The translations under genes and the position numbers were made by a program. The notes under the pieces were generated by a model. That model saw only the letters and a list, made by a program, of their open reading frames with translations. It ran no database searches and was not told the DNA's origin. A stretch of 64,000 bases of DNA from an uncultured Candidatus Melainabacteria bacterium (GTDB taxonomy: Bacteria; Cyanobacteriota; Vampirovibrionia; Gastranaerophilales; Gastranaerophilaceae). The stretch is taken from contig CANOTP010000004.1 of NCBI GenBank assembly GCA_947570135.1, forward strand, positions 124,001-188,000. Direction: 5' to 3'. This document shows positions 1 through 64,000 of this stretch, piece after piece; positions within the stretch are counted from its first letter, which is position 1, and each line of letters starts with the position of its first letter.

Positions 1-107
1 CTTAAAACAATAGTTTGAAAAAACGGGATAAAAAAGAAAATAAGCAAAATTATTCCCGCAGGAAGTAAAAACAAATACGGTGCCGATTTCCCATAATACT
101 TAAACAT
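1..107 (-). CDS. Sugar-type ABC transporter permease, N-terminal fragment (runs off window)
   Basis: Only the first 35 codons are present; the gene continues past the window start. The peptide begins MFKYYGKSAPYLFLLPA and continues as a long hydrophobic stretch (GIILLIFFFIPFF). An APYLFLLPA-type start followed by the first membrane helix is typical of MalF/UgpA-family inner-membrane permeases of carbohydrate ABC importers. The ATG is at 105-107 on the minus strand. It lies downstream of the XRE gene in the same direction, separated by 47 bases that include a degenerate copy of a dispersed repeat. The family call rests on a short N terminus only, and the substrate cannot be told. Confidence 0.6.
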   Translation of the reverse strand, partial: MFKYYGKSAPYLFLLPAGIILLIFFFIPFFQTIVL

Positions 108-130
108 ACGCAAATTATCTCACTATTTGT

Positions 131-153
131 CTGTTGAGTCAAGTTTAGAATGA
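131..153. repeat. Degenerate half of the dispersed palindromic repeat
   Basis: CTGTTGAGTCAAGTTTAGAA followed by TGA resembles the right half of the repeat at 1429-1522 (ATTCTGAGTCAAGCTCAGAATGACA). The arms have decayed and the left half is missing. It sits between the XRE gene and the permease fragment. Confidence 0.4.
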
Positions 154-154
154 A

Positions 155-463
155 TTATTTGCCGAATTTCAAGCATTTATAAAGGAAAAGAATATTTTTT
201 TCCTCGTCTAATGCTTCAATAATTTCCTGTTTCATTTTTTTATACGGAATTTCGTCTTTAAATACAAAAAGTTCATAAATATTGACATTAAGGGCTTGCG
301 CAATAGCTGTTAAATTTTCTGCTGTCGGGTAGTTATTACCGTTTTCGATTCGGCTGATATTTTTAGGGTCAATTCCGACAAGTTCGGCTAAGTTTTCTTG
401 TGTAATCTTGCGTTCTTTTCTCAGTTGTTGAATTTTTTGTCCCAAGTCTTGTTTTAAAGTCAT
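155..463 (-). CDS. XRE/Cro-family transcriptional regulator
   Basis: A DNA-binding protein of about 102 residues. The helix-turn-helix reads LGQKIQQLRKERKITQENLAEL...DPKNISRIENGNNYP, the standard XRE fold. It is followed by LTAIAQALNVNIYELF and a short charged tail. I place the start at the ATG at 463 because AGGAG lies 8 bases upstream; the longer frame from 481 would start at TTG without an SD. It is divergent from the prepilin-like gene at 649, with a 10-bp palindrome and a consensus sigma70 promoter between them. It therefore probably represses that gene and possibly itself. Two further XRE/prepilin pairs of the same arrangement occur in the window. The regulatory link is inferred from layout only. 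Confidence 0.85.
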   Translation of the reverse strand: MTLKQDLGQKIQQLRKERKITQENLAELVGIDPKNISRIENGNNYPTAENLTAIAQALNVNIYELFVFKDEIPYKKMKQEIIEALDEEKNILFLYKCLKFGK

Positions 464-503
464 ATTTGCGGCTCCTGACAAATATTATCAATGATATATT
501 TAT

Positions 504-513
504 GTTAATTAAC
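504..513. promoter_or_regulatory. Palindrome, possible XRE operator
   Basis: GTTAATTAAC is a perfect 10-bp palindrome in the spacer between the divergent XRE and prepilin genes. A second inverted repeat, CAGAAAA-ttatg-TTTTCTG, lies at 608-626 in the 5' leader of the prepilin. Both are candidate repressor sites, but neither repeats elsewhere, so specificity is unproven. Confidence 0.3.
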
Positions 514-554
514 TATCTGGTAGATGTAATTTTTCAAAAAGGTGATGTATTGTA

Positions 555-583
555 TTGACAAAAATCTATTCGTAGGATATAAT
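555..583 (+). promoter_or_regulatory. Consensus sigma70 promoter for prepilin-like gene
   Basis: TTGACA at 555-560 and TATAAT at 578-583 with a 17-base spacer match the consensus exactly, the strongest promoter in the window. Transcription would start near 590. An exact consensus beside a repressor gene suggests that control comes from repression rather than from a weak promoter. Confidence 0.8.
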
Positions 584-648
584 TAATGTATAATTCTATG
601 TTATAGACAGAAAATTATGTTTTCTGAGAGTTAATGGAAGTTGTATTT

Positions 649-1422
649 ATGAAAAAACGAAAGGATTTTAAGATGACAAAAAGATTCGGTTTTACTTTGG
701 CTGAGGTATTGATTACCTTAGGTATCATTGGTGTGGTTGCGGCAATGACAATTCCAACATTGATTGCAAACACAAACGGAGCAAAATTCAGATCACAATT
801 TAAGAAAACAATTTCAACATTGAACCAGGCAGGTTTGATGGCTCAAGCTCAGTATGACTTTGACTATGCAGGTACTACTGAAAAATGTACAGGTACAGTT
901 GCTACCGATGCAGGTCAACACCCTGAATCAGTAATGTCTTTCTGTGCAATTTTGAACGGTACATTAACAGGTCAAACTTATCAAGGTGCTGTTACAAATA
1001 TTAAACGTAGCAACAACGGTATAGATGAACCTTATGAGATAAAACAACCTACCGGTTATGGTACCGTTTTAACTAAAGCTACAGCTGAAGCATACTTAGC
1101 TTACACATTAGCAGATGGCGCTATTGTAGCATTTTCTCCTGATGCTATAGGTTGTGATGTTCCTATTGGTACTCAAATTACAGGTGCATATATTGCAACA
1201 AAACCTCAATGTATGGGATTTATTGATGTAAACGGTGCAACATTACCTAACAGAGAAGTTTCTTGTACTGATTCAACGAAAGATGCCGGAAAAGTTGAAG
1301 AACCTTGTGCAGTTAAAAATGATGCTAACCACATGACAGATATCTTCCCTGTATTCTTCCACGATGCAACTGTAGAACCTGCTTCTGCTGCAGCTAAATA
1401 CGTTTTAACAACAAGTAAATAA
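649..1422 (+). CDS. Type IV prepilin-like / pseudopilin-like protein (XRE-paired)
   Basis: A secreted or pilus-assembled protein with a class III signal: a basic leader, then G|FTLAEVLITLGIIGVVAAMTIPTLIAN, where cleavage follows Gly and Glu is at +5. The C-terminal domain (about 200 residues) contains cysteines and the signature IDVNGATLPN, shared with other prepilins here. Candidate starts are ATG 649 (GGAAG 8 bases upstream) and ATG 673 (AAGGA 7 bases upstream, leader MTKRFG); ATG 634 has no good SD. It is divergent from the XRE gene and driven by the consensus promoter at 555. Its closest relative in the window is the pseudogene at 44079-44789, alignable to the C terminus. Whether it forms a major pilus, a minor pilin or a pseudopilus is unknown. 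Confidence 0.85.
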   Translation: MKKRKDFKMTKRFGFTLAEVLITLGIIGVVAAMTIPTLIANTNGAKFRSQFKKTISTLNQAGLMAQAQYDFDYAGTTEKCTGTVATDAGQHPESVMSFCAILNGTLTGQTYQGAVTNIKRSNNGIDEPYEIKQPTGYGTVLTKATAEAYLAYTLADGAIVAFSPDAIGCDVPIGTQITGAYIATKPQCMGFIDVNGATLPNREVSCTDSTKDAGKVEEPCAVKNDANHMTDIFPVFFHDATVEPASAAAKYVLTTSK

Positions 1423-1428
1423 TGTATC

Positions 1429-1522
1429 GTCACTCCGTACTTGATACGGAGTCTATCAATGTCAATGTCCCCTTGTGGACTGAATCAACATTGACAGATT
1501 CTGAGTCAAGCTCAGAATGACA
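1429..1522. repeat. Dispersed composite palindromic repeat
   Basis: Three nested inverted repeats form a clover-like unit. ACTCCGTA/TACGGAGT is at 1432-1452. GTCAATGT pairs with ACATTGAC (about 1461 and 1488). ATTCTGAG/CTCAGAAT is at 1498-1518. The unit begins GTCACT and ends GAATGACA. The same architecture, with different arm sequences, recurs at 4932-5013, and a decayed half is at 131-153. It lies directly after the prepilin stop codon and could fold in the mRNA as a 3' structure. Confidence 0.7.
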
Positions 1523-1626
1523 GAAAACTTAATACATCAGGTGATACCGAATCACTTGATACGCTTTACATTATCGGGCGCGGGATTCACCTTCCGCGTC
1601 TTTGCCTTATCCGTTTTCTGCCAAAT

Positions 1627-1661
1627 AAAAAATGCGGCAAGTCTAAACTTACCGCATTTTT
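1627..1661. terminator. Bidirectional rho-independent terminator
   Basis: AAAAATGCGG-c-AAGT ctaa ACTT-a-CCGCATTTTT forms a near-perfect stem with one C/A mismatch. It has A-tracts and T-tracts on both sides, so it works in either direction. It lies 18 bases after the rpsT stop on the minus strand and also ends plus-strand transcripts from the prepilin gene. Confidence 0.85.
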
Positions 1662-1678
1662 ATTTAAAAAAGTTTCAA

Positions 1679-1951
1679 TTAAGCGTTAGCTGAAAGTTTT
1701 TTAATTGCAAGAACCAATCTTGATTTTTTTCTTGCAGCTGTATTTTTGTGTAAAATACCTTTAACAACAGCTTTGTCGCAAAGTTGGTATACTTTGGAAA
1801 TAGAAGCGTTTAATGCTTCTTTATCTTCACCTGATGCTAATTCTAATGCTTTTTTAACAGCAGTTTTGATTGAAGATTTGAAAGCAACGTTTCTTTGTCT
1901 GTTAGCTTCAGCTATTAACACTCTTTTTTTAGCAGATTTAATATTTGCCAT
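1679..1951 (-). CDS. rpsT: 30S ribosomal protein S20
   Basis: A 90-residue basic protein that binds 16S rRNA and assists early assembly of the 30S subunit. The start MANIKSAKKRVLIAEANRQR and the internal KSSIKTAVKKALEL and GILHKNTAARKKSRL segments are characteristic of bS20, at the usual length. It is transcribed alone on the minus strand, with its terminator at 1627-1661. An inverted repeat GTGCAA/TTGCAC at 1979-1999 lies in its leader RNA, and a TTGCAA element with TTTAAT/TAATAT lies upstream as a probable promoter. S20 is autoregulated in other bacteria; the leader hairpin could serve this, but that is speculation. Confidence 0.97.
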   Translation of the reverse strand: MANIKSAKKRVLIAEANRQRNVAFKSSIKTAVKKALELASGEDKEALNASISKVYQLCDKAVVKGILHKNTAARKKSRLVLAIKKLSANA

Positions 1952-2062
1952 AATTGAATTTACCTTTCATTTTACTTTGTGCAATTAATGACTTTGCACG
2001 ATACTCTACGAGGATGTGAGTACTTATATTAAACCCGAAAGAAATTTTTTTTGCAAGTTATA

Positions 2063-2091
2063 TTGCAAAAGTTTAAAAATTTTAATATAAT
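2063..2091 (+). promoter_or_regulatory. Sigma70 promoter of leader-type prepilin gene 1
   Basis: TTGCAA (2063-2068), a 17-base spacer and TATAAT (2086-2091) predict a transcript starting near 2098. This leaves a 5' leader of about 18 bases, enough for the AGGAGAG ribosome site before ATG 2116. It supports ATG 2116 as the true start even though that frame is closed after 17 codons. Confidence 0.75.
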
Positions 2092-2100
2092 AAAATAAAA

Positions 2101-2166
2101 AGAGGAGAGAAAAGTATGAAAAACCAAACTATGACTAGAAATTCGGGGGGGGTAACTTTTCCTGCT
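2101..2166 (+). repeat. Prepilin leader cassette, copy 1 (G8 run)
   Basis: A segment of about 66 bases is shared with 4843-4908 and 15299-15361. It contains AGGAGAGAAAAG-T-ATG, about 10 codons (MKNQTMTRNS), a G-run (here eight G, 2145-2152) and TAACTTTTCCTGCTT. In the ATG frame it encodes the 17-residue peptide MKNQTMTRNSGGVTFPA and then TAG (2167-2169). The downstream prepilin frame is reached only by a -1 shift (or one extra G) at the G-run. Confidence 0.85.
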
Positions 2167-2876
2167 TAGCGCAGCGCGCTTTCACATTAGCTGAAACATT
2201 AATAACTCTTGGCATAATCGGAATTGTTGCAGCGATGACTATTCCTACTCTTATTGCAAATTATCAAAAACATGTTACAGTTCAAGATTTAAAAAAGACC
2301 TTTGCAATGTTTCAAGAAGCTGTAAAATTATCAGAAGTTGAAAATGGTGAGATGTCAGGCTGGGAATTCCCTGATATTTCTGATTCATCAGTAGAAACGT
2401 TTCAAAATTTTACTGATAAATATCTGGCTCCTTATTTAAAAGTTTCAAATAAGTACAAGATATATGAATATTACGGTCCGTTTTCATTGACTAATACTCG
2501 AACACATTATTATCTGTCAGCTAAGCATTATCCGAATCAATTGATGAACGGAGTTATTTTTTCGTTTTTTAATCAAAATAGACTTTTCGGAATTTGGGTA
2601 GATTTAAATGGTAACAGAAAACCAAATATGATGGGAAAAGATGTTTTTGTGTTTAAGTTTAATATCCAAAAGGGTGCTCTTGAAATGGAAGGAATGCACT
2701 GTGCAAGAGAGGTAATTGCGACAAATAAACAAGCTCATTGTATCGACGGGGATTTTGTGCAATATTTCTATGATATCCACTGTCAAAAGATTGATGGTAA
2801 CCGCTATGCAGGAGGGTCATGCGGGGCATTAATTCAAAAGGACGGTTGGACTATCAGCAAGGATTATCCATGGTAG
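2116..2876 (+). CDS. Type IV prepilin-like protein, leader frame offset at G-run
   Basis: The prepilin helix is complete: A|FTLAETLITLGIIGIVAAMTIPTLIAN, followed by a C-terminal domain of about 190 residues with VDLNGNRKPNMMGKDVF. However, its frame contains no ATG, GTG or TTG between the upstream in-frame TAG (2137-2139) and the hydrophobic helix. The only good start, ATG 2116 with AGGAGAG, is in another frame. A -1 slip at G8 (reading GGG GGG then GGT AAC) joins them and gives MKNQTMTRNSGGGNFSCLAQRAFTLAE as the leader. The same offset occurs in two paralogues. The gene may be phase-variable, rely on transcriptional or ribosomal slippage, or be silent. Position -1 of the cleavage site would be Ala rather than Gly. 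Confidence 0.7.
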
Positions 2877-2932
2877 AAAAAATTCCTTCCTGTATGGGCT
2901 TGGCAGTATTTTAAGTTTTATTGCCGAAAAGT

Positions 2933-2960
2933 TTGCATATTCCTATTTTTATTGTATTAT
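2933..2960 (+). promoter_or_regulatory. Probable promoter of rpsB-tsf
   Basis: TTGCAT at 2933-2938 and TATTAT at 2955-2960 have a 16-base spacer. The predicted start near 2967 leaves a leader of about 105 bases before rpsB. Confidence 0.6.
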
Positions 2961-2966
2961 GTAGGT

Positions 2967-3060
2967 GGTTACATTAGCCTGATAGGTTCAGCCCTAGTCG
3001 GAGGGTAGCAGTTTATACCCCGATGAGGCGTGCAGCCCGTAGTACAATACATTAAATATA
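2967..3060 (+). ncRNA. Structured 5' leader RNA of rpsB (candidate autoregulatory element)
   Basis: The stretch is G/C-rich compared with its surroundings. It holds the hairpin TCGGAGGGTA-gcagttta-TACCCCGA (GGGTA pairs with TACCC, and TCG with CGA outside), flanked by GGTTCAGCCCTA on the left and GAGGCGTGCAGCCC on the right. Many bacteria have structured leaders before rpsB that bind S2. Position, length and stems fit that role. I do not recognise a specific Rfam family, and the fold is by eye only. Confidence 0.5.
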
Positions 3061-3072
3061 AGGAGAAAACCG

Positions 3073-3828
3073 ATGCCAACAGCATCTATGATTGAACTTT
3101 TAGAAGCAGGTGTACACTTCGGACACCAAACTCAAAGATGGAACCCTAAAATGAAACCGTATATTTACGGTGCAAGAAACGGGATTTACGTTATTGACTT
3201 AAGAAAAACAACCGATTTATTGGATGAAGCTTACAATCTTGTTAGAGATTATGCTGCAAAAGGAAGAAATGTTCTTTTTGTAGGTACTAAAAAACAAGCT
3301 GCTGAAGTTGTAGCTGAAGAAGCAGTTCGTTCAGGCGCTTATTACATCAACAGAAGATGGTTAGGCGGTATGTTAACTAACTTTGAAACTATCAGAGGAA
3401 GAGTTAACAAATTAAAAGAAATGGAAGAATTTATTAACAACGGTTACGTTGACAAGCTTCCTAAAAAAGAAGTTGCTCAATTAAACAGACAACTTTCTAA
3501 ATTATCAAAAACTTTAGGCGGTATTAAAGAAATGCGCGGTCTTCCTGATTTGATTTTCATCGTTGACCAGGCTAAAGAAGAAATCGCTATTAAAGAAGCT
3601 AACAAATTAGGTATTCCTGTTATTTGTTTGGCTGATACAAATGCTAACCCTGACGGTATCGATCACATTATCCCTGGTAATGACGATGCTATCAGATCTA
3701 TCAAGTTAATCACTTCAAAACTTGCAGATGCAGTTTTAGAAGGTAAACAACTTAGAGAAAACAAAGCAAACGAAGCTAAGAAAATTGAGAAAATCTCAGC
3801 TGAAGATGCAGGTGTTACAGAAGCGTAA
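3073..3828 (+). CDS. rpsB: 30S ribosomal protein S2
   Basis: A 251-residue small-subunit protein. Typical uS2 segments are [28 protein letters not shown] at the N terminus, [27 protein letters not shown], and [20 protein letters not shown] near the C terminus. The charged tail ([17 protein letters not shown]) is lineage-variable. AAGGAG lies 7 bases before the ATG. It is followed by tsf after 81 bases that hold a strong hairpin, the usual rpsB-tsf order. Transcription probably starts at the promoter at 2933, and expression may be tuned by the structured leader. Confidence 0.98.
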
Positions 3829-3849
3829 GCGACTAAGTTACTAAGTATC

Positions 3850-3882
3850 TGAGGCACTAAGAAATTTTCACTTAGTGCCTCA
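3850..3882 (+). promoter_or_regulatory. Perfect hairpin between rpsB and tsf
   Basis: TGAGGCACTAAG and CTTAGTGCCTCA form a 12-bp perfect stem around a 9-base loop. There is no T-tract after it, so it is more likely an mRNA-processing or stability element, or a weak attenuator setting the S2 to EF-Ts ratio, than a full terminator. A direct remnant (GACTAAGTTACTAAG) precedes it. Confidence 0.6.
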
Positions 3883-3909
3883 GGCATATAAATAAAGGAG
3901 AAAGTATAA

Positions 3910-4773
3910 ATGAACATTACAGCTCAAATGGTTAAAGAACTTCGTGATAAAACAGGTGCTGGCATGATGGATGCAAAAAAAGCGCTTGTAGAAGTTGACG
4001 GAGATATGGAAAAAGCTCAAGAAATTCTTCGCCAAAAAGGTATCGCTTCTGCTGAAAAGAAAATGGGCAGAATCGCTGCTGAAGGTAGAGTTGATTCATT
4101 CGTTTCAGATTCTTGCGGCGCTATGGTTGAAGTTAACTGTGAAACAGACTTCGTTGCAAAAAACGATGATTTCAAAGCTTTAACTGCTAATATGGCAAGA
4201 CATATTGCAGAATTGAACCCTGAAAGCGTAGAAGCATTCTTAGCTTCAACTTGCCCTGAATGCGGTAAAGTTATTGAAGATGCTTTGAAAGAAAAAATTG
4301 CTTCTATCGGTGAAAAAATCACTGTAAGAAGATTTGTAAGATATGAAGGCGCTACAGCTACATATATTCACAACGGAAAAATCGGTGTATTGTTAAACAC
4401 TGATAATAAAGATGAAGAATTAATGAACGATATCTGCTTACATATCGCATCAAGCGCTCCTCAATTCGTTTCAAGAGAAGAAATTCCTCAATCAGTAATT
4501 GATGAAGAAACAAGAATTGAAATGGGTAAAGAAGATTTACAAAAGAAACCTGAAGCAATCAGAGGTAAAATTGTAGAAGGTCGTGTAAATAAGTTAATGG
4601 CTGAAAGATGCTTACTTGAACAGCCGTTTGTAAAAGACCCTAACCAAACAATTGCTCAATTGATTGAAGGTAAATTAACAATCAAAGCATTCACAAGATA
4701 CGAATTAGGCGAAGGTCTTGAAAAACGTCAAGATAACTTTGCAGAAGAAGTTATGGCTCAAATGAAAGGCTAA
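3910..4773 (+). CDS. tsf: Translation elongation factor Ts
   Basis: A 287-residue guanine-nucleotide exchange factor for EF-Tu. The N-terminal UBA-like segment is VKELRDKTGAGMMDAKKALVE. The exchange core contains VEVNCETDFVAKND, the TDFVAKN motif that inserts into EF-Tu, and a C-terminal module follows. Length is close to that of E. coli EF-Ts. A small insertion TCPECGK near residue 115 carries a CxxC pair, possibly structural. AAAGGAG lies 8 bases before the ATG. It is co-transcribed with rpsB and ended by the strong terminator at 4792. Confidence 0.98.
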   Translation: MNITAQMVKELRDKTGAGMMDAKKALVEVDGDMEKAQEILRQKGIASAEKKMGRIAAEGRVDSFVSDSCGAMVEVNCETDFVAKNDDFKALTANMARHIAELNPESVEAFLASTCPECGKVIEDALKEKIASIGEKITVRRFVRYEGATATYIHNGKIGVLLNTDNKDEELMNDICLHIASSAPQFVSREEIPQSVIDEETRIEMGKEDLQKKPEAIRGKIVEGRVNKLMAERCLLEQPFVKDPNQTIAQLIEGKLTIKAFTRYELGEGLEKRQDNFAEEVMAQMKG

Positions 4774-4791
4774 TAACCGATAAATATTATT

Positions 4792-4826
4792 AAAGGCGGC
4801 GACAAGTTTACTTGTCGCCGCCTTTA
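4792..4826 (+). terminator. Rho-independent terminator of rpsB-tsf
   Basis: AAAGGCGGCGACAAG-ttta-CTTGTCGCCGCCTTT is a perfect 15-bp GC-rich stem directly after tsf. The TATAAT at 4830-4835 begins within four bases of it, so the next gene is likely to have its own promoter abutting the terminator. Confidence 0.9.
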
Positions 4827-4842
4827 TGTTATAATAAGTAAA

Positions 4843-4908
4843 AGAGGAGAGAAAAGTATGAAAAATCAAGCTATGACTAGAAATTCGTGGGGGGTAACTT
4901 TTCCTGCT
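4843..4908 (+). repeat. Prepilin leader cassette, copy 2 (TG6 variant)
   Basis: Nearly identical to copy 1 over TATAATAA...AGAGGAGAGAAAAGTATGAAAAA and onward. The run reads TCG-T-GGGGGG-TAAC here. The ATG frame gives MKNQAMTRNSWGVTFPAFS and then TAA at 4915-4917. The prepilin frame is entered by the same -1 shift as in the other copies. It can also be entered from the GTG at 4887, created by the T in the G-run. Confidence 0.85.
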
Positions 4909-5747
4909 TTCTCCTAAGTAACATTTTTACAGTCACTCTGAATTTAATTCAGAGTCTGTCAATGGCAATAAAAAATAATATTGATAGATTCCGTGTCGGT
5001 GCACGGAATGACAATAAAAAAGGTTTCACATTAGCAGAGGTTCTGATTACTCTTGGCATAATCGGAATTGTTGCAGCGATGACTATCCCAAGTTTGTTAA
5101 CCAATATTCAAGACAGGCAGTTTAAGTCGATGTATAAAAAGTATTTTTCAACATTATCGCAGGCTATGTTAAGAAATTATGAAGACACGGGTGAAACTTT
5201 CAGTTATGCTGATTGGCGGGAAATGCCGTTTTTTATATGTAATGTGCAAAAGTATATGAAAGTTCAGTCAAGCGGAATTGACTGTTCTAAAGTTTACAAT
5301 AGAGCAGAAGCGTTTTGGGGGACTGATTCTTGGCCGAGAACGGAAAACAGTGATAAATTATGGCATAGTGGAGCTCAATGGTATGATAAAAAGGGTAAAC
5401 CAATGTACTTAAATGGCGGATACTTGCCATTAACTTTTGTATTACTTGATGGTACTATGTTTAATTTTAATTGCTATAATTCAATTTTACTTGATGTTAA
5501 CGGCAAAAATGGTCCGAATGTTGTCGGGCGCGATATTTATTTTTTACGCTTTAAGCGGGATAGTGCCGCACCTGTTGCATCAATTCAAGTGAACGAAGAG
5601 TATCAAACCAATGCATGTACCCAGGGAGGTTCTAACTCAACAATAAAACTGACAAAAGATAATTATGTAGAAGATTGTTTAAAAGGAACAGGCTGGGGTG
5701 CTCGATTTTATATATGCAGCAATCCAAATAAATTAAATCTTTATTGA
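4858..5747 (+). CDS. Type IV prepilin-like protein with repeat-derived leader
   Basis: The prepilin core is KKG|FTLAEVLITLGIIGIVAAMTIPSLLTN, then a domain of about 220 residues with LDVNGKNGPNVVGRDIYF and several cysteines. The frame is open upstream from the GTG at 4887 through an unusually long leader of about 47 residues, much of it encoded by a dispersed palindromic repeat (4932-5013). The strong SD and ATG at 4858 are in the other frame and need the -1 shift at TG6. ATG 4962 (MAIKNNIDRF) inside the leader is also in frame but has no SD. The 3' end overlaps the convergent gene at 5733 by 15 bases. Confidence 0.75.
4932..5013 (+). repeat. Dispersed palindromic repeat inside prepilin coding leader
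   Basis: The unit begins GTCACT and ends GGAATGACA like that at 1429-1522. Its left arm pair is ACTCTGAATT/AATTCAGAGT (4935-4955) and its right arm pair ATTCCGTG/CACGGAAT (4988-5009), with GTCAATGG and ATTGATAG between. The whole unit is open in the prepilin frame and encodes part of the leader just before KKGFTLAEV, as if the repeat had inserted into the gene. Confidence 0.7.
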
Positions 5748-6239
5748 AAACCCTACGTTAACGCTTGTTGTAGAGGGGTTGATTTTTGTAAGATCATATC
5801 CTTGAACTTCAACAAACACGTTTCCTCCGCCAAAATCGTATAATAAACCCGCAAAACATCCGATGTTGTTTGTAACATCGCCTGAGTTGCAGTTTACTTT
5901 CGATGCCGCGTATGGTGTTGCGTAAGCTTTTGTGTTATTTCCAATCGGAATATTTATTGTGCAAGGTTGAACCCTGAATTGTACGGATTGAGAGCTTTCG
6001 CCAATGTTGTTTCTTATTCTGAACCCGCCTGAAAACGGGTTATCTCCGTATGACATAGAACCTTTAACGTCAAAAATCGCGCTTGTCGGTTTTCTGTCAA
6101 ATGTCATCCCGAGTCCTGCGTAAGCTCCAAGGCTTCCGTTTCCGACTTTGTAGCTGTTATCTACCCCGACGGTTGTAAAGTTTGTTCCGTCAAGCTGTAT
6201 AAATGTTGAACCTGATACTTTTGTTATCGGTGTTGCCAT
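5733..6239 (-). CDS. Unknown small protein, possibly outer-membrane beta-barrel-like
   Basis: A 168-residue protein rich in Gly, Asn, Ser and Thr with alternating hydrophobic patterns (SLGAYAGLGMTFD, GFRIRNNIG, GGGNVFVEVQGYDL), ending in NVGFSIKI. Such a pattern suggests beta-strands; a short barrel or a beta-sandwich is possible. I see no clear signal peptide, because the protein starts MATPITKVSGSTFIQL. It has two Cys residues in the middle region and one later. It is convergent with the prepilin at 4858, overlapping its last 15 bases. No family recognised. Confidence 0.6.
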   Translation of the reverse strand: MATPITKVSGSTFIQLDGTNFTTVGVDNSYKVGNGSLGAYAGLGMTFDRKPTSAIFDVKGSMSYGDNPFSGGFRIRNNIGESSQSVQFRVQPCTINIPIGNNTKAYATPYAASKVNCNSGDVTNNIGCFAGLLYDFGGGNVFVEVQGYDLTKINPSTTSVNVGFSIKI

Positions 6240-6341
6240 AAAATTTTCCCCGTAATTATCCCCTTATATATATAAAGGTTTTTTACGAGGAAAAATTGCA
6301 TAAATCAAATACACAAAGTTACAAATTAATATATTTACCCC

Positions 6342-8069
6342 TTATGCGCTTAACAATTTATCTGCAAGTTCTGTTTCAAGTGTGCCGTTTAGTGCTTTTG
6401 AAACTTTTTGAAGTTTTTTTGCGATAATTTCCATATTATCTGTCCAAACAAAATTATCAAGAACGTATTGTTCGGCTTTATTGAAATCTCCGTCGATTTG
6501 GATTCGGATAATTTCAGCGAGCATTTTTTGAGCGATTGGAACGACTTTATCAATATTTACGTGAATTTTTCCGTCTTTTGTAATATCGTAGGCTCCGCGC
6601 TCTGAGAAATACTTATTCTGCATAACGGTACGAACTCTGTGAGCTTGTGATAGTGTCGGTTTTGATTTCAGGAAGTTATCGGCGATTGTTGTAACAATAA
6701 TTTGTAACCTTTGTTCAGGTGTATACATCCCGACATCTGTCAGTAAGTCTACAAAAGCTAATGCGCCCATATCTGCTTTATTTTCTTCTATGATGTTTCT
6801 GTATTTACCTAATTTTTCACTGCCTTCTTTAGGTCCTAAAGAGTGTGCGTTTTCGTGTCCTATTGTGAACCAGTGGTCTGCTTCATCAAGGTAATATTGG
6901 TGCTGTTCTTTATCTAAAATGGCATCAAGTCTTTCTTGTAATTTTTTCTTATCACTTATAAATCTTATTTGTCTGTGGTAAACATTACGTCTTCCGCCAC
7001 CGATTGTAAGTGATAATTTATCGGAATTAGGCAGGTTTTCTGCTAATGTTATGCCGCCTCGGTATTCACCGACGTCACCTGATGCCATAACCATATCAAC
7101 ATCAACCATTGTTTGCTCGGAATCGGCTTCTGCTGAGATTGTTTGAACGTATTCTCTGTTATAAGGCATATTATCGGCTAACGTTGGAAGATATTTTTTT
7201 ATTGCCATAAGTGCTTGGGTGCCTTCTTTGTTGATAATTCCGACTCTTCCGCCTAAAAAGTCTTTTGGAATAGGTGTAATTCCGTGTTCTTTTAACAGGT
7301 TAGATAATTCTTCATTTTCAACGATTGTACCTGTCATTTCATCTTCGTAATTTTCTCTTGTTATTGTAAATTCTAATGGAGTATCTTGAAGTGTTGCCCA
7401 TTTTTTATCGGCAAACGCGTCTAACATCGGGTCTGCTGTTCTTAGTGCTTTTGCTTGAAGTATCAGATATTCGTTAAAATCAGAGTTTGTTGAAAATTTT
7501 GCGGCAAGTTCAAGTTCATCTGCCATTTTTGCAAAATCTTCGTGGAAATAATCAACATAATCAATTCCTGCCAAGTCTTCCGCTGCTCTTACTACAACTG
7601 AACGCTGAGTCAGTATTGCTTTAACTTCGTCAACTTTACCTTCTTTTATCATTCTAATAAGCACCGTGTGAAACTCTTCTTTTGAAAGGTCTTCAGGATA
7701 AACGCCTTTACCCGGTTTTTCATCGATTCCTTTGATAAGTCTTATCGGGTTTGACATTGTATCTATTGCGTTGATACCTTTTTGCGCGTCAAAAAGAATT
7801 TTGGTAAGTTCTGCTTGTTTATTTCCTTTTTTAATCTCTTCTTCCAAAAATTCTTTTACGGCAAGGTTGTGTTTGCAATCAAGCTGCATATTGATTTTTT
7901 CTAATATTGCCGCGGCTTTTACAAGGTGTTTTAAAGCAAGTTGGTCACCTTCTTTTAATGCTAAATATTCAGGTGCGTCAGCCTTTAAGAATTTTTTAGT
8001 TATAAGATAATCTTTATGAGTTCTTTTTTTTAGTTCGTCCATAGACAGGTTTAATTCAAAAGTTTCCAT
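6342..8069 (-). CDS. Zinc metallopeptidase, M49 (dipeptidyl-peptidase III-like)
   Basis: 575 residues. The catalytic region reads HWFTIGHENAHSLGPK, then EENKADMGALAFVDLL about 25 residues later. The HExxH-type motif followed by a GP and a second EExKAD motif is typical of bacterial M49-family members (DPP III proper has HEXXGH and EECRAE). The His pair and the second Glu would bind zinc. Upstream segments such as GEYRGGITLAENLPNSD and GGGRRNVYHRQIRF fit the lobes of the fold. There is no signal peptide, so it is probably cytoplasmic peptide turnover. AGGAGAG lies 10 bases before the ATG. It is followed downstream, after a gap, by the beta-rich unknown. Confidence 0.75.
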   Translation of the reverse strand: METFELNLSMDELKKRTHKDYLITKKFLKADAPEYLALKEGDQLALKHLVKAAAILEKINMQLDCKHNLAVKEFLEEEIKKGNKQAELTKILFDAQKGINAIDTMSNPIRLIKGIDEKPGKGVYPEDLSKEEFHTVLIRMIKEGKVDEVKAILTQRSVVVRAAEDLAGIDYVDYFHEDFAKMADELELAAKFSTNSDFNEYLILQAKALRTADPMLDAFADKKWATLQDTPLEFTITRENYEDEMTGTIVENEELSNLLKEHGITPIPKDFLGGRVGIINKEGTQALMAIKKYLPTLADNMPYNREYVQTISAEADSEQTMVDVDMVMASGDVGEYRGGITLAENLPNSDKLSLTIGGGRRNVYHRQIRFISDKKKLQERLDAILDKEQHQYYLDEADHWFTIGHENAHSLGPKEGSEKLGKYRNIIEENKADMGALAFVDLLTDVGMYTPEQRLQIIVTTIADNFLKSKPTLSQAHRVRTVMQNKYFSERGAYDITKDGKIHVNIDKVVPIAQKMLAEIIRIQIDGDFNKAEQYVLDNFVWTDNMEIIAKKLQKVSKALNGTLETELADKLLSA

Positions 8070-8108
8070 TATAAAGCTCTCCTTTTTGTTATTTATATAA
8101 GAATTATA

Positions 8109-8330
8109 TCATTCGGAATCTAAATTAACAAGCTCGTGTATTTTTAGGTCTAGAATTTTACATATTTTAAACAATGTATCAATGCTTGCTTTTTTCTCTC
8201 CCCGTTCAATTTCTCCCATATAGTATGCATTTATATCAGCCATTTCTGCAAATTTTTCTCTTGATAATTTTTGCAGTTTTCTTAAATTAGATATTTTAAC
8301 CCCGAGATTTTTGTAAAAGCTGCTTGTCAT
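8109..8330 (-). CDS. XRE-family transcriptional regulator (prepilin-paired)
   Basis: A 73-residue single-domain repressor: LGVKISNLRKLQKLSREKFAEMADINAYYMGEIERGEKKASIDTLFKICKILDLKIHELV, a full five-helix XRE domain with nothing else. It lies head-to-head with the prepilin gene at 8398, with 67 bases between the starts. This is the same layout as the pairs at 463/649 and 34403/34491. It resembles the regulator at 34491 more than the one at 155 (NAYYMGEIERG against DAHYISDIERG). Probable local control of the neighbouring prepilin, inferred from position. Confidence 0.85.
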   Translation of the reverse strand: MTSSFYKNLGVKISNLRKLQKLSREKFAEMADINAYYMGEIERGEKKASIDTLFKICKILDLKIHELVNLDSE

Positions 8331-8365
8331 TAAATAATTTTAGTATAATATAGTATCATGTTACA

Positions 8366-8380
8366 TTGGCTCGAAGCCAA
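8366..8380. promoter_or_regulatory. Palindrome between XRE and prepilin genes
   Basis: TTGGCT-cga-AGCCAA lies between a TATAAT at 8344-8349 and the AAAGGAG site of the prepilin gene. It would overlap the start of the transcript and is a reasonable operator, or a leader hairpin. Confidence 0.35.
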
Positions 8381-8397
8381 CCAAAAAGGAGCGATGA

Positions 8398-9105
8398 ATG
8401 AAAATATTTAAAGGTTTTACATTGGCAGAGGTATTAATCACTCTTGGAATAATCGGAGTTGTCGCAGCATTAACCATTCCGAGTTTAATAAGAAATATAC
8501 AGGACAGACATTTTAAGGCTGTTTGGAAGAAAACATTTGCATCAGTTGCGAACGCTTACAGGTTAGGGATGAATGATGAGGATTTATTAGTCCCACATTT
8601 AGATTTTGATTATGGTGCTTATAATCAAGGTTATCAGGATGTTGAAGTTTATTATAAAATATTTACTAATTTAAAAACTTTGGATTATTGTGTTACTGGG
8701 GTAAACTTAAATGAAAATTGCAGTAATTCTTGGATATTTACGTCTCGAACAGGATATAAAAATAATTGTCAATGTAAATCCATAAACAGTGATAAAGATT
8801 ACGGATGTGCTTATAATAATACTTTAGGATTTGCAGTATTACCTGATGGTGTTCATTTGTTTGCGCATGCCGCGTTTTGGAGTCATCCTGATATAATGGT
8901 GGATGTAAACGGTCCAAGCGGTCCAAATGTAGTCGGGCGGGATATTTTTATTATTCTTATTCGTAACGATAAAGTTATCGCAGGCGGAGCTCCCGGGTAT
9001 GAATTAAAAGGTTGTGATAAATCTGTTTCATCCAATAGCGGTTTTGTCGATGCTGAATCTTATTCAGGGAGTGGCTGCGGGTATAAGTACTTAATGGAAA
9101 AATAA
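8398..9105 (+). CDS. Type IV prepilin-like protein (XRE-paired)
   Basis: 235 residues. The leader is short and standard: MKIFKG|FTLAEVLITLGIIGVVAALTIPSLIRN. The C-terminal domain carries several cysteines (CVTGVNLNENCSNSW, NNCQCKS, CGYKY) and VDVNGPSGPNVVGRDIF, nearly the same motif as in the gene at 4858. The ATG is preceded by AAGGAG. It is transcribed away from the XRE gene at 8330 and ends 5 bases before the convergent pdxA-like stop. It may be a minor pilin or pseudopilin, as no pilus-assembly genes lie nearby. The cysteines suggest disulphides after export. Confidence 0.85.
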   Translation: MKIFKGFTLAEVLITLGIIGVVAALTIPSLIRNIQDRHFKAVWKKTFASVANAYRLGMNDEDLLVPHLDFDYGAYNQGYQDVEVYYKIFTNLKTLDYCVTGVNLNENCSNSWIFTSRTGYKNNCQCKSINSDKDYGCAYNNTLGFAVLPDGVHLFAHAAFWSHPDIMVDVNGPSGPNVVGRDIFIILIRNDKVIAGGAPGYELKGCDKSVSSNSGFVDAESYSGSGCGYKYLMEK

Positions 9106-9109
9106 ACAT

Positions 9110-10030
9110 TTAATTGTTGATAACAGTTTTTATAGCTTCAATCATGCCTGACGGGTCAGCGAGGTTTTTGCCCGCAATGTCAAATGCTGTGCCGTGTCCG
9201 GGGGATGTCCTTATTATATCAAGTCCGATTGTCATATTAACCGTTTTATCGCCTGCTACAGTTTTTATAGGGATTAAGCCCTGATCGTGGTAGTTTGCAA
9301 TGTAGCAATCGTATTCATCATCTTTCTCGTGCAAATAATTTTTGGCGGCTTTTACAAAAAGCGTATCCGCAGGCAATGGCATTGTAATATTTACCTCTTC
9401 TGCTTGCAGTTCTTTTACCGCAGGGATTAAAATGTCAATTTCTTCCGTTCCTAAAATTCCGTCTTCGCCTGAATGAGGATTAAATCCGCACAGTGCAAAT
9501 TTCGGGTTTTCTATTTTGAATTGAGTTTGAAATGTTTGAACTAGGTTTTTAACTTTTGTTTTAACAATTTCTTTTGTTAAATTGATATCTTTTAGTGCAC
9601 AATGACGGGTCAAAAGAAGTACTCTAAAGTTTTTTGCCACAAAAAGCATCTCTGCAAGCTGATTATCGTGAGCCAAATAGTGTTGTAAAACTTCTGTCTG
9701 CCCGTTAAAAATGTGACCTGCAAGATGCAGAGCGTTTTTAGCAACAGGAGCTGTAACTATAGCTTTTGGTCGGATTTCGCAAACTTTTTTGAGCGATTGA
9801 TACGAAAACTCTCCCGCATCTTTTGTAACTTGTCCAGCTTTAATTTCAGCATCATACGGAATCTCGATTATTTCGTAATTTTTATCGAGTTTGCCGTAAT
9901 AATCAAGTATTTTTCTATTTGACACAAGAACAATCTTATCTTGAGGAATATCAAGATAATTTAGTGCTTTTACGGTAATTTCGGCGCCGATACCATTCGG
10001 ATCGCCCGTTGTTATTGCAATTTTATCCAT
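9110..10030 (-). CDS. pdxA: PdxA-family dehydrogenase (4-hydroxythreonine-4-phosphate or 4-phospho-threonate/erythronate type)
   Basis: 306 residues, an NAD-dependent oxidative decarboxylase. It starts KIAITTGDPNGIGAEI. Metal-binding histidines lie in ANYHDQGLIPIK and TSPGHGTAFDIAG, with a third candidate in GQTEVLQHYLAH. The family includes PdxA of pyridoxal-phosphate synthesis and PdxA2 enzymes that act on 4-phospho-D-threonate or D-erythronate. Its neighbour, 5 bases upstream on the same strand, is a DUF1537 sugar-acid kinase, which is the known partner of PdxA2. Context therefore favours sugar-acid catabolism, although sequence alone cannot exclude vitamin B6 synthesis. The family call is secure; the substrate is not. 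Confidence 0.85.
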   Translation of the reverse strand: MDKIAITTGDPNGIGAEITVKALNYLDIPQDKIVLVSNRKILDYYGKLDKNYEIIEIPYDAEIKAGQVTKDAGEFSYQSLKKVCEIRPKAIVTAPVAKNALHLAGHIFNGQTEVLQHYLAHDNQLAEMLFVAKNFRVLLLTRHCALKDINLTKEIVKTKVKNLVQTFQTQFKIENPKFALCGFNPHSGEDGILGTEEIDILIPAVKELQAEEVNITMPLPADTLFVKAAKNYLHEKDDEYDCYIANYHDQGLIPIKTVAGDKTVNMTIGLDIIRTSPGHGTAFDIAGKNLADPSGMIEAIKTVINN

Positions 10031-10035
10031 AATGC

Positions 10036-11355
10036 TTATTCTTCGTGTTTTTCAAAGTATTTCAGGATTTCAATAAGTGTATTAACTCCACCCAGGTTGC
10101 CTGATTTTGTTACAATCCATTGGTCTGAGTTTGCGTTTTTACTAAGCGCAATTGCAGGAACTACTTCATCTATAATTTGCAGTTGATTTGCGTTTAAGCT
10201 GTTGCAGCATTTATAAGAAGTTTCACCGCCAAGTGTTATAAGGATTGCTTTTTTCTGTTCAAGAACCCGTTTTGAAAGTTCGGCAAGAAAATCTGTTATC
10301 GCATTTGAAAGTCCTGATTTTGTCAAATCTGCGTTCATTGTATCGTCTGAAAACCCGTCAAAATTTATAAGTAATTTTGATGTATGGACAAGTACAATAT
10401 TATCGTTTTTCAGGTTTGAAACGATTCTTTCGACAAGTTCATCCTGAACTCCGTTTAGAATCGTTTTTGTATCAAGTTCGATTACTAGGCTGTTTTCTTC
10501 GTATTCTTCGTTTTGTTCAAATTTAACAATTTGGTTTGCTGTAATTTGAGTTGCACTGCCTGATACGATAAATTTAGGGAGTTTCGGAAGTTTTACGGGC
10601 AGAATATCTCTTTCTTCATCTTTTGGGAACCACTGGTCACTTAAGATTTTACCTGCCGCGGCTGTTCCGACAGGAAGTATGTTAAAGTTTGATTTACCCA
10701 TAGCAAGTACGATTTGTTCAATATCCGTTGTTGAAACAGAATCGGCAACGATTATCTTAACCCCTTTTTCAATGAGTTTGTTTATTTTTTTTAGGATAGG
10801 ACCTGCTCCGTCCATAATTGTTTTTAACTTAATACTGTCAACCAAATCTTCAAGATTTTCGCCCAGTTGTTGTTTTAAAAGTGTCGGCAGGTGAGATTCA
10901 GAAATTGGAGAGTGCGGATCTCGAGCCATTTCGGTACGCTCAATCGGAACCCCTTTTAACAGGTGGTATCCGCCGACTGTTATTCTGCCTTCTTGAGGGA
11001 ATGCAGGCATGACAATTGCCGCGTCCCATTTCAGGACTTCAAGCATTGATAAAATTTCGACCGCAATATTTCCTCTGACTGTTGAATCTATTTTTTTGTA
11101 GAAAAAATCAGGCTTGATTTTGTTTACAAAAAACTCGGTTGCAGATTTAACTTTTTCAAAAGCATCTTGGGGCGAGATATTTCTTGATTCTGTTGAAATA
11201 GCCCAAGCTTGCTCAATATCGGAAGCTTTCGGTTCCGTATCGGTATTAAGTAAAATGTTTGTATCCGCGTTGTTCAGTTTAAACTGCAACGCTGTATCGT
11301 TTGCGCCTGTTAAATCATCAGCAACAATACATACAGTGTTAGAATTAATTATCAT
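10036..11355 (-). CDS. Four-carbon acid sugar kinase family protein (DUF1537)
   Basis: 439 residues. The N-terminal CIVADDLTGANDTALQF is the DUF1537 signature (substrate domain). The C-terminal nucleotide domain contains PKFIVSGSATQITANQI and GNLGGVNTLIEIL. Characterised members (DtnK, LtnK, OtnK) phosphorylate D-threonate, L-threonate or 3-oxo-tetronates, and their product is oxidised by a PdxA2- or OtnC-type enzyme. Here the PdxA-like gene follows immediately, giving a two-gene kinase and dehydrogenase unit. The start overlaps the ssb stop (ATGA-type overlap at 11352-11355), so all three genes are probably co-transcribed, though functionally unrelated to ssb. Confidence 0.85.
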   Translation of the reverse strand: MIINSNTVCIVADDLTGANDTALQFKLNNADTNILLNTDTEPKASDIEQAWAISTESRNISPQDAFEKVKSATEFFVNKIKPDFFYKKIDSTVRGNIAVEILSMLEVLKWDAAIVMPAFPQEGRITVGGYHLLKGVPIERTEMARDPHSPISESHLPTLLKQQLGENLEDLVDSIKLKTIMDGAGPILKKINKLIEKGVKIIVADSVSTTDIEQIVLAMGKSNFNILPVGTAAAGKILSDQWFPKDEERDILPVKLPKLPKFIVSGSATQITANQIVKFEQNEEYEENSLVIELDTKTILNGVQDELVERIVSNLKNDNIVLVHTSKLLINFDGFSDDTMNADLTKSGLSNAITDFLAELSKRVLEQKKAILITLGGETSYKCCNSLNANQLQIIDEVVPAIALSKNANSDQWIVTKSGNLGGVNTLIEILKYFEKHEE

Positions 11356-11696
11356 AAAGTTTCTTCTGCATCCCTTTTAGAGCCTAACAGTTTTATGGTG
11401 TTTGCTCTAATTAAGAAAGATTCTCTTTCTGTATTGGTTGTTTTATCTGTCCAGCGATTGTTAGCGATTGATCCGTCAATTGCAACAAGTCTTCCCTTTT
11501 TCACATATTCTGCTGCAAATTCGGCTTGTCTGTCCCAAATTTCAACATTGAACCAATCTGTTACCTCAGCTTTTGTTTTTGAATCCCAACGGTTAACGGC
11601 AACTGAAAAGTTTGCTTTCATTTTTCCCGAGTCAAAGGCTTTGAATCCTTCTGATGCATCTCTGCCTACACGACCTACTATTGTTGCTGTATTCAT
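11352..11696 (-). CDS. ssb: Single-stranded DNA-binding protein
   Basis: 114 residues with an OB fold: MNTATIVGRVGRDASEGF, FSVAVNRWDSK, DWFNVEIWDRQAEFAAEYVKKGRLVAIDGSI. This is shorter than E. coli SSB (178). It lacks the Gly/Pro linker and the acidic DDDIPF-type tip that recruits partners, as several cyanobacterial SSB proteins do. It coats single-stranded DNA in replication and repair. It is first in a minus-strand unit with the DUF1537 kinase (4-base overlap). AAAGGGTA lies before the ATG. Confidence 0.92.
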   Translation of the reverse strand: MNTATIVGRVGRDASEGFKAFDSGKMKANFSVAVNRWDSKTKAEVTDWFNVEIWDRQAEFAAEYVKKGRLVAIDGSIANNRWTDKTTNTERESFLIRANTIKLLGSKRDAEETL

Positions 11697-11752
11697 AAAT
11701 TTTTACCCTTTCGATTTTTACATTATAGTTGATAAATATTGAATGTCCAATT

Positions 11753-12754
11753 TTAATACATGTTCATTAATTTTCGGACTTCCTTTAGAATTTCTTGAGC
11801 GCGAACCCTTGCTCTTGCAGAGCCTTCATCGATTATTTTTTCGACTTCTTCCGGGTGTTCTTCGTAATATTTACGACGTTCACGAATTTGAGCCATTTTT
11901 TCGTTAATTTTTGCCCCCAGTTCGCGTTTACATTGAGCACATCCTCTAAGTCCCTTTTCGCATTCGCATTTTACGGTTTGAATTTCGTCTTCCGTGCCGA
12001 AAATTTCCCAGTATTTATATGCAACTTCGCAATCTTGCGGGTGTCCCGGGTCATCTTTTCTAAGTCTTGAACGGTCTGTGATTGCGCCCATAACTTTCTT
12101 TGCAGTAACTTCTGCCGTATCTGATATTTTTATATCGTTATTAAAAGATTTACCCATTTTGTTTCCATCAAGTCCGCAAATTAGAGAGCAGTGGTTTAAT
12201 AACGGTTTTGCTTCATTGAAAAATTCTCCGTAAAGATTATTGAACCTTCTTGCAATATCTCTTGTGATTTCAATATGTGCGACCTGATCTATTCCGACAG
12301 GCACAAAGTTCGAATTAAACATCATAATATCTGCGCTCATTAAAACGGGATATCCCATTAATCCGTAATTTATCTGCTGCCCCTGTCCTTCTTTTGTTTT
12401 TAGGATTTTTGCCATATCTTTAAGACAAGGGTCACGTTCAACCCAGTTTTGCGGGGTTATCATACCCAGATATATGTTAAGTTCGGCGATTTCAGGCACC
12501 AGTGATTGAACATAGATTGTTGACTTATTTGGGTCAATTCCGCAAGCCAGCCAATCCATTACAACATCTAAGATATTTTGTCTTAAGTCTTCTGTTTTAT
12601 CGTATTTTGTTGTCAAGGCATGCCAATCCGCAACAAAGAAAAAGCAATCATATTTATCTTGCAAGTTTACCCAGTTTTGGATAACACCAAGATAATGTCC
12701 TAAGTGTAATTTCCCTGTTGATCTCATTCCCGAAACAATAATGTCTTTTGTCAT
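11753..12754 (-). CDS. trpS: Tryptophanyl-tRNA synthetase
   Basis: 333 residues, a class I synthetase charging tRNA-Trp. The HIGH-type motif is TGKLHLGHYLG near residue 15 and the KMSKS-type motif is GNKMGKSFNND. The active site includes GYPVLMSADIMMF and PVGIDQVAHIEITRDIARRFN. The C-terminal part contains an extra CECEKGLRGCAQCKREL segment with four Cys, possibly zinc-binding. Length is as usual. AAAGGAT lies 8 bases before the ATG. It stands alone between ssb and the MlaE-like gene. Confidence 0.97.
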   Translation of the reverse strand: MTKDIIVSGMRSTGKLHLGHYLGVIQNWVNLQDKYDCFFFVADWHALTTKYDKTEDLRQNILDVVMDWLACGIDPNKSTIYVQSLVPEIAELNIYLGMITPQNWVERDPCLKDMAKILKTKEGQGQQINYGLMGYPVLMSADIMMFNSNFVPVGIDQVAHIEITRDIARRFNNLYGEFFNEAKPLLNHCSLICGLDGNKMGKSFNNDIKISDTAEVTAKKVMGAITDRSRLRKDDPGHPQDCEVAYKYWEIFGTEDEIQTVKCECEKGLRGCAQCKRELGAKINEKMAQIRERRKYYEEHPEEVEKIIDEGSARARVRAQEILKEVRKLMNMY

Positions 12755-12854
12755 AAAATATCCTTTCTGTCTGTTGTTATTATATTACAAACAGAAATTA
12801 AGTTTTATTATGGAAAATTACATATTGTTAAATTTTGTTAATCGTTAAATTAAA

Positions 12855-13589
12855 TCAGGCAATATAAAATACTAAATTAATCAGGAAATCCGCAACTAGC
12901 ATATAAATAGTTGAAAGGATTGCGGCTTGGGTAGTTGAGGTGCCGACTTCTTTAGCTCCGCCTTTTGTTTGATAACCCTTTGTCGCGCAAACTAAAGCAA
13001 TCAAAGCTCCGAATATGCAGGCTTTTAATAAACTTATATAAATATCTTTTGTAGCAATCCATGCCCAAACAGATGCCATATATCTTGCAGGGTTAAGATT
13101 GATTGTGCCCAATGCAACAAGCATTCCGCCCATAATTCCTATAAATTCTGCAATAAGTACAACCATCGGAACTGTTATGGCTGATGCGAAAACCCTTGGA
13201 GCAAAATAATATCCGACGGGGTTAACTTTAAGAGTCTTAATCGCGTCAACTTGAGATGTTACCTGCATATTGGCAATCTCAGCAGATATCGCTGTTCCTG
13301 CTCTGGCACCTATTGCTAACGCTACAAATCCAGGGGCAATTTCTCTTATCATTACAATTGCAATTGTTCCGCCGATATAAGTTTCAGCCCCTGTCATCAA
13401 GAATTCTTTTGAAACCTGAATTGCGATAACCGCAGCAGAAATAAACGCGATTACAAGTGAAATCGGCAAGGAATCATAACTTATTGCGGCAGCTTGAGAG
13501 ATTACCGTTCTGAACTTCAGGTTTCCGCCAAAAAGGTATTTAAAACATTCTATAAGGTTTTGAACGCATAATCCTAAGAATTTAATCAA
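12855..13589 (-). CDS. mlaE: MlaE-family ABC transporter permease (lipid transport)
   Basis: 244 residues with about five membrane helices. The MlaE signature is seen in QVSKEFLMTGAETYIGGTIAI, REIAPGFVALAIGARAGTAISAEIANMQVTSQVDAIKTLKVNP and FAPRVFASAITVPMVVLIAEF. Members form the inner-membrane core of Mla/TGD-type complexes that move phospholipids between membranes; cyanobacteria and chloroplasts have the homologue TGD1. No ATPase or MCE-domain partner is adjacent. A MlaA-domain protein lies 12 kb away (25979), so the outer-membrane end may be encoded in this same region. It is followed by no obvious terminator. Confidence 0.92.
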   Translation of the reverse strand: MIKFLGLCVQNLIECFKYLFGGNLKFRTVISQAAAISYDSLPISLVIAFISAAVIAIQVSKEFLMTGAETYIGGTIAIVMIREIAPGFVALAIGARAGTAISAEIANMQVTSQVDAIKTLKVNPVGYYFAPRVFASAITVPMVVLIAEFIGIMGGMLVALGTINLNPARYMASVWAWIATKDIYISLLKACIFGALIALVCATKGYQTKGGAKEVGTSTTQAAILSTIYMLVADFLINLVFYIA

Positions 13590-13594
13590 GTTAA

Positions 13595-13634
13595 AGCCCC
13601 TTTTTCATTATTGAATATATCATAAAAAGGGGCT
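13595..13634. terminator. Hairpin between protease and mlaE-like genes
   Basis: AGCCCCTTTTT and AAAAAGGGGCT form an 11-bp perfect stem with an 18-base loop. It lies between the protease stop and the mlaE start, both on the minus strand. The T-run is in the stem rather than after it, so it may attenuate rather than fully terminate. Confidence 0.45.
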
Positions 13635-13643
13635 ATGGCAAAT

Positions 13644-14336
13644 TTATTTTTTAGATTTCACGGAAGATATTTTGTTTTTATCAACTGTTGCGATAAATTT
13701 TACCGCTTCATTTGACGGGATTGCAAAACCTATGCCGATATTTGAAATGTTATGGTCGGGATTGTAGATTGACTGGCTTATCCCAATAACCTGACCGTTA
13801 GAGTTTAATAACGGTCCACCCGAGCAGCCCGGGTTGATTGCGGCATCTGTCTGGAACCTGTTTTTAACGTAATCTATTCTTGAGATAATCCCTTGAGTCA
13901 GTGTGTTTGAGAACCCGAAAGGGTTGCCAATACTTAAAACTTTTTGCCCGACTTTAACATTTTCTGAATCTCCAAATGATACAGTTTCTAAGGGTTTTGA
14001 CGGGTTAATTTTTATCAGTGCAAGATCTTTATTCTTACCCATTTGTGCGATAAAGTTTGCCTTATAGGTTTGTCCGTTGTGGGTTGTAACTTCTATATTT
14101 TTATAGTTTTCAACAACATGCGAGCCTGTTAATATAAGCCCGTCAGAACTTACTACACAGCCTGTTCCCGCAGAAACTCCGTCTGCTACTTGAGCTTCGA
14201 TTGCTACAATTGCGGGGCTTATTTTTTCATAAACACTTATATTTACCTGTTCGTCCATACCATAATCGGCAAGTGCAAAGTTGCAGTTCAAGTTCAGCAA
14301 AACCAGTGATAACATTATAAATATCTTTTTTTTCAT
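13644..14336 (-). CDS. Exported trypsin-like serine protease (DegP/HtrA catalytic domain, no PDZ)
   Basis: 230 residues. A signal peptide is present (MKKKIFIMLSLVLLNLNCNFALA). The protease domain shows all three catalytic residues: His in ILTGSHVVENY, Asp in GKNKDLALIKI, and Ser in INPGCSGGPLLNSNGQVIG. GCSGGP replaces the more common GNSGGP. HtrA proteases normally continue into one or two PDZ domains; this one stops after the protease domain (KNKISSVKSKK), so substrate sensing must differ. It probably acts in the periplasm on misfolded proteins. It is upstream of, and on the same strand as, the MlaE-like gene. Confidence 0.88.
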   Translation of the reverse strand: MKKKIFIMLSLVLLNLNCNFALADYGMDEQVNISVYEKISPAIVAIEAQVADGVSAGTGCVVSSDGLILTGSHVVENYKNIEVTTHNGQTYKANFIAQMGKNKDLALIKINPSKPLETVSFGDSENVKVGQKVLSIGNPFGFSNTLTQGIISRIDYVKNRFQTDAAINPGCSGGPLLNSNGQVIGISQSIYNPDHNISNIGIGFAIPSNEAVKFIATVDKNKISSVKSKK

Positions 14337-14413
14337 GTTTACCTCTTTTTAGTAAATTATGATTTTTTTTTGCCTGAATTATATCCTCTTTTTTTCTAAT
14401 TTTCGGTTAGTTC

Positions 14414-14442
14414 TTGAAAATATTAAAATTTTAATATATAAT
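14414..14442 (+). promoter_or_regulatory. Sigma70 promoter of ycf23
   Basis: TTGAAA (14414-14419), a 17-base spacer and TATAAT (14437-14442) predict a transcript beginning near 14449, about 42 bases before the start codon. Confidence 0.7.
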
Positions 14443-14490
14443 TTGGAAAAACGGTTAAGTCCGAGAGTATAATTATTAAGGAGAAAACTT

Positions 14491-15249
14491 ATGTCAAGAA
14501 TTGATTCATTCAAACACGCGTTAGAAGAAAAACGTGCAGTTAAAGTTATTGCAGGTATTGATAACTTTGATATCGAAAATATTAAAAAAGTTGTATCTTC
14601 AGCAGAAACAGCTCACGCTACTGCTGTTGATATCTGTGCAAGAGAAGATATTATTAAAGAAGTTCGTTCAATGACAGAACTTCCTGTATTTGTTTCTTCA
14701 ATTGTACCGTCAGAATTGGTTAAAGCGGTTGATTTGGGTGCTGATGCTATTGAACTTGGTAACTTTGATGTTCTTTACAAAAAAGGTATGTCATTTGATG
14801 CTAACGATGTTTTATCTTTAGTTCAAGAAACTAAATCATTGTTGGGTGACAGAGAAGTATTTTTCTCAGTTACAATCCCGGGTGAAATCCCTACAGCTGA
14901 CCAAATTGCTTTGGCTGTTAAATTAGAATCTATGGGTATTGATCTGATTCAAACAGAAGGTCACTATTCTCAAGATGCTAATCTATCAGGTGCCAGAGCT
15001 TTAATGGATAGAGCAGAATTAACAATTTCAAATACAATTGAACTTGTAAGAAATGTAGAAATGCCGATTATGACAGCAACAGGTATTAACCCTACAACTG
15101 CTCCGTTTGCATTTGCGGCAGGCGCATCAGCTATCGGTTGCGGATCTTGTGTTAACAAATTAACTTCAACTATTTCAATGATTGCTACAATTTCATCATT
15201 GGTTGAAATTGCTAACAAAAATGCAGTAAAAATTGCTGAAATGGTTTAA
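14491..15249 (+). CDS. ycf23: Ycf23-like protein (DUF561, TIM-barrel fold)
   Basis: 252 residues. The N-terminal AVKVIAGIDNFDIENIKKVVSSAE, HATAVDICAREDIIKEV and GADAIELGNFDVLY match the Ycf23 family, which is found in cyanobacteria and in plastid genomes of red algae. The barrel-like pattern of strands and the GHYSQDANLSGA and ATGINPTTAPFAFAAGASAIGCGSCVNKL segments resemble phosphate-binding TIM barrels. The biochemical function is unknown to me; the fold suggests an aldolase- or epimerase-like reaction. AAGGAG lies 8 bases before the ATG, and it has its own promoter and terminator. Its presence is one of the stronger pointers to a cyanobacterial relative. Confidence 0.8.
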   Translation: MSRIDSFKHALEEKRAVKVIAGIDNFDIENIKKVVSSAETAHATAVDICAREDIIKEVRSMTELPVFVSSIVPSELVKAVDLGADAIELGNFDVLYKKGMSFDANDVLSLVQETKSLLGDREVFFSVTIPGEIPTADQIALAVKLESMGIDLIQTEGHYSQDANLSGARALMDRAELTISNTIELVRNVEMPIMTATGINPTTAPFAFAAGASAIGCGSCVNKLTSTISMIATISSLVEIANKNAVKIAEMV

Positions 15250-15262
15250 TTTTAAAATACTA

Positions 15263-15291
15263 AAAAGTCACCCTTTCCGGGTGGCTTTTTA
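15263..15291 (+). terminator. Rho-independent terminator of ycf23
   Basis: AAAAGTCACCC-tttcc-GGGTGGCTTTTT forms an 11-bp stem (one G-U pair) followed by T, 13 bases after the ycf23 stop. The next SD site begins about 8 bases further on. Confidence 0.85.
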
Positions 15292-15298
15292 TTTATAT

Positions 15299-15361
15299 AG
15301 GAGAGAAAGTATGAAAAAGCAAGCTATAATTAGAATTTCGGGGGGGGTAACTTTTCTTGCT
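15299..15361 (+). repeat. Prepilin leader cassette, copy 3 (G8 run)
   Basis: Shares AGGAGAGAAA-GT-ATG, the G8 run (15340-15347) and TAACTTTTCTTGCTT with copies 1 and 2. The ATG frame encodes MKKQAIIRISGGVTFLA and then TAG at 15362-15364. More divergent than the other two copies (several codon changes), yet the frame offset to the prepilin is unchanged. Confidence 0.8.
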
Positions 15362-16137
15362 TAGAAACTGACTGTCGCGGAAAAGAGTTAGCAGTTGGTA
15401 GCAAAGTACACCGTACGGTGAGCACCGCGTTTACGTTAGCAGAAACATTAATAACCCTCGGCATAATCGGTATTGTAGCCGCACTTACTATTCCGAATAT
15501 GATAGCAAAAGTTTCCGAAAAACGTGATTCTGTCAGGCTTAAAAAAGTTTATGCATCTTTAACTCAGGCTTATAAATTATCGCAGGAAGAATTTGGGGAT
15601 ATAAAGCCTTATTTGGAAGGTTATGGCGATAAAATTGATTGGTATGACAATGCTTCTCATGAATATTTCGGTGATTATTTTATGCACTTTTATAACGGTG
15701 TTCAAAGAAATAAAAAATATTCCTCAAGTTGGAAAACTTCTTGGAAAAACGGAGCATCTATCTACCATGTTAGTGATAGTGCTTCTTTCGCGATTTATAA
15801 TACTTTAGACGGTGCAGCGTTTATTTTCAGAGTTCTGCCGAATTATTGTACATCGGCTTTTGGTTCATTTGAATCAGGGGTTAGTACTTGCGGTGAAATT
15901 TTTGTAGATTTACATTCACCTCTTAAAACTACCGATTTTGGGACTGCTAACACAAATCGTGTAGTCGGTAAAAATGTATTTCTTTTTCATGCAACAGCAG
16001 AAGGTATAGTCCCTGCAGGAACTTCAAATGTTGGAAAATCACCGTTATCCTGTTATACAAGTGCATACTCCTGTGCGGCGTGGGTTTTGAAGCAGGATAA
16101 TATGAATTATCTTCATAAAACAAATTTGGGCTGGTAA
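15311..16137 (+). CDS. Type IV prepilin-like protein, leader frame offset at G-run
   Basis: The prepilin core is STA|FTLAETLITLGIIGIVAALTIPNMIAK, followed by a Tyr/Ser-rich domain of about 210 residues with VGKNVFLFHA and CYTSAYSCAAW near the end. The SD-preceded ATG 15311 is in the wrong frame. A -1 shift at G8 continues GGNFSCLETDCRGKELAVGSKVHRTVSTAFTLAE, which is open throughout. A GTG at 15418, nine bases before TTT-ACG, could start a very short leader but has no SD. The motif that reads DVNG-PN in its relatives is replaced by VDLHSPLKTT. Position -1 is Ala. It is ended by the perfect terminator at 16136. Confidence 0.7.
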
Positions 16138-16174
16138 AAAGGTCGACCGAAACAAAGTTTCGGTCGACCTTTTT
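16136..16174 (+). terminator. Rho-independent terminator of prepilin gene
   Basis: AAAAAGGTCGACCGAAAC-aaa-GTTTCGGTCGACCTTTTT is a perfect 18-bp stem overlapping the stop codon. A-tract and T-tract allow it to act in both directions. Confidence 0.9.
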
Positions 16175-16183
16175 AGTTAACAT

Positions 16184-16211
16184 AAAAAAAAGACCTTGTT
16201 AATTCAAGGCC
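16184..16211 (-). terminator. Minus-strand terminator without an assigned gene
   Basis: Read on the minus strand: GGCCTTG-aattaa-CAAGGTC followed by eight T. No minus-strand gene lies upstream of it within 150 bases. It may end a short unannotated RNA transcribed from the AT-rich stretch 16215-16350, which also contains the palindrome CTTTATATA-tt-TATATAAAG (16237-16256). Confidence 0.5.
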
Positions 16212-16364
16212 TATCCGTTTAAATAAGAAGAGAGAGCTTTATATATTTATATAAAGTATTCTCAAAACAAAAAATTGCTAAATTTACTGTTTAGAATTTA
16301 CAAAAGTTAATATTTTTATTTTTTTTGTGTTAATATATATGTAAAACTAAATGAGTTGGTGAAA

Positions 16365-17375
16365 ATGGATTTAGATAGAGTAAAACTTATAGCTGATATA
16401 AAAAAGTTAGGAGCTCCAAAAATTTTGATTATCGGAGATTTGGCGCTTGATGAGATGATTTACGGAGATGCCGAAAGAATTTCAAGAGAAGCTCCCGTAT
16501 TGATTTTACAGCACACTAAAACCAAATTAATATTAGGTGGTGCGTCAAACGCTGCACATAACGCATCTGTTTTAAATGACGGAAAAACGGGCGTAATCGG
16601 TGTTTGCGGAGAAGATTATTACTCAGAACTTCTGTTAGATACTTTTGAGCGTGCAAATATTGACTGTTCCGGTATAGTTAAAGATAAATCAAGAAAAACA
16701 ATCGTAAAAACAAGGATTTCGGGTTCTATAACAACATCTATAACCCAGCAGATTGTACGTATTGACAGGCAATCTAAGGGGTTAATAAATAATGATACCG
16801 AAGAAAAAATTATAAAAAAAATAGAAAAAATGCTTCCTGAATATGATGCGGTAATTTTATCAAATTATCATATCGGAACTTTAACACCTAAGATTATTGA
16901 GTATACAATATCTCTTGCAAATGAACTTAACAAAGTTGTTGTTGTCGATGCTCAAAGAGATTTAGGTTCATATAAAAATGTAACATCAATGACTCCAAAC
17001 CTTCCTGACACAGAAAAATCGGTCGGTTTTGGGATTGAATCGGAAGACGATTTAAAACAAGCAGGCCGTAAATTGTTATCTGAAACCAATGCAAAAGTTG
17101 TTTTGATTACCTGTGGTGCCGACGGTATGTTTGTTGCAAAGCCGAATGACGATTTTACAAAGATTCCTGTGTTTAATAAATCGGAAGTTTTTGATGTGAC
17201 AGGTGCAGGGGATACGGTTACTGCAGTTTATTCACTTGCATTAGCTGCGGGAATTGACCCTGTTTATTCTGCTGTTATCGGAAATCTTGCAGCAAGCATT
17301 GTTGTAAGACAATTCGGTTGTGCTACAACAACAATTGAAGAATTGATTACAGTGGCTCAGAATTTGAAAATTTAA
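16365..17375 (+). CDS. PfkB-family sugar kinase, heptose-7-phosphate kinase-like (RfaE/HldE kinase domain)
   Basis: About 336 residues. The start KILIIGDLALDEMIYGDAERISREAPVLIL closely follows the pattern of the HldE/RfaE kinase domain (GDxMLDxYxxGxxxRISPEAPVPV). The sugar-binding LGGASNAAHNASVL and the catalytic FDVTGAGDTVTAVYSLALAAG (general base Asp, anion hole) are intact. Such kinases phosphorylate D-glycero-D-manno-heptose-7-phosphate for lipopolysaccharide inner core. No nucleotidyltransferase domain is fused. It is followed after 17 bases by DUF4330 and O-antigen ligase genes, which supports a cell-surface polysaccharide role. ATG 16365 is preferred over the upstream TTG 16356, though the SD is weak. 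Confidence 0.8.
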   Translation: MDLDRVKLIADIKKLGAPKILIIGDLALDEMIYGDAERISREAPVLILQHTKTKLILGGASNAAHNASVLNDGKTGVIGVCGEDYYSELLLDTFERANIDCSGIVKDKSRKTIVKTRISGSITTSITQQIVRIDRQSKGLINNDTEEKIIKKIEKMLPEYDAVILSNYHIGTLTPKIIEYTISLANELNKVVVVDAQRDLGSYKNVTSMTPNLPDTEKSVGFGIESEDDLKQAGRKLLSETNAKVVLITCGADGMFVAKPNDDFTKIPVFNKSEVFDVTGAGDTVTAVYSLALAAGIDPVYSAVIGNLAASIVVRQFGCATTTIEELITVAQNLKI

Positions 17376-17392
17376 CGTAAGGAGAATTTTTT

Positions 17393-17962
17393 ATGGATAA
17401 ATTAAAAGAACTTGTAAAAAAAATCAGAATCGTTGATTTTATTATAGTTGCTTTTGTTGTTATTGCTTTAGCAGTTGGGTTTGTGACATACAAAGGTTAC
17501 AGACAGACTGCGGATAAGAAGATTGAAGCTACTTCAAATATTGTTTTTAAAGTCTATATGAGAGGTGTAACTTTCTCAGGTAAAGATATTCCTATCAAAA
17601 AAGGCGAAAAAACATTTATAAGTATCAGAAATGTTCCATATTCTGATTTGGATATTTTGGATGTGAAAGCTGATAGACGTAAGATTGTTTTACCGACTTT
17701 AAATTCAAAAAAGATTGTAATCGTTGTCGATGATGTTGCGCAGCCTGATTTGTATGATGTTGTCGTAACTTTAACCGATAAAGCTAAGATTACAAAAGAC
17801 GGCGCTGTTGTAGGCGGAAATAAGGTTAAATTGGGTCTTCTTATTACGTTAGAAGGTGCTGATTATAAGTTTACGGGTTCAGTTTCGGATATCAAGGTTG
17901 TTGATACCGTTGTCGACGAAGCTTTGAATAAAGATATGAATACAACAGATGATGTTCAATAA
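17393..17962 (+). CDS. DUF4330-family membrane-anchored protein
   Basis: 189 residues: one N-terminal membrane helix (IVDFIIVAFVVIALAVGFVTY, residues about 13-33), then a beta-rich soluble part, presumably outside the membrane. It matches what I recall of DUF4330 proteins, which often lie beside polysaccharide genes in cyanobacteria and Firmicutes. Biochemical role unknown. TAAGGAG lies 9 bases before the ATG. Its 3' end overlaps the start of the O-antigen ligase gene by 14 bases, so the two are translationally coupled. Confidence 0.65.
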   Translation: MDKLKELVKKIRIVDFIIVAFVVIALAVGFVTYKGYRQTADKKIEATSNIVFKVYMRGVTFSGKDIPIKKGEKTFISIRNVPYSDLDILDVKADRRKIVLPTLNSKKIVIVVDDVAQPDLYDVVVTLTDKAKITKDGAVVGGNKVKLGLLITLEGADYKFTGSVSDIKVVDTVVDEALNKDMNTTDDVQ

Positions 17963-19274
17963 AGTTTTTAAATTTTCTCAAAGTAAGTTAAGCTATTTGT
18001 ATGAAAACAGTTTGTTTTTACAGAATATCGACAAGTTTATTTTGCCGTTTATTTTGTTAACCCTTGGTGTTTCAACATTTATGAATTCTGATGCTATAGG
18101 CTTTTTCGGTCTGATTGTAATGTTTTTAACTCTTGTTAAAATGTTCACGAATCCAAAAAGCCAAGCTGAGTTTAATCGTTTTGAAATATGGATTGTTGCA
18201 TACTTTATGCTTGTTATGGTAAGCTTGTTCGGATCAACTTTGTTTGCACTGAGTTTGAAGGGATTTTTTAAAACTTTTGTTTATATCGGGTATTATTTTT
18301 CTGTTGCTGTTTACTTAAAAGATAACAGAAAATCGATTCCGTGGCTTTTGGGAGCAATTGCTGTTTGTACGGCAGGTGAGTCTGTTGTCGGATTTTTGCA
18401 AAGTTTTGTACATCCTGAAGCCATTTCTACCTGGCAGGATACTTCAAGATTGAACCCAGAAGATGTTTTATCTCGAGTATATGGTACTTTAAAACCGTTA
18501 AACCCGAATCTTTTTGGCGGATATTTGGTTTGCGGGTTTCCTGCTGTTTTAGGTTCTGTGCTTTATTTTGTTAATCGCAAACATTTTAAACTTGCACTCG
18601 GAGCTTTAATTTTTACATTTTTAGGTGTTTATACGATATTTCAAACAGGTTGTCGCGGAGCATATCTTGCGCTGATGCTGATTTTTGGATGTGCGTTTTT
18701 ATTGTCGGCTAAGTTTTTCTGGAAAACGTATAAAAAAATTTACTTATCCGTAATCGGAGCTGTAGTCGGGTTATTTTTGTTTGCCGTGACTTTTGTCGGG
18801 GCATTAAGACACAGATTTTTGTCTATTTTTGCGATGAGAAACGATTCTTCAAACTCATTTCGGTTTAACGTTTATCATTCTGCTGTTGAAATGTTTAAAG
18901 ACAACTGGCTTTTAGGAATTGGTGTAGGGAACAAAAACTTCCGTGAAATCTACGGACTTTATATGAAAACAGGGTTTGACGCGTTGAGCGCTTATAATAT
19001 TTACCTTGAAACGGCTGTTGAAAGCGGTGTTTTTGCGTTAATCGCGTTTTTAGGATTCGTAGTTACAATGTCAATAAACGCAGTAAAATTCATACTACGT
19101 TCAACAGATATGGAGCAGGTAATTTTTGCTTCAATTTCGATAATTGCAATTTGGGCGGTAATGTTTCACGGTCTGGTTGATACAATATACTTTAGACCAC
19201 AATTACAGTTTATGTTCTGGACTTATGTTGCTGTTATTTCAACACTTCTTAGCAACAGAATGCACGAGGCCTGA
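17949..19274 (+). CDS. O-antigen ligase / polymerase family membrane protein
   Basis: 441 residues with about ten to twelve membrane helices. A large periplasmic loop follows FQTGCRGAYLALMLIF, and DNWLLGIGVGNKNFREIY is the conserved Wzy_C/WaaL segment with the catalytic region. These enzymes join or polymerise undecaprenyl-linked glycans on the cell surface. The gene follows a heptose-kinase-like gene and DUF4330, forming a three-gene surface-glycan unit. The 3' end overlaps the convergent gene at 19249 by 26 bases. Ligase and polymerase cannot be separated from sequence alone. Confidence 0.85.
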   Translation: MMFNKVFKFSQSKLSYLYENSLFLQNIDKFILPFILLTLGVSTFMNSDAIGFFGLIVMFLTLVKMFTNPKSQAEFNRFEIWIVAYFMLVMVSLFGSTLFALSLKGFFKTFVYIGYYFSVAVYLKDNRKSIPWLLGAIAVCTAGESVVGFLQSFVHPEAISTWQDTSRLNPEDVLSRVYGTLKPLNPNLFGGYLVCGFPAVLGSVLYFVNRKHFKLALGALIFTFLGVYTIFQTGCRGAYLALMLIFGCAFLLSAKFFWKTYKKIYLSVIGAVVGLFLFAVTFVGALRHRFLSIFAMRNDSSNSFRFNVYHSAVEMFKDNWLLGIGVGNKNFREIYGLYMKTGFDALSAYNIYLETAVESGVFALIAFLGFVVTMSINAVKFILRSTDMEQVIFASISIIAIWAVMFHGLVDTIYFRPQLQFMFWTYVAVISTLLSNRMHEA

Positions 19275-19689
19275 ATCCTCCGTAAGTGGTGCTACTTGTA
19301 ATAGAGATATTGCTTCCAAATCCCATCCCCAGTCCCGAGTAGAATCCACCCGTATAATATCCCGGCATCGGACAGTAGCACATGCACATTGGTCTGTTAA
19401 AGAACAACCATGGGCTGCAAGCACTCATTAAGCCTAATGTTCCTATGGTATTTGATACAGGGTTCCCGTAACCTGCGTACATATTTATAGTATTACCTAT
19501 AGGGTTACCCCAGCGTTGCATGCCGTATGCGACTTCATTTCTGGCAAATCCGTTTGCAAGGTTTCCGAACAGGTTGCCCATAGCGCAAGATGTCGGTACT
19601 CCGCTTTGTTTCTGTTCCAAATACGAAACACCTGATGCCAGTGCGCAGTTTATATTGCTGAATATACGCATATTCTCGGCGTAACCCAT
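19249..19689 (-). CDS. Unknown Gly/Asn/Cys-rich small protein
   Basis: 146 residues with no recognised family. The N-terminal half is helical and polar (MRIFSNINCALASGVSYLEQKQSG). The rest is low-complexity and rich in Gly, Met, Tyr, Phe and Cys (AYGMQRWGNPIGNTINMYAGYG; MCMCYCPMPGYYTGGFYSGLGMGFG), ending in AFCC. The cluster CMCYCP could bind metal or form disulphides. GAGGAG lies 5 bases before the ATG. It is convergent with, and overlaps, the O-antigen ligase gene. Composition suggests a structural or surface protein, but there is no signal peptide. Confidence 0.6.
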   Translation of the reverse strand: MGYAENMRIFSNINCALASGVSYLEQKQSGVPTSCAMGNLFGNLANGFARNEVAYGMQRWGNPIGNTINMYAGYGNPVSNTIGTLGLMSACSPWLFFNRPMCMCYCPMPGYYTGGFYSGLGMGFGSNISITSSTTYGGFRPRAFCC

Positions 19690-19897
19690 AGAATCTCCTC
19701 GTTTTATGTACTTTTATATATAAAGTATTTAAAATTTTATTAATTGACATATATTTAGTTAATATTAAGTTATGTAAATTTGCCCGTGTTTAAAAATTAG
19801 TAATTAAGATAATATTTTTTTGTACATTGAGGTGATTATTTTGAATGATGCAATTTGTACAATTCAAATATAAAGACTTAGTGGAGTAAAATTAATT

Positions 19898-20206
19898 ATG
19901 TTTATTGGAAATAGTTGTAATGATTGCAATAGATACAATCGTTTGGAAATGAAAAATATTGATCAAAACATTTTACCTTGGCTTGAAGACGTTATTGAAG
20001 AAAATAACAGCAGAATAGAGCGCAAGGAATGGAAAAGTAAATATAACAGTTATGTTGTATATGATTACGAACCGTTTTGTACCGAGGGGTTTGAAATAAA
20101 CCTGATTATAACATCTCGTGATGATTCGTATCTGAATTTTATTAAGTATTTGTATGATGAAAAAGTAAGTACGATAGAATATTTGAATAACTGTATTACT
20201 ATATGA
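19898..20206 (+). CDS. Unknown small protein
   Basis: 102 residues, acidic, with a CNDCNRYN cluster at the N terminus and otherwise a mixed alpha/beta pattern (VIEENNSRIERKEWKSKYNSYVVYDYEPFCTEGFEINLIITSR). No family recognised. A TGGAG lies 10 bases before the ATG, and the gene ends 13 bases before the palindromic terminator at 20219. The coding potential is supported mainly by SD and terminator placement. Confidence 0.5.
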   Translation: MFIGNSCNDCNRYNRLEMKNIDQNILPWLEDVIEENNSRIERKEWKSKYNSYVVYDYEPFCTEGFEINLIITSRDDSYLNFIKYLYDEKVSTIEYLNNCITI

Positions 20207-20218
20207 TAGTAAAATAGT

Positions 20219-20253
20219 GGCGCGAAATTTTTATTTAATAAAAATTTCGCGCC
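20219..20253. terminator. Long perfect palindrome, bidirectional terminator
   Basis: GGCGCGAAATTTTTATT and AATAAAAATTTCGCGCC form a perfect 17-bp stem around a single T, between two convergent genes. The GC base and AT tip are unusual for a terminator, but its position fits transcription ending from both sides. Confidence 0.6.
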
Positions 20254-20280
20254 GTCCAAAAATATATATTTTAACGTATG

Positions 20281-20556
20281 CTAAGCTTCTTCTGGTTTTT
20301 GAAAACATTCTTTACAGAACACTTCTCTGCCCGGAACGGGCTTAAATGGTACCTGAGTTTGAGCTCCGCATTTAGAACATACGGCATCATACATTCTTTT
20401 TCCTCTTCTGTTGTTTTTTCTGCGTGCGGTTCTGCATTCAGGGCATCTTTTCGGTTTGTTAACCAAGCCTTTTTCTGCATAAAATTCTTGTTCGCCGGCA
20501 GTGAAGATGAATTCTTTTCCGCAATCTTCACATACTAATTTTTCGTCTTCGTACAT
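20281..20556 (-). CDS. Zinc-ribbon protein with two CxxC pairs of zinc knuckles
   Basis: 91 residues. The first ribbon is LVCEDCGKEFIFTAGEQEFYAEKGL...PKRCPECR, which matches the zf-trcl type (probable zinc-binding domain). The second is AVCSKCGAQTQVPFKPVPGREVFCKECF. Eight cysteines in four CxxC pairs would hold two zinc ions. A basic linker (RRKNNRRGKR) suggests nucleic-acid contact. Homologues with this architecture are common in anaerobes, with unknown function. AGGAGAA lies 7 bases before the ATG. Confidence 0.8.
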   Translation of the reverse strand: MYEDEKLVCEDCGKEFIFTAGEQEFYAEKGLVNKPKRCPECRTARRKNNRRGKRMYDAVCSKCGAQTQVPFKPVPGREVFCKECFQKPEEA

Positions 20557-20666
20557 TGTTTTTCTCCTGATTCTGTACTTAGGTTAAATGAATAACCGTG
20601 GTGTATATCATTCTATTGTACACTATTTTTGAAAATTTGCAATAGGGCAGGGGAAATATACGTTAT

Positions 20667-21308
20667 TTACTTAACTAAGTGTGCGACATTTCCGCCGACT
20701 CCCGGGGGTTGGATGTATAGCGGCTTTAACTCTTGCCATTTTGTTTTGCCTGATTTTAGTTTTTCAAACGTTAGTTGTGCTAGGATTTCGCCAAGCTGGT
20801 ATTCGCCTTGCTGGTAAGAGATTCCACCTAAATTTTGTTGTAATTTGTCATCTGTTATTACAAAATAGTCGTTTTTCGCTATTATTTCTTTAATCTCATC
20901 TAGCTGCACGGCACCTTTTATTTCGCCACTTAAATATAAATAAGCACAATTTTTTCTGGCATCAAGAGCAACAAGAGTAGGCTTCTCCGTAGTATTAATT
21001 TTTGAAATAATTTCAAGTGATGAAACTCCGACGGCTTTAAGGTTAAGTTGCTGCGCCATCATTCTTGCAACAGTTGTGCAGGCCCTAATACCTGTAAAAC
21101 TTCCCGGACCGATGTTTGTTCCGATTGCGTTTAAATCACTTGGTGTTAGGTTATTTGCTTTTAAAATTTCTTTGATTGTTGAGATTAAAAATGCCGAATG
21201 GTATTTATTTCCTTGGTTTGTGACAATTTTTGATGATAGAATCTTATTATCTTCTGATAGTGTCACATACATTTTATCTAAACAGGTGTCAAAAACTAAA
21301 ATTTTCAC
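20667..21308 (-). CDS. tsaB: tRNA threonylcarbamoyladenosine biosynthesis protein TsaB
   Basis: 213 residues of the ASKHA fold. The N terminus KILVFDTCLDKMYVTLSEDN and the segment LNAIGTNIGPGSFTGIRACTTVARMMAQQL (the GPGSFTGIR motif of the family) are clear. TsaB pairs with TsaD and TsaE to make t6A37 on ANN-decoding tRNAs; TsaB itself lacks catalytic residues. The start overlaps the tsaE stop by one base, so tsaE-tsaB are coupled. The distal part (IQPPGVGGN) is lineage-specific. Confidence 0.93.
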   Translation of the reverse strand: MKILVFDTCLDKMYVTLSEDNKILSSKIVTNQGNKYHSAFLISTIKEILKANNLTPSDLNAIGTNIGPGSFTGIRACTTVARMMAQQLNLKAVGVSSLEIISKINTTEKPTLVALDARKNCAYLYLSGEIKGAVQLDEIKEIIAKNDYFVITDDKLQQNLGGISYQQGEYQLGEILAQLTFEKLKSGKTKWQELKPLYIQPPGVGGNVAHLVK

Positions 21309-21775
21309 TATTCTAATCCTTTTACAATTTCAATACAATCTTGCCCGAAACCTTCAAATGAGTACTTTCTATAGTCGTTATCATCGTAGGTTACATTAAT
21401 TTTAATATGGTTAAACGGGATTTCGTCTTGGGAAAACTCCGCCCATTCAACAAAAGTTATCTGTTTACCTTCAGAATACTCGCGAAGTTCATCGGTTATC
21501 GTTTTAACTCCTTCGTTTTCCAGTCTATAAAGGTCAAAATGATAAACAGGAATTTTAGCGCTGTGGTATTCGTTTAGGATTACAAAACTCGGGCTTGTAA
21601 CTTTTTCGGTTATCCCTATGGCTTGTGCGACAAGCTTTACAAATGCGGTTTTTCCTGCGCCGATTTCGCCGTAAAGGTTAATAAAACAACCTTTGTCTTC
21701 TATAAGTTTTGCAAACTTATAAGCTAAATCCTTCGTATCATCAAGTGTTTTACATATTTTTTCGTATTTATTCAT
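21308..21775 (-). CDS. tsaE: tRNA threonylcarbamoyladenosine biosynthesis ATPase TsaE
   Basis: 155 residues, a small P-loop ATPase: INLYGEIGAGKTAFVKLVAQAIG (Walker A), SPSFVILNEYHSAKIPVYHFDLYRLE, ITFVEWAEF. It drives turnover in the TsaBDE complex. It overlaps the upstream GGDEF gene by 8 bases and tsaB by 1 base, so the three minus-strand genes share a transcript. The length is normal. Confidence 0.95.
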   Translation of the reverse strand: MNKYEKICKTLDDTKDLAYKFAKLIEDKGCFINLYGEIGAGKTAFVKLVAQAIGITEKVTSPSFVILNEYHSAKIPVYHFDLYRLENEGVKTITDELREYSEGKQITFVEWAEFSQDEIPFNHIKINVTYDDNDYRKYSFEGFGQDCIEIVKGLE

Positions 21776-22994
21776 TATAAATTACTACCTTATTTCTGCC
21801 TGTGTTTTTTGCCTGATAAAGCGCTTTGTCGGCTTTTTTCAGTAAATCTTCATCGTTATCGTTTTCTTTCATCTCATAAATTCCTAAACTTAATGTTATG
21901 TTGAGCGTTTTAACCTCAGAATCGGGGTTAATTTTAGAAATATCGATTGCGCGGTTTTCAATTGTCTTTCGCAAACGTTCTGCAACCATTTGAGCTTCCT
22001 CGATTTTTGTAAACGGTAAAAGTATCGAAAACTCTTCTCCGCCGTAACGTCCTGCAATATCGTATTCACGAAGCTGACCGCGGATAATCTTTGCAATTGT
22101 TTTTAAGACTAAGTCTCCAACAGCGTGTCCGTAAGTGTCATTTACTCCTTTGAAAAAGTCTATGTCTGTCATAATTCCGCATAGCGGTGCTTTTTGACGT
22201 TTTGCATTAGATACTTCCTGCTTAATACGTTCTTCAAGCTGGCGTCTGTTATAAAAACCTGTTAAAGCATCAAGAGTTGCGTGTTTGAGAATTTCTGCGT
22301 AAACATTTGCTCTGTTAATTGTGGTTGCAATTTGAGAGGCAAGTTGGGTTAGGTATTCTGTGTCTTTTGCAGAAATTTCTTCATCCGTACTTTTTGCAGC
22401 AATTACTCCGACTTCTTTTCCTTCACTTTTTAAGGGAAGCATTAGTGTTTTTTTATCATCAGAAAGTCTTTGTAATTCGGAACCTGACGCGTTTTTGGTT
22501 ATGTATTTATCGTTACATGCCCCCGGCCATACAAGAATATTTGAACCCGTACTTTCTATCTTTAAAAACAGGTAAATCAGGTTATTTTCAAAGAACTTAT
22601 CAAGCATTTCGCCGATAATCGGGATTACGTAATTCAGTTCGTACTGGGTTTCGATTATCTTTGCGATATTTTTCATTGTTTCGTGAAAGTTGATATTTTT
22701 CTGCATTTTTTCTGACAGATTTATATTTTGAACTTTTAGCGAAATAAACGGTGCAGCAAGGTCTAAAAAACGGGTTAAATCATCGGTTTGACGTGTAAAT
22801 TCAAGGTTTCCAATAAGTTTTTTGTGTTTGTAAATTGGGTAACGATATATAGCGGATGAATTATTATCCGTATTGATTGAAAAGCCTTCTGTTTCGAAAT
22901 TTTTCAGAAAAAAAGTCCCTAATGATGCGAGCAGTGATTTTTCACTGTAGCTTTCATTAAGAACTTTTGAAAGTTTTTCAAGCTTTTCTAACAA
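21768..22994 (-). CDS. GAF-domain diguanylate cyclase
   Basis: 408 residues. A GAF-like sensor region spans roughly residues 100-230 (ETQYELNYVIPIIGEMLDKF...AKDTEYLTQLASQIATTINRA). The C-terminal GGDEF domain has DALTGFYNRRQLEERI and GRYGGEEFSILLPF; GGEEF is catalytically competent. An inhibitory RxxD site (REYD) lies exactly five residues before GGEEF. It should therefore make c-di-GMP from GTP with product feedback. The gene is cytoplasmic, with no membrane segment. In an organism with many prepilins, a c-di-GMP input into surface attachment is a reasonable guess. Confidence 0.92.
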   Translation of the reverse strand: MLEKLEKLSKVLNESYSEKSLLASLGTFFLKNFETEGFSINTDNNSSAIYRYPIYKHKKLIGNLEFTRQTDDLTRFLDLAAPFISLKVQNINLSEKMQKNINFHETMKNIAKIIETQYELNYVIPIIGEMLDKFFENNLIYLFLKIESTGSNILVWPGACNDKYITKNASGSELQRLSDDKKTLMLPLKSEGKEVGVIAAKSTDEEISAKDTEYLTQLASQIATTINRANVYAEILKHATLDALTGFYNRRQLEERIKQEVSNAKRQKAPLCGIMTDIDFFKGVNDTYGHAVGDLVLKTIAKIIRGQLREYDIAGRYGGEEFSILLPFTKIEEAQMVAERLRKTIENRAIDISKINPDSEVKTLNITLSLGIYEMKENDNDEDLLKKADKALYQAKNTGRNKVVIYNE

Positions 22995-22997
22995 ATC

Positions 22998-23747
22998 CTA
23001 AACCTCAACCTGTTCTGCGATTTCATCAGGAATATCGCAGTTTGCGTAAACATTTTGAACATCGTCTAACTCTTCCAGACGTTCAATTAATCTCATAACT
23101 GATGTTGCGGTTTTTAAATCTGTTACTTCAACATTGTTTTGTGGAATTCTTGTAAATTCTGCGGTAACGCTTTTGAAACCTTCTGCTTCCAAGCCTTCCA
23201 CAACTGATTGGAAGTTTTCAACAGAGGTTATAACCCTGAAACATTCGTCTTCTTCTGTAACATCTTCAGCGTCAAGCGTGATTGCAGTTTCAAAAAGCTT
23301 GTCAAAATCAACATCAGTGTCAAATTCGATTGAACCTTTTTTGTCAAACATCCAGCTTACAGCACCTGTTGTACCAAGGTTTCCGTTGAATTTTGTAAAA
23401 ATACTTCTTACATCACCTGCCGTACGGTTTCTGTTATCCGTCATAGCATCAACTACAACGGCAACTCCGCCTGCTGCGTATCCTTCGTAAGTTAATTCTT
23501 CGTAATTATCGGCAGCTCCGTTACCTGCACCTTTGTCGATTGCGCGTTTGATGTTATCGTTAGGAAGCCCTGCGGCTTTAGCTTTTTCGATTGCTGTTCT
23601 TAAACGGAAATTTCCCGCAGGATCGGGTCCGCCAAGTCTTGCTGATACAATAAGTTCTCTTGAATATTTTTGAAACACTGCTGCTCGTTGAGAGTCTGTT
23701 TTAGCCTTTTTGTGTTTAATTGTTGACCACTTTGAATGTCCTGACAT
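22998..23747 (-). CDS. yebC: YebC/PmpR (TACO1) family regulator
   Basis: 249 residues: MSGHSKWSTIKHKKAKTDSQRAAVFQKYSREL is the family start, with PNDNIKRAIDKGAG, TDNRNRTAGDVRSIFTKFNGNLG and MRLIERLEELDDVQNVYANCDIP further on. Members act as transcriptional regulators or as translation factors relieving polyproline stalling. It is three bases upstream of the GGDEF gene on the same strand, so it probably heads the yebC-GGDEF-tsaE-tsaB transcript. AGAGGAT lies 9 bases before the ATG. Confidence 0.96.
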   Translation of the reverse strand: MSGHSKWSTIKHKKAKTDSQRAAVFQKYSRELIVSARLGGPDPAGNFRLRTAIEKAKAAGLPNDNIKRAIDKGAGNGAADNYEELTYEGYAAGGVAVVVDAMTDNRNRTAGDVRSIFTKFNGNLGTTGAVSWMFDKKGSIEFDTDVDFDKLFETAITLDAEDVTEEDECFRVITSVENFQSVVEGLEAEGFKSVTAEFTRIPQNNVEVTDLKTATSVMRLIERLEELDDVQNVYANCDIPDEIAEQVEV

Positions 23748-23828
23748 TTTTTATCCTCTTTATTATCTGTTTCCTCTGAGCTGATAATACCAAAAACGCT
23801 GTTGTTTTTCAATATGGTAAATATAAAA

Positions 23829-23883
23829 CGAACCGAAAGGTTAAGATTCTGTATAAATTTCAGAATGATAAACTTTCGGTTCG
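23829..23883 (-). terminator. Compound hairpin terminator of the SLH gene
   Basis: The outer arms CGAACCGAAAG/CTTTCGGTTCG and inner arms ATTCTG/CAGAAT form a long two-part stem. Read on the minus strand it is followed by TTTTATATTT, 37 bases after the SLH protein stop. Confidence 0.8.
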
Positions 23884-23919
23884 TACAATAATATAGTTGA
23901 AAAGTACGGTACGAAGTAC

Positions 23920-25065
23920 TTATTCAAATATCCAACCGTTTGTTAAATCAACTTTTACAGGTTGTAAAAGTTTCATATTAGCAGTACCTTCGGCAGGAAT
24001 TTCTAACTGTTCGCCTTTGAAAGCCCAGCGTACAAACTTCATCCACCAGTTACGGTCTTTTTTGATTTCTCCGATTGCGTTAAAGCTTGATGTTTGGTCA
24101 TTTTCTGTTGTGATAAGCGAGTTTTGAAGTACCAAAATACCGTTTCTTACAAAATATTGCCCTTTTCTAACGTCAAGCAATTGACCTTTAAGGCTTGCTC
24201 CTTCTCTTATTAGGATGAATTTTTCTCTTGTAACATAGTTTTGCGGAACTTTAGCCGTATACATTGCGCCGCCTTCAGAAGAGCGGGTGCTGATATATGA
24301 ATTTAGCTGAATTGGAACGATTGTTCCCGCAGGGATTGTACCTACGCTTCCTTGAACTGTTGCACTATCGATTACAAAACCTTCGCCTGTTTTCTTTCTC
24401 ATTGCTTCGGCAAGTTTTGCGTTCGGGTTAAGTTTTGCCTGTTCCATCATTTTGAATAAAATAGCAGCAACTTCTGCTCTTGTTGCAGGTCTTTCAGCTT
24501 CTAAAGCTGCTTTTTGAGCGCTTGGCATAATAACTACCATTCCTAAGATTTCAGCTTTCCCTGCAGGGATTAAGAACCATTCAGGAATTGTGTGAGCGTC
24601 AGTATAAGCTTTTTCCAAAACTTCTTTTGCTTTTTCAGTGCTGATTGTTTCTGTGGTCAGTGCATTAACCGCTACTGACATTGATTCTGCTCTTGAAACA
24701 GAATCTTCGGGTCTAAATAGTTCTCCTGATTTTTCACAAGAAACTAAGTCAAAATAAAGCGCTTTTTGAATATCTTCATAAGCCCAATAGTCTTCGTTAA
24801 TATCTGCAAAATGTACGGGCTGAGCTACTTTTGTGTGCTGCTGACCTAAAGCTCTGATTGCCATTGCGGCAAATTCTGCTCTTGTTACGTTTTCATCAGG
24901 CTTAAATGTTCCGTCAGGATAACCTACGATAACACCTTGTTCAGATAAAATGTTTATCTGAGCTGCTGCCCAATGATTGTCCGATACATCAGGAAAAGCC
25001 ATAACAGGTGCAATTCCTAATGCTAAAACCATTAGTGATAATGCTGATTTGAATAATTTTTTCAT
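23920..25065 (-). CDS. S-layer-homology (SLH) domain envelope protein
   Basis: 381 residues. A signal peptide is present (MKKLFKSALSLMVLALGIAPVMA), then three SLH repeats: FPDVSDNHWAAAQINILSEQGV...RAEFAAMAIRAL (about 24-75), FADINEDYWAYEDIQKAL...SRAESMSVAVNAL (about 88-140) and a divergent third ending TRAEVAAILFKMME. The C-terminal part (about 220-381) is beta-rich with PAGTIVPIQLNSYISTRS and resembles a periplasmic OM-associated domain. In cyanobacteria SLH domains anchor outer-membrane proteins to peptidoglycan; here no barrel follows, so it may be a linker protein. It has its own SD (GGAGG) and terminator. Confidence 0.88.
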   Translation of the reverse strand: MKKLFKSALSLMVLALGIAPVMAFPDVSDNHWAAAQINILSEQGVIVGYPDGTFKPDENVTRAEFAAMAIRALGQQHTKVAQPVHFADINEDYWAYEDIQKALYFDLVSCEKSGELFRPEDSVSRAESMSVAVNALTTETISTEKAKEVLEKAYTDAHTIPEWFLIPAGKAEILGMVVIMPSAQKAALEAERPATRAEVAAILFKMMEQAKLNPNAKLAEAMRKKTGEGFVIDSATVQGSVGTIPAGTIVPIQLNSYISTRSSEGGAMYTAKVPQNYVTREKFILIREGASLKGQLLDVRKGQYFVRNGILVLQNSLITTENDQTSSFNAIGEIKKDRNWWMKFVRWAFKGEQLEIPAEGTANMKLLQPVKVDLTNGWIFE

Positions 25066-25217
25066 ATTCCCTCCTTTTATTTATCTAATTTAGCATAACG
25101 AAACCCTTTTTACAGCTTTAATTTTTTATTTGTTAATTTCTGTTACATAAGGGGTAGCAATAAATTTTTTTATGAGTTTTAATATATTATCTTAAGTGCT
25201 TAATTTCAGGGGGCATT

Positions 25218-25907
25218 ATGAAAATCAACAAAATGAATTACCATAATCCGACATTTGTGGCAATTCATCCGTCAAGGTACTTTATCAGATGTGAAGACGG
25301 TCATTTCAGACAGATTACAAATCCTGATACAATAAGGTCTTTACAGGGAAAAGTTATTAAATGGCTTAATCAGCCGATGTATGATGCTCAGCGAACTCTT
25401 GAAGGGGCTCCGCGTAAGGTTAAAAAAAACGAGTCAGTAGAGGAAAAAGCGCTCAAAGATCGCCTGATTAGATTTTTTGTTAATAACGACAAGGATTATC
25501 GAAAACGTCAGGTTGTAAAATCTGTATATTTGAGCCCGCAAGGAAGAGAAAGCGTCAGCCCGTATATTTTAACAGGTGATACAGTTGACCTTGCAGGGGA
25601 CGGCAAGCCTATCCGTAAAGTTCACAATAATATTAGAGAATCAAGAGAATATATGAAAGCTTACTACGGGGTAAGTGATGAACAGGCAAGTCGTTATATA
25701 TCGGCGTCTGATGCGAACAGGTTATCGCAGGCAAAATCCGATTATCACAGGCAATCGGAAGAGTGTGTAAGAAAACTTATGAGAGATGAAAATGTTGACC
25801 GCTCAACAATAAACCTTTATTTTGAGCCTGTTATCGGTAAAAAATCAAAAAAAGCTGTTAAATTTAACCTTGTTAACGCAATTTTTCAAAAAATTATGAT
25901 TCAGTGA
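25218..25907 (+). CDS. Unknown 229-residue protein with N-terminal NPxF motif
   Basis: A basic, probably mostly helical protein with no recognised domain. It begins MKINKMNYHNPTFVAIHPSRYF. The short N-terminal NPTFVA resembles the starts of other unknown proteins in this accessory region (NFTG at 28169, PVFTA at 32216). There is no signal peptide. The middle part (ESVEEKALKDRLIRFFVNNDKDYRKRQVVKSVYLS) is rich in Lys/Arg. The ATG is preceded by AGGGGG. It is followed after 71 bases by the MlaA-like fusion gene, in the same direction. Function unknown. Confidence 0.7.
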   Translation: MKINKMNYHNPTFVAIHPSRYFIRCEDGHFRQITNPDTIRSLQGKVIKWLNQPMYDAQRTLEGAPRKVKKNESVEEKALKDRLIRFFVNNDKDYRKRQVVKSVYLSPQGRESVSPYILTGDTVDLAGDGKPIRKVHNNIRESREYMKAYYGVSDEQASRYISASDANRLSQAKSDYHRQSEECVRKLMRDENVDRSTINLYFEPVIGKKSKKAVKFNLVNAIFQKIMIQ

Positions 25908-25978
25908 TAATATCCTGTTGTGTAATGTGTTTTCTTTTTTACACCTCTACAATGATTTTAATCAGATGAGAGGAAAAA

Positions 25979-28111
25979 ATGTTTAAAAAAAGATTTATTG
26001 CACTGGGGATTTTGCTGTGCTTAATTTCTAATAATTTTGTGGTGCTTGCGGTTGAAACAAAGTATCCTGATTACGGGTATGAGTTTTTGGGAGAAGACAG
26101 GTGGGAAGGTTTAAACCGTAAAATTTTTAATTTTAATTTGGGATTAAATAAGTACGCGATTCGTCCGATACATATTTTGTGGTCATCAATTATGCCCGAG
26201 TACGGAATGGACAGGATTCAGGGGATTACAAATAATATTGAGTATCCGATAAGACTTGTAAGCAGCCTTATTCAACGGGATTTTCAAATCTCCAAAAATG
26301 AAACGATAAGATTTTTTACAAATACGGTTCTGGGGTTAGGAGGAATGTTTGACCCAGCAAAACATTTATTTAAAATTGAACAGTCAAGTGAGAATATGGA
26401 ACAGGCTTTGGCGGGGTGTAAGATGAAAACGGGAAGATATTTTGTTTTTCCTGTTTTATCATTTACCTGTTTTAGGGGGCTTATTGGGAAAGTTTTAGAT
26501 ACAGCGCTTAACCCCGGATCTTATATTGCAACCCCCGTGCTTGCTGCAGTTAAAGCCGGGCTTACGATAAATAAAACATCTTATATGCAGCCGTTAATCA
26601 AGATGGTTGAATCAACTTACGCTGACCCGTATGAGATTGCCAAAAAGATTTATGCAATTGATAATTACATAAAATGCGCAAATCTTGACAGAATTGATAT
26701 AAAAGAACTTTTGGTTGTGCCTGTTGAAGAAAATGAAGAGTTAACCAAGGCAAAGCCTTCCGTTATTGAGGTTAAAAAATCAACAACCGAGCAGCCTATT
26801 GATAAAAAAGAAGATTTTGTAAAAATTGAGGTATCTTCTGAAATTGTACTTCCTGACCTGCTTTTTGGCGGAACAAATCTTGATGAAGTTTTAAAAAATC
26901 ACAGCGCGGAAAATTTCAAGCTCGGGGCTGATATGTTTTTACCCGGGTATAACCCTCAAACTCCTGTAATTGATTCAATGAGAACGGCTTTATTTGATTT
27001 ACCGGGGGTGGATGAATCGGTTTGGAATGAGTTGTCTGTTTGGAACAGAAGTTTCAGTAAAAGAATCAGAAATTCTTCTGTTAATATCTTTGAAGGCAGC
27101 GAAGATTATAAATTCAGATATATTTTACAAAAAGACCGTAAGGCTCCATTGGCTGTTATTTACCCTTCAATCGGAGAAGGTGTTATGTCAAGCCATTCGG
27201 TATTATTGGCAAAACTTTTCTATGATGAGGGGTATTCCGTTGTTATTCAGGGAAGTCATTTTCAGTGGGAGTTTGTAAAAAGCATGGAAAAAGGTTATAA
27301 ACCCGGGCTTCCTGCGCGAGATTCGGAAAGTTTAAGGCTTGTGACTTCAAAAATTATTGACTCGCTTCATAATAAATACGGCTGCGAATTTAAAGAAAAA
27401 GTTTTTATCGGAACATCTTTCGGAGCTTTGGCATCGTTATTTTTAGCTGATAAAGAATACAAAAATAATACGCTCGGGAATACAAGATATATTGCGATTT
27501 GCCCGCCTGTAGAACTTATGTATGCGATGTCGCAGATTGATAAAAATACGGATGAGTGGAACAAATCGCCTGAGGATTTAAAACAAAGAGTTGCAATGAC
27601 TGCGGCTAAGGTTATGAAACTCTATGAATCAAGAGATTCACTTGATTCAACAGGTGAGATAAATTCATTACCGTTCACGGATGATGAGGCAAAACTTATT
27701 ACTGGATTTATTATGCACCAAAAGCTTTCTGATTTGGTTTTTACAATGGAAAACGGTTCAAAATCAACAAAGTCAGATATTTATCAAACCCTTAATAATA
27801 TGAATTACCAGGATTATGCCGAAAAATATCTTCTATCTTCAGAAGATTGCGGAGTTGATTCACTTGCGTATGAAGTCAGTTTGCATTCGATTTCAGAGTA
27901 TTTGGTTAATTGTGATAACTATAAAATTTATCATTCACTTACCGATTATCTTACTAATAACAAGCAGTTGAAAAAATTAAAAGAATACTCTCAGGATAAA
28001 GTTGTTTTAATTGATAACGGCGCGCATTTGGGTTTTTTGTACAGGCAAGAATTTATTGATGATTTGAAAGAAACAATTTCGCTAAATTCTAAGTTTATCG
28101 CAGGTAAGTAG
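25979..28111 (+). CDS. MlaA (VacJ)-like domain fused to an alpha/beta-hydrolase-like domain
   Basis: 710 residues. The signal peptide is MFKKRFIALGILLCLISNNFVVLA. Residues about 35-235 match MlaA: WEGLNRKIFNFNLGLNKYAIRPIHILW, TNNIEYPIRLVSSLIQRDF, RFFTNTVLGLGGMFDPAKH. MlaA normally ends there and removes phospholipid from the outer leaflet of the outer membrane. Here a linker leads to a second domain (about 380-700) with APLAVIYPSIGEG, the nucleophile-elbow-like GTSFGA (Ser480) and a distal GAHLGF that could hold the catalytic His (about 682), as in alpha/beta hydrolases. The two parts together suggest lipid extraction with lipolysis or acyl transfer. AGGAAAA precedes the ATG. The catalytic acid is not identified. 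Confidence 0.8.
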   Translation: MFKKRFIALGILLCLISNNFVVLAVETKYPDYGYEFLGEDRWEGLNRKIFNFNLGLNKYAIRPIHILWSSIMPEYGMDRIQGITNNIEYPIRLVSSLIQRDFQISKNETIRFFTNTVLGLGGMFDPAKHLFKIEQSSENMEQALAGCKMKTGRYFVFPVLSFTCFRGLIGKVLDTALNPGSYIATPVLAAVKAGLTINKTSYMQPLIKMVESTYADPYEIAKKIYAIDNYIKCANLDRIDIKELLVVPVEENEELTKAKPSVIEVKKSTTEQPIDKKEDFVKIEVSSEIVLPDLLFGGTNLDEVLKNHSAENFKLGADMFLPGYNPQTPVIDSMRTALFDLPGVDESVWNELSVWNRSFSKRIRNSSVNIFEGSEDYKFRYILQKDRKAPLAVIYPSIGEGVMSSHSVLLAKLFYDEGYSVVIQGSHFQWEFVKSMEKGYKPGLPARDSESLRLVTSKIIDSLHNKYGCEFKEKVFIGTSFGALASLFLADKEYKNNTLGNTRYIAICPPVELMYAMSQIDKNTDEWNKSPEDLKQRVAMTAAKVMKLYESRDSLDSTGEINSLPFTDDEAKLITGFIMHQKLSDLVFTMENGSKSTKSDIYQTLNNMNYQDYAEKYLLSSEDCGVDSLAYEVSLHSISEYLVNCDNYKIYHSLTDYLTNNKQLKKLKEYSQDKVVLIDNGAHLGFLYRQEFIDDLKETISLNSKFIAGK

Positions 28112-28168
28112 CAAAAATAATTATGTTTGGGGTTTCTTCTTATTGTGAAAACAACATAAGGAATTTAT

Positions 28169-29188
28169 ATGCAAATAAACGGCTTTTCTACTGTCCGACC
28201 TGTTAATCCCCGCCCCGTGCAAAATTTTACGGGAACTTATGAAGATAAATTGCGTGAAAAAGTTCAGGGTAAAGAAGTTTTTAAAGATGCAACAAACATA
28301 CAAATTAGTGCTTTAAAAACTTATATAGAGACACAGAAGTACGCTCTTGGGATGACTCCTCAAGATGTAGCTGAACTCTCAAAATATGACGGTAATGATT
28401 TTATACTAAAATCTTATGAATATTTAATCAATAAACTTAACATCCCGGGAGAAATAGCACCGCCTTTTACTGTTCAAAATAATATGAAAAATGCTCAGTC
28501 TTTACTTATGATGTATATGCCTGCGATGAATATTATTGTGGTAAATTCGGATCAATGTAAAGATCTTGATAAAACAACTACATTTAAAATGCTAAGACAT
28601 GAATTACAGCATTATATGCAAAATATAAATATTTTAAGACATGAAACTTTTGGTGATGAAGCAATTGATATTTATAAAGAAAAATACATGGATGTTCAAC
28701 AAAAATCGTTCGATGTTCTTTATGCAAATAATATGATTCCACAGCTTCTTCAATCTCCTGAAATTCCAATGAATGAAAAAGTTTTACTTCAGTATTTTAA
28801 AGAGTTGAAAGATGCAAATAACACAGAAGGAATTAATGCTTTATTTGAAAATGTTTCTAAAGATTATGTTAAACAACTTACTTCTTTCAGAGATAATGTG
28901 AGAAAAAAATTAGGCGTAATCCCTGCTGAAGATACAGGAACCGAAAAAATTAAAGAATATTTTAATGAGTTTAAAAATGTCGGGTATTTCAATCCAAACG
29001 GAGAAGTTGATGCTAAAAAATATTTTCAAAGTAAGATTGAAGAGGATGCGTGTTCAGCTCAAGAACGTGCAGGATATGAGTTCTCACAGCAAGGCTGTTT
29101 TATAAGATATGCAATTGATACGTTTGAAAATGCTATGAAGTCTGAACAGTTTAAAAATGAAATAAATAAGTTGAATATGCAGGGTTAA
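28169..29188 (+). CDS. Unknown protein with HExxH zinc-protease-like motif
   Basis: 339 residues. The central segment MLRHELQHYMQNINILRHETFGDEAIDIYKEKY contains HELQH, a candidate zinc-binding catalytic motif. The distal FGDEA might provide a third ligand, but I recognise no specific peptidase family. The N terminus (MQINGFSTVRPVNPRPVQNFTG) is polar, without a signal peptide, and ends in NFTG like neighbouring unknowns. The C-terminal part is helical (DACSAQERAGYEFSQQGCF). TAAGGAA precedes the ATG. It is followed after 20 bases by another unknown gene. Confidence 0.65.
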   Translation: MQINGFSTVRPVNPRPVQNFTGTYEDKLREKVQGKEVFKDATNIQISALKTYIETQKYALGMTPQDVAELSKYDGNDFILKSYEYLINKLNIPGEIAPPFTVQNNMKNAQSLLMMYMPAMNIIVVNSDQCKDLDKTTTFKMLRHELQHYMQNINILRHETFGDEAIDIYKEKYMDVQQKSFDVLYANNMIPQLLQSPEIPMNEKVLLQYFKELKDANNTEGINALFENVSKDYVKQLTSFRDNVRKKLGVIPAEDTGTEKIKEYFNEFKNVGYFNPNGEVDAKKYFQSKIEEDACSAQERAGYEFSQQGCFIRYAIDTFENAMKSEQFKNEINKLNMQG

Positions 29189-29208
29189 GTATAAGGAAAG
29201 GAATAATT

Positions 29209-29655
29209 ATGGAAAAAATTAATGGCTCTTACTCACCGATTCATACAATGTTGAATCCTAAAAATGTAAAACCAAGCCAATATTCAAAAAAACAGGTTGA
29301 TATGAAAGATTTATACTCGGAAGAAGAATTGGATTCAATTCTGTCAAGGTTTGATTGTTTACATAAAACTTTTCCGAAAAGTGAAGAAAAATGTCAGTTT
29401 GATATGATATATCTTCCGACAGGAGATCATGTTATTTTGAATAACAGGAATATGACAAATGATACCGTAGAAATTTATCAAAACGGTACTGCAATTAGTG
29501 TTGGAAGCTGGCATAGAAAAACTTTAGAAGGTGATTACTCGGATATTATTAATGATGTTAAAGCCAGAAACGAGGAAGCTAAACAAAAATCGGAAAAGAA
29601 AATAACAGGTCAACTGGATTCTTTGGCAGAACTCGGTAAATCTCAGGTTAAATAA
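29209..29655 (+). CDS. Unknown 148-residue protein
   Basis: A small polar protein starting MEKINGSYSPIHTMLNPKNVKPSQ, with a short beta-type segment (DMIYLPTGDHVILNNRNMTNDTVEIYQNGTAISVGSW) and a Lys/Glu-rich tail. No family recognised. It is in the same direction as the HExxH gene, 20 bases downstream, with AAGGAA before the ATG and a strong terminator at 29665. The two may be one transcript. It could be an accessory or inhibitor protein of its neighbour, but nothing in the sequence proves it. Confidence 0.6.
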   Translation: MEKINGSYSPIHTMLNPKNVKPSQYSKKQVDMKDLYSEEELDSILSRFDCLHKTFPKSEEKCQFDMIYLPTGDHVILNNRNMTNDTVEIYQNGTAISVGSWHRKTLEGDYSDIINDVKARNEEAKQKSEKKITGQLDSLAELGKSQVK

Positions 29656-29664
29656 TTTAAATAA

Positions 29665-29697
29665 TAAAAAATCGGGAATTTATTTCCCGATTTTTTT
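29665..29697. terminator. Bidirectional rho-independent terminator
   Basis: AAAAAATCGGGAA-ttta-TTCCCGATTTTTT, a perfect stem between convergent genes (29209 plus and 29700 minus). Confidence 0.88.
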
Positions 29698-29699
29698 GA

Positions 29700-30542
29700 C
29701 TAGTATGAAATTGCTCTTATTACATTAAAAGATTTGTCCCAAGCATTTGAATCTTTTGCTGTTTTGTATTTCTCAAGTTTTGCAATACGTTTTTCCTGCA
29801 ATTTTTGTTGTGATTTTTTGAAAGCCGCAACTTTTTTAGGGTCGGCGTTTCTTTCTTTCACAATTGGATCTGCGTACATCATAAATTTTTTGTATGAATC
29901 TGTTGTATACCCCAATTTTGCTTTTTGCGGGTAGGTGTATGTTATGTAATCATAAATGTACATAGTTCTTTTATCACCTGACGGGTGTGTTGATGTGAAA
30001 TCTTTATAGCATCCGCCGATTTTGAATAGTACGGAAACCATTGCAAGCGGGTTATATCCTGCTTTTGTCATTAAATCAACCCCTGTAATATCAGCTTCAT
30101 ATTCTTCTGTCCTTGACATTTTTAACATTGTTAAGTTGTTTGCTGTTCTTGCTCCCGCTTTTAATCTGTAATCAAGATTTGATGCCGCGATAGCAGTTGA
30201 CGTCAGAGTTGATGTAACGTTTTGTTTTGCAACGTGGTGGTTTACGATATGTCCGATTTCGTGAGCTATTACACCTGCCAATTCGTCATCATTGTTAACG
30301 AATTTCAATAATCCCGTGTAAACATAGATTTCTTTATCTGCGTTTGCAAATGCGTTAACATCATCAGTTTGAATAACTTTAAATGTTATTTTTGTCGGTA
30401 AATTATTCTTTACAAGAAGAGCTTTACCGATTCTGTTTACCCTGTCAACATTAGCTTTTGCTGTCCAGTTGGTGTCTGCCGCTCCCGCTGTAAGTTGGGT
30501 AGCAAGAAATAATGACAAAAATAATCCTAAAATCTTTTTCAT
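29700..30542 (-). CDS. Exported M48-family zinc metalloprotease
   Basis: 280 residues. The signal peptide is MKKILGLFLSLFLATQLTAGAA. Catalytic motif ELAGVIAHEIGHIVNHH (HExxH, about residues 88-104) with the downstream zinc ligand in RTEEYEADITGVDLM. This is the BepA/LoiP type of periplasmic M48 protease, which acts in outer-membrane protein quality control. A TPR domain, as in BepA, is absent; the C-terminal tail is basic and helical. AAGGAGAA lies 8 bases before the ATG. Transcribed alone. Confidence 0.92.
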   Translation of the reverse strand: MKKILGLFLSLFLATQLTAGAADTNWTAKANVDRVNRIGKALLVKNNLPTKITFKVIQTDDVNAFANADKEIYVYTGLLKFVNNDDELAGVIAHEIGHIVNHHVAKQNVTSTLTSTAIAASNLDYRLKAGARTANNLTMLKMSRTEEYEADITGVDLMTKAGYNPLAMVSVLFKIGGCYKDFTSTHPSGDKRTMYIYDYITYTYPQKAKLGYTTDSYKKFMMYADPIVKERNADPKKVAAFKKSQQKLQEKRIAKLEKYKTAKDSNAWDKSFNVIRAISY

Positions 30543-30605
30543 ATTTTCTCCTTCTTTATCTGTTCCGTTTTTATTTTATTATAAAAATATAAGGAAAAAA
30601 CTTAA

Positions 30606-31775
30606 ATGGTAAAAAAAGATACATTAGTAATTATCGGAAACGGGTTTGATATTTGGCAGGGGTTAAATACAAGTTATAAAGATTTTGAGCGTTATTATCT
30701 GGCGCATCGGGATGAAATACTCAGGAAATTATGGATAAGAAAACATAAAATTAAAGACGGTGACGGAAGAATTTATGAAGTGAGCGATGTTGAATTGATC
30801 TATGGGAATCCTTTTGAACCGGGAAATTTAAATAATGAATTTTGGCATACTTTTGAAGCTTCTTTGGCTAATCTTGATTCGTATCGATTGAATCTGTTTT
30901 TCGGTAAAGAGAAAAAAGATATTAAAAGAATGCAAAAAAGTGTTAAAAATGCAGGCAGGATTTTGCGCGAAGCGTTTTGTTCCTGGATTAAAACAATTAA
31001 AACCGATAACAAAAATAGTGATTTTAGATTTGGTGATAACTGTGTTTTTATAAATTTTAACTATACGGATACTTTGCAAAAATGTTTTGGAGTTGATGAA
31101 AATGATATAATTTATGTTCATGGTGAGGCTTGCGATAAGGATTCCATAATTTTCGGGCATGCTTATCATCCTTACGAACCAGAAGAAGTCTTAATGGGAT
31201 TAGGACCGAGATTTCAAGGGTTGTATTTTGTGGAATCTTTACTTTATGAAACCGATAAACGCGTAAAAGATAACATAACAGCATTAGCCGTGGAATTATC
31301 TTTAAACGGAGTAAATTATGAGGATATCAAAGATATTTATGTGCTTGGGCATTCTTTTGGGGAAGTTGATATCGAATATTTTGAGTTTTTAACAGGTACA
31401 CTCTGTTATTCTGAAGATTATGAAGACTCGGAAGAGGATTTATATAACAGAATTCAATATGCAGTAAAAAGATACGGAAATGATTCATCTGTAGGTGAGC
31501 CGATACTTCCTGAAGAAATCAAATCAGTACAGAAAAAATTCCAAACAGAGCAGATGTATCGTGATGAAGTTATCAAGAATGAATATTCAAAAGCTTTGGG
31601 TATAAAAATTAAAGATTTCAGAACTTCATCATCAACGGCAAAATGGCATATATCTTATCATACACCTATGGATAAAAAAAGAGCTAATGTTTTGATGAAA
31701 CTTTTAAATTGTAAGGATTACAGGTTTTATGACAATATTGATAGTGCGATAAAAAATTTACTTGTTAAAATATAG
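30606..31775 (+). CDS. AbiH-family abortive infection protein
   Basis: 389 residues. The AbiH pattern is seen at DTLVIIGNGFDIWQGLNTSYKDFERYY (residues 5-31), NCVFINFNYTDTLQ (about 140), IYVHGE and IIFGHAY, and IYVLGHSFGEVDIEYFEFL (about 240). Known AbiH proteins protect lactococci against some phages; the mechanism is not established. A C-terminal region of about 120 residues beyond this core looks unrelated. It has no partner gene, and no other phage-defence gene is visible nearby. It lies in the accessory stretch 25-33 kb. Confidence 0.85.
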   Translation: MVKKDTLVIIGNGFDIWQGLNTSYKDFERYYLAHRDEILRKLWIRKHKIKDGDGRIYEVSDVELIYGNPFEPGNLNNEFWHTFEASLANLDSYRLNLFFGKEKKDIKRMQKSVKNAGRILREAFCSWIKTIKTDNKNSDFRFGDNCVFINFNYTDTLQKCFGVDENDIIYVHGEACDKDSIIFGHAYHPYEPEEVLMGLGPRFQGLYFVESLLYETDKRVKDNITALAVELSLNGVNYEDIKDIYVLGHSFGEVDIEYFEFLTGTLCYSEDYEDSEEDLYNRIQYAVKRYGNDSSVGEPILPEEIKSVQKKFQTEQMYRDEVIKNEYSKALGIKIKDFRTSSSTAKWHISYHTPMDKKRANVLMKLLNCKDYRFYDNIDSAIKNLLVKI

Positions 31776-31810
31776 CAAAAATTTTTTTATTCTGAATTAA
31801 AATAAATATA

Positions 31811-32209
31811 ATGACAATTTCAAGAATGTATCAATCAAGTACAAATTTATTAAATAATGTAAAACCATATACTCCGTCGTCTCAATCTGTTAAAAAAGTT
31901 GAAGCTGAAATGCCGAAAAAGAGTACTTCTAAGAAGTATATATATGCCGGGGTCGGCATTGTTACACTGCTTGGCTTATTGGCGTTGCGGGTCGGAAAGT
32001 TATTGAAAAGTATTCAAAATGCATTTAAGAAAGCTGAAAAACAATATCAAGCGGTGTCATTACCTGATAATACACCAATTGATATAGAAGTTGTAGATAC
32101 AAGTCTTTTACATCCGAAAAGCAAGCTCAGAATGAAGCCTGAGATAGTAGATGCCGAAATTGAAGAAATAGTTCCGAATAGCAACCTTCCAATCAAGTAT
32201 AACGGATAA
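31811..32209 (+). CDS. Unknown small protein with one membrane helix
   Basis: 132 residues. A polar N terminus (MTISRMYQSSTNLLNNVKPYTPSSQS) is followed by one hydrophobic helix (YIYAGVGIVTLLGLLALRVGKLL, about residues 44-66) flanked by lysines, then a polar tail with repeated VVDTS/IVDAEIEEIV segments. No family recognised. No clear SD. A broken ORF with a similar Asn/Ser-rich start lies 7 bases downstream. Confidence 0.5.
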   Translation: MTISRMYQSSTNLLNNVKPYTPSSQSVKKVEAEMPKKSTSKKYIYAGVGIVTLLGLLALRVGKLLKSIQNAFKKAEKQYQAVSLPDNTPIDIEVVDTSLLHPKSKLRMKPEIVDAEIEEIVPNSNLPIKYNG

Positions 32210-32215
32210 TCATAA

Positions 32216-32430
32216 ATGAATACAAATTATATCAAAAACTCTCCTGTGTTTACGGCTAATCAAAAGTAGCTGTTTAACTCTCATCAAGCTGCATTACAAC
32301 AGGAAAAAGCTGCAAGAATCGGTAAAAGTGACGATATAATAGACGTAAATTTAGATTCTGATATTGCACTCAGCTCACTCGCGCTTCGCACCAGGCAAGA
32401 CTCACGCCTTGCAAGTTATCATCATAACCA
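32216..32430 (+). pseudogene. Broken ORF, in-frame stop after 17 codons
   Basis: ATG 32216 opens MNTNYIKNSPVFTANQK and hits TAG at 32267. The same frame then continues LFNSHQAALQQEKAARIGKSDDIIDV and stays open into the tRNA terminator, with no proper end. The start resembles those of 25218 and 28169 (short Asn-rich head then PxFTA). Best read as a decayed gene whose 3' part has been lost beside the tRNA cluster. Confidence 0.5.
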
Positions 32431-32437
32431 ACCAAAT

Positions 32438-32464
32438 AAAAAAGACCCCGTAAAGGAGTCTTTT
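32438..32464 (-). terminator. Terminator of the tRNA cluster
   Basis: Read on the minus strand: AAAAGACTCC-tttac-GGGGTCTTTTTT, a stem with one mismatch followed by T, directly after tRNA-Tyr. Confidence 0.8.
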
Positions 32465-32468
32465 AGTT

Positions 32469-32551
<83 letters not shown>

Positions 32552-32609
32552 ATATTTAATTGTCAAACCTTGTTGGGATCTATGTCCTTCATCTGTCAGG
32601 CTTTAAAAA

Positions 32610-32681
<72 letters not shown>

Positions 32682-32784
32682 TTGAGTTTTTTACTGAGAG
32701 TCATTGGCAAGTAATCTTTCGATTTTCAGCTTTCTTATTATAAGTCTGCCTATTAACTTGCATTCGCTCTTTTTTCAGTAAAAA

Positions 32785-32857
32785 AGCCGGTAATGGGACT
32801 CGAACCTACAACCTACGGTTTACAAAACCGTTGCTCTGCCAATTGAGCTATACCGGC
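32785..32857 (-). tRNA. tRNA-Thr (UGU)
   Basis: Acceptor GCCGGTA/TACCGGC, anticodon TGT in GGTTTTGTAAACC, T loop GGTTCGAGTCC. No encoded CCA. First gene of the cluster Thr(UGU)-Thr(GGU)-Tyr(GUA). Confidence 0.95.
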
Positions 32858-32954
32858 GCGTGCTTATGTAAGTAATTATATGCAAAAAATTTTTAACTGT
32901 CAAGCGTTTTTATTTGTTATATACTTATTTTGTTGATAAATAGGAGAATTTACA

Positions 32955-33296
32955 ATGATTAGGGCTGTTACACCGATTATTTTATTGCTTATTTCTAATA
33001 TCTTTATGACATTTGCTTGGTATGGACATTTGAAATTTAAAACCTCCGCATTATGGCTTGTTGTGTTGATAAGCTGGGGAATTGCTTTGTTTGAATATTG
33101 TTTTCAAGTTCCTGCAAATCGCATGGGTTATGGAGTTTATAACGCGGCTCAATTAAAAACTATTCAGGAAGTTATAACGCTGATTGTTTTTAGTTTCTTT
33201 TCTGTTTTTTATTTGAAAGAACAGTTTAAGTGGAATTACTTAGTTGGGTTCTGTTTTATAATATTAGCCGTATTTTTTATTTTTAAAAAATGGTAG
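32955..33296 (+). CDS. DMT-family membrane protein (DUF486)
   Basis: 113 residues with four membrane helices. WYGHLKFK, the VLISWGIALFEYCFQVPANRMGYG segment and FSVFYLKEQFKWNYLVGF are typical of DUF486, a small four-helix relative of drug/metabolite transporters. The substrate is unknown. TAGGAG precedes the ATG. It stands alone between the tRNAs and rpmE. Confidence 0.88.
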   Translation: MIRAVTPIILLLISNIFMTFAWYGHLKFKTSALWLVVLISWGIALFEYCFQVPANRMGYGVYNAAQLKTIQEVITLIVFSFFSVFYLKEQFKWNYLVGFCFIILAVFFIFKKW

Positions 33297-33406
33297 GGGT
33301 AAATATTTGTAAACTGTACTTGATTTTATAAGTTTACTGTTATAGAATTTTGTTAGTCGAATGTAAATAAAATTCAAGTTTGGAATCTTGAAGGAAAGAG
33401 GTAAAA

Positions 33407-33610
33407 ATGAAAAACGGAATTCATCCTGATTATAAGAAAACTACAATCAAATGTGTTTGTGGTAACGAAATCGAAACAGGATCAGTAGTAGAAGGTTTAA
33501 CAGTTGAAATTTGTAACAACTGCCACCCATTCTATACAGGTCAACAAAAAATCTTAGACTCTGAAGGTAGAGTTGAAAGATTCAACAAAAGATACGGTAA
33601 GAAAAATTAA
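33407..33610 (+). CDS. rpmE: 50S ribosomal protein L31
   Basis: 67 residues: [50 protein letters not shown]. This is the C-plus form, with CxC and CxxC cysteines able to bind zinc. The codon usage is that of a highly expressed gene. AAAGAGG lies 8 bases before the ATG. It is followed by its own terminator. Confidence 0.97.
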
Positions 33611-33624
33611 TTATTGTATAAGTT

Positions 33625-33657
33625 TAAAAAAGACGGATTTTATATCCGTCTTTTTTT
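33625..33657. terminator. Terminator of rpmE
   Basis: AAAAAAGACGGAT-tttat-ATCCGTCTTTTTT, a perfect stem with A- and T-tracts. It also faces the convergent prepilin gene at 33663. Confidence 0.88.
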
Positions 33658-33662
33658 ATGTT

Positions 33663-34403
33663 TTATTTCCCTTTTAAAAAGTCGTACCAATAATCCCCAT
33701 TACCGCTTGGGCTTATGTTTTTTAATGCAAAGTATGCGCAGGTATGAGCTACATTTGTATTTGATGTACTGCAAAGTTCTGCAAGTTTTTCTTTAGATGT
33801 TGTTCCATGTCCGGTCAATAAATTCCAAGCATTTCCGGTGTAAGGTACAACTGCATTATCCTCGGTAAATACAAATACAAATCTGTCTACTCCCCATTTA
33901 TTTGGGCGATCTTTGCCGTTTATGTCAACACAAATTTTAGGTCCAAAATCAAAGTTTTGATGTGTCGCACTATCATCCATTACAAATGAACGACCTACCA
34001 TATCTGTAATTACTATAGACATATCACAAGGATATTGACTTATTTCTTGGTTGTTCAAGTTTAGGTTTTTTATATGATTCTTTTGGTCAAAAGCTCTTGC
34101 CCCTAAATTAGATGCGTATGTTGCGCCTTTAAAATACTTCATAAATTCTTTTAGTGAATCTGTAGATTCCGACTCCCCCGTGTAAACTGAATCCTGATAA
34201 TCTCTTAATGGCATATCTGTATCTGCATAGAAGTTTCTAGATGCTTGATTGAGTTCAGAATATGTTTTCATAAATTGGGATTGGAGTTTTTTGCCTCTCA
34301 AGTGATTATTCAGTGTTGGAATAGTCATGGCCGCAACGACTCCGATAATTCCTAGGGTTATTAAAACCTCTGCTAAAGTGAATGCTAAAAATTTTTTACT
34401 CAT
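33663..34403 (-). CDS. Type IV prepilin-like protein (XRE-paired)
   Basis: About 246 residues. Leader MSKKFLA|FTLAEVLITLGIIGVVAAMTIPTLNN, with Ala rather than Gly before the cleavage point. The C-terminal domain has VCINGKD-type CVDINGKDRPNKWGVDRFVFVF and several cysteines. I prefer the Met at 34403 (leader of seven residues) over 34424. A TATAAT on the minus strand (34411-34416) lies only 7 bases before it, so the mRNA may be nearly leaderless. It is divergent from the XRE gene at 34491 with a 16-bp palindrome between. It is convergent with rpmE. Confidence 0.85.
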   Translation of the reverse strand: MSKKFLAFTLAEVLITLGIIGVVAAMTIPTLNNHLRGKKLQSQFMKTYSELNQASRNFYADTDMPLRDYQDSVYTGESESTDSLKEFMKYFKGATYASNLGARAFDQKNHIKNLNLNNQEISQYPCDMSIVITDMVGRSFVMDDSATHQNFDFGPKICVDINGKDRPNKWGVDRFVFVFTEDNAVVPYTGNAWNLLTGHGTTSKEKLAELCSTSNTNVAHTCAYFALKNISPSGNGDYWYDFLKGK

Positions 34404-34417
34404 ACATGGTATTATAA

Positions 34418-34433
34418 TATACAATATTGTATA
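34418..34433. promoter_or_regulatory. 16-bp perfect palindrome, likely XRE operator
   Basis: TATACAATATTGTATA is its own reverse complement. It sits directly upstream of the -10 box of the divergent prepilin gene and between the two genes, where a dimeric XRE repressor would block prepilin transcription. No binding data. Confidence 0.5.
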
Positions 34434-34490
34434 AGTAAATACTATGTAATGAATATCATAATACTATATTATAAAGAAATGGATTATGAG

Positions 34491-34697
34491 ATGTTTAATA
34501 GTAAATTTGGAACTAAATTAAAGTATTACAGATTGTTAAATGGTCTTACTCAAGAGGATTTGTCAGAGAAGCTTGATGTTGATGCTCATTATATTAGTGA
34601 TATTGAGCGAGGAACAAGAAATATTACTTTAAAGACTTTTCATAAAATTGCTAGAGCATTAAATGTTGAACCTTATAAATTGTTTTATTTTGACTAA
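34491..34697 (+). CDS. XRE-family transcriptional regulator (prepilin-paired)
   Basis: About 69 residues from MFNSKFGTKL: LKYYRLLNGLTQEDLSEKLDVDAHYISDIERGTRNITLKTFHKIARALNVEPYKLF, a complete one-domain XRE repressor like that at 8109. The frame is open further up, to ATG 34449, but the domain alignment favours 34491 or 34479. It is head-to-head with the prepilin gene, and its end overlaps the thyX promoter. Confidence 0.85.
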   Translation: MFNSKFGTKLKYYRLLNGLTQEDLSEKLDVDAHYISDIERGTRNITLKTFHKIARALNVEPYKLFYFD

Positions 34698-34718
34698 ATT
34701 TCTTATTTAATATATTAT
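34690..34718 (+). promoter_or_regulatory. Sigma70 promoter of thyX-dtd
   Basis: TTGACT (34690-34695), a 17-base spacer and TATTAT (34713-34718). It overlaps the last codons of the XRE gene. The predicted transcript starts about 20 bases before thyX. Confidence 0.65.
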
Positions 34719-34744
34719 TATTTAAAGAAGCTTGAGGGGGATTT

Positions 34745-35455
34745 ATGGAAGGAAATAATAAGCCGGTTGTTAATCTTATATCTAAGCCGGAAAATATGTT
34801 GAAAACAATTTATACGGCATGCAGAACATGTTACAGTGCCGATTATCCGATAAATATTTATGAAGGAACTGATGATGAAGAAAAAATGCTTAAATTAATC
34901 AAGCGAGTTGTTGGTTCAGGACATTATTCAACAATTGAGCATATTCAGGTTAGTTTTGCTATTTCAAATGTTTCAAGGGCATGTACTCACCAGCTTGTAA
35001 GGCATCGCCATATGTCTTTTTCTCAAAAATCACAAAGATATGTTAAAGAAAAAGGACAGTTTGATTATATTATTCCTCCGACGATTGAGCGAAATCCCGA
35101 ATTAAAGGAAAAATTTGTTGATTTTATGGGTAAAATTTCGCAGCAGTATCAGGAGTTTGTTGATGCGGAAGTTCCTGCTGAGGATGCTCGTTTTGTACTA
35201 CCAAATGCTGCGGCAAGTTCTTTAGTTGCCAGTTTGAACTTAAGAGAACTTATTCACCTTGCTAATTTAAGATTATGTACAAGGGCTCAATATGAAATTC
35301 GTTGTATGGTAAAAGCAATGTGTGACGCGCTTGTGGCTGAGGAACCTTGGTTGAAAGATTACCTTGTCCCGAAATGCGAAAGACTTGGCTTTTGTGATGA
35401 AGACAAGTCTTGCGGACGTAAGATTACAAAAGATGCGTTGTTTGAGGGTAAATAG
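34745..35455 (+). CDS. thyX: Flavin-dependent thymidylate synthase
   Basis: 236 residues. It makes dTMP from dUMP using FAD, NADPH and methylene-tetrahydrofolate. The ThyX motif RHRHMSFSQKSQRYV (about residues 79-93; RHRxxSxxxxSxR) is clear, with LPNAAASSLVASLNLREL and LRLCTRAQYEIRCM further on. The gene is translationally close to dtd (3 bases between). GAGGGGG precedes the ATG. ThyX is common in anaerobes and in cyanobacteria lacking ThyA. Confidence 0.96.
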   Translation: MEGNNKPVVNLISKPENMLKTIYTACRTCYSADYPINIYEGTDDEEKMLKLIKRVVGSGHYSTIEHIQVSFAISNVSRACTHQLVRHRHMSFSQKSQRYVKEKGQFDYIIPPTIERNPELKEKFVDFMGKISQQYQEFVDAEVPAEDARFVLPNAAASSLVASLNLRELIHLANLRLCTRAQYEIRCMVKAMCDALVAEEPWLKDYLVPKCERLGFCDEDKSCGRKITKDALFEGK

Positions 35456-35457
35456 TA

Positions 35458-35895
35458 GTGAAAGCCTTAATTCAAAGGGTAAAACGAGCTTCCGTAACAA
35501 TAGAGAATAAATTGTATTCAGAGATTGGTGCGGGTATTCTTGTACTTCTCGGGGTAGAGAAAGGTGATGAACGGGAGAATGCCGATAAGCTTGCAGAAAA
35601 ACTTGTAAAACTGCGTATTTTTGAAGATGAAAACGAAAAAATGAATCTTTCAATTAAGGATGTAAAAGGTGAAATGCTTATTGTATCTCAGTTTACATTG
35701 TGCGGGGATTGTAAAAAAGGTACCCGTCCGAGTTTTGATAAAGCCGCTGAACCAAAAATTGCCAACGAGCTTTACGAGTATTTTGTATCAAAGGTTAAAT
35801 CTTACGGAATTTCTTGTCAAACGGGTAAGTTTGCGGCAATGATGGATATTGAACTGATAAACGACGGTCCTGTTACTTTTATGATAGAAAAATAG
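35458..35895 (+). CDS. dtd: D-aminoacyl-tRNA deacylase
   Basis: 145 residues. It removes D-amino acids from tRNA. Start MKALIQRVKRASVTIENKLYSEIGAGILVLLGV, catalytic SQFTLCGDCKKGTRPSFDKAAEP, and the GP motif NDGPVTF near the C terminus. It starts with GTG two bases after the thyX stop, so it is coupled to thyX. Confidence 0.96.
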   Translation: MKALIQRVKRASVTIENKLYSEIGAGILVLLGVEKGDERENADKLAEKLVKLRIFEDENEKMNLSIKDVKGEMLIVSQFTLCGDCKKGTRPSFDKAAEPKIANELYEYFVSKVKSYGISCQTGKFAAMMDIELINDGPVTFMIEK

Positions 35896-35992
35896 TTTGT
35901 AAATCTTTATTACAATGTTCGGATTGTTTGAAAATATGAAGTTTCTCTTTTTTTTATAAATTTATAACGTACTAAAAGAGAGAGTAATAACT

Positions 35993-37276
35993 TTGAGTTG
36001 GCTTAAACCTCTACAGCCGAATATTGCACCGTCGACAGTTAAGGTTTCGGGCGATACGAAGACCGAAAGGAAATCCCCTGCCGAGAAAACCGAGGCTCCA
36101 GAACGCACGGAACGTCCTAATGCAACAGGGCAGGTTACAAATGTTGACCAAATGTTGGAAGTCTTGAATAAGACTCCTGAGGAAAAAGCTGCGGAGTCAA
36201 AAAAAGATGCTTCTGCTGTATCTGCAGCTGGCGGTTCAAAAGAGGCTCAAGGAAAAGCTTTGCTTGCTGATGGCAAAGCAAAAATGGAAGAGGCTAACAA
36301 ACAAAGTGCCGATTGCCAATCAAAAACCGCGCAAACCCAAAGTGATATGGCAACTGCCAAAAACCAGCAGCAAGATGCTATAGCCCAGACTCAAACTGTT
36401 CAGACAAGTTTAACTTCATTACAGCAGCAACGTGATTCTCTGTCACGGGAAATAAAAATGACAAGTGACGAGATTGCCAAAGAAGAAAAGAAAATGCAAG
36501 ATACCGAAAAGCAAATCAAAGATTTGCAAGAAAAGGCAGAAGCGCTGCAAAACAGTTCTAATCCCGAAGATATGCAAAAATTAAAGGGGATTTCAACAAA
36601 AATAAACGGATTAACAAAGAATTTATCAAATATAACAACAAGGTTAAAAACCAGACATAAAACCTTATCCGCACAGTCAGGTAAGCTAAGGCAAACTGCG
36701 CAGAAAGAAAATGCTTATTATGCAAAAATGAACACGCTTGCGCTTAACTATGAAAAATCAAATTCAAAAATTCAAGAGTTTGCACAAACTTTAAATGATT
36801 TGTCTTCAACGGTAAAGCAGCTAGGCGATACAACAGTAACTGTCGGAAAAACAATGAAAGTTACGGGTGAAGCTTTAATTGCTGCGGGAACCGCATCTTC
36901 AATTTTTACATTCGGAGCTACCGCATCTCTTGCTGCCCTTGGTAAAACTCTTGTTTCAACAGGAGCCCAGGTTAACACTGTCGGGACTCAGGTGTCTAAA
37001 GTCGGTGGAATTGGTGTCCAAGCCTCAAATGCAACTCTTGCAGTCACTCAGCCAGCGGGGCTTTCTATCGGTAAATTCTTTGACACAGCTGCAAAAGCCG
37101 TAAAATCAGGCGAGAATATTATGTCTTCAATCGGCGGGCTTGACGGCGATTTGGGCAAAATGCTTTCAAGTATCGAAAATATTAATGCTAAAGCTCAGGA
37201 ATTTACCAATATAGAAAATTTGATTACAAAAATGAGCGAAGGCATTAGTGGCGCTAAAGATGAAGGAAATTCTTAG
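35993..37276 (+). CDS. Unknown coiled-coil protein
   Basis: 427 residues. The first 95 are disordered and rich in Pro, Glu and Lys. Residues about 95-260 form long heptad-type coiled coils (QQQRDSLSREIKMTSDEIAKEEKKMQDTEKQIKDLQEKAEAL). A Gly/Ala/Thr-rich hydrophobic stretch (TVTVGKTMKVTGEALIAAGTASSIFTFGATASLAALGKTLVSTG) follows at about 275-325. Coiled coil followed by an amphipathic or membrane-inserting segment recalls translocator or tape-measure proteins, but no homology is claimed. The start is a TTG at 35993 with AAGAGAGAG before it. No membrane signal at the N terminus. Function unknown. Confidence 0.6.
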   Translation: MSWLKPLQPNIAPSTVKVSGDTKTERKSPAEKTEAPERTERPNATGQVTNVDQMLEVLNKTPEEKAAESKKDASAVSAAGGSKEAQGKALLADGKAKMEEANKQSADCQSKTAQTQSDMATAKNQQQDAIAQTQTVQTSLTSLQQQRDSLSREIKMTSDEIAKEEKKMQDTEKQIKDLQEKAEALQNSSNPEDMQKLKGISTKINGLTKNLSNITTRLKTRHKTLSAQSGKLRQTAQKENAYYAKMNTLALNYEKSNSKIQEFAQTLNDLSSTVKQLGDTTVTVGKTMKVTGEALIAAGTASSIFTFGATASLAALGKTLVSTGAQVNTVGTQVSKVGGIGVQASNATLAVTQPAGLSIGKFFDTAAKAVKSGENIMSSIGGLDGDLGKMLSSIENINAKAQEFTNIENLITKMSEGISGAKDEGNS

Positions 37277-37279
37277 CCC

Positions 37280-37308
37280 TTGCATATTTTTTTATTCCAT
37301 GTTATAAT
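37280..37308 (+). promoter_or_regulatory. Sigma70 promoter of the rimM-trmD unit
   Basis: TTGCAT (37280-37285), a 17-base spacer and TATAAT (37303-37308), giving a leader of about 100 bases before the gene at 37414. Confidence 0.75.
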
Positions 37309-37413
37309 AAACCTATAAGTTATATTTTTATTTGAAATCGATTTATATTGTGAGGATGTTACCTTAAATTATTTTTATTATGAGTATTTTTTATTAATTA
37401 AGAGGCTTTTATT

Positions 37414-38481
37414 ATGTATGTAAACAAGTGCATTAAGTGCGGTCGTGAATTTGAAACAAAAAACCCTAAAAGAGTTATTTGCCCGGATTGCTTATATCCC
37501 GATAAGAAAATGATGCCCGGAGCATCTGATTCTTCTGCTCCTCAACAAGAGCAAGCTCCAAGAGAAGAAAAACCGCAATTCTACAGCAGTTATTCAAGCG
37601 GTGGAGATGAAAACTCTAGACCTTATAACAGGCCACAACGTCAATATAATAACCAAGGCGGCTACAACAGAGATAACCGTCAAGGCGGTTATAACCGTGA
37701 CAATCGTGGTGGTTATGATAATCGTCAAGGTGGTTACAACCGTGATAACAGATCTCAAGGCGGTTATAACCGCGGAGGTTATAATAACAATCGTCAGGGC
37801 GGCTATAACAGAGATAATCGTCAGGGTGGTTACAACCGTGATAACAGAGGCGGTTTCCAACAAAGACGCCCTCAAAATAACAGATTTAGCAATAACAGAA
37901 GGCCTAATAACAGAAATAATGCGCCAAAACAACTTTTGGTCAGCAGAGAGCAACTTGAACAAATTGAATTGTTGTATAAGTTGATGCTTCCGCTTCCTAA
38001 CCCTGATGCGCATGAAGTTATTGGTGAAAAAATCGGTTTGGAACCAAGAAAAGTATTTTTCGGAATTAACCTTGTAAGACAAAAAATGATGCTTCCGAAA
38101 TTACCGTTCCCTAAACGTAAACTGGCTATTACGCCGGATCAGCTTAACGCTATTAAAATGCTTTATGAACCGTTATTACCGCTTCCACCTATCGGTTGCC
38201 ACAAAATCATCGCAGCTCAGTTAAAAATGGATGAATGGAGAGTTCATGTAGGTATCGGTCTTGTTCGTGCTCAAATGGGTATGGAACGTTGGAATCAGGA
38301 ACGTGAAGATGCGCCTGAAGAATTTAAAAATCAACAAAAGCCTGAAGAACCTAAAACTAAGGCGAAAAAAGCTGCTAAAGCAGAAGCAGTTGAAGAAACT
38401 GTTGAAGTAATTGAAGAAGCTCCTAAGAAAAAACGCGGTAGAAAACCTAAAGCTGCGGTAGAAGCTTCTGCGGAAGAATAG
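37414..38481 (+). CDS. Zinc-finger, GYNRDNR-repeat, tandem-domain protein (probably RNA-associated)
   Basis: 355 residues in four parts. At residues 1-28 is a zinc ribbon (CIKCGREFETKNPKRVICPDC). At about 60-165 is a disordered low-complexity region with repeats of GGYNRDNRQ and GGYNRDNRG, rich in Gly, Tyr, Asn and Arg. At about 175-290 are two copies of a related helical unit: REQLEQIELLYKLMLPLPNPDAHEVIGEKIGL and TPDQLNAIKMLYEPLLPLPPIGCHKIIAAQLKM. The Lys/Glu/Ala-rich tail has the motif KKKRGRKPK. RGG/GYN-like regions bind RNA and can phase-separate. It is first in the unit with rimM (3 bases) and trmD, the slot usually held by rpsP or a KH-domain gene. Function inferred only. Confidence 0.75.
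   Translation: MYVNKCIKCGREFETKNPKRVICPDCLYPDKKMMPGASDSSAPQQEQAPREEKPQFYSSYSSGGDENSRPYNRPQRQYNNQGGYNRDNRQGGYNRDNRGGYDNRQGGYNRDNRSQGGYNRGGYNNNRQGGYNRDNRQGGYNRDNRGGFQQRRPQNNRFSNNRRPNNRNNAPKQLLVSREQLEQIELLYKLMLPLPNPDAHEVIGEKIGLEPRKVFFGINLVRQKMMLPKLPFPKRKLAITPDQLNAIKMLYEPLLPLPPIGCHKIIAAQLKMDEWRVHVGIGLVRAQMGMERWNQEREDAPEEFKNQQKPEEPKTKAKKAAKAEAVEETVEVIEEAPKKKRGRKPKAAVEASAEE
37660..37858 (+). repeat. In-frame coding repeats (GGYNRDNR)
   Basis: Tandem, imperfect copies of a 24-30 base unit coding for GGYNRDNRQ/GGYNRDNRG, with silent third-base changes between copies (GGCGGCTACAAC, GGCGGTTATAAC, GGTGGTTACAAC). The silent differences show that the protein, rather than the DNA, is under selection. Confidence 0.8.
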
Positions 38482-38484
38482 GTT

Positions 38485-39000
38485 ATGACAAAATTTATTT
38501 CTGTCGGTAAAATTCTTAATTTCCATGGAATTAAAGGCGAAGCTAAAATCGGTTGTTCTAAAAATCAACTGAATTTCGTGTTGTCATTAGATTCTGTGTA
38601 TATTAAAAACGGCAGTGAGTATAATATTTTGGAGATTGTGTCTTCAAGACCTCATAAGAATATTGTACTTATGAAGTTTGATGGTATCAATTCAATTGAT
38701 GAATTGTTACCTTATAAAGGAGCCTTACTTTTTGTAGATGAATCAACTATCAGGGAAAGTCTTGAAGATGATGAATTTTTGATTGATGAACTTGTCGGGC
38801 TTGATGTTTGTGATATTCAAGACGGTAAAAAGCTTGGCTTTGTCATAGGTGTTTCAAATAACGGGGCAAGCGATTTGATTTCGGTTAAAACAAGTTCTAA
38901 AAAAATCTGCCTTATCCCGTTTGTAAAGGCTATTGTGCCTGAGGTTGATATTACAGGCAAAAAGATTTTGATAAATAATATTGAGGGGTTATTGGAATGA
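38485..39000 (+). CDS. rimM: Ribosome maturation factor RimM
   Basis: 171 residues. The N-terminal FISVGKILNFHGIKGEAKIGC fits the RimM beta-barrel, and the PRC-barrel part shows DEFLIDELVGLDVCDIQDGKKLGFVIGVSNNGASDLISV and LIPFVKAIVPEVDI. It helps 16S rRNA processing and S19 binding. It overlaps the trmD start by 4 bases (ATGA), the usual rimM-trmD coupling. Confidence 0.95.
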   Translation: MTKFISVGKILNFHGIKGEAKIGCSKNQLNFVLSLDSVYIKNGSEYNILEIVSSRPHKNIVLMKFDGINSIDELLPYKGALLFVDESTIRESLEDDEFLIDELVGLDVCDIQDGKKLGFVIGVSNNGASDLISVKTSSKKICLIPFVKAIVPEVDITGKKILINNIEGLLE

Positions 39001-39692
39001 GGTTTGATGTTTTAACTTTATTCCCTGAGATTATTGAATCATACTGCGGTGTAAGTATTATGAAACGCGCAAAAGAAGGCGAAGTTTTTTCGCTGAATAC
39101 CGTAAATCCGCGTGATTACACAGAAGACAAGCATAAAAAAGTCGACGATACACCTTATGGCGGCGGAGCCGGAATGGTTTTGATGCCTCAGCCTTATGTT
39201 GATGCTTACGATAGTGTTGAAAAACTTGAAAATTCAATTACCGTAATGCTTTCACCTCAGGGTGAACCGTTAAATGAAAAACTTGTGATTGATTTAGCGC
39301 AATACAGCCAAATAATAATGCTTTGCGGACATTATGAGGGGTTTGATGAGAGGATAAGAGATATTATTAAACCAAAAGAAATTTCTGTCGGGGATTTTGT
39401 ATTAACAGGAGGAGAATTACCTGCTTTATGTTTAATTGATGCAGTGAGCAGAAAATTAAACGGAACATTAGGTAGGAGAGAATCAGCAGAAGATGACAGC
39501 TTCTCTAACGGACTTTTAGAGTATCCGCATTATACAAAACCTCGTGATTTTAGAGGTTACAAGGTTCCTGAGGTTTTGCTAAACGGAAATCATAAAGATA
39601 TTAATGAGTTTAGATTTAATCAACAATTAGAACGGACAAAAATTAAACGTCCTGATTTGTACGAAAAATACATAAAAAAAGCGGATTTATAA
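38997..39692 (+). CDS. trmD: tRNA (guanine-N1-)-methyltransferase
   Basis: 231 residues. It methylates G37 of tRNAs using AdoMet. MRFDVLTLFPEIIESYCGVSIM, VDDTPYGGGAGMVLMPQP and the SPOUT knot segment LCGHYEGFDERI...EISVGDFVLTGGELPALCLIDAVSR are diagnostic. It overlaps rimM by 4 bases. The stop codon lies inside its own terminator. Confidence 0.97.
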   Translation: MRFDVLTLFPEIIESYCGVSIMKRAKEGEVFSLNTVNPRDYTEDKHKKVDDTPYGGGAGMVLMPQPYVDAYDSVEKLENSITVMLSPQGEPLNEKLVIDLAQYSQIIMLCGHYEGFDERIRDIIKPKEISVGDFVLTGGELPALCLIDAVSRKLNGTLGRRESAEDDSFSNGLLEYPHYTKPRDFRGYKVPEVLLNGNHKDINEFRFNQQLERTKIKRPDLYEKYIKKADL

Positions 39693-39705
39693 AAATCCGC
39701 TTTTT
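39676..39705 (+). terminator. Terminator of rimM-trmD unit
   Basis: AAAAAGCGGATTT-ata-AAAATCCGCTTTTT, a strong stem overlapping the trmD stop. It also serves the convergent acyl-activating gene at 39711. Confidence 0.88.
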
Positions 39706-39710
39706 CATTT

Positions 39711-41381
39711 TTACATTGCTAATGTTTCTTCCTTAACGATATTTCGTTTAACTTTTCTTGTTGCTGTTCTCGGTAGAGGTTCTTTTCTAACCACAATATT
39801 AACAGGTCGTTTGTATGGAGCAAGTTTTACTGACAGATTTTTAACTTCATGCCCTATATATGCTTCAAGTGCTTCTTTATCGGTGTATTGTTCTTGAATT
39901 TTTTCTGTCGGGACTATGACTGTCATAATTTCTTCGGTACCGTCTTTTGCTCCTGATGTTCTTGTTGCTCCGAATACGCAAACTTCTGCAAAATCAGGGT
40001 GAAGTTCAAGTACTGCTTCAACTTCTTCAGGGAAAACTTTTTTCCCGCCTGATAGTACAATCATATTTTTTATTCTGCCTGTGATATAAAGTCTGCCGTC
40101 TTCATCAAACTCTGCGATATCACCTGTATGAAGCCAACCGTCAGGTTCAAGTACTTCTGCTGTTTTTTCGGGATTGTTGTAATATCCTTTCATCACGGAA
40201 GGTCCTTTAACAAGTAGCTCACCTGTTTCAGTATCAATTTTAGCATCATAAGAATCAAGAACAGGTCCGACAGATAATAATTTTCTGTCGTCTCCTCTAT
40301 CCATAGATATTATAGGGCTGGTTTCAGAAAGTCCGTAGCCTTGGAAAATTTTAATACCGATTCGTTCGAAAAATTCACCAACACTTGCATCTAACGGTGC
40401 ACCGCCTGAAATAAATCCGTAGAAGTTTCCTCCGAATTTTGACAATATACTTCTGAATAATTGGCGTCTGATTGAGTAATCCGTTATATATTCTGCTGCT
40501 GCGTATGATTTTTCAAATAAAAGTTTTTCTTCATCTGACCATGATTTTATATCTGATTCAATTGTTGATTTTAGAAGTTTTAAAAACGCTGGTACAACAA
40601 TCATAAAGTCTATTTTCTTTTCGCGCATATCTGCAAGAATATCTTTTGGTTTCAAACTTTGCGGGTAATATATTGAAGAGCCGCGGTTCAAGAATGTTGA
40701 AAATCCGACAGTTAATTCAAACAAATGGTTCATTGGAAGAATTGAAAGTAAGTTAACACATTCGTGAGGCATAATTTCAGGTAAAACTTTTGCCATTTCA
40801 AGTACTTGGGTTGTCATATTTCCAAAAGTTGTTTCAACACCTTTTGGAGCACCTGTTGTGCCTGATGTATAAATAATCAGAGCGGTATCTCTTAATGAGC
40901 GGTGGCGCCATTTACATTCTCTTCCTGTCGGAAGATTATATAAACTCGGAATTGAAGATTCATGGTTCGGCTCATCCATTAAAATCATGTGCTTTATGGA
41001 CGGAATACGTTTTTGTAATTCAAAACCTTTTTCCAAGTTTGCTTGTGAAATTGCTAAAACAGAAGGCTGACAGCTTGAAAGAATTGATTCAAGTTCGTAA
41101 ATGGTAAGTTTATTGTCTAAAGGTACAGTAATCATACCTGATATAACTGAAGCAAATACGCATGCACCCATTTCAGGCATTGATTCTGATAATATAGCAA
41201 GTTTGTCGCCTTTTTGCATTTGCAAGTCTGTAATAAGGTAGCTTGCAAATTGCATTGCCAATAAGCTTAAACCTTTATATGTAAGCTCTTTCCAGCCATA
41301 TTTATTACGTTTGCCAAGAGCTATTCTTTCACCGTATAATTTGGTGTTTTTTTCAAGCATTGATAAAACGTTCTCTTTCAT
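39711..41381 (-). CDS. AMP-binding acyl-CoA/acyl-ACP synthetase-like enzyme
   Basis: 556 residues of the ANL superfamily. The P-loop-like motif is TALIIYTSGTTGAPKGVETT. GYGLSETSPIISM is the A5 motif. LHTGDIAEFDEDGRLYITGRIKNMIVLSGGKKVFPEEVE covers A7-A8, and LPRTATRKVKR at the C terminus holds the catalytic Lys. It resembles long-chain fatty-acid CoA ligases. It is 59 bases downstream of an acyl-ACP thioesterase gene on the same strand. The pair could release fatty acids from ACP and reactivate them. AGGGAGA lies 8 bases before the ATG. Confidence 0.92.
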   Translation of the reverse strand: MKENVLSMLEKNTKLYGERIALGKRNKYGWKELTYKGLSLLAMQFASYLITDLQMQKGDKLAILSESMPEMGACVFASVISGMITVPLDNKLTIYELESILSSCQPSVLAISQANLEKGFELQKRIPSIKHMILMDEPNHESSIPSLYNLPTGRECKWRHRSLRDTALIIYTSGTTGAPKGVETTFGNMTTQVLEMAKVLPEIMPHECVNLLSILPMNHLFELTVGFSTFLNRGSSIYYPQSLKPKDILADMREKKIDFMIVVPAFLKLLKSTIESDIKSWSDEEKLLFEKSYAAAEYITDYSIRRQLFRSILSKFGGNFYGFISGGAPLDASVGEFFERIGIKIFQGYGLSETSPIISMDRGDDRKLLSVGPVLDSYDAKIDTETGELLVKGPSVMKGYYNNPEKTAEVLEPDGWLHTGDIAEFDEDGRLYITGRIKNMIVLSGGKKVFPEEVEAVLELHPDFAEVCVFGATRTSGAKDGTEEIMTVIVPTEKIQEQYTDKEALEAYIGHEVKNLSVKLAPYKRPVNIVVRKEPLPRTATRKVKRNIVKEETLAM

Positions 41382-41440
41382 TTTATATTTCTCCCTATGT
41401 CTAATCTAAAACTTATTATAGCATAATTCGGTCTATTTGA

Positions 41441-42196
41441 CTATACATACTCTGCACGTAACAGGCATAATTCTTCATTTGTTTTTGCATTTTTTATAAC
41501 GTGTTCGGATATTTTATCGTTGTATTTAACCTGAGATAATATATCATCCCCGTATTTTGCTTCGTGTTTATAATAAATATCTAAACTTTTCAATGTGTTA
41601 TTTTTCCTGAATTCAAAATCCAGAGCTTCTAATGCCCAGCCGACGTAAACAGTGTTATTTACATGATTATTTACATCTAAATCATCATATCTTACAGAAA
41701 ATACTTTTTCACTGTCAAAAACTTCGGGGCTTTTTAATTTTTGTAAGATTAAATCATCTTCTCTTTTTTCAAATTTTATGAGTTTTTGGTAATCTTTTGA
41801 TATATTAACTAATGATTTTGATTGTAAATCGACAAGCAGCCAGCTTGTTGTTGCTCTTAAAATTCTTTTACCCGTAAAATTATCAAATACTTCAAAATCA
41901 CGAAGGGCGTTAAGTTTTTGGCTGCCGCGGTTTTCTGTTTGAACTTTTAATTCTTCAATATTTTTTAAATCACTGTCAAATTCTACCCTGTATCGTATCA
42001 GAAACCAGCCTAATCCTTTTTTTACTATATCTTCATAGCCTAAATCTACGCCGCATGTGTTAATTGATTTATCGGCAACATCCTGCATGAAATTTAATAA
42101 AACAACGGGTTTAACTCTTCCCATACAATCGGCTTCTGCTATTGAGATAGGGAAGATTGATTCAAGTTTATAATTGTTGTCAATAATTATTGTCAT
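41441..42196 (-). CDS. Acyl-ACP thioesterase (FatA/FatB-type)
   Basis: 251 residues with a double hot-dog fold: SIAEADCMGRVKPVVLLNFMQDVADKS (N-terminal dog), GLGWFLIRYRVEFD, TTSWLLVD, and DDLDVNNHVNNTVYVGWALEAL with the DxNxHVN catalytic Asn/His in the second. Bacterial PF01643 enzymes free acyl chains from ACP. Its neighbours are an acyl-activating enzyme downstream and the Na/Pi transporter upstream (4 bases apart, same strand). Confidence 0.9.
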   Translation of the reverse strand: MTIIIDNNYKLESIFPISIAEADCMGRVKPVVLLNFMQDVADKSINTCGVDLGYEDIVKKGLGWFLIRYRVEFDSDLKNIEELKVQTENRGSQKLNALRDFEVFDNFTGKRILRATTSWLLVDLQSKSLVNISKDYQKLIKFEKREDDLILQKLKSPEVFDSEKVFSVRYDDLDVNNHVNNTVYVGWALEALDFEFRKNNTLKSLDIYYKHEAKYGDDILSQVKYNDKISEHVIKNAKTNEELCLLRAEYV

Positions 42197-42200
42197 AATT

Positions 42201-43961
42201 TTATCCTATTACTATAGGTTCAACGCCGTATTTGTTTTTAAATTCTTCTACATACGGTTGAAACTCAGAGTCTGCGGTTTCTTTTAATTGATTTTTCAGG
42301 ATATGTTTCGGAATGGATGAATATATTGCCTGAATTATGTTTGTTGCAATATTTGAGCAGTGATCTGAGATTCGTTCCAAATCGTTAAGAACTTCGGCGT
42401 AGACAAAACCTCTTCTGATATGTGATTTGTCTTTTTTAACACGTTTGATGTGGTTTTTCTTAGCAACGTAAGCAATATCATCAACTACCTGCTCTAACGG
42501 TTCTACGTGGTAGGCGCAGGCAAGATCATGTGCGACAAACGCATTTACAGTGATATCAAAAACTTCTTTAACTGCATTTACTACGTGTTTTAATTCTTCT
42601 ATTGTTTCAGGTGAAAGTTTCCATTCTTTTCTGTGCATTTTGTTTGCAATATTTAAGATATGGATTGCGTGATCGGCAATCTTTTCAAAGTCTGAAATTG
42701 AAAGGATTAATTGAGAAACCTTGTTACTTTCTTCATCAGATAATTCTTTTCCCGATAGTTTTTGAAGGAATGATTCAAGTGTGTCTTGGTATTTATCAAT
42801 GAGAACTTCGTTTTTATTAATAACTTCTGCGACTTTAGGGTTGTATTGTTTAAGCATTCTAAATGATAAAACTAAAGTTTCTCTTGTTATTTTTGCCATT
42901 GTTCCCGTTGTTTTGTAGCACTGTGCAACAGCAATTGATGGAGTTAACAGTAAACGTTCGTCAAGAATAACTTCTGTTTCTTCATTTTTATCTTTAATAG
43001 TTTTATCAACAACTTTTTGTAATAATTTGCTGAGTGGGAAACAGACCATAACCGTAACAACGTTATAAACAGTGTGAACAATTGCTACCCCAAACGGATT
43101 AGACATCATATCAAGTTTGTTTACAAAGTGGATACAAAATTCATATATTAAAAGGAATGCAACAGCGCCTGTTATGTTAAAAATAATGTGCATTGCGGCA
43201 ACTTTTTTAGCGTTTGTGTTAACCCCGATACTTGAAAGCATAGCAGTAACACAAGTCCCGATGTTTTGTCCCGCAATAATTGGTGCGGCAACCGCGTAAG
43301 AGATGCTTCCCGTCATAGAAAGAGCCTGGAGCATACCGACAGATGCGGCGGAACTTTGAATAACCGCTGTAACGACTAAACCGACCATAAGTCCCAAAAA
43401 CGGGTTTTTAAACAGAGTTAATATGTTTGCAAAGTTAGGGTCATGGGCTAACGGCGCCATAGATGAAGACATTAAGCCCATACCGAACATTAATATTGCA
43501 AACCCGATTAAAAATCCTCCGACAGGTTTTCTTCGGGAGTAATTATTTTTTGTTGTCATTAAAAGGATTACCCCGATTAATGCTAAAATCGGAGAGAAAG
43601 ATTCGGGTTTTAAAAGTCTTAATAATACATTTGTACTTTGAATTCCCGATAAGCTTAAAATCCAGGAAGTTGCGGTAGTTCCGATATTAGAACCTAATGT
43701 AATTGCAATTGTTTGAGACAAGTTCATAATACCTGAATTGACAAATCCGACAAGCATAACCGATACAGCAGAAGAGCTTTGCACGGCAATTGTCATCCCA
43801 ACACCCAGTAAGAATCCTTTAAACGGGTTTGATGTTAACTGCGCCAAAAGTTTTTCCAGCTTTCCGCCCGCAATTTTTTCCAAACCTGCCGACATAACAA
43901 TCATGCCGTATAAGAAGAATGCAAGTCCTCCGCATAAGGTAAATATTGAAAATATATCCAT
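42201..43961 (-). CDS. Na/Pi-cotransporter family protein with PhoU-like domain
   Basis: 586 residues. Two inverted transport repeats carry the QSS motifs: VGMTIAVQSSSAVSVMLVGFVNSG and VVTAVIQSSAASVGMLQAL. About eight to ten membrane helices lead to a cytoplasmic C-terminal PhoU-like helical domain (about 350-560; LQKLSGKELSDEESNKVSQLILSISDFEKIADHAIHI and LNDLERISDHCSNIATNII). The PF02690 family imports phosphate with sodium. GGAGAA precedes the ATG. It lies upstream of the thioesterase gene. Confidence 0.93.
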   Translation of the reverse strand: MDIFSIFTLCGGLAFFLYGMIVMSAGLEKIAGGKLEKLLAQLTSNPFKGFLLGVGMTIAVQSSSAVSVMLVGFVNSGIMNLSQTIAITLGSNIGTTATSWILSLSGIQSTNVLLRLLKPESFSPILALIGVILLMTTKNNYSRRKPVGGFLIGFAILMFGMGLMSSSMAPLAHDPNFANILTLFKNPFLGLMVGLVVTAVIQSSAASVGMLQALSMTGSISYAVAAPIIAGQNIGTCVTAMLSSIGVNTNAKKVAAMHIIFNITGAVAFLLIYEFCIHFVNKLDMMSNPFGVAIVHTVYNVVTVMVCFPLSKLLQKVVDKTIKDKNEETEVILDERLLLTPSIAVAQCYKTTGTMAKITRETLVLSFRMLKQYNPKVAEVINKNEVLIDKYQDTLESFLQKLSGKELSDEESNKVSQLILSISDFEKIADHAIHILNIANKMHRKEWKLSPETIEELKHVVNAVKEVFDITVNAFVAHDLACAYHVEPLEQVVDDIAYVAKKNHIKRVKKDKSHIRRGFVYAEVLNDLERISDHCSNIATNIIQAIYSSIPKHILKNQLKETADSEFQPYVEEFKNKYGVEPIVIG

Positions 43962-44078
43962 ACTTTTTTCTCCGCTATTATGTTTGTTTTATTTAAGCGT
44001 ATCTAACTTCCAAAAGCTACACAGAAAGATTATCTTATAAAGTTCAAATTTTTTCAAGAAAATATAACAAAATTTAAA

Positions 44079-44789
44079 TTATTTAGCGTTTCTAAAAATA
44101 TACCATAAAGCGGAGAAGAGGGGTTCTACTGTATTATTGTAAAATACTACGGGGAAAATGTCACCCATAGATTTGTTATTTACAACACAATCTCCTGAAT
44201 TTGGACATGATATCTGTTACTTCCTTTAGTGCATTTAACTTCTTTGTTCGGTTTTGAAACACCGTTTATATCAATCAACCCGTAACAGACTGTACCGGTT
44301 TGTTTACCTGCGGTATTGATAAATACGGTACTCCTGTTTTCGCATCCGTAATCACCTATTCTGCTTGATAATATAAGCAGTTGTTCGTCAGAGAGGGTGT
44401 AAATCGGCAGGGAATCAGGAAATGACTGAAATGACCACATACCGTTAAAAAATTGTGAATCTATTGTGTATCCCTCAAGCTTGTTCATTCCATAGTAAAA
44501 GTGCGCACCTTTGAGAGTTCCGTTTAAAATTGCACATGCTGCTTGTTTTGTTTCGGGGTGGTCTGTGCCTGAATTTGTGTTACACAATTGATTTATCCCT
44601 GCAAAATCGTACCCGAATTGTGCTTCTGACATTCTTGCCGCGTTAGAAAGTGTTGATTTGGCTTTTTTGAACGTGGCAGTATATTGCCGCTTATGAGTGT
44701 TTGCAATCAGTGTCGGAATTGTCATCGCTGCTACAATACTGATAATGCCTAACTTTATTAAAAATTACGAATATGAATCCTTTTTGCAT
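44079..44789 (-). pseudogene. Decayed prepilin-like gene (two frameshifts)
   Basis: An ATG at 44787-44789 starts MQKGF, but the prepilin helix is frameshifted: a two-base loss near 44755-44770 destroys the FTLAEV part. The frame then runs on as LIKLGIISIVAAMTIPTLIANTHKRQY with a clear paralogous body (LIDINGVSKPNKEVKC). A second frameshift near 44208-44218 breaks it again. In the restored frame I read SCPNSGDCVVNNKSMGDIFPVVFYNNTVEP and a TAA at 44079. This matches the end of the intact gene at 649 (CAVKNDANHMTDIFPVFFHDATVEP). The intact paralogue gives the reference, so decay rather than a short gene is well supported. Confidence 0.8.
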
Positions 44790-44850
44790 TTTCTCTTCCA
44801 AATTAGGTTTTATTAAAATAATATAAAAGTATACACTTGGCGAACAGCTA

Positions 44851-45009
44851 ATGAGAGTGTCAGAGTTATTAAAGCTCTCTGGGATAAGCCAGAATGCAAA
44901 TTAAATTTACCATGGCAAAACTAAAGGTATAGATTTTGATACCCTTGATAAGTTGTGTACAGCTCTAAAATGCACAACTCAGGATTTATTCCTTCATATT
45001 CCTACTTAA
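44851..45009 (+). pseudogene. Decayed XRE regulator, head-to-head with the decayed prepilin
   Basis: From ATG 44851: MRVSELLKLSGISQNAN, then a TAA (44902-44904). The same frame continues IYHGKTKGIDFDTLDKLCTALKCTTQDLFLHIPT to TAA 45009, the second half of a Cro/C1-type helix-turn-helix. One in-frame stop in the recognition-helix region and a short N terminus show inactivation. It lies divergent from the prepilin pseudogene. Its 3' end overlaps the AsmA-like gene by 8 bases. Confidence 0.75.
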
Positions 45010-47824
45010 GTTTTTTTAGTGAAGATATAAAGTTATTGTGTTCAACATCTCCGTCAACTTTAGTTAAAAAGATTTGGGTATCTTTTTCATCCGCATCAAT
45101 TTCGGGGATTTCGGATATTTCTGAGGCATAATAATCAGCATCGCTTCGACTGCCCATTGGAATTCTGTTAGCAAGCGAGTTTAGTGAGAAGTTTCTGAAT
45201 AATCCGTACAAACCTTTTTTACGATTAGAAAATTTTGTGTAAATTCTCAGTGCCGCATCTTGACGTTCAAGGTCATAAGTTCCGACAATGTATGAACTTA
45301 ATTGAGGTGCGACTGATTTTATTTTCATCGGCATTACAATATTGTCTTTTAGGATTAAATCACCGTCAATTTGGTCAAATTTTCCTTCCGGAATACTGAC
45401 TAAATCGGATACAACAGACGGGCTTACCATTGTCAGAGGGTTTCTGAATAGTGATGCTACTTTCATAATATATTCAACCAGTCCGACTTTGCCAATAATA
45501 CCTTTGTAAACTCTAAACTGAATACGTCCGTTAAGTTTTAGCGAATCGTCCGTATTTAATTCTATAAGTCCGCTTGCTTTTCCTTGAATTTCTTTTGAAA
45601 GGTTAAGGAGGGACGTTGCGATAATATCTGAGTTAACTTCAATGATACCAAGTCTTATGTGATATTTATGATTTTTCAGGTCACAGTCAATTTTTGCTGA
45701 CGAATGTCCTTCGGCGATTGCAAATTTGTTTGACGTAATCTTTAGCATGCTGTTTTTATCAAGTGTCATATTAGCTGTTACATCAGAAAAATTAATGTCT
45801 TTGTAATGTCCTTCTTTAACTTTTAAAATGCATTCTTCAATAATAAGGTTTGCAAGGTCAAAGGTTTGAATATCATCATCGTCATCCTCATCTGATTCTC
45901 CGTTTTTAGCGATTGATTCTGATATTGCCGCATTTACATTTGTTGCAGCTTGGGTAGGCTGCTGTTGATTAAACAGTTTTAAATATCTTTCTATATCAAT
46001 TTTATCAACTCCGAAGGTGATATTTTTTACGATAATAGGGAATTTAATTTCGTTAACTATTGTTCCTGACAGGTCATAGTTTGAGCGTCTGTATCTTCCG
46101 TCAGATTTTATGTGCATATTATTGCGGTCAGTTTTAAATTCACCATGTTTGATATATAACCTTTGGCTCGGGATTCGCAGATCTTCAACTTTCATATCGG
46201 CTTTAATTTTTGGTGGGAAACCTTTTTTGTTTAAAACATCAAAATGTCCTGTGAAAGTTCCGCCTTTAAACAGTTTTTGTTTTGTAAGCAGGTTAATAAA
46301 CCCGCTTGGCATAGGTTTTGGAAGCTCCATTCCGAATTGTTTTACAAATGTTTGACCGTTTGACAGGTCAAAATCTCCGTAAGCACTGACAATAGGTATC
46401 TTAACCTGTTTCATATCATCTTCGGGGTTCCCTGCGTAATAATTTAGTGATTCAAGATTAAGCAGCATATCTTCAAAATGGATTTTTGCTGACAGAACTC
46501 TGCTTGCCATATCGTTCATTGTAGACTCTTCACCGTCAACGATAAAGCCGCTTCCTTTTTTGAACCAGAAAAGCCATTTCAGGTCAATTTTATTATTAAC
46601 TGAGTGAAGTTTTACTTTTGTATCTGCTCTTCCTTCAATTCCTATCGGGTAATTTGCCATTTTAGAAAGATAATTTTTAGCCAAATCATTTGTAACGATT
46701 GCATTTCCTTCTAAATCCGTATCAACCGATTTTAGGTAATCATCAACCGTACCTTCAAAATCCATGGTATTTGTCGGTTTGTTGTTATAGTAGCCTTTAA
46801 ATTCTTTTAAGAAAATCTTACTTTCATCAAATGAAATTTTACCGTGGTTTAGCAGAACAGGCAAATCTGCAAACGGGATAAGCTTGAATGTTAATTTATT
46901 AAGATTAACATCTCCGCTCATAGTTTTATTTGTTGCTTTTATGTCAAAGTCAAAGTTTCCGTTGATATCTTTAAAAAATACAAGTTGTTCAGTGATATTG
47001 TTTTCAATAATTTGAGAATCCAAAAGTTCTAAGACTGCAGGAATACTGAATGCTTTTGCAGACAGTTCAACGTCAAAATTTGATTTGTTGTCGGCTGTAC
47101 CGTTTAGATTTATTGCAGATTTATTTACAAGAATTTTTGTATTATCAATGACGGCTTTTTCTTTGTTTTCAATGTAAACCTTGTTATCATCTTTGGTTTG
47201 AACGGTTAACTTATTTTTGTCTTTTGTTATTTCTGCTTTAATGTTGTAATTAATGTGTTTTTTATCAGGATTTTCGTCGATTTTAACTCCTGTTGAATCA
47301 ATAAAGACCGTAGTTTTTTTGTCTGGCATGTAAATAATTTCGGCTTTATCAAGCGCTACAACAGAACGAAATACGTCAAAATTCCAATCATATTTTTGCT
47401 GCGGTTTTTCCTGCTCCTGTTTTAAAAACGGAAGGTCTAAAACTTTGTTTACGTCGGTATAAAAATACCCCAGTGTTGCTTTATTTAATACGATATTTTT
47501 ATCAAAAATTTCGGCAAATGACAGATTTACGTCTAAGTCTTTGAGGTCAAGAACTTTGTTTTTATTTGAACTTAAGGTGATTTTATCAACGCTGAAATTT
47601 ATGTTTGGCGAAAGTTCGGTTTTAAGTTTCGGGTTTTCTATATCCAGGTCGACATAGTATGCCTTTTGAGTAATATTTTTTACGTAATTTATTACTTTCG
47701 GGTGAGATACGGCATAAGGCAGACCTTTTAAATATAAAAGCATGGTTAATCCTGCCAATACTGCTAAAAATACTAAACTTATTCCAAAAAATGTTAGAGT
47801 TGATTTGATTCTTTTTGATAACAT
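45002..47824 (-). CDS. Large AsmA/YhdP-like periplasmic bridge protein
   Basis: 940 residues. One N-terminal membrane helix (TLTFFGISLVFLAVLAGLTMLLYL) is followed by a very long beta-strand-rich body with repeated short strand pairs (LDLKDLDVNLSFAEIFDKNIVLNKATLGYFY; YNNKPTNTMDFEGTVDDYLKSVDTDLEGNAIV). An Asp-rich linker (GESDEDDDDD) lies at about residue 645. The C-terminal region with KVASLFRNPLTMVSPSV and VSIPEGKFDQIDGDLILKDN resembles the AsmA/DUF3971 C-terminal part. Such proteins form hydrophobic grooves that move lipid between membranes. The family call rests on overall pattern; length is between AsmA (617) and YhdP (1266) of E. coli. Confidence 0.8.
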   Translation of the reverse strand: MLSKRIKSTLTFFGISLVFLAVLAGLTMLLYLKGLPYAVSHPKVINYVKNITQKAYYVDLDIENPKLKTELSPNINFSVDKITLSSNKNKVLDLKDLDVNLSFAEIFDKNIVLNKATLGYFYTDVNKVLDLPFLKQEQEKPQQKYDWNFDVFRSVVALDKAEIIYMPDKKTTVFIDSTGVKIDENPDKKHINYNIKAEITKDKNKLTVQTKDDNKVYIENKEKAVIDNTKILVNKSAINLNGTADNKSNFDVELSAKAFSIPAVLELLDSQIIENNITEQLVFFKDINGNFDFDIKATNKTMSGDVNLNKLTFKLIPFADLPVLLNHGKISFDESKIFLKEFKGYYNNKPTNTMDFEGTVDDYLKSVDTDLEGNAIVTNDLAKNYLSKMANYPIGIEGRADTKVKLHSVNNKIDLKWLFWFKKGSGFIVDGEESTMNDMASRVLSAKIHFEDMLLNLESLNYYAGNPEDDMKQVKIPIVSAYGDFDLSNGQTFVKQFGMELPKPMPSGFINLLTKQKLFKGGTFTGHFDVLNKKGFPPKIKADMKVEDLRIPSQRLYIKHGEFKTDRNNMHIKSDGRYRRSNYDLSGTIVNEIKFPIIVKNITFGVDKIDIERYLKLFNQQQPTQAATNVNAAISESIAKNGESDEDDDDDIQTFDLANLIIEECILKVKEGHYKDINFSDVTANMTLDKNSMLKITSNKFAIAEGHSSAKIDCDLKNHKYHIRLGIIEVNSDIIATSLLNLSKEIQGKASGLIELNTDDSLKLNGRIQFRVYKGIIGKVGLVEYIMKVASLFRNPLTMVSPSVVSDLVSIPEGKFDQIDGDLILKDNIVMPMKIKSVAPQLSSYIVGTYDLERQDAALRIYTKFSNRKKGLYGLFRNFSLNSLANRIPMGSRSDADYYASEISEIPEIDADEKDTQIFLTKVDGDVEHNNFISSLKKLK

Positions 47825-47879
47825 AAACTTAATTTCCCTGATAAGATTATAACATGAGATTTTATGCTAATATAATATT

Positions 47880-48770
47880 ATGAAAAGATTTTTAATAATT
47901 CTAAGTATATTAATTATGGGAACAGGTGTTTTAGCGCTTGAAGACACGGTATCTCCTGTTACTTTCACTCAAAACGAACGCTGGGGTTTGAAAAATAAAT
48001 CAACGGATACGGTTATTGTTGATGCTGTTTATAAAAAACTTATACCTGTCGGGGATTCATCTTGGATTGTTCAAAATAAACGAAATAAGTTCGGTTTGAT
48101 TGATAATTCCGGGAATATTCTTGTTCCGATAAAATATAACCACGCAGACAGACTTGTAAGTAAGTTTTCAAAATTCGGTAATAACAATGATTACGGGCTT
48201 TATGACGAGAACGGTAAAAATCTTGTCCCACACGAATTTTCAAAGATTGATATATTATACGGTGGAATGTTTTTGACTTATAAAAAGTATAAATACGGAA
48301 TTATTGGGTATGACGGACGGGTTATTTTAGAAAACGAGTTTGATGATATTTATATGCCAAAATCAAATACTATGATTATTTCATATAACGGTAATCAATA
48401 TGAGTTGGAGCAGGTTAACGCGCAAACCCTGACCCTTCCTGCCGATGCTAAAAACGAATTAAAAACACAGGAAGACTTAAATCTGCACAACCTTGTCGTT
48501 AAAACTACCACAATGTCTGGGTATTCGGTTTTAACGTTTTCGGATTATCTGATTAAGATTTTTTCATCAATTTCACCTGCGCATGAAGATACAATTGATG
48601 AACTTATGTTATCTCAAGGGGCTGATACCGTTAATATTTTAATCCGTATGACTTGGATTCCTAAGTATCCGTTTGTTTACGCGCGCAAATACTATGAAAA
48701 TGTACGAAACCCAAACAATGGTCCATTGTCGGGAGTTCGTAACGATTTGAAGCGTCAAATGAATAAATAA
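47880..48770 (+). CDS. Exported WG-repeat protein
   Basis: 296 residues. The signal peptide is MKRFLIILSILIMGTGVLA. It is followed by beta-type WG repeats: RWGLKNKSTDTVIVDAVYKKL, NKFGLIDNSGNILVPIKYNHAD, DYGLYDENGKNLVPHEFSKID, KYGIIGYDGRVILENEFDDIY. The C-terminal 100 residues are helical and different. WG repeats occur in many surface proteins, with binding roles. A TATAAT ends three bases before the ATG, so the mRNA may be leaderless. Divergent from the AsmA-like gene, 55 bases apart. Function unknown. Confidence 0.82.
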   Translation: MKRFLIILSILIMGTGVLALEDTVSPVTFTQNERWGLKNKSTDTVIVDAVYKKLIPVGDSSWIVQNKRNKFGLIDNSGNILVPIKYNHADRLVSKFSKFGNNNDYGLYDENGKNLVPHEFSKIDILYGGMFLTYKKYKYGIIGYDGRVILENEFDDIYMPKSNTMIISYNGNQYELEQVNAQTLTLPADAKNELKTQEDLNLHNLVVKTTTMSGYSVLTFSDYLIKIFSSISPAHEDTIDELMLSQGADTVNILIRMTWIPKYPFVYARKYYENVRNPNNGPLSGVRNDLKRQMNK

Positions 48771-48772
48771 AA

Positions 48773-49423
48773 TTAATGTTGTTCAAAATCAAGCAGGATT
48801 AAAGATGATGATTTGATAAGTCCGATTGCCCATTTTGCAATGATTATGCCGCCTAAAATACCTATAGCAGGATCTAAGAATACAAATCCGCAGTATTTGC
48901 CCAAAAGCAGTGCTCCAATTGCAAGGATTGATGTAAACGCATCAGCTAAAATGTGTAAGTAAGCAGCTTTATAATTAAGGTTTTCATGCTCATATTCTTG
49001 GTGTTCCCTACAATGACTGTGTCCATGGTGATGATGAACTCCGCCCATTACAAGTACGCAGATTAAGTTTACGACAAGTCCGATAACTGCAACGATTATT
49101 GCATCCGTAAACGATATTGATAACGGTTTGAAAAATCTTTCAACAGATTCCCAAATGATAGCAATAGATGTAAAGCCAAGTAGAATTGCGCTTGTATATC
49201 CGCCCAGTGCGTTAAATTTTTCGTCTTTTCCTTGAAATTTAATAGCAAGTAAGCAAACCGCAAGGGTAATACAAAGCGCCAGTGCGTGTGTTCCCATGTG
49301 GAAACCGTCAGCTGTTAGAGCCATTGAATGAGTTGTAATTCCGTAGAATATTTCGGCAAACATTGTAATAAGTGTAATAACAATTACTGCAATTGTTCTC
49401 TTTTTTAAAACTTTGTTATCCAT
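48773..49423 (-). CDS. CDF-family metal efflux transporter (short form)
   Basis: 216 residues with six membrane helices. Metal-site segments are ALTADGFHMGTHALALCI (HxxxH) and HILADAFTSILAIGALLL. A His-rich loop (HHHHGHSHCREHQEYEHE) lies between helices 4 and 5. The cytoplasmic C-terminal domain is absent, as in the DmeF-type (Co/Ni) group. It exports divalent cations in exchange for protons. The adjacent CsoR-family gene, 10 bases upstream on the same strand, is its probable sensor. AGGAGG precedes the ATG. Confidence 0.9.
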   Translation of the reverse strand: MDNKVLKKRTIAVIVITLITMFAEIFYGITTHSMALTADGFHMGTHALALCITLAVCLLAIKFQGKDEKFNALGGYTSAILLGFTSIAIIWESVERFFKPLSISFTDAIIVAVIGLVVNLICVLVMGGVHHHHGHSHCREHQEYEHENLNYKAAYLHILADAFTSILAIGALLLGKYCGFVFLDPAIGILGGIIIAKWAIGLIKSSSLILLDFEQH

Positions 49424-49432
49424 AATTCCTCC

Positions 49433-49708
49433 TTATTTCAGCTTTTCAATATGGTCAACCAACTCATCAATAAGCTCATTACTGTTTTTGTTTTGTTTTA
49501 AGGAATCCGTAATACAGTGTTGCAAATGTCCACGAACAACCTGTTTCCAAACTCCGCGCAGTGCTGATTGGGTTGATATAATTTGGTTCAAAATTTCTAT
49601 ACATTCTCTATCTTGTTCAATCATTCTATTAATTCCGTTTACCTGTCCCGCAATACGGTTTAACCTTGATTCAAGTCTTTTCTTATCTGCTGCTGTAAAA
49701 TGTGTCAT
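49433..49708 (-). CDS. CsoR/RcnR-family metal-sensing repressor, InrS-like ligand set
   Basis: 91 residues, all-helical: THFTAADKKRLESRLNRIAGQVNGINRMIEQDRECIEILNQI. Metal ligands by alignment: His3, Cys36, His61 and Cys65 (GHLQHC; His64 also present). H-C-H-C is the combination of InrS, the nickel sensor of the cyanobacterium Synechocystis. RcnR has H-C-H-H, and CsoR (copper) has x-C-H-C. It should repress itself and the downstream CDF gene until Ni or Co binds. A palindromic tract TATAGTATATAGTCCTATACCCTATA (49735-49760, irregular) near its start could be the operator. Metal identity is inferred. Confidence 0.9.
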   Translation of the reverse strand: MTHFTAADKKRLESRLNRIAGQVNGINRMIEQDRECIEILNQIISTQSALRGVWKQVVRGHLQHCITDSLKQNKNSNELIDELVDHIEKLK

Positions 49709-49858
49709 AATTTATTTCCTTATATAGTATATAGTCCTATACCCTATATTAAACCATGTTTTATTATTTTTCAACCCTATTGTTAAAAAATAATAATCAT
49801 TTTGTTTAAACTTTCAGATAATTTTTTTTGTAAAACAAGCTATTAAAGTGTTATTGCT

Positions 49859-51172
49859 ATGAATTTGACTAATAAATTACTTGCGGCATTAAACGAATTA
49901 ACGATATTAACGCCTGACAGATTTAGTAGTGAGCATAAGTTTGAATCAGGCAGGAAAAGGTGGGTTGCAAATATTTTACCCGTGGAACTTTTGTCAAGAA
50001 GTGTAAAGCAGGCTGTGGAATCGTTGGTTACATTGTGTGAATGTGAACAGTTTTACCAAAGCTTCCCCGATATAATTAATTCCCCTGATTACGGTGATAA
50101 ATGGGGTGTTCGTGCAAATTATATTGAAATAAATAACCGCGCGATAGCCGAAATGCACGGTGACAGAACTAAAAACGGACTGTTTAGCGCGCTGAAGATG
50201 TTGCCTGCGATTCCGCCGTCAGCTAAAAGTTGGGCAAATTGTGTTATTTTATCTCAAATTTTTCCTAATATTTACGGTGACGGGTATAACAAAGCGCCTT
50301 GGGAAGAAAACTCGATTTACGGTATAAAGCTTGGTATAGGGTATAGCAGAAATATAATTAATTTTGAGATTAATGATAAAATTACTCCTGAAGAACAGTT
50401 TAGGATTTTTAATGATTTGGCTCATTTTCATGGGCTTAAGACAGGGTTCAGAACTGTAATATCTGCTGATCAAATCAAGGTTTCTCAGGATTATAAAGAA
50501 GATGTGACTTTTGATTGGAAAAATCCCGAACATCAGGAATTATTTATAAATGAACATGTCAAATTGATAAATTCTGGGTTTGAAGCGATTTTTATTGATT
50601 CTGCAAAGCATATCGGCGGATATGAAATGGAAAATTATACTGGTGTCGGCGCTTTACCTTCGTATGAGCAGATGCAGTATATTTTGCACGAAATAAGAAG
50701 CCGTTCAGGGAAAACAACATTAAGTTTTGTCGGAGAAAAAAGTACGGGCGATTTTAAACGTTATGAAAATTTAGGTTTAACTTCTGGAACTGCTTTTATT
50801 GAACCCGATAATTATGATGAGGTTAAGCATTGGTCAGAAAGATTTAAGTATGACCAAAATTACACACCAGGGATTGAAGTTTCAAATGATAATGATACGG
50901 GCGGCAGGTCTTATGAAGCTCGATTAAACCGTATAAATAATTCTCTGTTCGGGTATGAGTATCCGAGTGATAAACTGCCGAGCTTTATGCAAATGGAAGA
51001 CTTGTTTCCGCTTCGTTATGATACAAATACTCATCATCTTATGATGACAAATCCATCATATTCGACTGACGGAACACCGAAAAGCCATTGGGAAAATTTG
51101 TTTACAAAAGATGACGGAAGAGAATATAACAGGAAAGTTGCTGATTTGTTTATTTACGCTCTAAATTTGTAA
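49859..51172 (+). CDS. Unknown protein, TIM-barrel hydrolase-like pattern
   Basis: 437 residues, no signal peptide. Strand-like segments with acidic ends (GVRANYIEINNRAIAEMHGD, FRTVISADQIKVSQDY, FEAIFIDSAKHIGGY, TTLSFVGEKSTGDFKRY) suggest an alpha-amylase-like or related TIM barrel with candidate acids at ISAD, IDSAKH and VGEKS. No family can be named. The C-terminal part is polar (EDLFPLRYDTNTHHLMMTN). It overlaps the convergent aroA gene by 23 bases. It is not near any carbohydrate gene. Confidence 0.55.
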   Translation: MNLTNKLLAALNELTILTPDRFSSEHKFESGRKRWVANILPVELLSRSVKQAVESLVTLCECEQFYQSFPDIINSPDYGDKWGVRANYIEINNRAIAEMHGDRTKNGLFSALKMLPAIPPSAKSWANCVILSQIFPNIYGDGYNKAPWEENSIYGIKLGIGYSRNIINFEINDKITPEEQFRIFNDLAHFHGLKTGFRTVISADQIKVSQDYKEDVTFDWKNPEHQELFINEHVKLINSGFEAIFIDSAKHIGGYEMENYTGVGALPSYEQMQYILHEIRSRSGKTTLSFVGEKSTGDFKRYENLGLTSGTAFIEPDNYDEVKHWSERFKYDQNYTPGIEVSNDNDTGGRSYEARLNRINNSLFGYEYPSDKLPSFMQMEDLFPLRYDTNTHHLMMTNPSYSTDGTPKSHWENLFTKDDGREYNRKVADLFIYALNL

Positions 51173-52427
51173 AAAGTTTTTCAAAATTCGGGAAAGATAT
51201 ATCAACCCATTCAAACCCGTTGATTGAGATTTCTTTTTGGCAGACAAGTCTTGCAACATACAAGCTCATTGCAAGTCTGTGGTCATGATATGTTTCGACT
51301 TCAACCCCGCCTGCTAAGTCTTTCCCTCGGATAATCATCCCGTCAGGTGTTTCTTCAATATCAGCCCCGAGTTTTTTGAGTTCTGTTACAACAGCTCTTA
51401 TTCTGTCCGATTCTTTGTTTCTTAAATCCTGAGCGTTGGAAATTCGTGTTTCACCTTTTGCTTGGGTAGCCAGTACTGCAATAATCGGGATTTCATCAAT
51501 TAACCTTGGGATAATTTCGCCTTTAATTTCACATCCTTTAAGTTCAGAGTATTCAACCTGAATATCTCCGACGATTTCACCACTTACGTTACGCTCATCA
51601 AGCATTGTCAGGCGCCCGCCCATTTGTTTTACCACTTCTATAATTCCTGCGCGTGTAGGGTTTAAGCCTACATTTTTAAGGATTATTTTAGAATTTGGAA
51701 CGATAAGCCCTGCAACGATAAAAAATGCCGCAGATGAGATATCTCCGCAGATTTCAATATTAAGCGGTGAGAGTTCTGATTTTTCTATGCTTACAGAAGT
51801 TCTGTCAATTGAAATCTTTGCCCCCATTGATTTTAGCATAAGTTCTGTGTGGTTTCTTGAAAGGTAAGGTTCTGTAAAAGTTGTTGTTCTGTTGATATTT
51901 ACCCCCGCAAGAAGAATACAGGATTTAACCTGTGCAGAGGCGATTTTTGAGATGTAATTTATCGGATGAAGTTCGGTGCCGAAAATTTTTAACGGAGCTT
52001 TAAAGTTTTCTGATTTGATTTTTGCGCCCATAAGTTCCAGCGGCTCAATAACACGTTTCATAGGGCGTTTTGAAAGACTCGTGTCACCAATTAAAACGGA
52101 ATTAAAATCCTGTCCTGCAAGAACCCCTGATAAAAGCCTCATTGTAGTACCTGAATTCCCGCAATCTAAATCTACAGAAGGTGCTGTTAGTTTGCCGTTT
52201 GATTTTATTATAACCTCTGATTCGTTTTTTAATTCAATATCAACTCCAAGTTGCTTGAATATTTTCATTGTAGAGTACGGATCTTGACCGTTAGAAAAGT
52301 TTTTTAAAATAGATTTACCGTTGGCTAACGAACCTAAAATTATTCCTCTATGCGAAATTGATTTATCTGAAGGAATTGTAATTTCTCCGCTAAGAGTTTT
52401 AAAATCTTTTTGGACAACTTTTTGCAT
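51150..52427 (-). CDS. aroA: 3-phosphoshikimate 1-carboxyvinyltransferase (EPSP synthase)
   Basis: 425 residues. It joins shikimate-3-phosphate and phosphoenolpyruvate in the shikimate pathway. IPSDKSISHRGIILGSLANG, LDCGNSGTTMRLLSGVLAGQ, RLIDEIPIIAVLATQA and DLRNKESDRIRAVV are the family motifs, and the length is normal. Glyphosate-type class cannot be set here. The gene is transcribed alone and is convergent with the unknown at 49859, overlapping its last 23 bases. Confidence 0.97.
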   Translation of the reverse strand: MQKVVQKDFKTLSGEITIPSDKSISHRGIILGSLANGKSILKNFSNGQDPYSTMKIFKQLGVDIELKNESEVIIKSNGKLTAPSVDLDCGNSGTTMRLLSGVLAGQDFNSVLIGDTSLSKRPMKRVIEPLELMGAKIKSENFKAPLKIFGTELHPINYISKIASAQVKSCILLAGVNINRTTTFTEPYLSRNHTELMLKSMGAKISIDRTSVSIEKSELSPLNIEICGDISSAAFFIVAGLIVPNSKIILKNVGLNPTRAGIIEVVKQMGGRLTMLDERNVSGEIVGDIQVEYSELKGCEIKGEIIPRLIDEIPIIAVLATQAKGETRISNAQDLRNKESDRIRAVVTELKKLGADIEETPDGMIIRGKDLAGGVEVETYHDHRLAMSLYVARLVCQKEISINGFEWVDISFPNFEKLFTNLERK

Positions 52428-52478
52428 AGATTTATTTTAGCATAAAATCATCTTTTTATAGCATTCTTATTTAAGAAT

Positions 52479-53468
52479 ATGTGGTATTATTTTAATATGT
52501 CATATTATGGACGAAGATATACTAAATATGATTTTTATGTAGGTTTAGCAGCATTTGTCGTTGTTGCTATGGTTAAGTTTTGGGTTTATTATCCTACACT
52601 TTGTACTATTATTGCTTTAGTTATAATTTCTTTGACTGTTTTTGGCGGGAATTGGCTTATTGACAGAGATAACAAAAACAGTATCAAAAACGTTCGCCTG
52701 TCTTTGGTGAAAGGGCTTGATACAATCGGAAATGCTCATTGTACCGTGAAATTTGCACCTGATGATAAACTTATTGTTATGGAAAATATTCCACGTAATA
52801 ATCAAAAACAGATGTTTACTTTATTAAAAAAAGACGGATATAAGGTGAATAAATTGTGGAGCGAAGTTTGCAGGATATTTGATGATTATTCTAATGTCAG
52901 AACATTATCACTTCTTCTTGATGTTCCAAACAGTCAGATTGTTACTCTTGAATCAAAAGCAAGACCGATCGAAACCCCTCCTAAGCCACAGACTTCTGCT
53001 CGTCAGATTAATATTGATAACTCAAATATCGGACCAAAATTTGTTGAAATGGGTGCTATAGTACCTGACAGATTTGGAGTAGGCGGAAATGTTCAAAATA
53101 AAGGTTCAGAGGATTTTGTGAACCTTGATAATATAAATAAAGCAAATCCTGTTACTGAAAGAACTCAGCAAGAACCCGAGTTTGTAGAGATGAAAGACGC
53201 CTTTGCAGTTACTTCTACAAAAATTGATGTGAACAGTGTCCAAGCTCCCGAGTTAGCCGTACTCCCGGGGATTAATATAGTTCAGGCAAAAAAACTTGTA
53301 GAACATAGAAATATTAACGGGTTATTTAAATCAGTTGAAGAGTTTATTCAAGTGGCAAACGTCAAACCTCACTTTGTATCAAAAATCAAATCAATGATTG
53401 TTGCAAATTCCATTAATAATAACAGTAACGATGATGACAATTATGAAGGCAGGATTGTTGATTTTTAA
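52479..53468 (+). CDS. Membrane protein with C-terminal helix-hairpin-helix (ComEA-like)
   Basis: 329 residues. Two N-terminal membrane helices (YVGLAAFVVVAMVKFWVYYP, LCTIIALVIISLTVFGGNWLI). A middle soluble part follows, and residues about 250-310 form a helix-hairpin-helix pair: DVNSVQAPELAVLPGINIVQAKKLVEHRNINGLFKSVEEFIQV, the ComEA type that binds DNA without sequence preference. ComEA captures DNA for uptake with type IV pilus machinery, which fits the many prepilins here, though this protein is longer and differently anchored. It overlaps the next gene start by one base. Confidence 0.75.
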   Translation: MWYYFNMSYYGRRYTKYDFYVGLAAFVVVAMVKFWVYYPTLCTIIALVIISLTVFGGNWLIDRDNKNSIKNVRLSLVKGLDTIGNAHCTVKFAPDDKLIVMENIPRNNQKQMFTLLKKDGYKVNKLWSEVCRIFDDYSNVRTLSLLLDVPNSQIVTLESKARPIETPPKPQTSARQINIDNSNIGPKFVEMGAIVPDRFGVGGNVQNKGSEDFVNLDNINKANPVTERTQQEPEFVEMKDAFAVTSTKIDVNSVQAPELAVLPGINIVQAKKLVEHRNINGLFKSVEEFIQVANVKPHFVSKIKSMIVANSINNNSNDDDNYEGRIVDF

Positions 53469-54073
53469 TGTTGGATGTTTATAAGGTTCTAAAAAAAACA
53501 ACGGTAGAAGGTCCTGGAACAAGGTTTTGTATTTGGGTTCAAGGCTGTAAAAAGCATTGTCCTGGGTGTTTTGCCAAAGAAACATGGGCGTTTGGTGTTG
53601 GGAAGAAATACAGTGTTGAAGACTTATTTAAACAAATAAAATCAGAAAAAAATATCGAAGGTGTAACTTTTTTGGGCGGGGAACCCTTTGAGCAGGCTGA
53701 CGAACTTTCACGCCTGGCAGCTTTGATTAAACAAGAAAATTTATCTGTTGTGTGTTTTACGGGATATACAATAGAGGAGCTGCGTGCAAAAAATTCTTCT
53801 TCTGTTGATTCATTTTTAAAAAATATTGATTTGCTTATTGACGGCGGATTTGAAAAAGATAACTTTGACCTGTCACGTCCCTGGGTCGGGTCTTCAAACC
53901 AAAGGTATTTATATCTTACGGATTTTTATTCGCCTGAAGATATTAAATCTTATAAAAACAAAGTAGAAGCAAGAATCTCTTCTGACGGACGCTTAGAGTT
54001 CAACGGAATGGGGGATTTTGAGGCTATCCGTGAAAAATTTTGTTTACAACTTGGTAAAAATATTGTAAAATGA
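53468..54073 (+). CDS. Radical SAM activating enzyme (NrdG/PflA-like)
   Basis: 201 residues. The radical SAM cluster motif CKKHCPGC (CxxxCxxC, about residue 28) lies in GTRFCIWVQGCKKHCPGCF. GVTFLGGEPFEQADELSRL is the GGEP motif. It is most like the anaerobic ribonucleotide reductase activase NrdG, which generates the glycyl radical. No reductase gene is nearby; it lies between the HhH protein and the ycf46 gene. It could instead serve another glycyl-radical enzyme. Confidence 0.88.
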   Translation: MLDVYKVLKKTTVEGPGTRFCIWVQGCKKHCPGCFAKETWAFGVGKKYSVEDLFKQIKSEKNIEGVTFLGGEPFEQADELSRLAALIKQENLSVVCFTGYTIEELRAKNSSSVDSFLKNIDLLIDGGFEKDNFDLSRPWVGSSNQRYLYLTDFYSPEDIKSYKNKVEARISSDGRLEFNGMGDFEAIREKFCLQLGKNIVK

Positions 54074-54096
54074 TTGAAAAACGAGGATTTTAAATT

Positions 54097-55737
54097 ATGG
54101 CAGATAATAAAATTATTACACAACTTTCAATGTTGTTCAGAGCAAGATTCCCATATATCTATATAACTACTTGGGAAGAAGAACGTGCAATATCTTTAAT
54201 TAAAAAGATTGCCGCATCTGAAAAACTAATTAAAGTTCCTCGCGAAGTGTATACTTGGACCCAAACCAATGGTTTTACGCTTGGAAATCAGAAAATAGAC
54301 GGCACGAACAGTCCCGATAAAGCCTTAGAGTTTATTAAAGAATGCAGTAAAAATGCTGTCTTCGTATTATGCGATTTTCATGTGTATTTCGGTGTGAAAG
54401 GGCGTCAGGTTGATTATAACGTTGTAAGACGCTTAAGAGATATTATTGCGGAGCTTAAAACAAGCAGATATCGTAAAAATGTTATATTTATCGCTTCAGA
54501 ACTTTTAATCCCCGAATCTATGCAAAAAGAAGTTACGATACTTGATATGCCGCTTCCTACCTTAGATGAAATTAAAGCTAAGCTTAATAAAATGATCACT
54601 CAAAATAATCAAATTGATACGTCAGGACTTGATGAAGAAGGTAAAGAACGCTTATGTAAAGCTGCACAAGGTTTGACCTTACAAGAAGCAGAAAATGCAT
54701 TTGCTCTTGCTATGGTTAATGACGGAAAAATTGATGGCAAAGATTTAGGCGTAATATTAAGTGAAAAAATGCAGGTTATCAAAAAAACAGGTATTTTAGA
54801 ATTTATCAATACTGATATAAATGTTTCTGATGTTGGTGGGTTGGAAAATCTTAAAAGCTGGCTCAATAAACGTAACAATTCTTGGTCTGAATCAGCTAAA
54901 AAATATTGTTTGCCTGCTCCAAAAGGTGTTTTGATAACAGGTGTTCCTGGCTGCGGTAAGAGTTTGACAGCAAAAGCTATGAGTGCAGCCTGGCAGTTAC
55001 CTTTGTTAAAGCTTGATTTTGGTAAGATTTTCTCAGGAATTGTCGGAAGCTCCGAAGAAAATATGAGAAAAGCTATTAAAACCGCAGAAGCAGTGGCTCC
55101 TTCAATTTTATGGGTTGATGAGATTGAAAAGAGCTTGAGTGGTGTTAATTCCTCTGGAGGAGGAGGTGATAGCGGAACTTCTTCAAGAATTTTTGGGACA
55201 TTTTTAACCTGGATGCAGGAAAAGACTGCTCCTGTTTTTGTAATTGCTACAGCAAACAATATTAGCGGATTACCTGCCGAGCTTTTAAGAAAAGGTCGTT
55301 TTGATGAAATATTTTTTGTAGACCTGCCGACAGAGCGTGAACGTAAAGAAATTTTCAAACTTCACCTTGCCAAAAGGCTTAAAGATAAAGATGTTGCAAG
55401 CAAACTTGAAATAAATGATGAATTATTTGGAAAACTTGCCTCAATGACAGAAGGTTTTGTAGGTGCTGAAATTGAACAAGTTGTGATAACGGCACTTTAT
55501 GAAGCGTTTTTTAACAAGCGTCCTTTAGAATTTGCAGATTTAGAAAACACAATTAAAAATGTTGTACCGTTATCTGTTACACAGAAAGAACAAATTTTAT
55601 CACTTCGTCAGTGGGCAAATATAAGAGCCGTAACCGCAACAAAAAAAGATGATATGGTTCAGTATTCAACTTCAACCGATGATAGTGAAAATGCAGATGT
55701 TAATGCTTCTCGCGGTGGCAGGGCGTTGGATGTATAG
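54097..55737 (+). CDS. ycf46: Ycf46-like AAA+ ATPase
   Basis: 546 residues. The N-terminal part (about 1-220) has ARFPYIYITTWEEERAI, and the C-terminal part is a single AAA+ module: GVLITGVPGCGKSLTAKA (Walker A), APSILWVDEIEKSLSG (Walker B), VFVIATANNISGLPAELLRKGRFDEIFFVDLP (sensor and arginine finger region). This layout and the ITTWEEER-type start match Ycf46 of cyanobacteria and algal plastids, where it affects inorganic-carbon uptake or photosynthesis in some species. Here the organism is likely non-photosynthetic, so the role must be more general. Genes at 55751 and 57020 follow closely in the same direction. Confidence 0.85.
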   Translation: MADNKIITQLSMLFRARFPYIYITTWEEERAISLIKKIAASEKLIKVPREVYTWTQTNGFTLGNQKIDGTNSPDKALEFIKECSKNAVFVLCDFHVYFGVKGRQVDYNVVRRLRDIIAELKTSRYRKNVIFIASELLIPESMQKEVTILDMPLPTLDEIKAKLNKMITQNNQIDTSGLDEEGKERLCKAAQGLTLQEAENAFALAMVNDGKIDGKDLGVILSEKMQVIKKTGILEFINTDINVSDVGGLENLKSWLNKRNNSWSESAKKYCLPAPKGVLITGVPGCGKSLTAKAMSAAWQLPLLKLDFGKIFSGIVGSSEENMRKAIKTAEAVAPSILWVDEIEKSLSGVNSSGGGGDSGTSSRIFGTFLTWMQEKTAPVFVIATANNISGLPAELLRKGRFDEIFFVDLPTERERKEIFKLHLAKRLKDKDVASKLEINDELFGKLASMTEGFVGAEIEQVVITALYEAFFNKRPLEFADLENTIKNVVPLSVTQKEQILSLRQWANIRAVTATKKDDMVQYSTSTDDSENADVNASRGGRALDV

Positions 55738-55750
55738 GGGGTAAAAGACA

Positions 55751-57013
55751 ATGTCGATAACTTTAATGGCTTACCCTATGGCGTTTCTGGTTGCCCCAGA
55801 ATCGGTAAAAGACGAAGGGTTACAAAGAGCTTCTGATAACAAAACTTCAATAATTAATTCAACCTCTCAATTTCTTCGCTCAATAAGAGTTTTAACAAAT
55901 ATTACCTCAGATGAAGTCAACAGTATTATGGCATCTGTTGCGTGTCAACAGATTGATTCCTGCGAGTTTCAGTTATCATCAGGGTTGAAGGTTGAATGGA
56001 ATTTGCACGGTAAATACGCAGTTGCGGAAGTTTTTGGGATTAAAAACCCCGAAAAACTGCAATCAGCAGCCGAAGAGTTTTTTCAAAATTTGGATGCTGT
56101 TGCACAAAGAAATGTGCGGCTTATTGAGTCTGCCGAGTATTTTTATTACAACTACGAAACATCATATCAAAACCTCAAGGATATTTATAATAAATTAAAA
56201 TCAGAAGGTGCCGAGCGTATATTTTCGACATCTGATAATGAAGTAGTTGCAAATGTTGAAGGACAAGATGTTAAATATTTTAAACATGAAGGTGAAAAAA
56301 TTTTTACGCTGGAAGTTGAGCAAGTTGTCCGAATCCTTAATATCGGTATGTCAGGCGGTTATGAGGGTAGAAATGTTTCTTACGGGCTTAAAAATTTAAA
56401 AATTCAAACAAATATTAAACCCGAAGAATTAAAATCTCTATTGTATGAGGCAAATTATCTATATTACGAGGCAGGACACCAAACCCCGTTAAAAAACAGT
56501 GATGCGACTTTAAACTGGTCGTTAAAAGACGGTTATTATACCGCGGAATTCTCAGGAAGTAATAATGCAGCTATAACCAAAGAAGCAGAAATAATTTTTA
56601 GGAAATTAAACCGTGCCTCAGGTCGGGATGTGCGCTATATAAATGACATTTCTACTGCAGTTTATACGTATTCTACAAATTATACGGATAAAGGAATACT
56701 TTTAAACACGCTTGTTGAGCACGGTGCGGAAGAACTTGTCGAAAACGGCGAAGAGGTTTCCTGCAAACTTTTCGGTATGGAAATGGTTTATTACAAAAAA
56801 GACGGTTCGGCGGGGTATACTCTTGATATTACGCAGGTTACAGATAAGGCGGGCTGTGAAGATATTATAAACGATTTGAACGAAGAATACGGGCTTAATA
56901 TTCAGGAAATGACGTATAACAAGATTAAGGAACGTCTTGACCGCGAGAATATGAGGCTTGAATCGGAAGCCGTAATGGAAGATAATTCAATAGTCCTTAC
57001 AATTGAGGTTTAA
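55751..57013 (+). CDS. Unknown protein with internal duplication, partner of the ycf46-like ATPase
   Basis: 420 residues in two halves of about 200. Aligned segments: GLKVEWNLHGKYAVAEVFGI against ATLNWSLKDGYYTAEFSGS; GQDVKYFKHEGEKIFTLEVEQV against GMEMVYYKKDGSAGYTLDITQV; NIYNKLKSEGAERI-type against NTLVEHGAEEL. In cyanobacteria the same slot beside the AAA ATPase and DUF2997 is occupied by Ycf35 (DUF1257), a single-copy protein of similar strand pattern. A duplicated, diverged DUF1257 is plausible but unproven. It starts 13 bases after ycf46 and ends 6 bases before the DUF2997 gene. Confidence 0.65.
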   Translation: MSITLMAYPMAFLVAPESVKDEGLQRASDNKTSIINSTSQFLRSIRVLTNITSDEVNSIMASVACQQIDSCEFQLSSGLKVEWNLHGKYAVAEVFGIKNPEKLQSAAEEFFQNLDAVAQRNVRLIESAEYFYYNYETSYQNLKDIYNKLKSEGAERIFSTSDNEVVANVEGQDVKYFKHEGEKIFTLEVEQVVRILNIGMSGGYEGRNVSYGLKNLKIQTNIKPEELKSLLYEANYLYYEAGHQTPLKNSDATLNWSLKDGYYTAEFSGSNNAAITKEAEIIFRKLNRASGRDVRYINDISTAVYTYSTNYTDKGILLNTLVEHGAEELVENGEEVSCKLFGMEMVYYKKDGSAGYTLDITQVTDKAGCEDIINDLNEEYGLNIQEMTYNKIKERLDRENMRLESEAVMEDNSIVLTIEV

Positions 57014-57019
57014 GATAAT

Positions 57020-57220
57020 ATGGGTAAAATGAAAATAAGATTGTTCCCAGACGGAAGTATCCAAATGGAAACAGAGGGTATAAAAGGTAAAAAATGTGCT
57101 GATTATGCTAAAGTTCTTGAAAAATTAGCAGACGCGAAGGTTTATTCACTGGAAAGAACCGAAGAGTACTATCAAACCGAATTAACCCTTGACGAAACAC
57201 AGCGTTTAGGCGATACTTAG
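57020..57220 (+). CDS. DUF2997-family small protein
   Basis: 66 residues: KIRLFPDGSIQMETEGIKGKKCADYAKVLEKLADAKVYSLERTEEYYQ. The pattern of two strands, a helix with KGxxC, and a final EYYQ is that of DUF2997. It is found with an AAA ATPase and DUF1257 (Ycf35) in cyanobacteria. It lies last in the three-gene unit ycf46-(duplicated unknown)-DUF2997. Function unknown. The stop is followed by tRNA-Ser after 11 bases. Confidence 0.8.
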   Translation: MGKMKIRLFPDGSIQMETEGIKGKKCADYAKVLEKLADAKVYSLERTEEYYQTELTLDETQRLGDT

Positions 57221-57231
57221 ATAGTATAAAA

Positions 57232-57321
57232 GGAGACGTGTCCGAGTGGCTTAAGGTGCAATCTTGGAAAGGTTGTGTGGGGGTTACTCCACCGTGAGTT
57301 CGAATCTCACCGTCTCCGCCA
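57232..57321 (+). tRNA. tRNA-Ser (GGA)
   Basis: A class II tRNA with acceptor GGAGACG/CGTCTCC, anticodon GGA (CTTGGAAAG), a long variable arm (TGTGGGGGTTACTCCACC) and T arm GTGAGTTCGAATCTCAC. Discriminator G at 57318 and an encoded CCA (57319-57321), unlike the other tRNAs here. Confidence 0.95.
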
Positions 57322-57419
57322 TTTTATAAAAATTGATTTAATCCTTTGTAATAAATTTTTTCAACACTTCGGCATATTTTTATATGCTGATATTTATATG
57401 TATTGCGAAAATTTTCAGC

Positions 57420-57448
57420 TTGACAACAGCTCCTGTTAGATTTAAAAC
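57420..57448 (+). promoter_or_regulatory. Possible promoter of the hydrogenase-like operon
   Basis: TTGACA (57420-57425) is a perfect -35. After 17 bases the -10 reads TAAAAC (57443-57448), a poor match. The inverted repeat AACAG-ctc-CTGTT (57425-57437) overlaps the spacer and could bind a regulator. Confidence 0.4.
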
Positions 57449-57481
57449 TAAATACAGGATACATTTATCTTTGGTAAACTT

Positions 57482-59455
57482 ATGAATAGCTTTTTTACAG
57501 GTATAATAATACTTATTTTAAGCGGTTTTGCCGTTAGTTTTGTTAACAGAAATTTTAAAATTTTAGTACTTTCATTGTTGAATACAATTGCAGCTTGTTT
57601 TTGTTTAATACCTGCGATGAAGGTATTAGTAAGCGGGAAAAATCTTATAAGCTCGTTTGATTTTAACTCTCTGTTTGGAGTTGTTAATTTTCGGATAGAT
57701 TATTTGGCAGCATTTTTTATAGTAATAATATCTGTAATGAGTGTAATTTCTGTTATTTACTCAAGAGGATATTTAAAAAGTTATGCTGATAAAAATATAG
57801 ATGCACACCTTGTATTTTTTCCGATGCTTGTAGCATCTATGCTTGCGGTTGTAACTTGTCAGAATGCAATCGTTTTTTTGATTTGTTGGGAAATCATGTC
57901 TTTAAGTTCATTTTTTCTGGTTATTTTTGAAAACGAAAAAAAAGAAGTATTAAAAGCGGGAATATCATATCTGGTATTTATGCATTTTTCGGTAATATTT
58001 ATTATGCTTGCATTTGCATTACTTTCCGTGTATTCAAAAAGTTTTGATTTTTCTAGTTTTTCAAGTGTATTGGAAGGTCATAAATATTTGGCAAATGTTG
58101 TTTTTTTATTAGCTTTTATCGGGTTTGGAACGAAGGCAGGATTTGTACCTTTTCATAATTGGCTTCCTAAAGCTCATCCCGCAGCCCCAAGCCATGTTAG
58201 CGGTATAATGTCCGGGGTTATGATTAAAACAGGGCTTTACGGAATACTAAGGGTAATTTCTATTGTCGGGACACCTTCTAAATCAGTTTCATTTATTGTC
58301 TTTATTGTTTCTCTTATAACCGCGCTTTACGGTATTTTGTATGCCATAACCCAAAATGATATTAAAAAACTTTTAGCTTACAGCAGTATTGAAAATATAG
58401 GAATTATTGGTACAGGTTTAGGTATTGGAATGCTAGGATTGTCATATCATCAGTCGTTGGTTGCAATTTTGGGGTTCTCGGGCGGACTTTTTCATATATT
58501 GAATCATTCTGTTTTTAAAGAGTTATTGTTCCTTTCGGCAGGTAGTGTTTATACTAGAACTCATACGAGAAATATTGAAAAGCTGGGCGGACTTATAAAA
58601 ACAATGCCAAATACGGCTGTATTGTTCTTAATTGCATCGGTTTCAATTTGTGCATTACCTCCGTTAAACGGTTTCGTGGGCGAATTTTTAATATATTTGG
58701 GAATGTTTAACGGCTTAGCAAGCAATAATTTCTTTACAATGATTGTGATGTTGTTTGGTATTGCTTGTTTAGCACTTGTTGGAACTATGGCTGTACTTTG
58801 TTTTACAAAAGCGTTCAGTATAATATTTTTGGGGTTGCCGAGAAGTGAACATTCTTCAAACGTAACTGAAGATTGTGAAAGTTCTATGATATTACCGATG
58901 AGCTTTCTTGCTGTTTTAATTTTTGGTATCGGATTATTTTCAATAGTTGCCTTTTCTCTTGTGTTAAAACCTGTAAGTGTATTTGTAGATGTAAATCAAT
59001 ATAATATTCTATCAGCACTTTCATTGATAGGGTTTATTACATTATATGCTTTAGTATTTTTAACCATGCTTGGTTTGGTAATTTTTATAAAAATAAAAAC
59101 CTCAAAGTGTAAAATCTCAATACAAGATACTTGGGGTTGCGGATATGATAGAGCAAATAATAAAATGCAATATTCAGCATCATCTTATGCAAGTCCGTTT
59201 TTATCAATGCTTACACCATTATTTAAGAAAGTGTTTGATATTGAAAAACCAAGGAAACTTTTCCCTGAAAGTTCTCATTTTAACTTGCAATTTGAAGATA
59301 TTGAAGAAGCTTATCTTATTAATCCGTTAGTTAAATATGATGAATGGTTTTTATCCAAATTTGAAGCTCTTCAAAGCGGAAACATTCAATCTTATATCAA
59401 GTACGGTTTGATATTCCTTATTATAATTATAGTTGGGAGTTTATTTATAAAATGA
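57482..59455 (+). CDS. Proton-antiporter-like subunit, HyfB/NuoL type
   Basis: 657 residues with 14-16 membrane helices. The antiporter core shows [42 protein letters not shown] (lysine of the half-channel and the HPAAPS element) and [17 protein letters not shown] (the second channel). The C-terminal tail [23 protein letters not shown] is typical of HyfB/EhrA-like subunits. First gene of a six-gene operon; it overlaps the next by 4 bases. It would pump or exchange protons driven by the redox arm. Confidence 0.93.
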   Translation: [657 protein letters not shown]

Positions 59456-60372
59456 TTTTAAGACTAATTGCGGATATAATAATACTTTTATTTGCGCCGT
59501 TTTTAATGGCGGGTTTGATAAAGAAAACAAAAGCCTTTTGGGGCGGAAGAAAGGGTCCTTCCGTATTTCAGCCGTTGTATGATTTTATAAAATTGTGGAA
59601 AAAAGATTATGTAATAAGTAAAACGACATCGGGTGTATTTAGGATAGCTCCTGTTGTAATGATTGTATCTGTACTTTTTGCGTCAATGTTTATTCCGCTT
59701 GCATCCGGCTCTTCTGTTGTCAGTGTAGCAGGCGGGTTAATAGTTTTTGCTTATACGTTAAGTATAGGTAAATTCTTTGCATTGATTTCAGCTATGGATA
59801 CGGGAAGTAGTTTTGAAGGTATGGGAGCTTCTCGTGAAGCTTGTTTTACTTCAATTGTTGAACCTGCGTTTTTTATTACGGTGGGTTCAATAATGGCATT
59901 AAGCGGTAATTATACATTTGATAGTTTACGAGAAATTTTTGCAAATGCTGGTCATTATGGTATTCTTATCGCAATTTTTGCGGTAGTTGTGTTGTTTTTG
60001 ATGATTTTAATTGAAGGTTCCAGGGTTCCTGTTGATGATCCTGCTACTCACCTTGAGTTAACTATGATTCACGAAGTAATGATTCTTGATAATTCAGGAA
60101 GTGATTTAGCTTTATACACTTGGGCTAATGGAATTAAAATGTTACTTATCTCGTCGTTAATAGCTTTTATAATTATTCCTGCAGGGTTGAACGAATGGGT
60201 AAATGTTTTAGCTTACTTGGGTGTTATGGCTTTAATTTCTGTTATTATCGGAACGGTTGAATCAGGTATGGCAAGAATAAGAATGTCACATGTTTTTGAA
60301 TTTATATTCATTATGAGTTCATTAGCGTTGGTTGTATTTGCACTGGTAACAGCAAAGATGTTTGGAGGCTAA
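59452..60372 (+). CDS. Membrane subunit HyfC/NuoH-like
   Basis: 306 residues, about eight membrane helices. NuoH-type segments: GRKGPSVFQPLYDFIKLWKKD, ISAMDTGSSFEGMGASREACFTSIVEPAFFITVG, and LIEGSRVPVDDPATHLELTMIHEVMILDNSG with the acidic residues that couple the peripheral arm to the membrane. It ends one base before the next gene. Confidence 0.94.
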   Translation: MILRLIADIIILLFAPFLMAGLIKKTKAFWGGRKGPSVFQPLYDFIKLWKKDYVISKTTSGVFRIAPVVMIVSVLFASMFIPLASGSSVVSVAGGLIVFAYTLSIGKFFALISAMDTGSSFEGMGASREACFTSIVEPAFFITVGSIMALSGNYTFDSLREIFANAGHYGILIAIFAVVVLFLMILIEGSRVPVDDPATHLELTMIHEVMILDNSGSDLALYTWANGIKMLLISSLIAFIIIPAGLNEWVNVLAYLGVMALISVIIGTVESGMARIRMSHVFEFIFIMSSLALVVFALVTAKMFGG

Positions 60373-61017
60373 ATGACAGACGGATTTATAATACTTTTCG
60401 GATTAACAATGTTATATTTGGCGGCAACCAGTAGGATTATTGCACATATCAGATTATTAATAATTCAGGGAGTTTTGTTATTTTTAATATGTTGCGGAGA
60501 ACATGCTAACGGATTAAATATAATCTTTATGATAATTGAAACTCTTGTTGTTAAATCAATTGTTATACCTTGGTTTTTATATAGAGTTTTGAAGAAAACT
60601 CATTCTAACCGAGATGCAGCTGCAAATATTCCGCATTTTTACTGTTTGGTAATTTCAAGTATTATCTTACTGGGCGGATTTTTACTTTCAAACTATTATA
60701 TTTCATCCGTAAAACTTATTTCTTCGATGTACTTTGGGGTTTCAATTTCAACTATTATTATAAGCTTATGGCTGATTACAATTAAACATAAAATTATTTC
60801 AAACGTAATCGAATTTATTACAATGGAAAACGGAATATTTTTACTTTCTTTATCTGTTGCAAAAGAAATGCCGATGCTTGTTAATATGGGTGTTTTATTA
60901 GACGTATTTATTGCGGTTTACATTCTCGGATTATTTGTAAACGAAATAAATAAGGAATTTAAAGATTTGGAAGTTTCGAATTTATCAGACTTAAAGGACT
61001 ATGAATATAATGATTAA
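60373..61017 (+). CDS. Membrane subunit HyfE-like
   Basis: 214 residues with six or seven helices. IIETLVVKSIVIPWFLYRVLKK resembles the conserved HyfE/EhrC stretch; the family is related to NuoK. MENGIFLLSLSVAKEMPMLVNMGVLLDVFIAVYILGLFV is also characteristic. It overlaps the following gene by 17 bases. Confidence 0.85.
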   Translation: MTDGFIILFGLTMLYLAATSRIIAHIRLLIIQGVLLFLICCGEHANGLNIIFMIIETLVVKSIVIPWFLYRVLKKTHSNRDAAANIPHFYCLVISSIILLGGFLLSNYYISSVKLISSMYFGVSISTIIISLWLITIKHKIISNVIEFITMENGIFLLSLSVAKEMPMLVNMGVLLDVFIAVYILGLFVNEINKEFKDLEVSNLSDLKDYEYND

Positions 61018-62440
61018 TACACTGTTAATATTTCCTATAATTGCAGCTGTTCTTGTTTTGGTTATAAAAAACAAGAAGTTTGATATTGCAATGGTTAATT
61101 TATATGCATTACTTCATTTTGTTATAACAACAATGATATGTTGCGGATTCGGTAATAAAAATGCGTCAGCTTATTTTGCGGTTGATGATACAAATTTAAT
61201 ATTTTTATTGGTATTATCGGTCGTCTATCTTGCCGTAGCTGTTTATAATGCAGGGTATGCCAAAAATTTTGAAGTATCGGAAAGAAGAATAAGTCATTAT
61301 TCATTTATGATATTGGTTTTTGTTCTTTCTATGACGGGAACCTTATTAAGTACTGATTTGGGGCTAGCTTGGGTTTTAGTTGAAGCTACAACATTATCAA
61401 GCGCTTACTTAATTTATTTCAATAAAACAAAACATTCGATTGAAGCTGCATGGAAATATGTTTTTATATGTTCAATCGGTATTGCATTGGCGTTTGTCGG
61501 GATTATTTTATTAAATATATCTTCCGCAAATGTAAATACTCTTAATTTTAACGAATTATATAAATATGCTTCAAGTTTTGATGTAAATTGGCTAAAAATG
61601 GCGTTTGTATTTATGTTGTTTGGGTTTGGTGCAAAAATGGGCTTGGCTCCGGTACATTTTTGGCTTCCAGATGCACACTCGGAAGCTCCTTCTCCAATTT
61701 CGGCATTGTTATCTGCGGCTTTACTTAATTCTGCTTTTTTAGTTATTGTAAGAGTCTATAAAATCGAAACTTTAGCAGGTTGTGCAAATTCTGCAAGATT
61801 TTTATTAATTCTTATGGGTTTTATTTCCTTGTTTATAACTGCGGTATTTGTTTATCATATAAAAAATTACAAGAGAATGCTTGCATATTCTTCTATAGAG
61901 AATATGGGAATTCTTTCAATAGGGCTTGCATTGGGCGGAATTGCTTATTATGCTATAATTTTACATTTGATAGGACATTCGCTTGCGAAAGCTTCATTTT
62001 TCCTTACTTCAGGAAATGTTCTTGAATTATTCGGGACAAAAAGGATTAAATCCGTTAACGGGCTGCTGAAAGCCGATAAAAAAACTGGATGGCTGTGGAT
62101 AGTGTCATTTCTTGCAATTTGTGCATTCCCGACATCCGTTTTATTTATAAGCGAATTTTTGATTGTTAAAACAATGGTTGAGCAAAAACACTATATCCTT
62201 TGTGGATTGTTCTTACTGTTGTTAACAATTATTCTCTACGGAATAGGGTATGTAATCATTAAAACTTCATTAGGAAAAATAAGTGAAGATAAAGTAAAAC
62301 TGATTGAAGAAAACAGACACAAGGTTTCAGTTTGTATGTATATTCCGCAAATAATCATGTTGATACTTGTATTTGTTCTCGGAATTTATATTCCTCCGTT
62401 TTTAAATAACATAATAAAACTTGCAGTAGCAAACTTTTAA
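61001..62440 (+). CDS. Proton-antiporter-like subunit, HyfF type
   Basis: 479 residues with about 14 helices, a second NuoL/M/N relative: [45 protein letters not shown] and [25 protein letters not shown], the two half-channels with their lysines. It is distinct from the HyfB-like gene, so the complex has two antiporter-like subunits. It overlaps HyfE by 17 bases. AAAGGA follows before the next ATG. Confidence 0.93.
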   Translation: [479 protein letters not shown]

Positions 62441-62452
62441 AAAGGATTAACA

Positions 62453-63910
62453 ATGTTAAAAATAAAAAATAATACAAAAATAAATATAAATGAAATTCCA
62501 ATATTACAGATAAAAGATTTTAGAGAAGAAATTATTTCACTAAATTTCCGTCCAATCGGATTTTTTGGTAAGTCTTCCGAAAATGATTCAGTCAGATTGT
62601 TTGCTGTTCTAGCAGATGATAAAGCGGGAGATATTTATATTTCATCAACAAAATTTTCAGCTGATGAAAAAAGTTATGAATGTCTAACGAAAGAAATTCC
62701 GGCATTTCATATTTTTGAGCGCGAATTTTATGAACAATTCGGGGTAGAACCGTTAAATCATCCTTGGTTAAAACCTGTTAGAATTAATCAGGATAAATAT
62801 GAATTTTTTGAAATGACGGGTGAAGAGGTTCACCAGGTTGCCGTAGGTCCGATTCACGCAGGGGTAATTGAACCGGGACATTTTAGGTTTATGTGTAACG
62901 GCGAAACTGTATATCACCTTGAAATAATGCTTGGATATCAGCATCGAGGTATTGAAGAACTTATGTTAATATCTCCGAGTAATCAACTTGCAGAATCAAT
63001 ATGTGGAGATAGCGTAATAGCATATAATACGGCATATTCTCAAATTATGGAAATCTTGCAGGATGTGACAATTTCAGATAGGGCTCAGTTGATAAGAAAA
63101 GCTGCGCTTGAAATGGAAAGAATGGCTATTCATATAGGAGATTTAGGCGCAATCGCAGGTGACATTGCTTATCTGATGGGAGCATCTGTTTTCGGAGCGA
63201 CAAGAACCCTTGTAATTAATACAATGCTTGAATTTTGCGGAAGTCGTTTTGGCAGAGGTTTAATTTGTACAGGTGGAGTTAATTATGATTTTACGGAAGA
63301 AAAGCTTAATCAAGCTCTAAAAACATTTGAAAAAGTTATTAAAGATGTTGAAAGAATGGTTAATACTATGTTAAAAAGTTCAACTGTTATGTCTAGGCTT
63401 GAAAAAACGGGTACAATAAGTATGGAACGAGCAAAAGAAGCAGGACTTGTTGGAATGGCAGCCAGAGCAGCAGGAGTTGAACTTGATTCCAGATTTGATT
63501 TCCCTGATAAATGGATGAGTGAACTCAAAATTGAAAAGAAGAAATTTAAAGCTACAGGTGATGTAAATGCTCGATTTAAACTAAGATATAAAGAGATTTT
63601 GCAATCATATTCTATGATAAAGAAAATATTTGCGAAGTTGCAAGAATGTAAAAATCAAGATTTATTTACTAGTGCAAGTAATAATCTTTCTCAAAATTCT
63701 TTAGCTATCTCAATTGTTGAGGGCTGGAGAGGTGAAGTCGTACATATTGCAATGACTGATGGAAATGGAAATTTATCTCGTTATAAAATAAAAGATCCGT
63801 CTTTTAATAATTGGTATGGACTTGCGCTTGCGGTAAGGAACAATGGTGTTTCAGACTTCCCGCTGTGTAATAAAAGTTTTAACCTGTCATACTCCGGCAA
63901 TGATTTATAA
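62453..63910 (+). CDS. HyfG/HycE-like large subunit without paired NiFe cysteines (Ehr-type)
   Basis: 485 residues. The N-terminal part (about 1-120) is NuoC-like (FHIFEREFYEQFGVEPLNHPWL). The rest is NuoD-like: VGPIHAGVIEPGHFRFMCNGETVYHLEIMLGYQHRGIEEL. In NiFe hydrogenases two CxxC pairs bind the metal. Here the first site is ESICGDSVIAYN, with one Cys (184) and no second. The C-terminal site DPCxxC is replaced by DPSFNNWYGLALAV, followed by PLCNKSFNLSYSGNDL. The paired ligands are thus missing and a NiFe centre cannot form. This fits energy-converting hydrogenase-related (Ehr) large subunits. AAAGGA lies 8 bases before the ATG. The next gene follows after 11 bases. Confidence 0.9.
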   Translation: MLKIKNNTKININEIPILQIKDFREEIISLNFRPIGFFGKSSENDSVRLFAVLADDKAGDIYISSTKFSADEKSYECLTKEIPAFHIFEREFYEQFGVEPLNHPWLKPVRINQDKYEFFEMTGEEVHQVAVGPIHAGVIEPGHFRFMCNGETVYHLEIMLGYQHRGIEELMLISPSNQLAESICGDSVIAYNTAYSQIMEILQDVTISDRAQLIRKAALEMERMAIHIGDLGAIAGDIAYLMGASVFGATRTLVINTMLEFCGSRFGRGLICTGGVNYDFTEEKLNQALKTFEKVIKDVERMVNTMLKSSTVMSRLEKTGTISMERAKEAGLVGMAARAAGVELDSRFDFPDKWMSELKIEKKKFKATGDVNARFKLRYKEILQSYSMIKKIFAKLQECKNQDLFTSASNNLSQNSLAISIVEGWRGEVVHIAMTDGNGNLSRYKIKDPSFNNWYGLALAVRNNGVSDFPLCNKSFNLSYSGNDL

Positions 63911-63921
63911 GGAATTGAAAA

Positions 63922-64000
63922 ATGTTAGATACACTAAAATCAAGAATATTTCAAGGTAAACAATATATAAAAGATATTAGAAATGCTTCGATAAAAGAAG
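63922..64000 (+). CDS. HyfI/NuoB-like small subunit, N-terminal fragment
   Basis: The window ends after 26 codons: MLDTLKSRIFQGKQYIKDIRNAS. The start MLDTLKxRxxQGxQYIxD is as in the Fe-S small subunits that follow the large subunit in Hyf/Ehr operons. AAGGAAT precedes the ATG. The cluster-binding cysteines lie outside the window. Confidence 0.75.
   Translation, partial: MLDTLKSRIFQGKQYIKDIRNASIKE

Follow-up and report, generated by a model that had tools for sequence, protein, structure and literature searches.

Within the window analysed here (the whole stretch of 64,000 nucleotides, C4:124001-188000 of the 1.9 Mb genome G000, which is in 16 contigs), three type IV pilin-like genes are preceded by a short leader reading frame that does not continue into the pilin. 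A reading made from the sequence alone had proposed that the common phase of these loci reflects either programmed slippage at a run of Gs or an off state reached from a shared ancestor. The question raised by the third and most diverged of them, copy 3, is whether and how a pilin that lies out of frame with its own leader comes to be made, and whether its offset is the property that has been kept.

Leaders and pilin genes in the window

The geometry first described for copy 3 is borne out (Table 1). The zero frame from its ATG passes through the tract and ends after 17 codons, the pilin lies in the -1 frame, and that frame is open for the 27 codons of the linker, from GGT to the FTLAE helix at 15430. 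The encoded protein (FTLAETLITLGIIGIVAALTIP...) is type IV pilin-like and 235 aa long (15430 to 16137). Its frame is closed by a stop codon 5' of the tract; GTG at 15418 is the only common start codon between tract and helix, there being no ATG or TTG before the helix in this frame. The ribosome site of this ATG is a good one, and about 20 nt separate the Shine-Dalgarno region from the hairpin terminator of the aldolase-like gene before it.

Table 1. Features of the three pilin loci, in coordinates of the window
Feature	Position	Strand	Remarks
Copy 3 Shine-Dalgarno region, GGAGAGAAA	15300..15308	+	from sequence; kept in 40 own-genome matches
Copy 3 zero-frame leader ORF, MKKQAIIRISGGVTFLA then stop; OFF product	15311..15364	+	ATG 15311; 17 codons, through G8
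Copy 3 G8 tract	15340..15347	+	in-frame length would be 9
Copy 3 pilin frame, -1 relative to ATG	15334..16137	+	linker GNFSCLETDCRGKELAVGSKVHRTVSTA, then pilin
Copy 1 zero-frame leader ORF, MKNQTMTRNSGGVTFPA then stop	2116..2169	+	ATG 2116
Copy 1 G8 tract	2145..2152	+	
Copy 1 pilin frame, -1	2139..2876	+	231-aa pilin from 2181
Copy 2 zero-frame leader ORF, MKNQAMTRNSWGVTFPAFS then stop	4858..4917	+	ATG 4858
Copy 2 pilin frame	4881..5747	+	helix from 5025, 240 aa; offset -1 as in copy 3

The three loci do share the -1 offset, as had been claimed. They were also said to share one G8 run, which is correct for copies 1 and 3, whereas in copy 2 the run is interrupted (TCG TGG GGG GTA), a T being followed by six Gs at 4889-4894. 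Two G8 runs were found in the window, against 0.23 expected by chance at its GC content of 35%. The leaders of copies 3 and 2 are 89% identical over 65 nt. The pilin frame of copy 1 has no start codon of its own, and the linker of copy 2 contains an ATG (4962) that is supplied by an inserted dispersed repeat. We called type IV pilin N-termini by motif together with weak NCBIfam matches; with the Pfam N_methyl model (PF07963), copies 1 and 2 score above the cut-off of 21.2 bits and copy 3, at 18.7 bits, falls below; in all three the helix is intact and position 5 is E.

Repeats of the kind inserted in copy 2 are imperfect palindromes, reading ...LNLIQ.LSM...RFRVGARND in translation, and are dispersed (4917-5024 and 1433-1520 in the window; leaders L018, L022, L040, L114 and L126). 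They sit between tract and helix and are open in the pilin frame, and some of them bring start codons. In some pilins (L055, L072 and L278) the start is present twice, FTLAEGATHV... preceding a further FTLAEVLITLG, which looks like the insertion of one prepilin N-terminus ahead of another. A gene of EF-hand-like sequence (L078) carries an in-frame G9 run 19 codons after its ATG and may be another poly-G switch.

Extent of the leader family and the frame of its pilins

A 67-base leader query matched 40 places in the genome, two of them merely short weak matches, and the reverse query returned the same 40. With diverged leaders added by a search for runs of G7 and longer, the genome has about 45 poly-G leaders among its 122 matches to the pilin N-terminus model. 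The leader is present in at least nine relatives. It was seen in GTDB genomes under the titles Melainabacteria or Gastranaerophilales and in congeneric species, which supports the Gastranaerophilales assignment suggested from sequence alone. Outside the genus, 383 genomes sampled from 52 genera of the order yielded the leader in a single additional genus. We searched viral contigs for leaders and found none. Contigs tend to break in or beside a leader (the ends of C1, C2, C3 and C15 and the starts of C5 and C15 in this genome, and many contigs of the relative G014), so that MAGs truncate some leader pilins and the count for the family is too low. The JAMPCZ01 records (L203 and others), from a MAG titled Muribaculaceae, carry Gastranaerophilales leaders, and that title is probably wrong. 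The contig of L223 has the same coordinates as contig 28 of G043, and the leader was counted as G043.

The copy 3 pilin site (15249-16356) lies between the aldolase-like gene and a gene for a PfkB-type kinase. A syntenic orthologue was found in G014 only, with 67% identity and a contig that ends before the leader. The pilin of G034 at the same site is unrelated and starts in the ordinary way, and the other genomes examined are mostly without a pilin there. Judging from this site in the relatives, pilin genes come and go at intergenic positions.

Leader pilins are also strongly oriented. Of the 38 leader pilins in this genome whose N-terminus was scored, 37 are on the plus strand of their contigs, compared with 31 of 83 pilins without a leader (Fisher p 3e-11); pilins without a leader favour the minus strand of the contigs. 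Across all genomes, 64 of 80 loci have flanks whose GC skew is positive in the orientation of the leader, suggesting a leading-strand position for the tracts. Poly-G seems to be tied to replication orientation.

To learn how general the offset of the three window loci is, we considered 111 leaders from 10 genomes, with start codons assigned by rule. Relative to the leader ATG, the pilin is in the -1 frame in 77, in the +1 frame in 27 and in frame in seven, with run lengths of G6-G11 and one case of G13. Constancy of the offset across homologues, the point on which programmed slippage had been proposed, is therefore not found, and a constant -1 offset is ruled out by this wider sample. The in-frame share is far below the expected one third (binomial p 9e-12, an optimistic value given that the loci are related).

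Tract lengths were grouped by the length of the sequence upstream of the tract. When that length modulo 3 is 2, so that runs of 6 or 9 would be in frame, there are 36 leaders with G8, five with G9, three with G7 and one with G10. In class 1 (in frame at 7 or 10) G9 is found 34 times, G8 twice, and G6, G10 and G11 once each; class 0 (in frame at 8 or 11) has 18 G9 and six G10, with one each of G6, G8 and G11. Thus, in classes where one of the lengths 8 and 9 would restore the frame, leaders take the other. We fitted a model in which length depends on a genome-specific preference and a frame effect, with p-values that are again optimistic for related loci. The in-frame state is avoided 15-19 fold (p about 1e-6 to 1e-7), the preference for -1 over +1 is not significant (p 0.13-0.18), and a rule allowing -1 only fits worse than avoidance of the in-frame state (p 0.002-0.003). 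Selection appears to act on the out-of-frame state as such, whether -1 or +1, and given a preferred length of 8-9 together with this avoidance, the constant -1 offset looks like a by-product. In G014, for example, pilins behind a G9 tract are in +1 if 30 bases precede the tract and in -1 if 31 do. Five genomes have an almost uniform -1 offset over different upstream lengths. A second class of leader has a zero-frame stop right after the run (GGG GGG TAG/TAA) and its pilin in +1; it is represented by L071, L074 and L075, and also by L189, L192 and leaders of G014.

Variation in G count, which the sequence-only reading had raised as a further question, is seen among homologous leaders, with counts from G6 to G13. 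Even among leader pairs having 0-1 substitutions, the count differs in 8 of 19; two leaders at contig ends, L030 and L038, are identical from the ATG onward except that one has G8 and the other G9. By these comparisons the tract changes faster than its flanks. Orthologous pilins were found in different phases, which goes part of the way against that reading. The pilin of L021 in our genome (G9, in frame, with a GTG start) has an ortholog in G034, L124 (G8, -1), with 83% identity and dN/dS of 0.08, so ON and OFF alleles are both present among homologues. A second ortholog pair, L184 (G9, -1) and L223 (G11, +1), is 86% identical, and L018 (G7) and L088 (G9) are 71% identical.

The proteins are nevertheless maintained. 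In all 28 pilin pairs compared, dN/dS is 0.07-0.34, and purifying selection extends along the entire pilin body, which indicates that the proteins matter despite nearly all consensus alleles being out of frame. Full-length pilins are found at 59 of 59 loci with the -1 offset, 12 of 13 with +1 and two of three in frame. The contention that the phase is not the product of random decay is upheld by the intact -1 genes and by these dN/dS values.

Probable phase variation and its alternatives

We consider it fairly probable that these loci undergo multi-locus phase variation by poly-G and are mostly OFF, a reading that fits the data better than a programmed -1 shift does. The tract would act as a switch set within the signal-peptide part of each gene. 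The conserved ATG would always start translation and give the positively charged start of a prepilin leader. With G9 in the geometry of copy 3, the ribosome would read MKKQAIIRISGG-G-NFSC...-FTLAE... and produce a prepilin of the usual plan, which would go on to be assembled; with G8 it would terminate after about 17 codons, without pilin. Slippage of DNA polymerase on the tract would often alter its length, reversibly within the population, and each cell may express a small, changing subset of the roughly 45 pilins. The consensus genome would then represent the majority allele at each locus, OFF almost everywhere. Of the two readings originally offered, an off state is the better, as one common to a family of leaders; programmed slippage with a constant offset does not survive the 77, 27 and 7 leaders in the three frames and the changes of phase between orthologues.

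Some points count against phase variation. Lengths of 8-9 are towards the lower limit for poly-G tracts that switch at a high rate. A switch left to drift freely would be in frame more often than the 6% seen, and selection for OFF must therefore be assumed. The near-uniform -1 offset in five genomes would also be predicted by a programmed -1 mechanism.

A less probable explanation, although one that retains some weight, is that slippage is programmed at the level of expression, the ribosome shifting -1 on G GGG GGG or RNA polymerase adding a G, so that a small, constant share of pilin comes from every locus and in-frame alleles are avoided since they would overproduce it. The -1 offset is indeed the commonest, several genomes pair G8, G9 or G10 with the corresponding upstream length, the zero-frame reading GGG GGG GTA is well placed for a -1 slip, and pilin bodies are conserved though almost all are out of frame. 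A ribosomal -1 slip cannot, however, serve the 27 loci in +1, whose pilins are equally intact; the -1-only rule is the poorer model, and phase changes between orthologues. Folding of the sequence 3' of the tract at 60 loci revealed no conserved stem-loop or other RNA structure, with a mean z of -0.39, or 0.19 for the 21 loci with short linkers. Transcriptional slippage is harder to exclude, as it could serve both offsets.

The Neisseria pilS copies are donors for recombination into an expression site, and the out-of-frame genes here could likewise be a silent archive, never translated themselves. Nearly all copies are out of frame, and leaders and helices resemble each other more than the bodies do, as such an archive would have it. 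We regard this as improbable, however: every copy retains a ribosome site and an ATG of its own, purifying selection covers the whole body, and a single expression locus was not identified. A comparison of 30 genes gave no conserved 3' repeat that could be shared for cassette exchange, only six weak tail pairs.

Ordinary frameshift decay, or sequencing or assembly error in G runs, is very improbable. A few loci are broken (L005, L010, L013 and L015), but the -1 genes are full length without exception and under the constraint described above. Elsewhere in the genome, long genes contain runs of G7-G9 without loss of frame, among them G8 in an activating-enzyme-like gene (L079) and G8 in a frame of 530 codons (L081), so wholesale base-calling error is not the cause. 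A sequencing artefact is ruled out by these control runs and by independent MAGs, which show the same state. Least credible of all is internal initiation from a start in the linker (GTG 15418 in copy 3, ATG 4962 in copy 2), with the leader ORF a mere upstream peptide. An ATG or GTG is present in certain linkers that carry inserted repeats, but start codons are lacking between tract and helix at the majority of short-linker loci, copy 1 among them, and the -1 frame is stopped 5' of the tract.

Precedents and meaning for the Gastranaerophilales

The closest precedent for phase variation of this kind is Bifidobacterium breve. In strain UCC2003 the sortase-dependent pilus loci bbr_0113 and bbr_1889 are annotated with a G-tract length that leaves two ORFs out of frame and the pilus OFF; replication slippage fuses the ORFs, turning the pilus ON in a fraction of cells, and in more of them in mice (PMC9187656). 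In both systems a gut commensal has a G tract inside its first pilus gene, and slippage restores the frame in B. breve as it would here. The B. breve case concerns two loci with Gram-positive sortase pilins and tracts of G10-G12, turned ON by loss of one G, whereas here there are about 45 type IV pilin-like loci with one common leader and G8-G9.

The Neisseria opa genes carry their repeat switch in the signal-peptide region. Like the pilins described here, they are a phase-variable multigene family of surface proteins in which each copy has its own switch (PMC5953494), although the repeat is CTTCT, the loci number up to about 12 and the products are outer-membrane proteins. In Neisseria pilC a poly-G tract inside the reading frame switches the gene (PMC5953494), again a homopolymer in a type IV pilus gene acting on/off by frame, but there one or two pilus-tip/retraction genes with G9-G20 are involved, and here dozens of copies of pilin subunits. 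Programmed -1 frameshifting and transcriptional slippage, as in dnaX and IS elements (PMC3711429, PMC5009743), similarly reach a downstream out-of-frame ORF via a slippery run. Those systems keep one offset, often with a stimulator, whereas we see both offsets, several lengths and no stimulator. The mechanism is known from Neisseria pilC and Bifidobacterium pili; what is new is the scale, the common leader cassette, the OFF bias and the orientation on one strand.

The Gastranaerophilales (Melainabacteria) are uncultured gut relatives of cyanobacteria, and we found no report in the literature of phase variation in this group. Tentatively, the genome may hold a bank of about 45 pilin genes behind one portable poly-G leader on the leading strand, nearly all OFF, with a few displayed per cell; or slippage at the RNA level may hold dozens of them at a fixed low level. 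If phase variation is the correct reading, a set of some 45 pilins, each with a switch of its own, would rank among the largest surface repertoires known to us that are run by a single mechanism, and consensus MAGs would mask most of the organism's pilin genes as out-of-frame fragments. Such a repertoire would bear on attachment, on DNA uptake and on the avoidance of phages or antibodies by the Gastranaerophilales.

What the first reader, a model, noticed from the sequence alone, without database searches (positions are those of the whole stretch)
25979..28111. MlaA fused to an alpha/beta-hydrolase-like domain
MlaA normally is a stand-alone outer-membrane lipoprotein. Here it is exported and continues into a domain with GTSFGA and a terminal GAH. 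One chain could extract outer-leaflet phospholipid and cleave it. MlaE (12855) and an AsmA-like protein (45002) in the same region suggest a rebuilt lipid-trafficking route.
Basis: partly seen in the sequence, partly recalled or inferred. Interest (0 to 1): 0.7.

Follow-up and report, generated by a model that had tools for sequence, protein, structure and literature searches.

The report
Lipid channel fused to a hydrolase
Gut bacteria related to cyanobacteria carry one exported protein that joins MlaA, a channel that pulls misplaced lipids out of the outer membrane, to an intact-looking hydrolase, apparently a built-in way to destroy those lipids where other bacteria use separate proteins.

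Summary
ORF 25979-28111 (710 aa) has a signal peptide, an MlaA domain (PF04333, residues 39-226, E 1e-39), a flexible linker of about 70 residues and a C-terminal alpha/beta-hydrolase domain. AlphaFold2 with VIA-align gives MlaA Z 19.8 and esterases Z 13-15. The putative triad Ser480-Asp656-His683 is invariant in all 60 aligned relatives. The fusion is not an assembly artefact. It occurs in 115 of 224 sampled genomes of the window's family and in both genomes of one sister family. Every MlaA found in the 286-genome class sample is this fusion or a contig-edge fragment of it, and in 386 genomes of the phylum the hydrolase domain was never found apart from MlaA. MlaC (the usual acceptor) is absent from every genome that has the fusion, and PldA (the usual outer-membrane phospholipase) is absent from the whole class, while MlaD and LpxC are nearly universal. 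The hydrolase sits where E. coli MlaA carries its MlaC-recruiting tail. Best reading: a one-chain device that extracts and degrades outer-leaflet phospholipid. Substrate and activity are inferred, not shown. The claimed regional route is not supported. New variant of a known kind; no published description found.

The parts
25979..28111 (+). MlaA-hydrolase fusion ORF, 710 aa
25979..26050 (+). Signal peptide (residues 1-24, MFKKRFIALGILLCLISNNFVVLA), no lipobox Cys
   Evidence: sequence; lipobox scan of 60 relatives
26093..26656 (+). MlaA domain, residues 39-226
   Evidence: PF04333 E 1.2e-39; phmmer to solved MlaA E 8e-14; VIA-align Z 19.8 to 5nup_F over 200 residues
26714..26917 (+). Linker, residues 246-313: 25% identity to relatives, pLDDT mostly 23-40, variable length; stands where E. 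coli MlaA has its C-terminal tail helix
26918..28093 (+). Conserved alpha/beta-hydrolase domain, residues 314-705
27416..27418 (+). Ser480, putative nucleophile in G-T-S-F-G elbow after strand 473-479
   Evidence: invariant 60/60; position after strand
27944..27946 (+). Asp656, putative acid after strand 648-653
   Evidence: invariant 60/60
28025..28027 (+). His683, putative base after strand 675-679 (NGAHLG)
   Evidence: invariant 60/60

Best explanation
The protein is an exported, outer-membrane MlaA channel with a tethered periplasmic serine hydrolase. The MlaA part takes phospholipid that has strayed into the outer leaflet and passes it through its channel to the periplasmic face. There, instead of recruiting the carrier MlaC, a flexible linker of about 70 residues holds an esterase/lipase domain (Ser480-Asp656-His683) that cuts the acyl ester bonds. 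Mislocalised phospholipid is then destroyed rather than carried back. It would combine, in one chain, the extraction step of the Mla pathway and the job of the phospholipase PldA. Shown here: both folds by prediction, invariance of the putative triad, signal peptide, obligate fusion, absence of MlaC and PldA. Inferred: outer-membrane placement, phospholipid as substrate, coupling of channel to enzyme, catalytic activity.
For: MlaA domain by profile, sequence and fold. Hydrolase by fold (Z 13-15) and by sequence in relatives (Abhydrolase_1 in 24/45). Ser480, Asp656 and His683 are identical in 60/60 proteins down to 47% overall identity, against 25% identity in the linker. The two domains co-diverge (r = 0.85 over 1770 pairs), as expected if they have long been one chain. 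Every MlaA in 286 genomes of the class is the fusion or a contig-edge fragment, and the hydrolase profile in 386 genomes of the phylum finds only these ORFs (one split across contigs). MlaC is absent from all MlaA-positive genomes, and PF02253 PldA is absent from all 286. MlaD is in 286/286 and LpxC in 281/286, so the cells have an LPS outer membrane to keep asymmetric. In E. coli the MlaA C-terminus projects into the periplasm on a flexible linker and its tail helix recruits MlaC (PMC10719372). PldA overexpression complements loss of any mla gene (PMC5874903).
Against: No activity, localisation or substrate data exist. The hydrolase domain has no close characterised relative (no PDB sequence match below E 0.07), so the substrate cannot be read from homology. 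Loops 397-403 (presumed oxyanion side) and 347-355 are modelled with pLDDT < 50; triad distances and domain placement could not be measured. About half the genomes of the family lack the protein entirely while keeping MlaD and LpxC, so the function is dispensable. No conserved operon links it to lipid genes.
Confidence: 0.55

Rival explanations
1. The hydrolase is active but on something else at the outer membrane: lysophospholipid, triacylglycerol or other dietary lipids from the gut, an acylated lipoprotein or lipid A, with MlaA serving as an uptake pore or only as a membrane anchor.
For: The hosts are gut bacteria (record titles); alpha/beta hydrolases are promiscuous and the fold matches are generic esterases; the protein is patchy within the family, as expected of a nutritional trait.
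Against: The MlaA part is as conserved as the hydrolase (70% and 62% mean identity to the window protein) and keeps the E-G-x-N-R..FNFN region of MlaA, which argues against a mere anchor. The MlaA proteins studied handle glycerophospholipid (PMC10665443, PMC10719372).
Confidence: 0.25
2. The C-terminal domain is an acyltransferase (alpha/beta-hydrolase fold with Ser-Asp-His) that moves a fatty acid from the extracted phospholipid to lipid A, a glycan or a protein.
For: Acyltransferases with this fold appear among the structural matches (2vat). The domain has unusual invariant motifs (PSIGE, G-x-x-F-x-WE) not typical of simple esterases.
Against: The matches are not specific; no acceptor gene is linked.
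Confidence: 0.12
3. The hydrolase fold is catalytically dead and acts as a built-in lipid-binding acceptor in place of MlaC.
For: MlaC is absent wherever the fusion occurs; alpha/beta-hydrolase pockets can bind acyl chains (established knowledge).
Against: A full putative triad with the nucleophile elbow is invariant in 60/60, which a binding-only domain would not need.
Confidence: 0.05

Closest known systems
MlaA / VacJ of Proteobacteria (PF04333; E. coli MlaA, PDB 5nup, 8i8x)
   Same: Same domain by profile and fold; the E-G-x-N-R..FNFN N-terminal region is kept; exported.
   Different: No lipobox; C-terminal tail helix replaced by a linker and a hydrolase; MlaC absent from the genomes; scores 69 bits against the 375-bit cut-off of the MlaA equivalog model.
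PldA, outer-membrane phospholipase A (PF02253)
   Same: Proposed job: degrade mislocalised outer-leaflet phospholipid (inferred).
   Different: PldA is a beta-barrel that acts at the cell surface; this is an alpha/beta hydrolase expected on the periplasmic side. PF02253 has no match in any of 286 genomes of the class.
Alpha/beta-hydrolase esterases (e.g. Pyrococcus furiosus Pf2001, PDB 5lcn; Abhydrolase_1 PF00561)
   Same: Fold, GxSxG elbow, Ser-Asp-His order.
   Different: About 12% identity, own invariant motifs, no sequence match in PDB, always fused to MlaA in the phylum sample.
Minimal MlaEFD transenvelope bridge of Veillonella parvula (PMC10665443)
   Same: The window's genome also has MlaE and an elongated MCE protein of about 455 aa without MlaC.
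   Different: Veillonella lacks MlaA altogether; here an MlaA exists but is fused to an enzyme.

Membership tests
MlaA (VacJ) lipoprotein | PF04333 domain above curated cut-off | tested here: met
   136.4 bits, cut-off 25
MlaA (VacJ) lipoprotein | MlaA donut fold | tested here: met
   Z 19.8, 200 residues, rmsd 2.9 to 5nup_F
MlaA (VacJ) lipoprotein | Lipobox cysteine (lipoprotein) | tested here: not met
   None in the window protein; 2 of 60 relatives have a lipobox-like word
MlaA (VacJ) lipoprotein | Stand-alone protein matching the MlaA equivalog model | tested here: not met
   NF011672 69.2 bits against cut-off 375; 710 aa with extra domain
MlaA (VacJ) lipoprotein | Partner MlaC (PF05494) in the genome | tested here: not met
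   No match in own genome; none in any MlaA-positive genome of the class sample
MlaA (VacJ) lipoprotein | Complex with trimeric porin | not testable with these tools
   Needs purification or crosslinking
Alpha/beta hydrolase superfamily | Canonical fold | tested here: met
   Z 13-15 to many esterases; Foldseek prob 1.00
Alpha/beta hydrolase superfamily | Nucleophile elbow GxSxG and Ser-Asp-His in order after the expected strands | tested here: met
   S480, D656, H683 invariant 60/60, after strands 473-479, 648-653, 675-679; distances not measured
Alpha/beta hydrolase superfamily | Hydrolytic activity | not testable with these tools
   Needs an assay
PldA phospholipase | PF02253 beta-barrel | tested here: not met
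   The only Pfam hit of the window protein is MlaA; no PF02253 match in 286 genomes

The most novel reading that the evidence does not exclude
A clade of gut Vampirovibrionia has replaced the MlaA-MlaC retrograde lipid shuttle by an extract-and-digest machine: an MlaA channel feeding phospholipid directly into a covalently tethered hydrolase, merging Mla and PldA functions in one chain.
Probability: 0.5. Interest if true: 0.82.

Novelty: new variant of a known kind. Interest (0 to 1): 0.68.

Why it matters
How diderm bacteria without MlaC deal with phospholipid in the outer leaflet is open; a 1083-genome survey placed MlaA and MlaC mostly in Proteobacteria (PMC10665443). Here MlaA is present without MlaC, and in exactly those genomes it is fused to a hydrolase. 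If the coupling is real, channel-to-enzyme hand-off becomes testable in a single protein (wild type against S480A), and it would show that MlaA can work in a degradative rather than a transport pathway. It also gives a tool: a defined lipid channel with a reporter enzyme attached.

Tried and rejected
Assembly or frameshift artefact: rejected, the same ORF is in 66 assemblies and many genera. Stand-alone MlaA in relatives: the one candidate (G007:C60) sits on a contig with proteobacteria-like neighbours (SurE, NadA and others) and has its own lipobox; I take it as contamination. Short ORFs in G216, G279 and G287 all end at contig edges, and the 294-aa one in G019 runs off its contig. Operon link to Mla genes: no conserved neighbours; an MCE gene near the fusion in G153 and G170 sits beside a UPRTase that goes with it elsewhere too, so the closeness looks incidental. 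AsmA at 45002: no profile or PDB match; the long beta-rich sequence with one N-terminal membrane helix looks AsmA/TamB-like by eye only. A single-sequence fold of the C-terminal part was useless, pLDDT 34. PDB profile search with the hydrolase alignment gave nothing. NCBIfam hits of the hydrolase alignment are scattered and not significant. Resemblance of 'PSIGEG..SH' to the 'HGxGEH' loop of monoacylglycerol-lipase-like hydrolases was noticed by eye, not tested. Paper searches for MlaA with hydrolase fusion or Melainabacteria found no description; the library lacks most subscription papers. Search for the same fusion in other phyla could not be done: the only genome-wide scan used exact peptides of the query, so absence elsewhere is untested.

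Full report
Observation. The ORF at 25979-28111 (+) encodes 710 residues. Residues 1-24 form a signal peptide without a lipobox. Pfam finds MlaA at 39-226 with E 1.2e-39, and phmmer aligns the start of this part to solved MlaA structures (E 8e-14). The rest has no family match in the window protein itself, but among 45 relatives 24 match Abhydrolase_1 (best E 1.5e-5), 19 Abhydrolase_3 and 16 Esterase.

Relatives. A protein search of 59 related genomes gave the gene in 28, and a scan of GTDB contigs gave 66 loci, with record titles mostly Candidatus Melainabacteria, Gastranaerophilales or uncultured bacterium from gut samples. The placement of the window in that order is inferred from these relatives. 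Across 60 aligned proteins (47-89% identical to the window protein) Ser480, Asp656 and His683 never vary, nor do G478, G482, G399, E400 or the motif residues G425, F428, W430 and E431. Mean identity to the window protein is 70% in the MlaA part (residues 27-245), 25% in the linker, 72% in 314-362 and 62% in 363-705. Pairwise distances of the two domains correlate at r = 0.85, as expected if the chain has been inherited as a unit; relatedness alone contributes to that figure.

Structure. AlphaFold2 on the alignment gives mean pLDDT 75.9 and pTM 0.76, with a disordered linker (251-313 below 50) and a strand/helix order typical of an alpha/beta hydrolase: strands 364-368, 377-383, 390-394, 421-424, 473-479, 501-507, 648-653 and 675-679, with Ser480 right after 473-479, Asp656 after 648-653 and His683 after 675-679. 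VIA-align gives Z 19.8 to MlaA over 200 residues and Z 13-15 to esterases over 230-270 residues; Foldseek agrees. Two loops, one at the presumed oxyanion side (397-403) and one Trp-rich stretch (347-355), are poorly modelled. Triad distances and domain arrangement were not measurable with the tools.

Distribution. In 286 genomes of the class (at least 90% complete) MlaA occurs in 117: 115 of the 224 genomes of the window's own family, both genomes of family f7, and none of the 56 genomes outside the order (the 224 and 56 are counted by hand from the list). All are ORFs of about 625-830 aa except three that are cut by contig ends. A profile of the hydrolase domain run over 386 genomes of the phylum finds 92 positives, all in the same ORFs; one is split across contigs. 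A smaller phylum sample of 114 genomes found MlaA nowhere outside this group. So in this phylum the two domains are, as far as sampled, never found apart.

Partners. MlaC has no match in the window's genome and none in any MlaA-positive genome of the class; its 22 above-cut-off matches are in families f8 and f13, which lack MlaA. The class has no PF02253 PldA at all. MlaD/MCE is in 286 of 286 and LpxC in 281 of 286. The window's genome has two MlaE genes, one followed by an ABC ATPase, and three MCE proteins, one of them elongated at about 455 aa. This resembles the MlaEFD-only systems with long MlaD described in Veillonella (PMC10665443), to which an MlaA-hydrolase has been added in about half the sampled genomes of the window's family.

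Mechanism. In E. coli the C-terminal part of MlaA projects into the periplasm, and a tail helix on a flexible linker recruits MlaC so that its cavity meets the MlaA channel (PMC10719372). The fusion replaces exactly this tail by a linker of about 70 residues and a hydrolase, in genomes without MlaC. PldA and Mla overlap in removing surface phospholipid in E. coli (PMC5874903), and PldA is missing here. I therefore favour extraction followed by in-place ester cleavage (0.55). Export, folds, triad invariance, obligate fusion and partner absence are computed results; membrane placement, substrate, coupling and activity are inference. Absence of the gene from about half the family shows that it is not essential to having an LPS outer membrane.

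The fusion and the active-site guess are right. The regional argument is weak: MlaE at 12855 lies between trpS and a trypsin-like gene, the 45002 protein has no AsmA profile match, and neighbours are not conserved beyond close relatives.

Novelty. I found no paper describing the fusion, but the searchable library is partial and other phyla could not be scanned with a sensitive profile. I rate it a new variant of a known kind.

Noticed in passing
window 12855-13589 and G000:C4:52361-52993 (L164): Two MlaE permeases in one genome; only the one outside the window is followed by an ABC ATPase. The window copy stands between trpS and a trypsin-like protease.
   Followed up: partly
L128:481-1845, -: Elongated MCE/MlaD protein (455 aa), like the 'long MlaD' type of diderm Firmicutes; an MCE domain is in all 286 genomes of the class.
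   Followed up: partly
L163 (G007:C60:158000-172000): Stand-alone lipobox MlaA next to SurE, Ndk and NadA on a contig that looks proteobacterial: probable contamination of that assembly.
   Followed up: partly
L044 and L050: Records titled Muribaculaceae bacterium and Fusobacterium sp. CAG:439 carry this fusion at 82% and 58% identity: probably misnamed assemblies.
   Followed up: no
window 45002-47824, -: 940-aa protein with one N-terminal membrane helix and a long beta-rich body, AsmA/TamB-like by eye but with no profile or PDB match.
   Followed up: partly
window 28169-29188, +: 339-aa ORF downstream of the fusion with HELQHYMQ, a zinc-peptidase-like motif; only a weak match to PhageMetallopep (PF18894, E 0.008), related ORFs in 3 loci.
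   Followed up: no
family f8 genomes, e.g. G076, G107: MlaC-like proteins occur in MlaA-less genomes of family f8 (and G064 of f13) of the same class, the reverse of the window's family.
   Followed up: no

Follow-up and report, generated by a model that had tools for sequence, protein, structure and literature searches.

A five-gene operon around a Ycf46-type AAA+ ATPase in a non-photosynthetic gut relative of cyanobacteria: a candidate tag-guided remodelling machine

Gene content of the operon

The window, by which we mean the whole 64,000-nucleotide stretch of DNA analysed, contains a unit of five genes starting at position 52479 and encoding, in order, a membrane helix-hairpin-helix (HHH) protein, a radical-SAM enzyme, an AAA+ ATPase, a DUF1257-like protein and a DUF2997 protein (Table 1). 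The original prediction had described a set of three genes from the ATPase to DUF2997; all three were present where it placed them, while the HHH and radical-SAM partners upstream had been missed. The radical-SAM gene start overlaps the stop codon of the HHH gene, and no terminator-like site was found between 52300 and 57360; one is present after a tRNA-Ser gene. This tRNA-Ser(GGA) gene (57232-57321) lies 3' of the operon, and a hydrogenase/complex-I-like membrane gene cluster (Proton_antipo_M) runs from 57482 onward. A 437-aa open reading frame (ORF) at 49859-51172 was without any Pfam match.

Table 1. Coordinates of the operon's genes and their internal features (window positions).
Feature	Position	Strand	Evidence or remark
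HHH protein gene	52479..53468	+	Pfam HHH_3 51.2 bits; start codon position uncertain
HHH protein C-terminal tail GRIVDF	53448..53465	+	Genome-wide pattern search
Radical-SAM enzyme gene	53468..54073	+	Pfam Fer4_12 133.9 bits; C-x3-C-x2-C
AAA+ ATPase gene, Ycf46-type	54097..55737	+	Pfam AAA 100.5 bits, AAA_lid_3 31.3 bits
ATPase C-terminal tail RGGRALDV	55711..55734	+	R-G-G-R invariant in ATPase alignment
420-aa DUF1257-like protein gene, internal duplication	55751..57013	+	Self-alignment, profile comparison
Repeat copy 1 of 420-aa protein, residues 42-193	55874..56329	+	BLASTP E=1e-14 vs copy 2
Repeat copy 2 of 420-aa protein, residues 213-364	56387..56842	+	BLASTP E=1e-14 vs copy 1
Single-copy C-terminal segment of 420-aa protein, residues 365-420	56843..57010	+	Conservation; best DUF1257 match
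DUF2997 protein gene, 66 aa	57020..57220	+	PF11211 45.8 bits, cut-off 24.1

From the N- to the C-terminus the HHH protein consists of hydrophobic segments, a linker, a ComEA-type HHH_3 domain and the tail EGRIVDF. It has the HHH motif alone in common with ComEA, scoring 37 bits against a comE cut-off of 152.35. The radical-SAM enzyme belongs by sequence family with NrdG and pyruvate formate-lyase (PFL) activase, the latter being its nearest solved structure, and its score against the NCBIfam NrdG model (129.5 bits) falls just above the cut-off of 126.1. We recognised neither NrdD nor any other glycyl-radical enzyme in the operon, in which respect it differs from those activases. A role as activase of the genome's NrdD (C2:280714-282498) was ruled out, since that gene has its own adjacent and better-scoring NrdG (176.8 bits).

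The middle protein had been described as two similar halves. Its duplication was confirmed: residues 42-193 and 213-364 align over 154 columns (BLASTP, E=1e-14), the self-alignment reached a local score of 157 against a maximum of 85 among 1000 shuffles, and profile-profile comparison of the two halves across homologues gave E=7e-19. The repeat unit is, however, about 150 aa rather than an entire half, and the C-terminal 56 residues (365-420) occur singly and are the most conserved. The two-half, 420-aa form was observed only in the window's genus, some members being 330 aa, while other genera carry one copy of about 165-190 aa. In a genome of another family (G048), two separate DUF1257-like genes flank DUF2997. 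The duplication is thus a local event, and the suggestion that it marks the functional partner was not supported, as it is confined to one genus.

No family gave a credible match to the 420-aa protein; Pfam DUF1257 (PF06868) did not match it at E<=1, nor anything else in the whole genome. A profile of single-copy relatives from many phyla matched the DUF1257 of Ycf35 and clade II (the Omnitrophota-type operons described below) with a probability of 96% (E=4.9e-9, 107 columns), with unrelated control profiles reaching at most 2.3%, and at the level of the family, as for the C-terminal part, the match covers the full domain length. Comparison of each half with DUF1257 had been proposed as a check; the C-terminal part proved related, while the N-terminal half gave 0.1-1.1% directly and is linked only through the C-terminal half. 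Profile comparison by way of intermediates therefore makes the middle protein a diverged relative of the DUF1257/Ycf35 family, descended from it. The 66-aa protein belongs to DUF2997, its PF11211 score lying above the cut-off (Table 1).

We modelled the DUF1257-like and DUF2997 proteins with AF2 as an in-frame read-through of the ATPase tail, DUF1257-like protein and DUF2997, in which the stops were read as glycine in silico. The cores of both proteins were predicted at >90 pLDDT, and structural alignments span the N-terminal strand of the DUF1257-like protein into DUF2997, in line with the two making up one composite domain in the model. Look-alikes in the PDB (spermine synthase N-domain, beta2-adaptin appendage and KA1; Z 8-9.6) were read as a common arrangement and not as kinship, and Foldseek against viral models returned low-TM matches only.

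Distribution and ancestry

The order HHH, radical SAM, AAA, DUF1257-like, DUF2997 is kept across about 40 Gastranaerophilaceae loci, with an HHH orthologue in the same position in nearly all complete loci of the family. HHH genes also occur in the clade I operons of other phyla, and a radical-SAM gene was found with nearly all clade I operons, across phyla. At named loci the operon was observed, in varying gene order, in Bacillota, Actinomycetota, Bacteroidota, Sebaldella, Armatimonadetes and Planctomycetaceae. The clade I operons of a Rhodococcus aetherivorans plasmid (AAI421_RS28625-28605) and of Neobacillus dielmonensis (L179) contain all five components and both tails; they differ from the window's operon in gene order and in a DUF1257-like protein without duplication of the 420-aa kind. 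The expectation that the genes co-occur as a conserved unit outside photosynthesis was therefore borne out widely, in several phyla including the Planctomycetaceae. Unrelated halves together with a lack of co-occurrence would have spoken against the original prediction, and both the relation to DUF1257 and the co-occurrence were found.

The ATPase has the Walker A motif GVPGCGKS and the Walker B motif ILWVDEIEK, and its likeness to Ycf46 runs along the chain and includes the N-terminal domain; cyanobacterial homologues are 46-49% identical to it across residues 8-516. Relatives were present in all ten oxygenic cyanobacteria searched. By its named relatives, the nearest of which has an ATPase at 86% (MOYD01000063), the organism belongs to Candidatus Gastranaerophilales, a non-photosynthetic group within the cyanobacterial phylum. 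Within the family Gastranaerophilaceae the ATPase was found in 43 of 146 genomes; six other Vampirovibrionia genomes queried with it gave no match, and G048 has the operon.

The original prediction had the module kept without photosynthesis, that is, a photosynthesis-linked set of Ycf46, Ycf35 and DUF2997 inherited from a photosynthetic ancestor. The presence of homologous families in oxygenic cyanobacteria agrees with such an origin, but the phylogeny of the ATPase contradicts it. The window's clade groups with gut Clostridia (SH-aLRT 99), and this group is nested in a broad bacterial clade rich in Bacillota and Actinomycetota, apart from cyanobacterial Ycf46, with which it forms no orthologous clade. 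An AU test rejected a grouping of the window's clade with the cyanobacterial sequences (p-AU 3.9e-6), as it did a constraint with Ycf46 proper alone (p-AU 7.6e-6). Tree and test together reject a clade that would unite the ATPase with cyanobacterial Ycf46 and leave out the remaining sampled bacteria, and the six Vampirovibrionia genomes without a match also count against inheritance, so that vertical retention from photosynthetic ancestors is ruled out as far as the tree and AU test reach and we regard it as extremely improbable. Because of the tree and AU test, lateral spread fits better than retention; it is also hinted at by versions of the module on plasmids, in phages and in a genomic island.

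A C-terminal tail shared by the ATPase and its partners

The ATPase (RGGRALDV) and the non-homologous HHH protein (EGRIVDF) end in a common tail, (G/E)-R-x-[LIV]-[DE]-hydrophobic. Among named loci of many phyla, the ending R-x-[LIV]-[DE]-hydrophobic was found on 55 of the 60 ORFs for HHH proteins and on 49 of the 81 for the ATPase; of 2209 other, unannotated ORFs that reach 100 aa, 8 have it. All clade I ATPases in the alignment share R-G-G-R; HHH tails usually have no GG and in many cases take the form ERxID. Both tails were observed again in plasmid operons of Rhodococcus and Arthrobacter. In one genome (G431; L114/L171) the radical-SAM gene is preceded by about seven HHH genes in tandem, each with the ending E-R-x-[IVL]-D-[LIF], which represent an expansion of the presumed client. 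The tail codons vary, with six Arg codons and both Asp codons in use, so that selection acts on the protein and not on a ribosome-binding site; an artefact of the latter kind was thereby ruled out.

A scan of the 1.9 Mb genome for G-[RKHQN]-x-phi-D-x-stop gave 12 DNA matches. Six proteins with in-frame G-[RK]-x-phi-D-x ends were judged credible (in-frame status was taken from an ORF check for the TAA/TGA set and from gene calls for the TAG set), and all six lie in two module clusters: the AAA and HHH proteins of the operon and, from a paralogous cluster, an AAA protein, a pair of TPR-HHH proteins and a nuclease of the Mrr_cat family. This second module (L031, G000:C1:70000-84000, at 4090-10870) sits in an island with integrase, resolvase and Dam-like genes and encodes DUF2997, radical SAM, AAA, TPR-HHH, DUF1257-like, a further TPR-HHH and the membrane-linked Mrr_cat nuclease, four of these proteins bearing the tail.

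Relatives were found on hundreds of plasmids and in phages. On enterobacterial conjugative plasmids (L103, IncA; about 700 plasmids) an AAA relative is accompanied by a protein of DUF1257 size, by DUF2997 and by a neighbouring protein whose end reads GKRKIILD. Rhizobium/Agrobacterium phages (L100-L102, L105) have the AAA gene near replication genes, most with DUF1257 and DUF2997 genes.

The island setting of the paralogue with its tail-bearing, membrane-linked nuclease, the relatives on plasmids and in phages, and the patchy occurrence within the family would all suit a module that is at heart a mobile conflict or defence system, domesticated in the Gastranaerophilales chromosome, whose tag would bring in effectors, the Mrr nuclease among them. 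PADLOC, however, recognised no system: the AAA and radical-SAM proteins showed only domain-level similarity to IetA and pVip (generic AAA, viperin-type), and the nuclease of the mobile module an Mrr-type similarity. With the module also present in every oxygenic cyanobacterium searched and the chromosomal operon lacking a nuclease, we consider a defence origin unlikely.

The tail and the DUF genes tend to occur together. The ATPase has the tail in 48 of 58 loci with DUF1257/DUF2997 nearby and is without it in 19 of 21 loci lacking them (Fisher p=3e-9, loci being counted without kinship correction). After correction for phylogeny, two to three contrasts were in favour and none against (p ~0.5), the independent events being few. 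In the AF2 read-through above, the AAA tail was undocked (pLDDT ~48), having no free end in that construct; in a second read-through, of DUF2997, the DUF1257-like protein and the HHH protein, the free HHH tail was likewise undocked (pLDDT ~43), and in both cases the alignments were shallow and mostly unpaired. This absence of docking on DUF1257-like/DUF2997 would be expected if the tail signalled to a factor outside the module, for instance a protease or a partner in the membrane, with the operon being no more than co-regulated. Against this stand the confinement of the tail to the two module clusters in this genome and its absence from most ATPases where the DUF genes are missing, and we hold an outside factor to be improbable.

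Proposed machine and its branches

The reading that we prefer, at close to an even chance, is that the operon encodes a tag-guided AAA+ remodelling machine. The DUF1257-like and DUF2997 proteins would together serve the AAA ring as its adaptor, and the tail would be a docking tag that brings into the complex both the clients, here the HHH protein anchored in the membrane, and the ATPase itself. Through ATP hydrolysis the client would then be pulled on or remodelled. Some AAA machines, among them Vps4 on the MIM tails of ESCRT-III and Rubisco activase, take hold of their targets by a terminal peptide, and the proposed mode of action of the operon is like theirs in that an AAA ring acts on clients through short terminal motifs. 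It is unlike them in that we found no MIT domain or known adaptor and that the operon ATPase itself bears the tail. Clients may have been swapped by lineage: in the mobile paralogue their place would be taken by TPR-HHH proteins and a nuclease of the Mrr type, in Omnitrophota-type operons by zinc-ribbon or TPR proteins that bear RFxxLE at the N-terminus.

The radical-SAM enzyme would modify some member of the complex, and tail or client as its substrate is a guess. Were the tail on the ATPase and HHH protein its substrate site, modification could drive assembly, either by RiPP-like maturation of G-R-x-L-D-F or by formation of a glycyl radical in the RGGR with which the ATPase tail starts. The constancy of the radical-SAM gene in clade I, its structural kinship to PFL activase, its lack of a role for NrdD and the invariant R-G-G-R of clade I ATPases are consistent with this; the usual lack of GG in HHH tails, with ERxID in many, and the R-K-L-E-F-type tails of clade II ATPases, whose operons have no radical-SAM gene, are not. 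Many hosts (Arthrobacter, Neobacillus, Rhodococcus) are moreover known as aerobes, a way of life that suits a glycyl radical poorly. We therefore give a tail substrate roughly one chance in five. Since clade II keeps the tail without the gene, the radical-SAM step of the proposed machine would not be general.

In the Omnitrophota-type operons (clade II), AAA, DUF1257 and DUF2997 are accompanied by a zinc-ribbon or TPR protein that replaces HHH and radical SAM. Several clade II ATPases end in RKLEF or similar, and their partners carry RFxxLE near the N-terminus, often twice (nine proteins at eight loci, against a background of 32 in 1479 ORFs). RFxxLE partners beside AAA/DUF1257/DUF2997 were observed at L213, L221, L211, L229, L230, L215, L227 and L225. 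Cyanobacterial Ycf46 ends in EYQR[LM]EF. An R-phi-acid-hydrophobic element thus runs through all of them, clients being exchanged around it. In our reading the N-terminal RFxxLE may be likened to the C-terminal tail, without a claim of homology.

The operon could belong to a widespread bacterial system, a tentative proposal that we place somewhat below an even chance. In such a system, which would have a radical-SAM enzyme of its own, an AAA ring and a DUF1257-DUF2997 adaptor would read a short terminal tag, and the tagged clients, whether membrane HHH, TPR or zinc-ribbon proteins or a nuclease, would be exchangeable; the Ycf46/Ycf35 of cyanobacteria and plastids would then represent one specialised branch. 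Ycf46, Ycf35 and DUF2997 are carried by cyanobacteria, the first two also by algal plastids, and we know of no mechanism assigned to them. A sister clade that is large, non-photosynthetic and equipped with additional partners and a common tag offers a direct experimental handle in the six tail residues and allows clients to be sought by sequence. In the freely accessible literature searched, we found no description of the module or tag, and nothing joining radical SAM, HHH, AAA ATPase and DUF1257.

The cyanobacterial set of Ycf46 with Ycf35(DUF1257), DUF2997 and Fed7 resembles the operon in its homologous AAA, DUF1257-type and DUF2997 proteins and in the related Ycf46 tail. It differs in that no HHH or radical-SAM partner was seen there, in the separate clade of its ATPase and in its DUF1257 protein, that of the operon being too diverged for the Pfam model. 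Among proteins ending R-[LM]-E-F in six cyanobacteria searched, we observed Ycf46 in two genomes and one match that ends no listed ORF. DUF2997-ycf35-fed7 has been listed as a cyanobacterial gene cluster (PMC4284462). The ferredoxin gene fed7, beside DUF2997/Ycf35 in two of our loci (L045, L057), encodes N-terminal repeats of RSGFEPELGGxLR, possibly an analogous tag.
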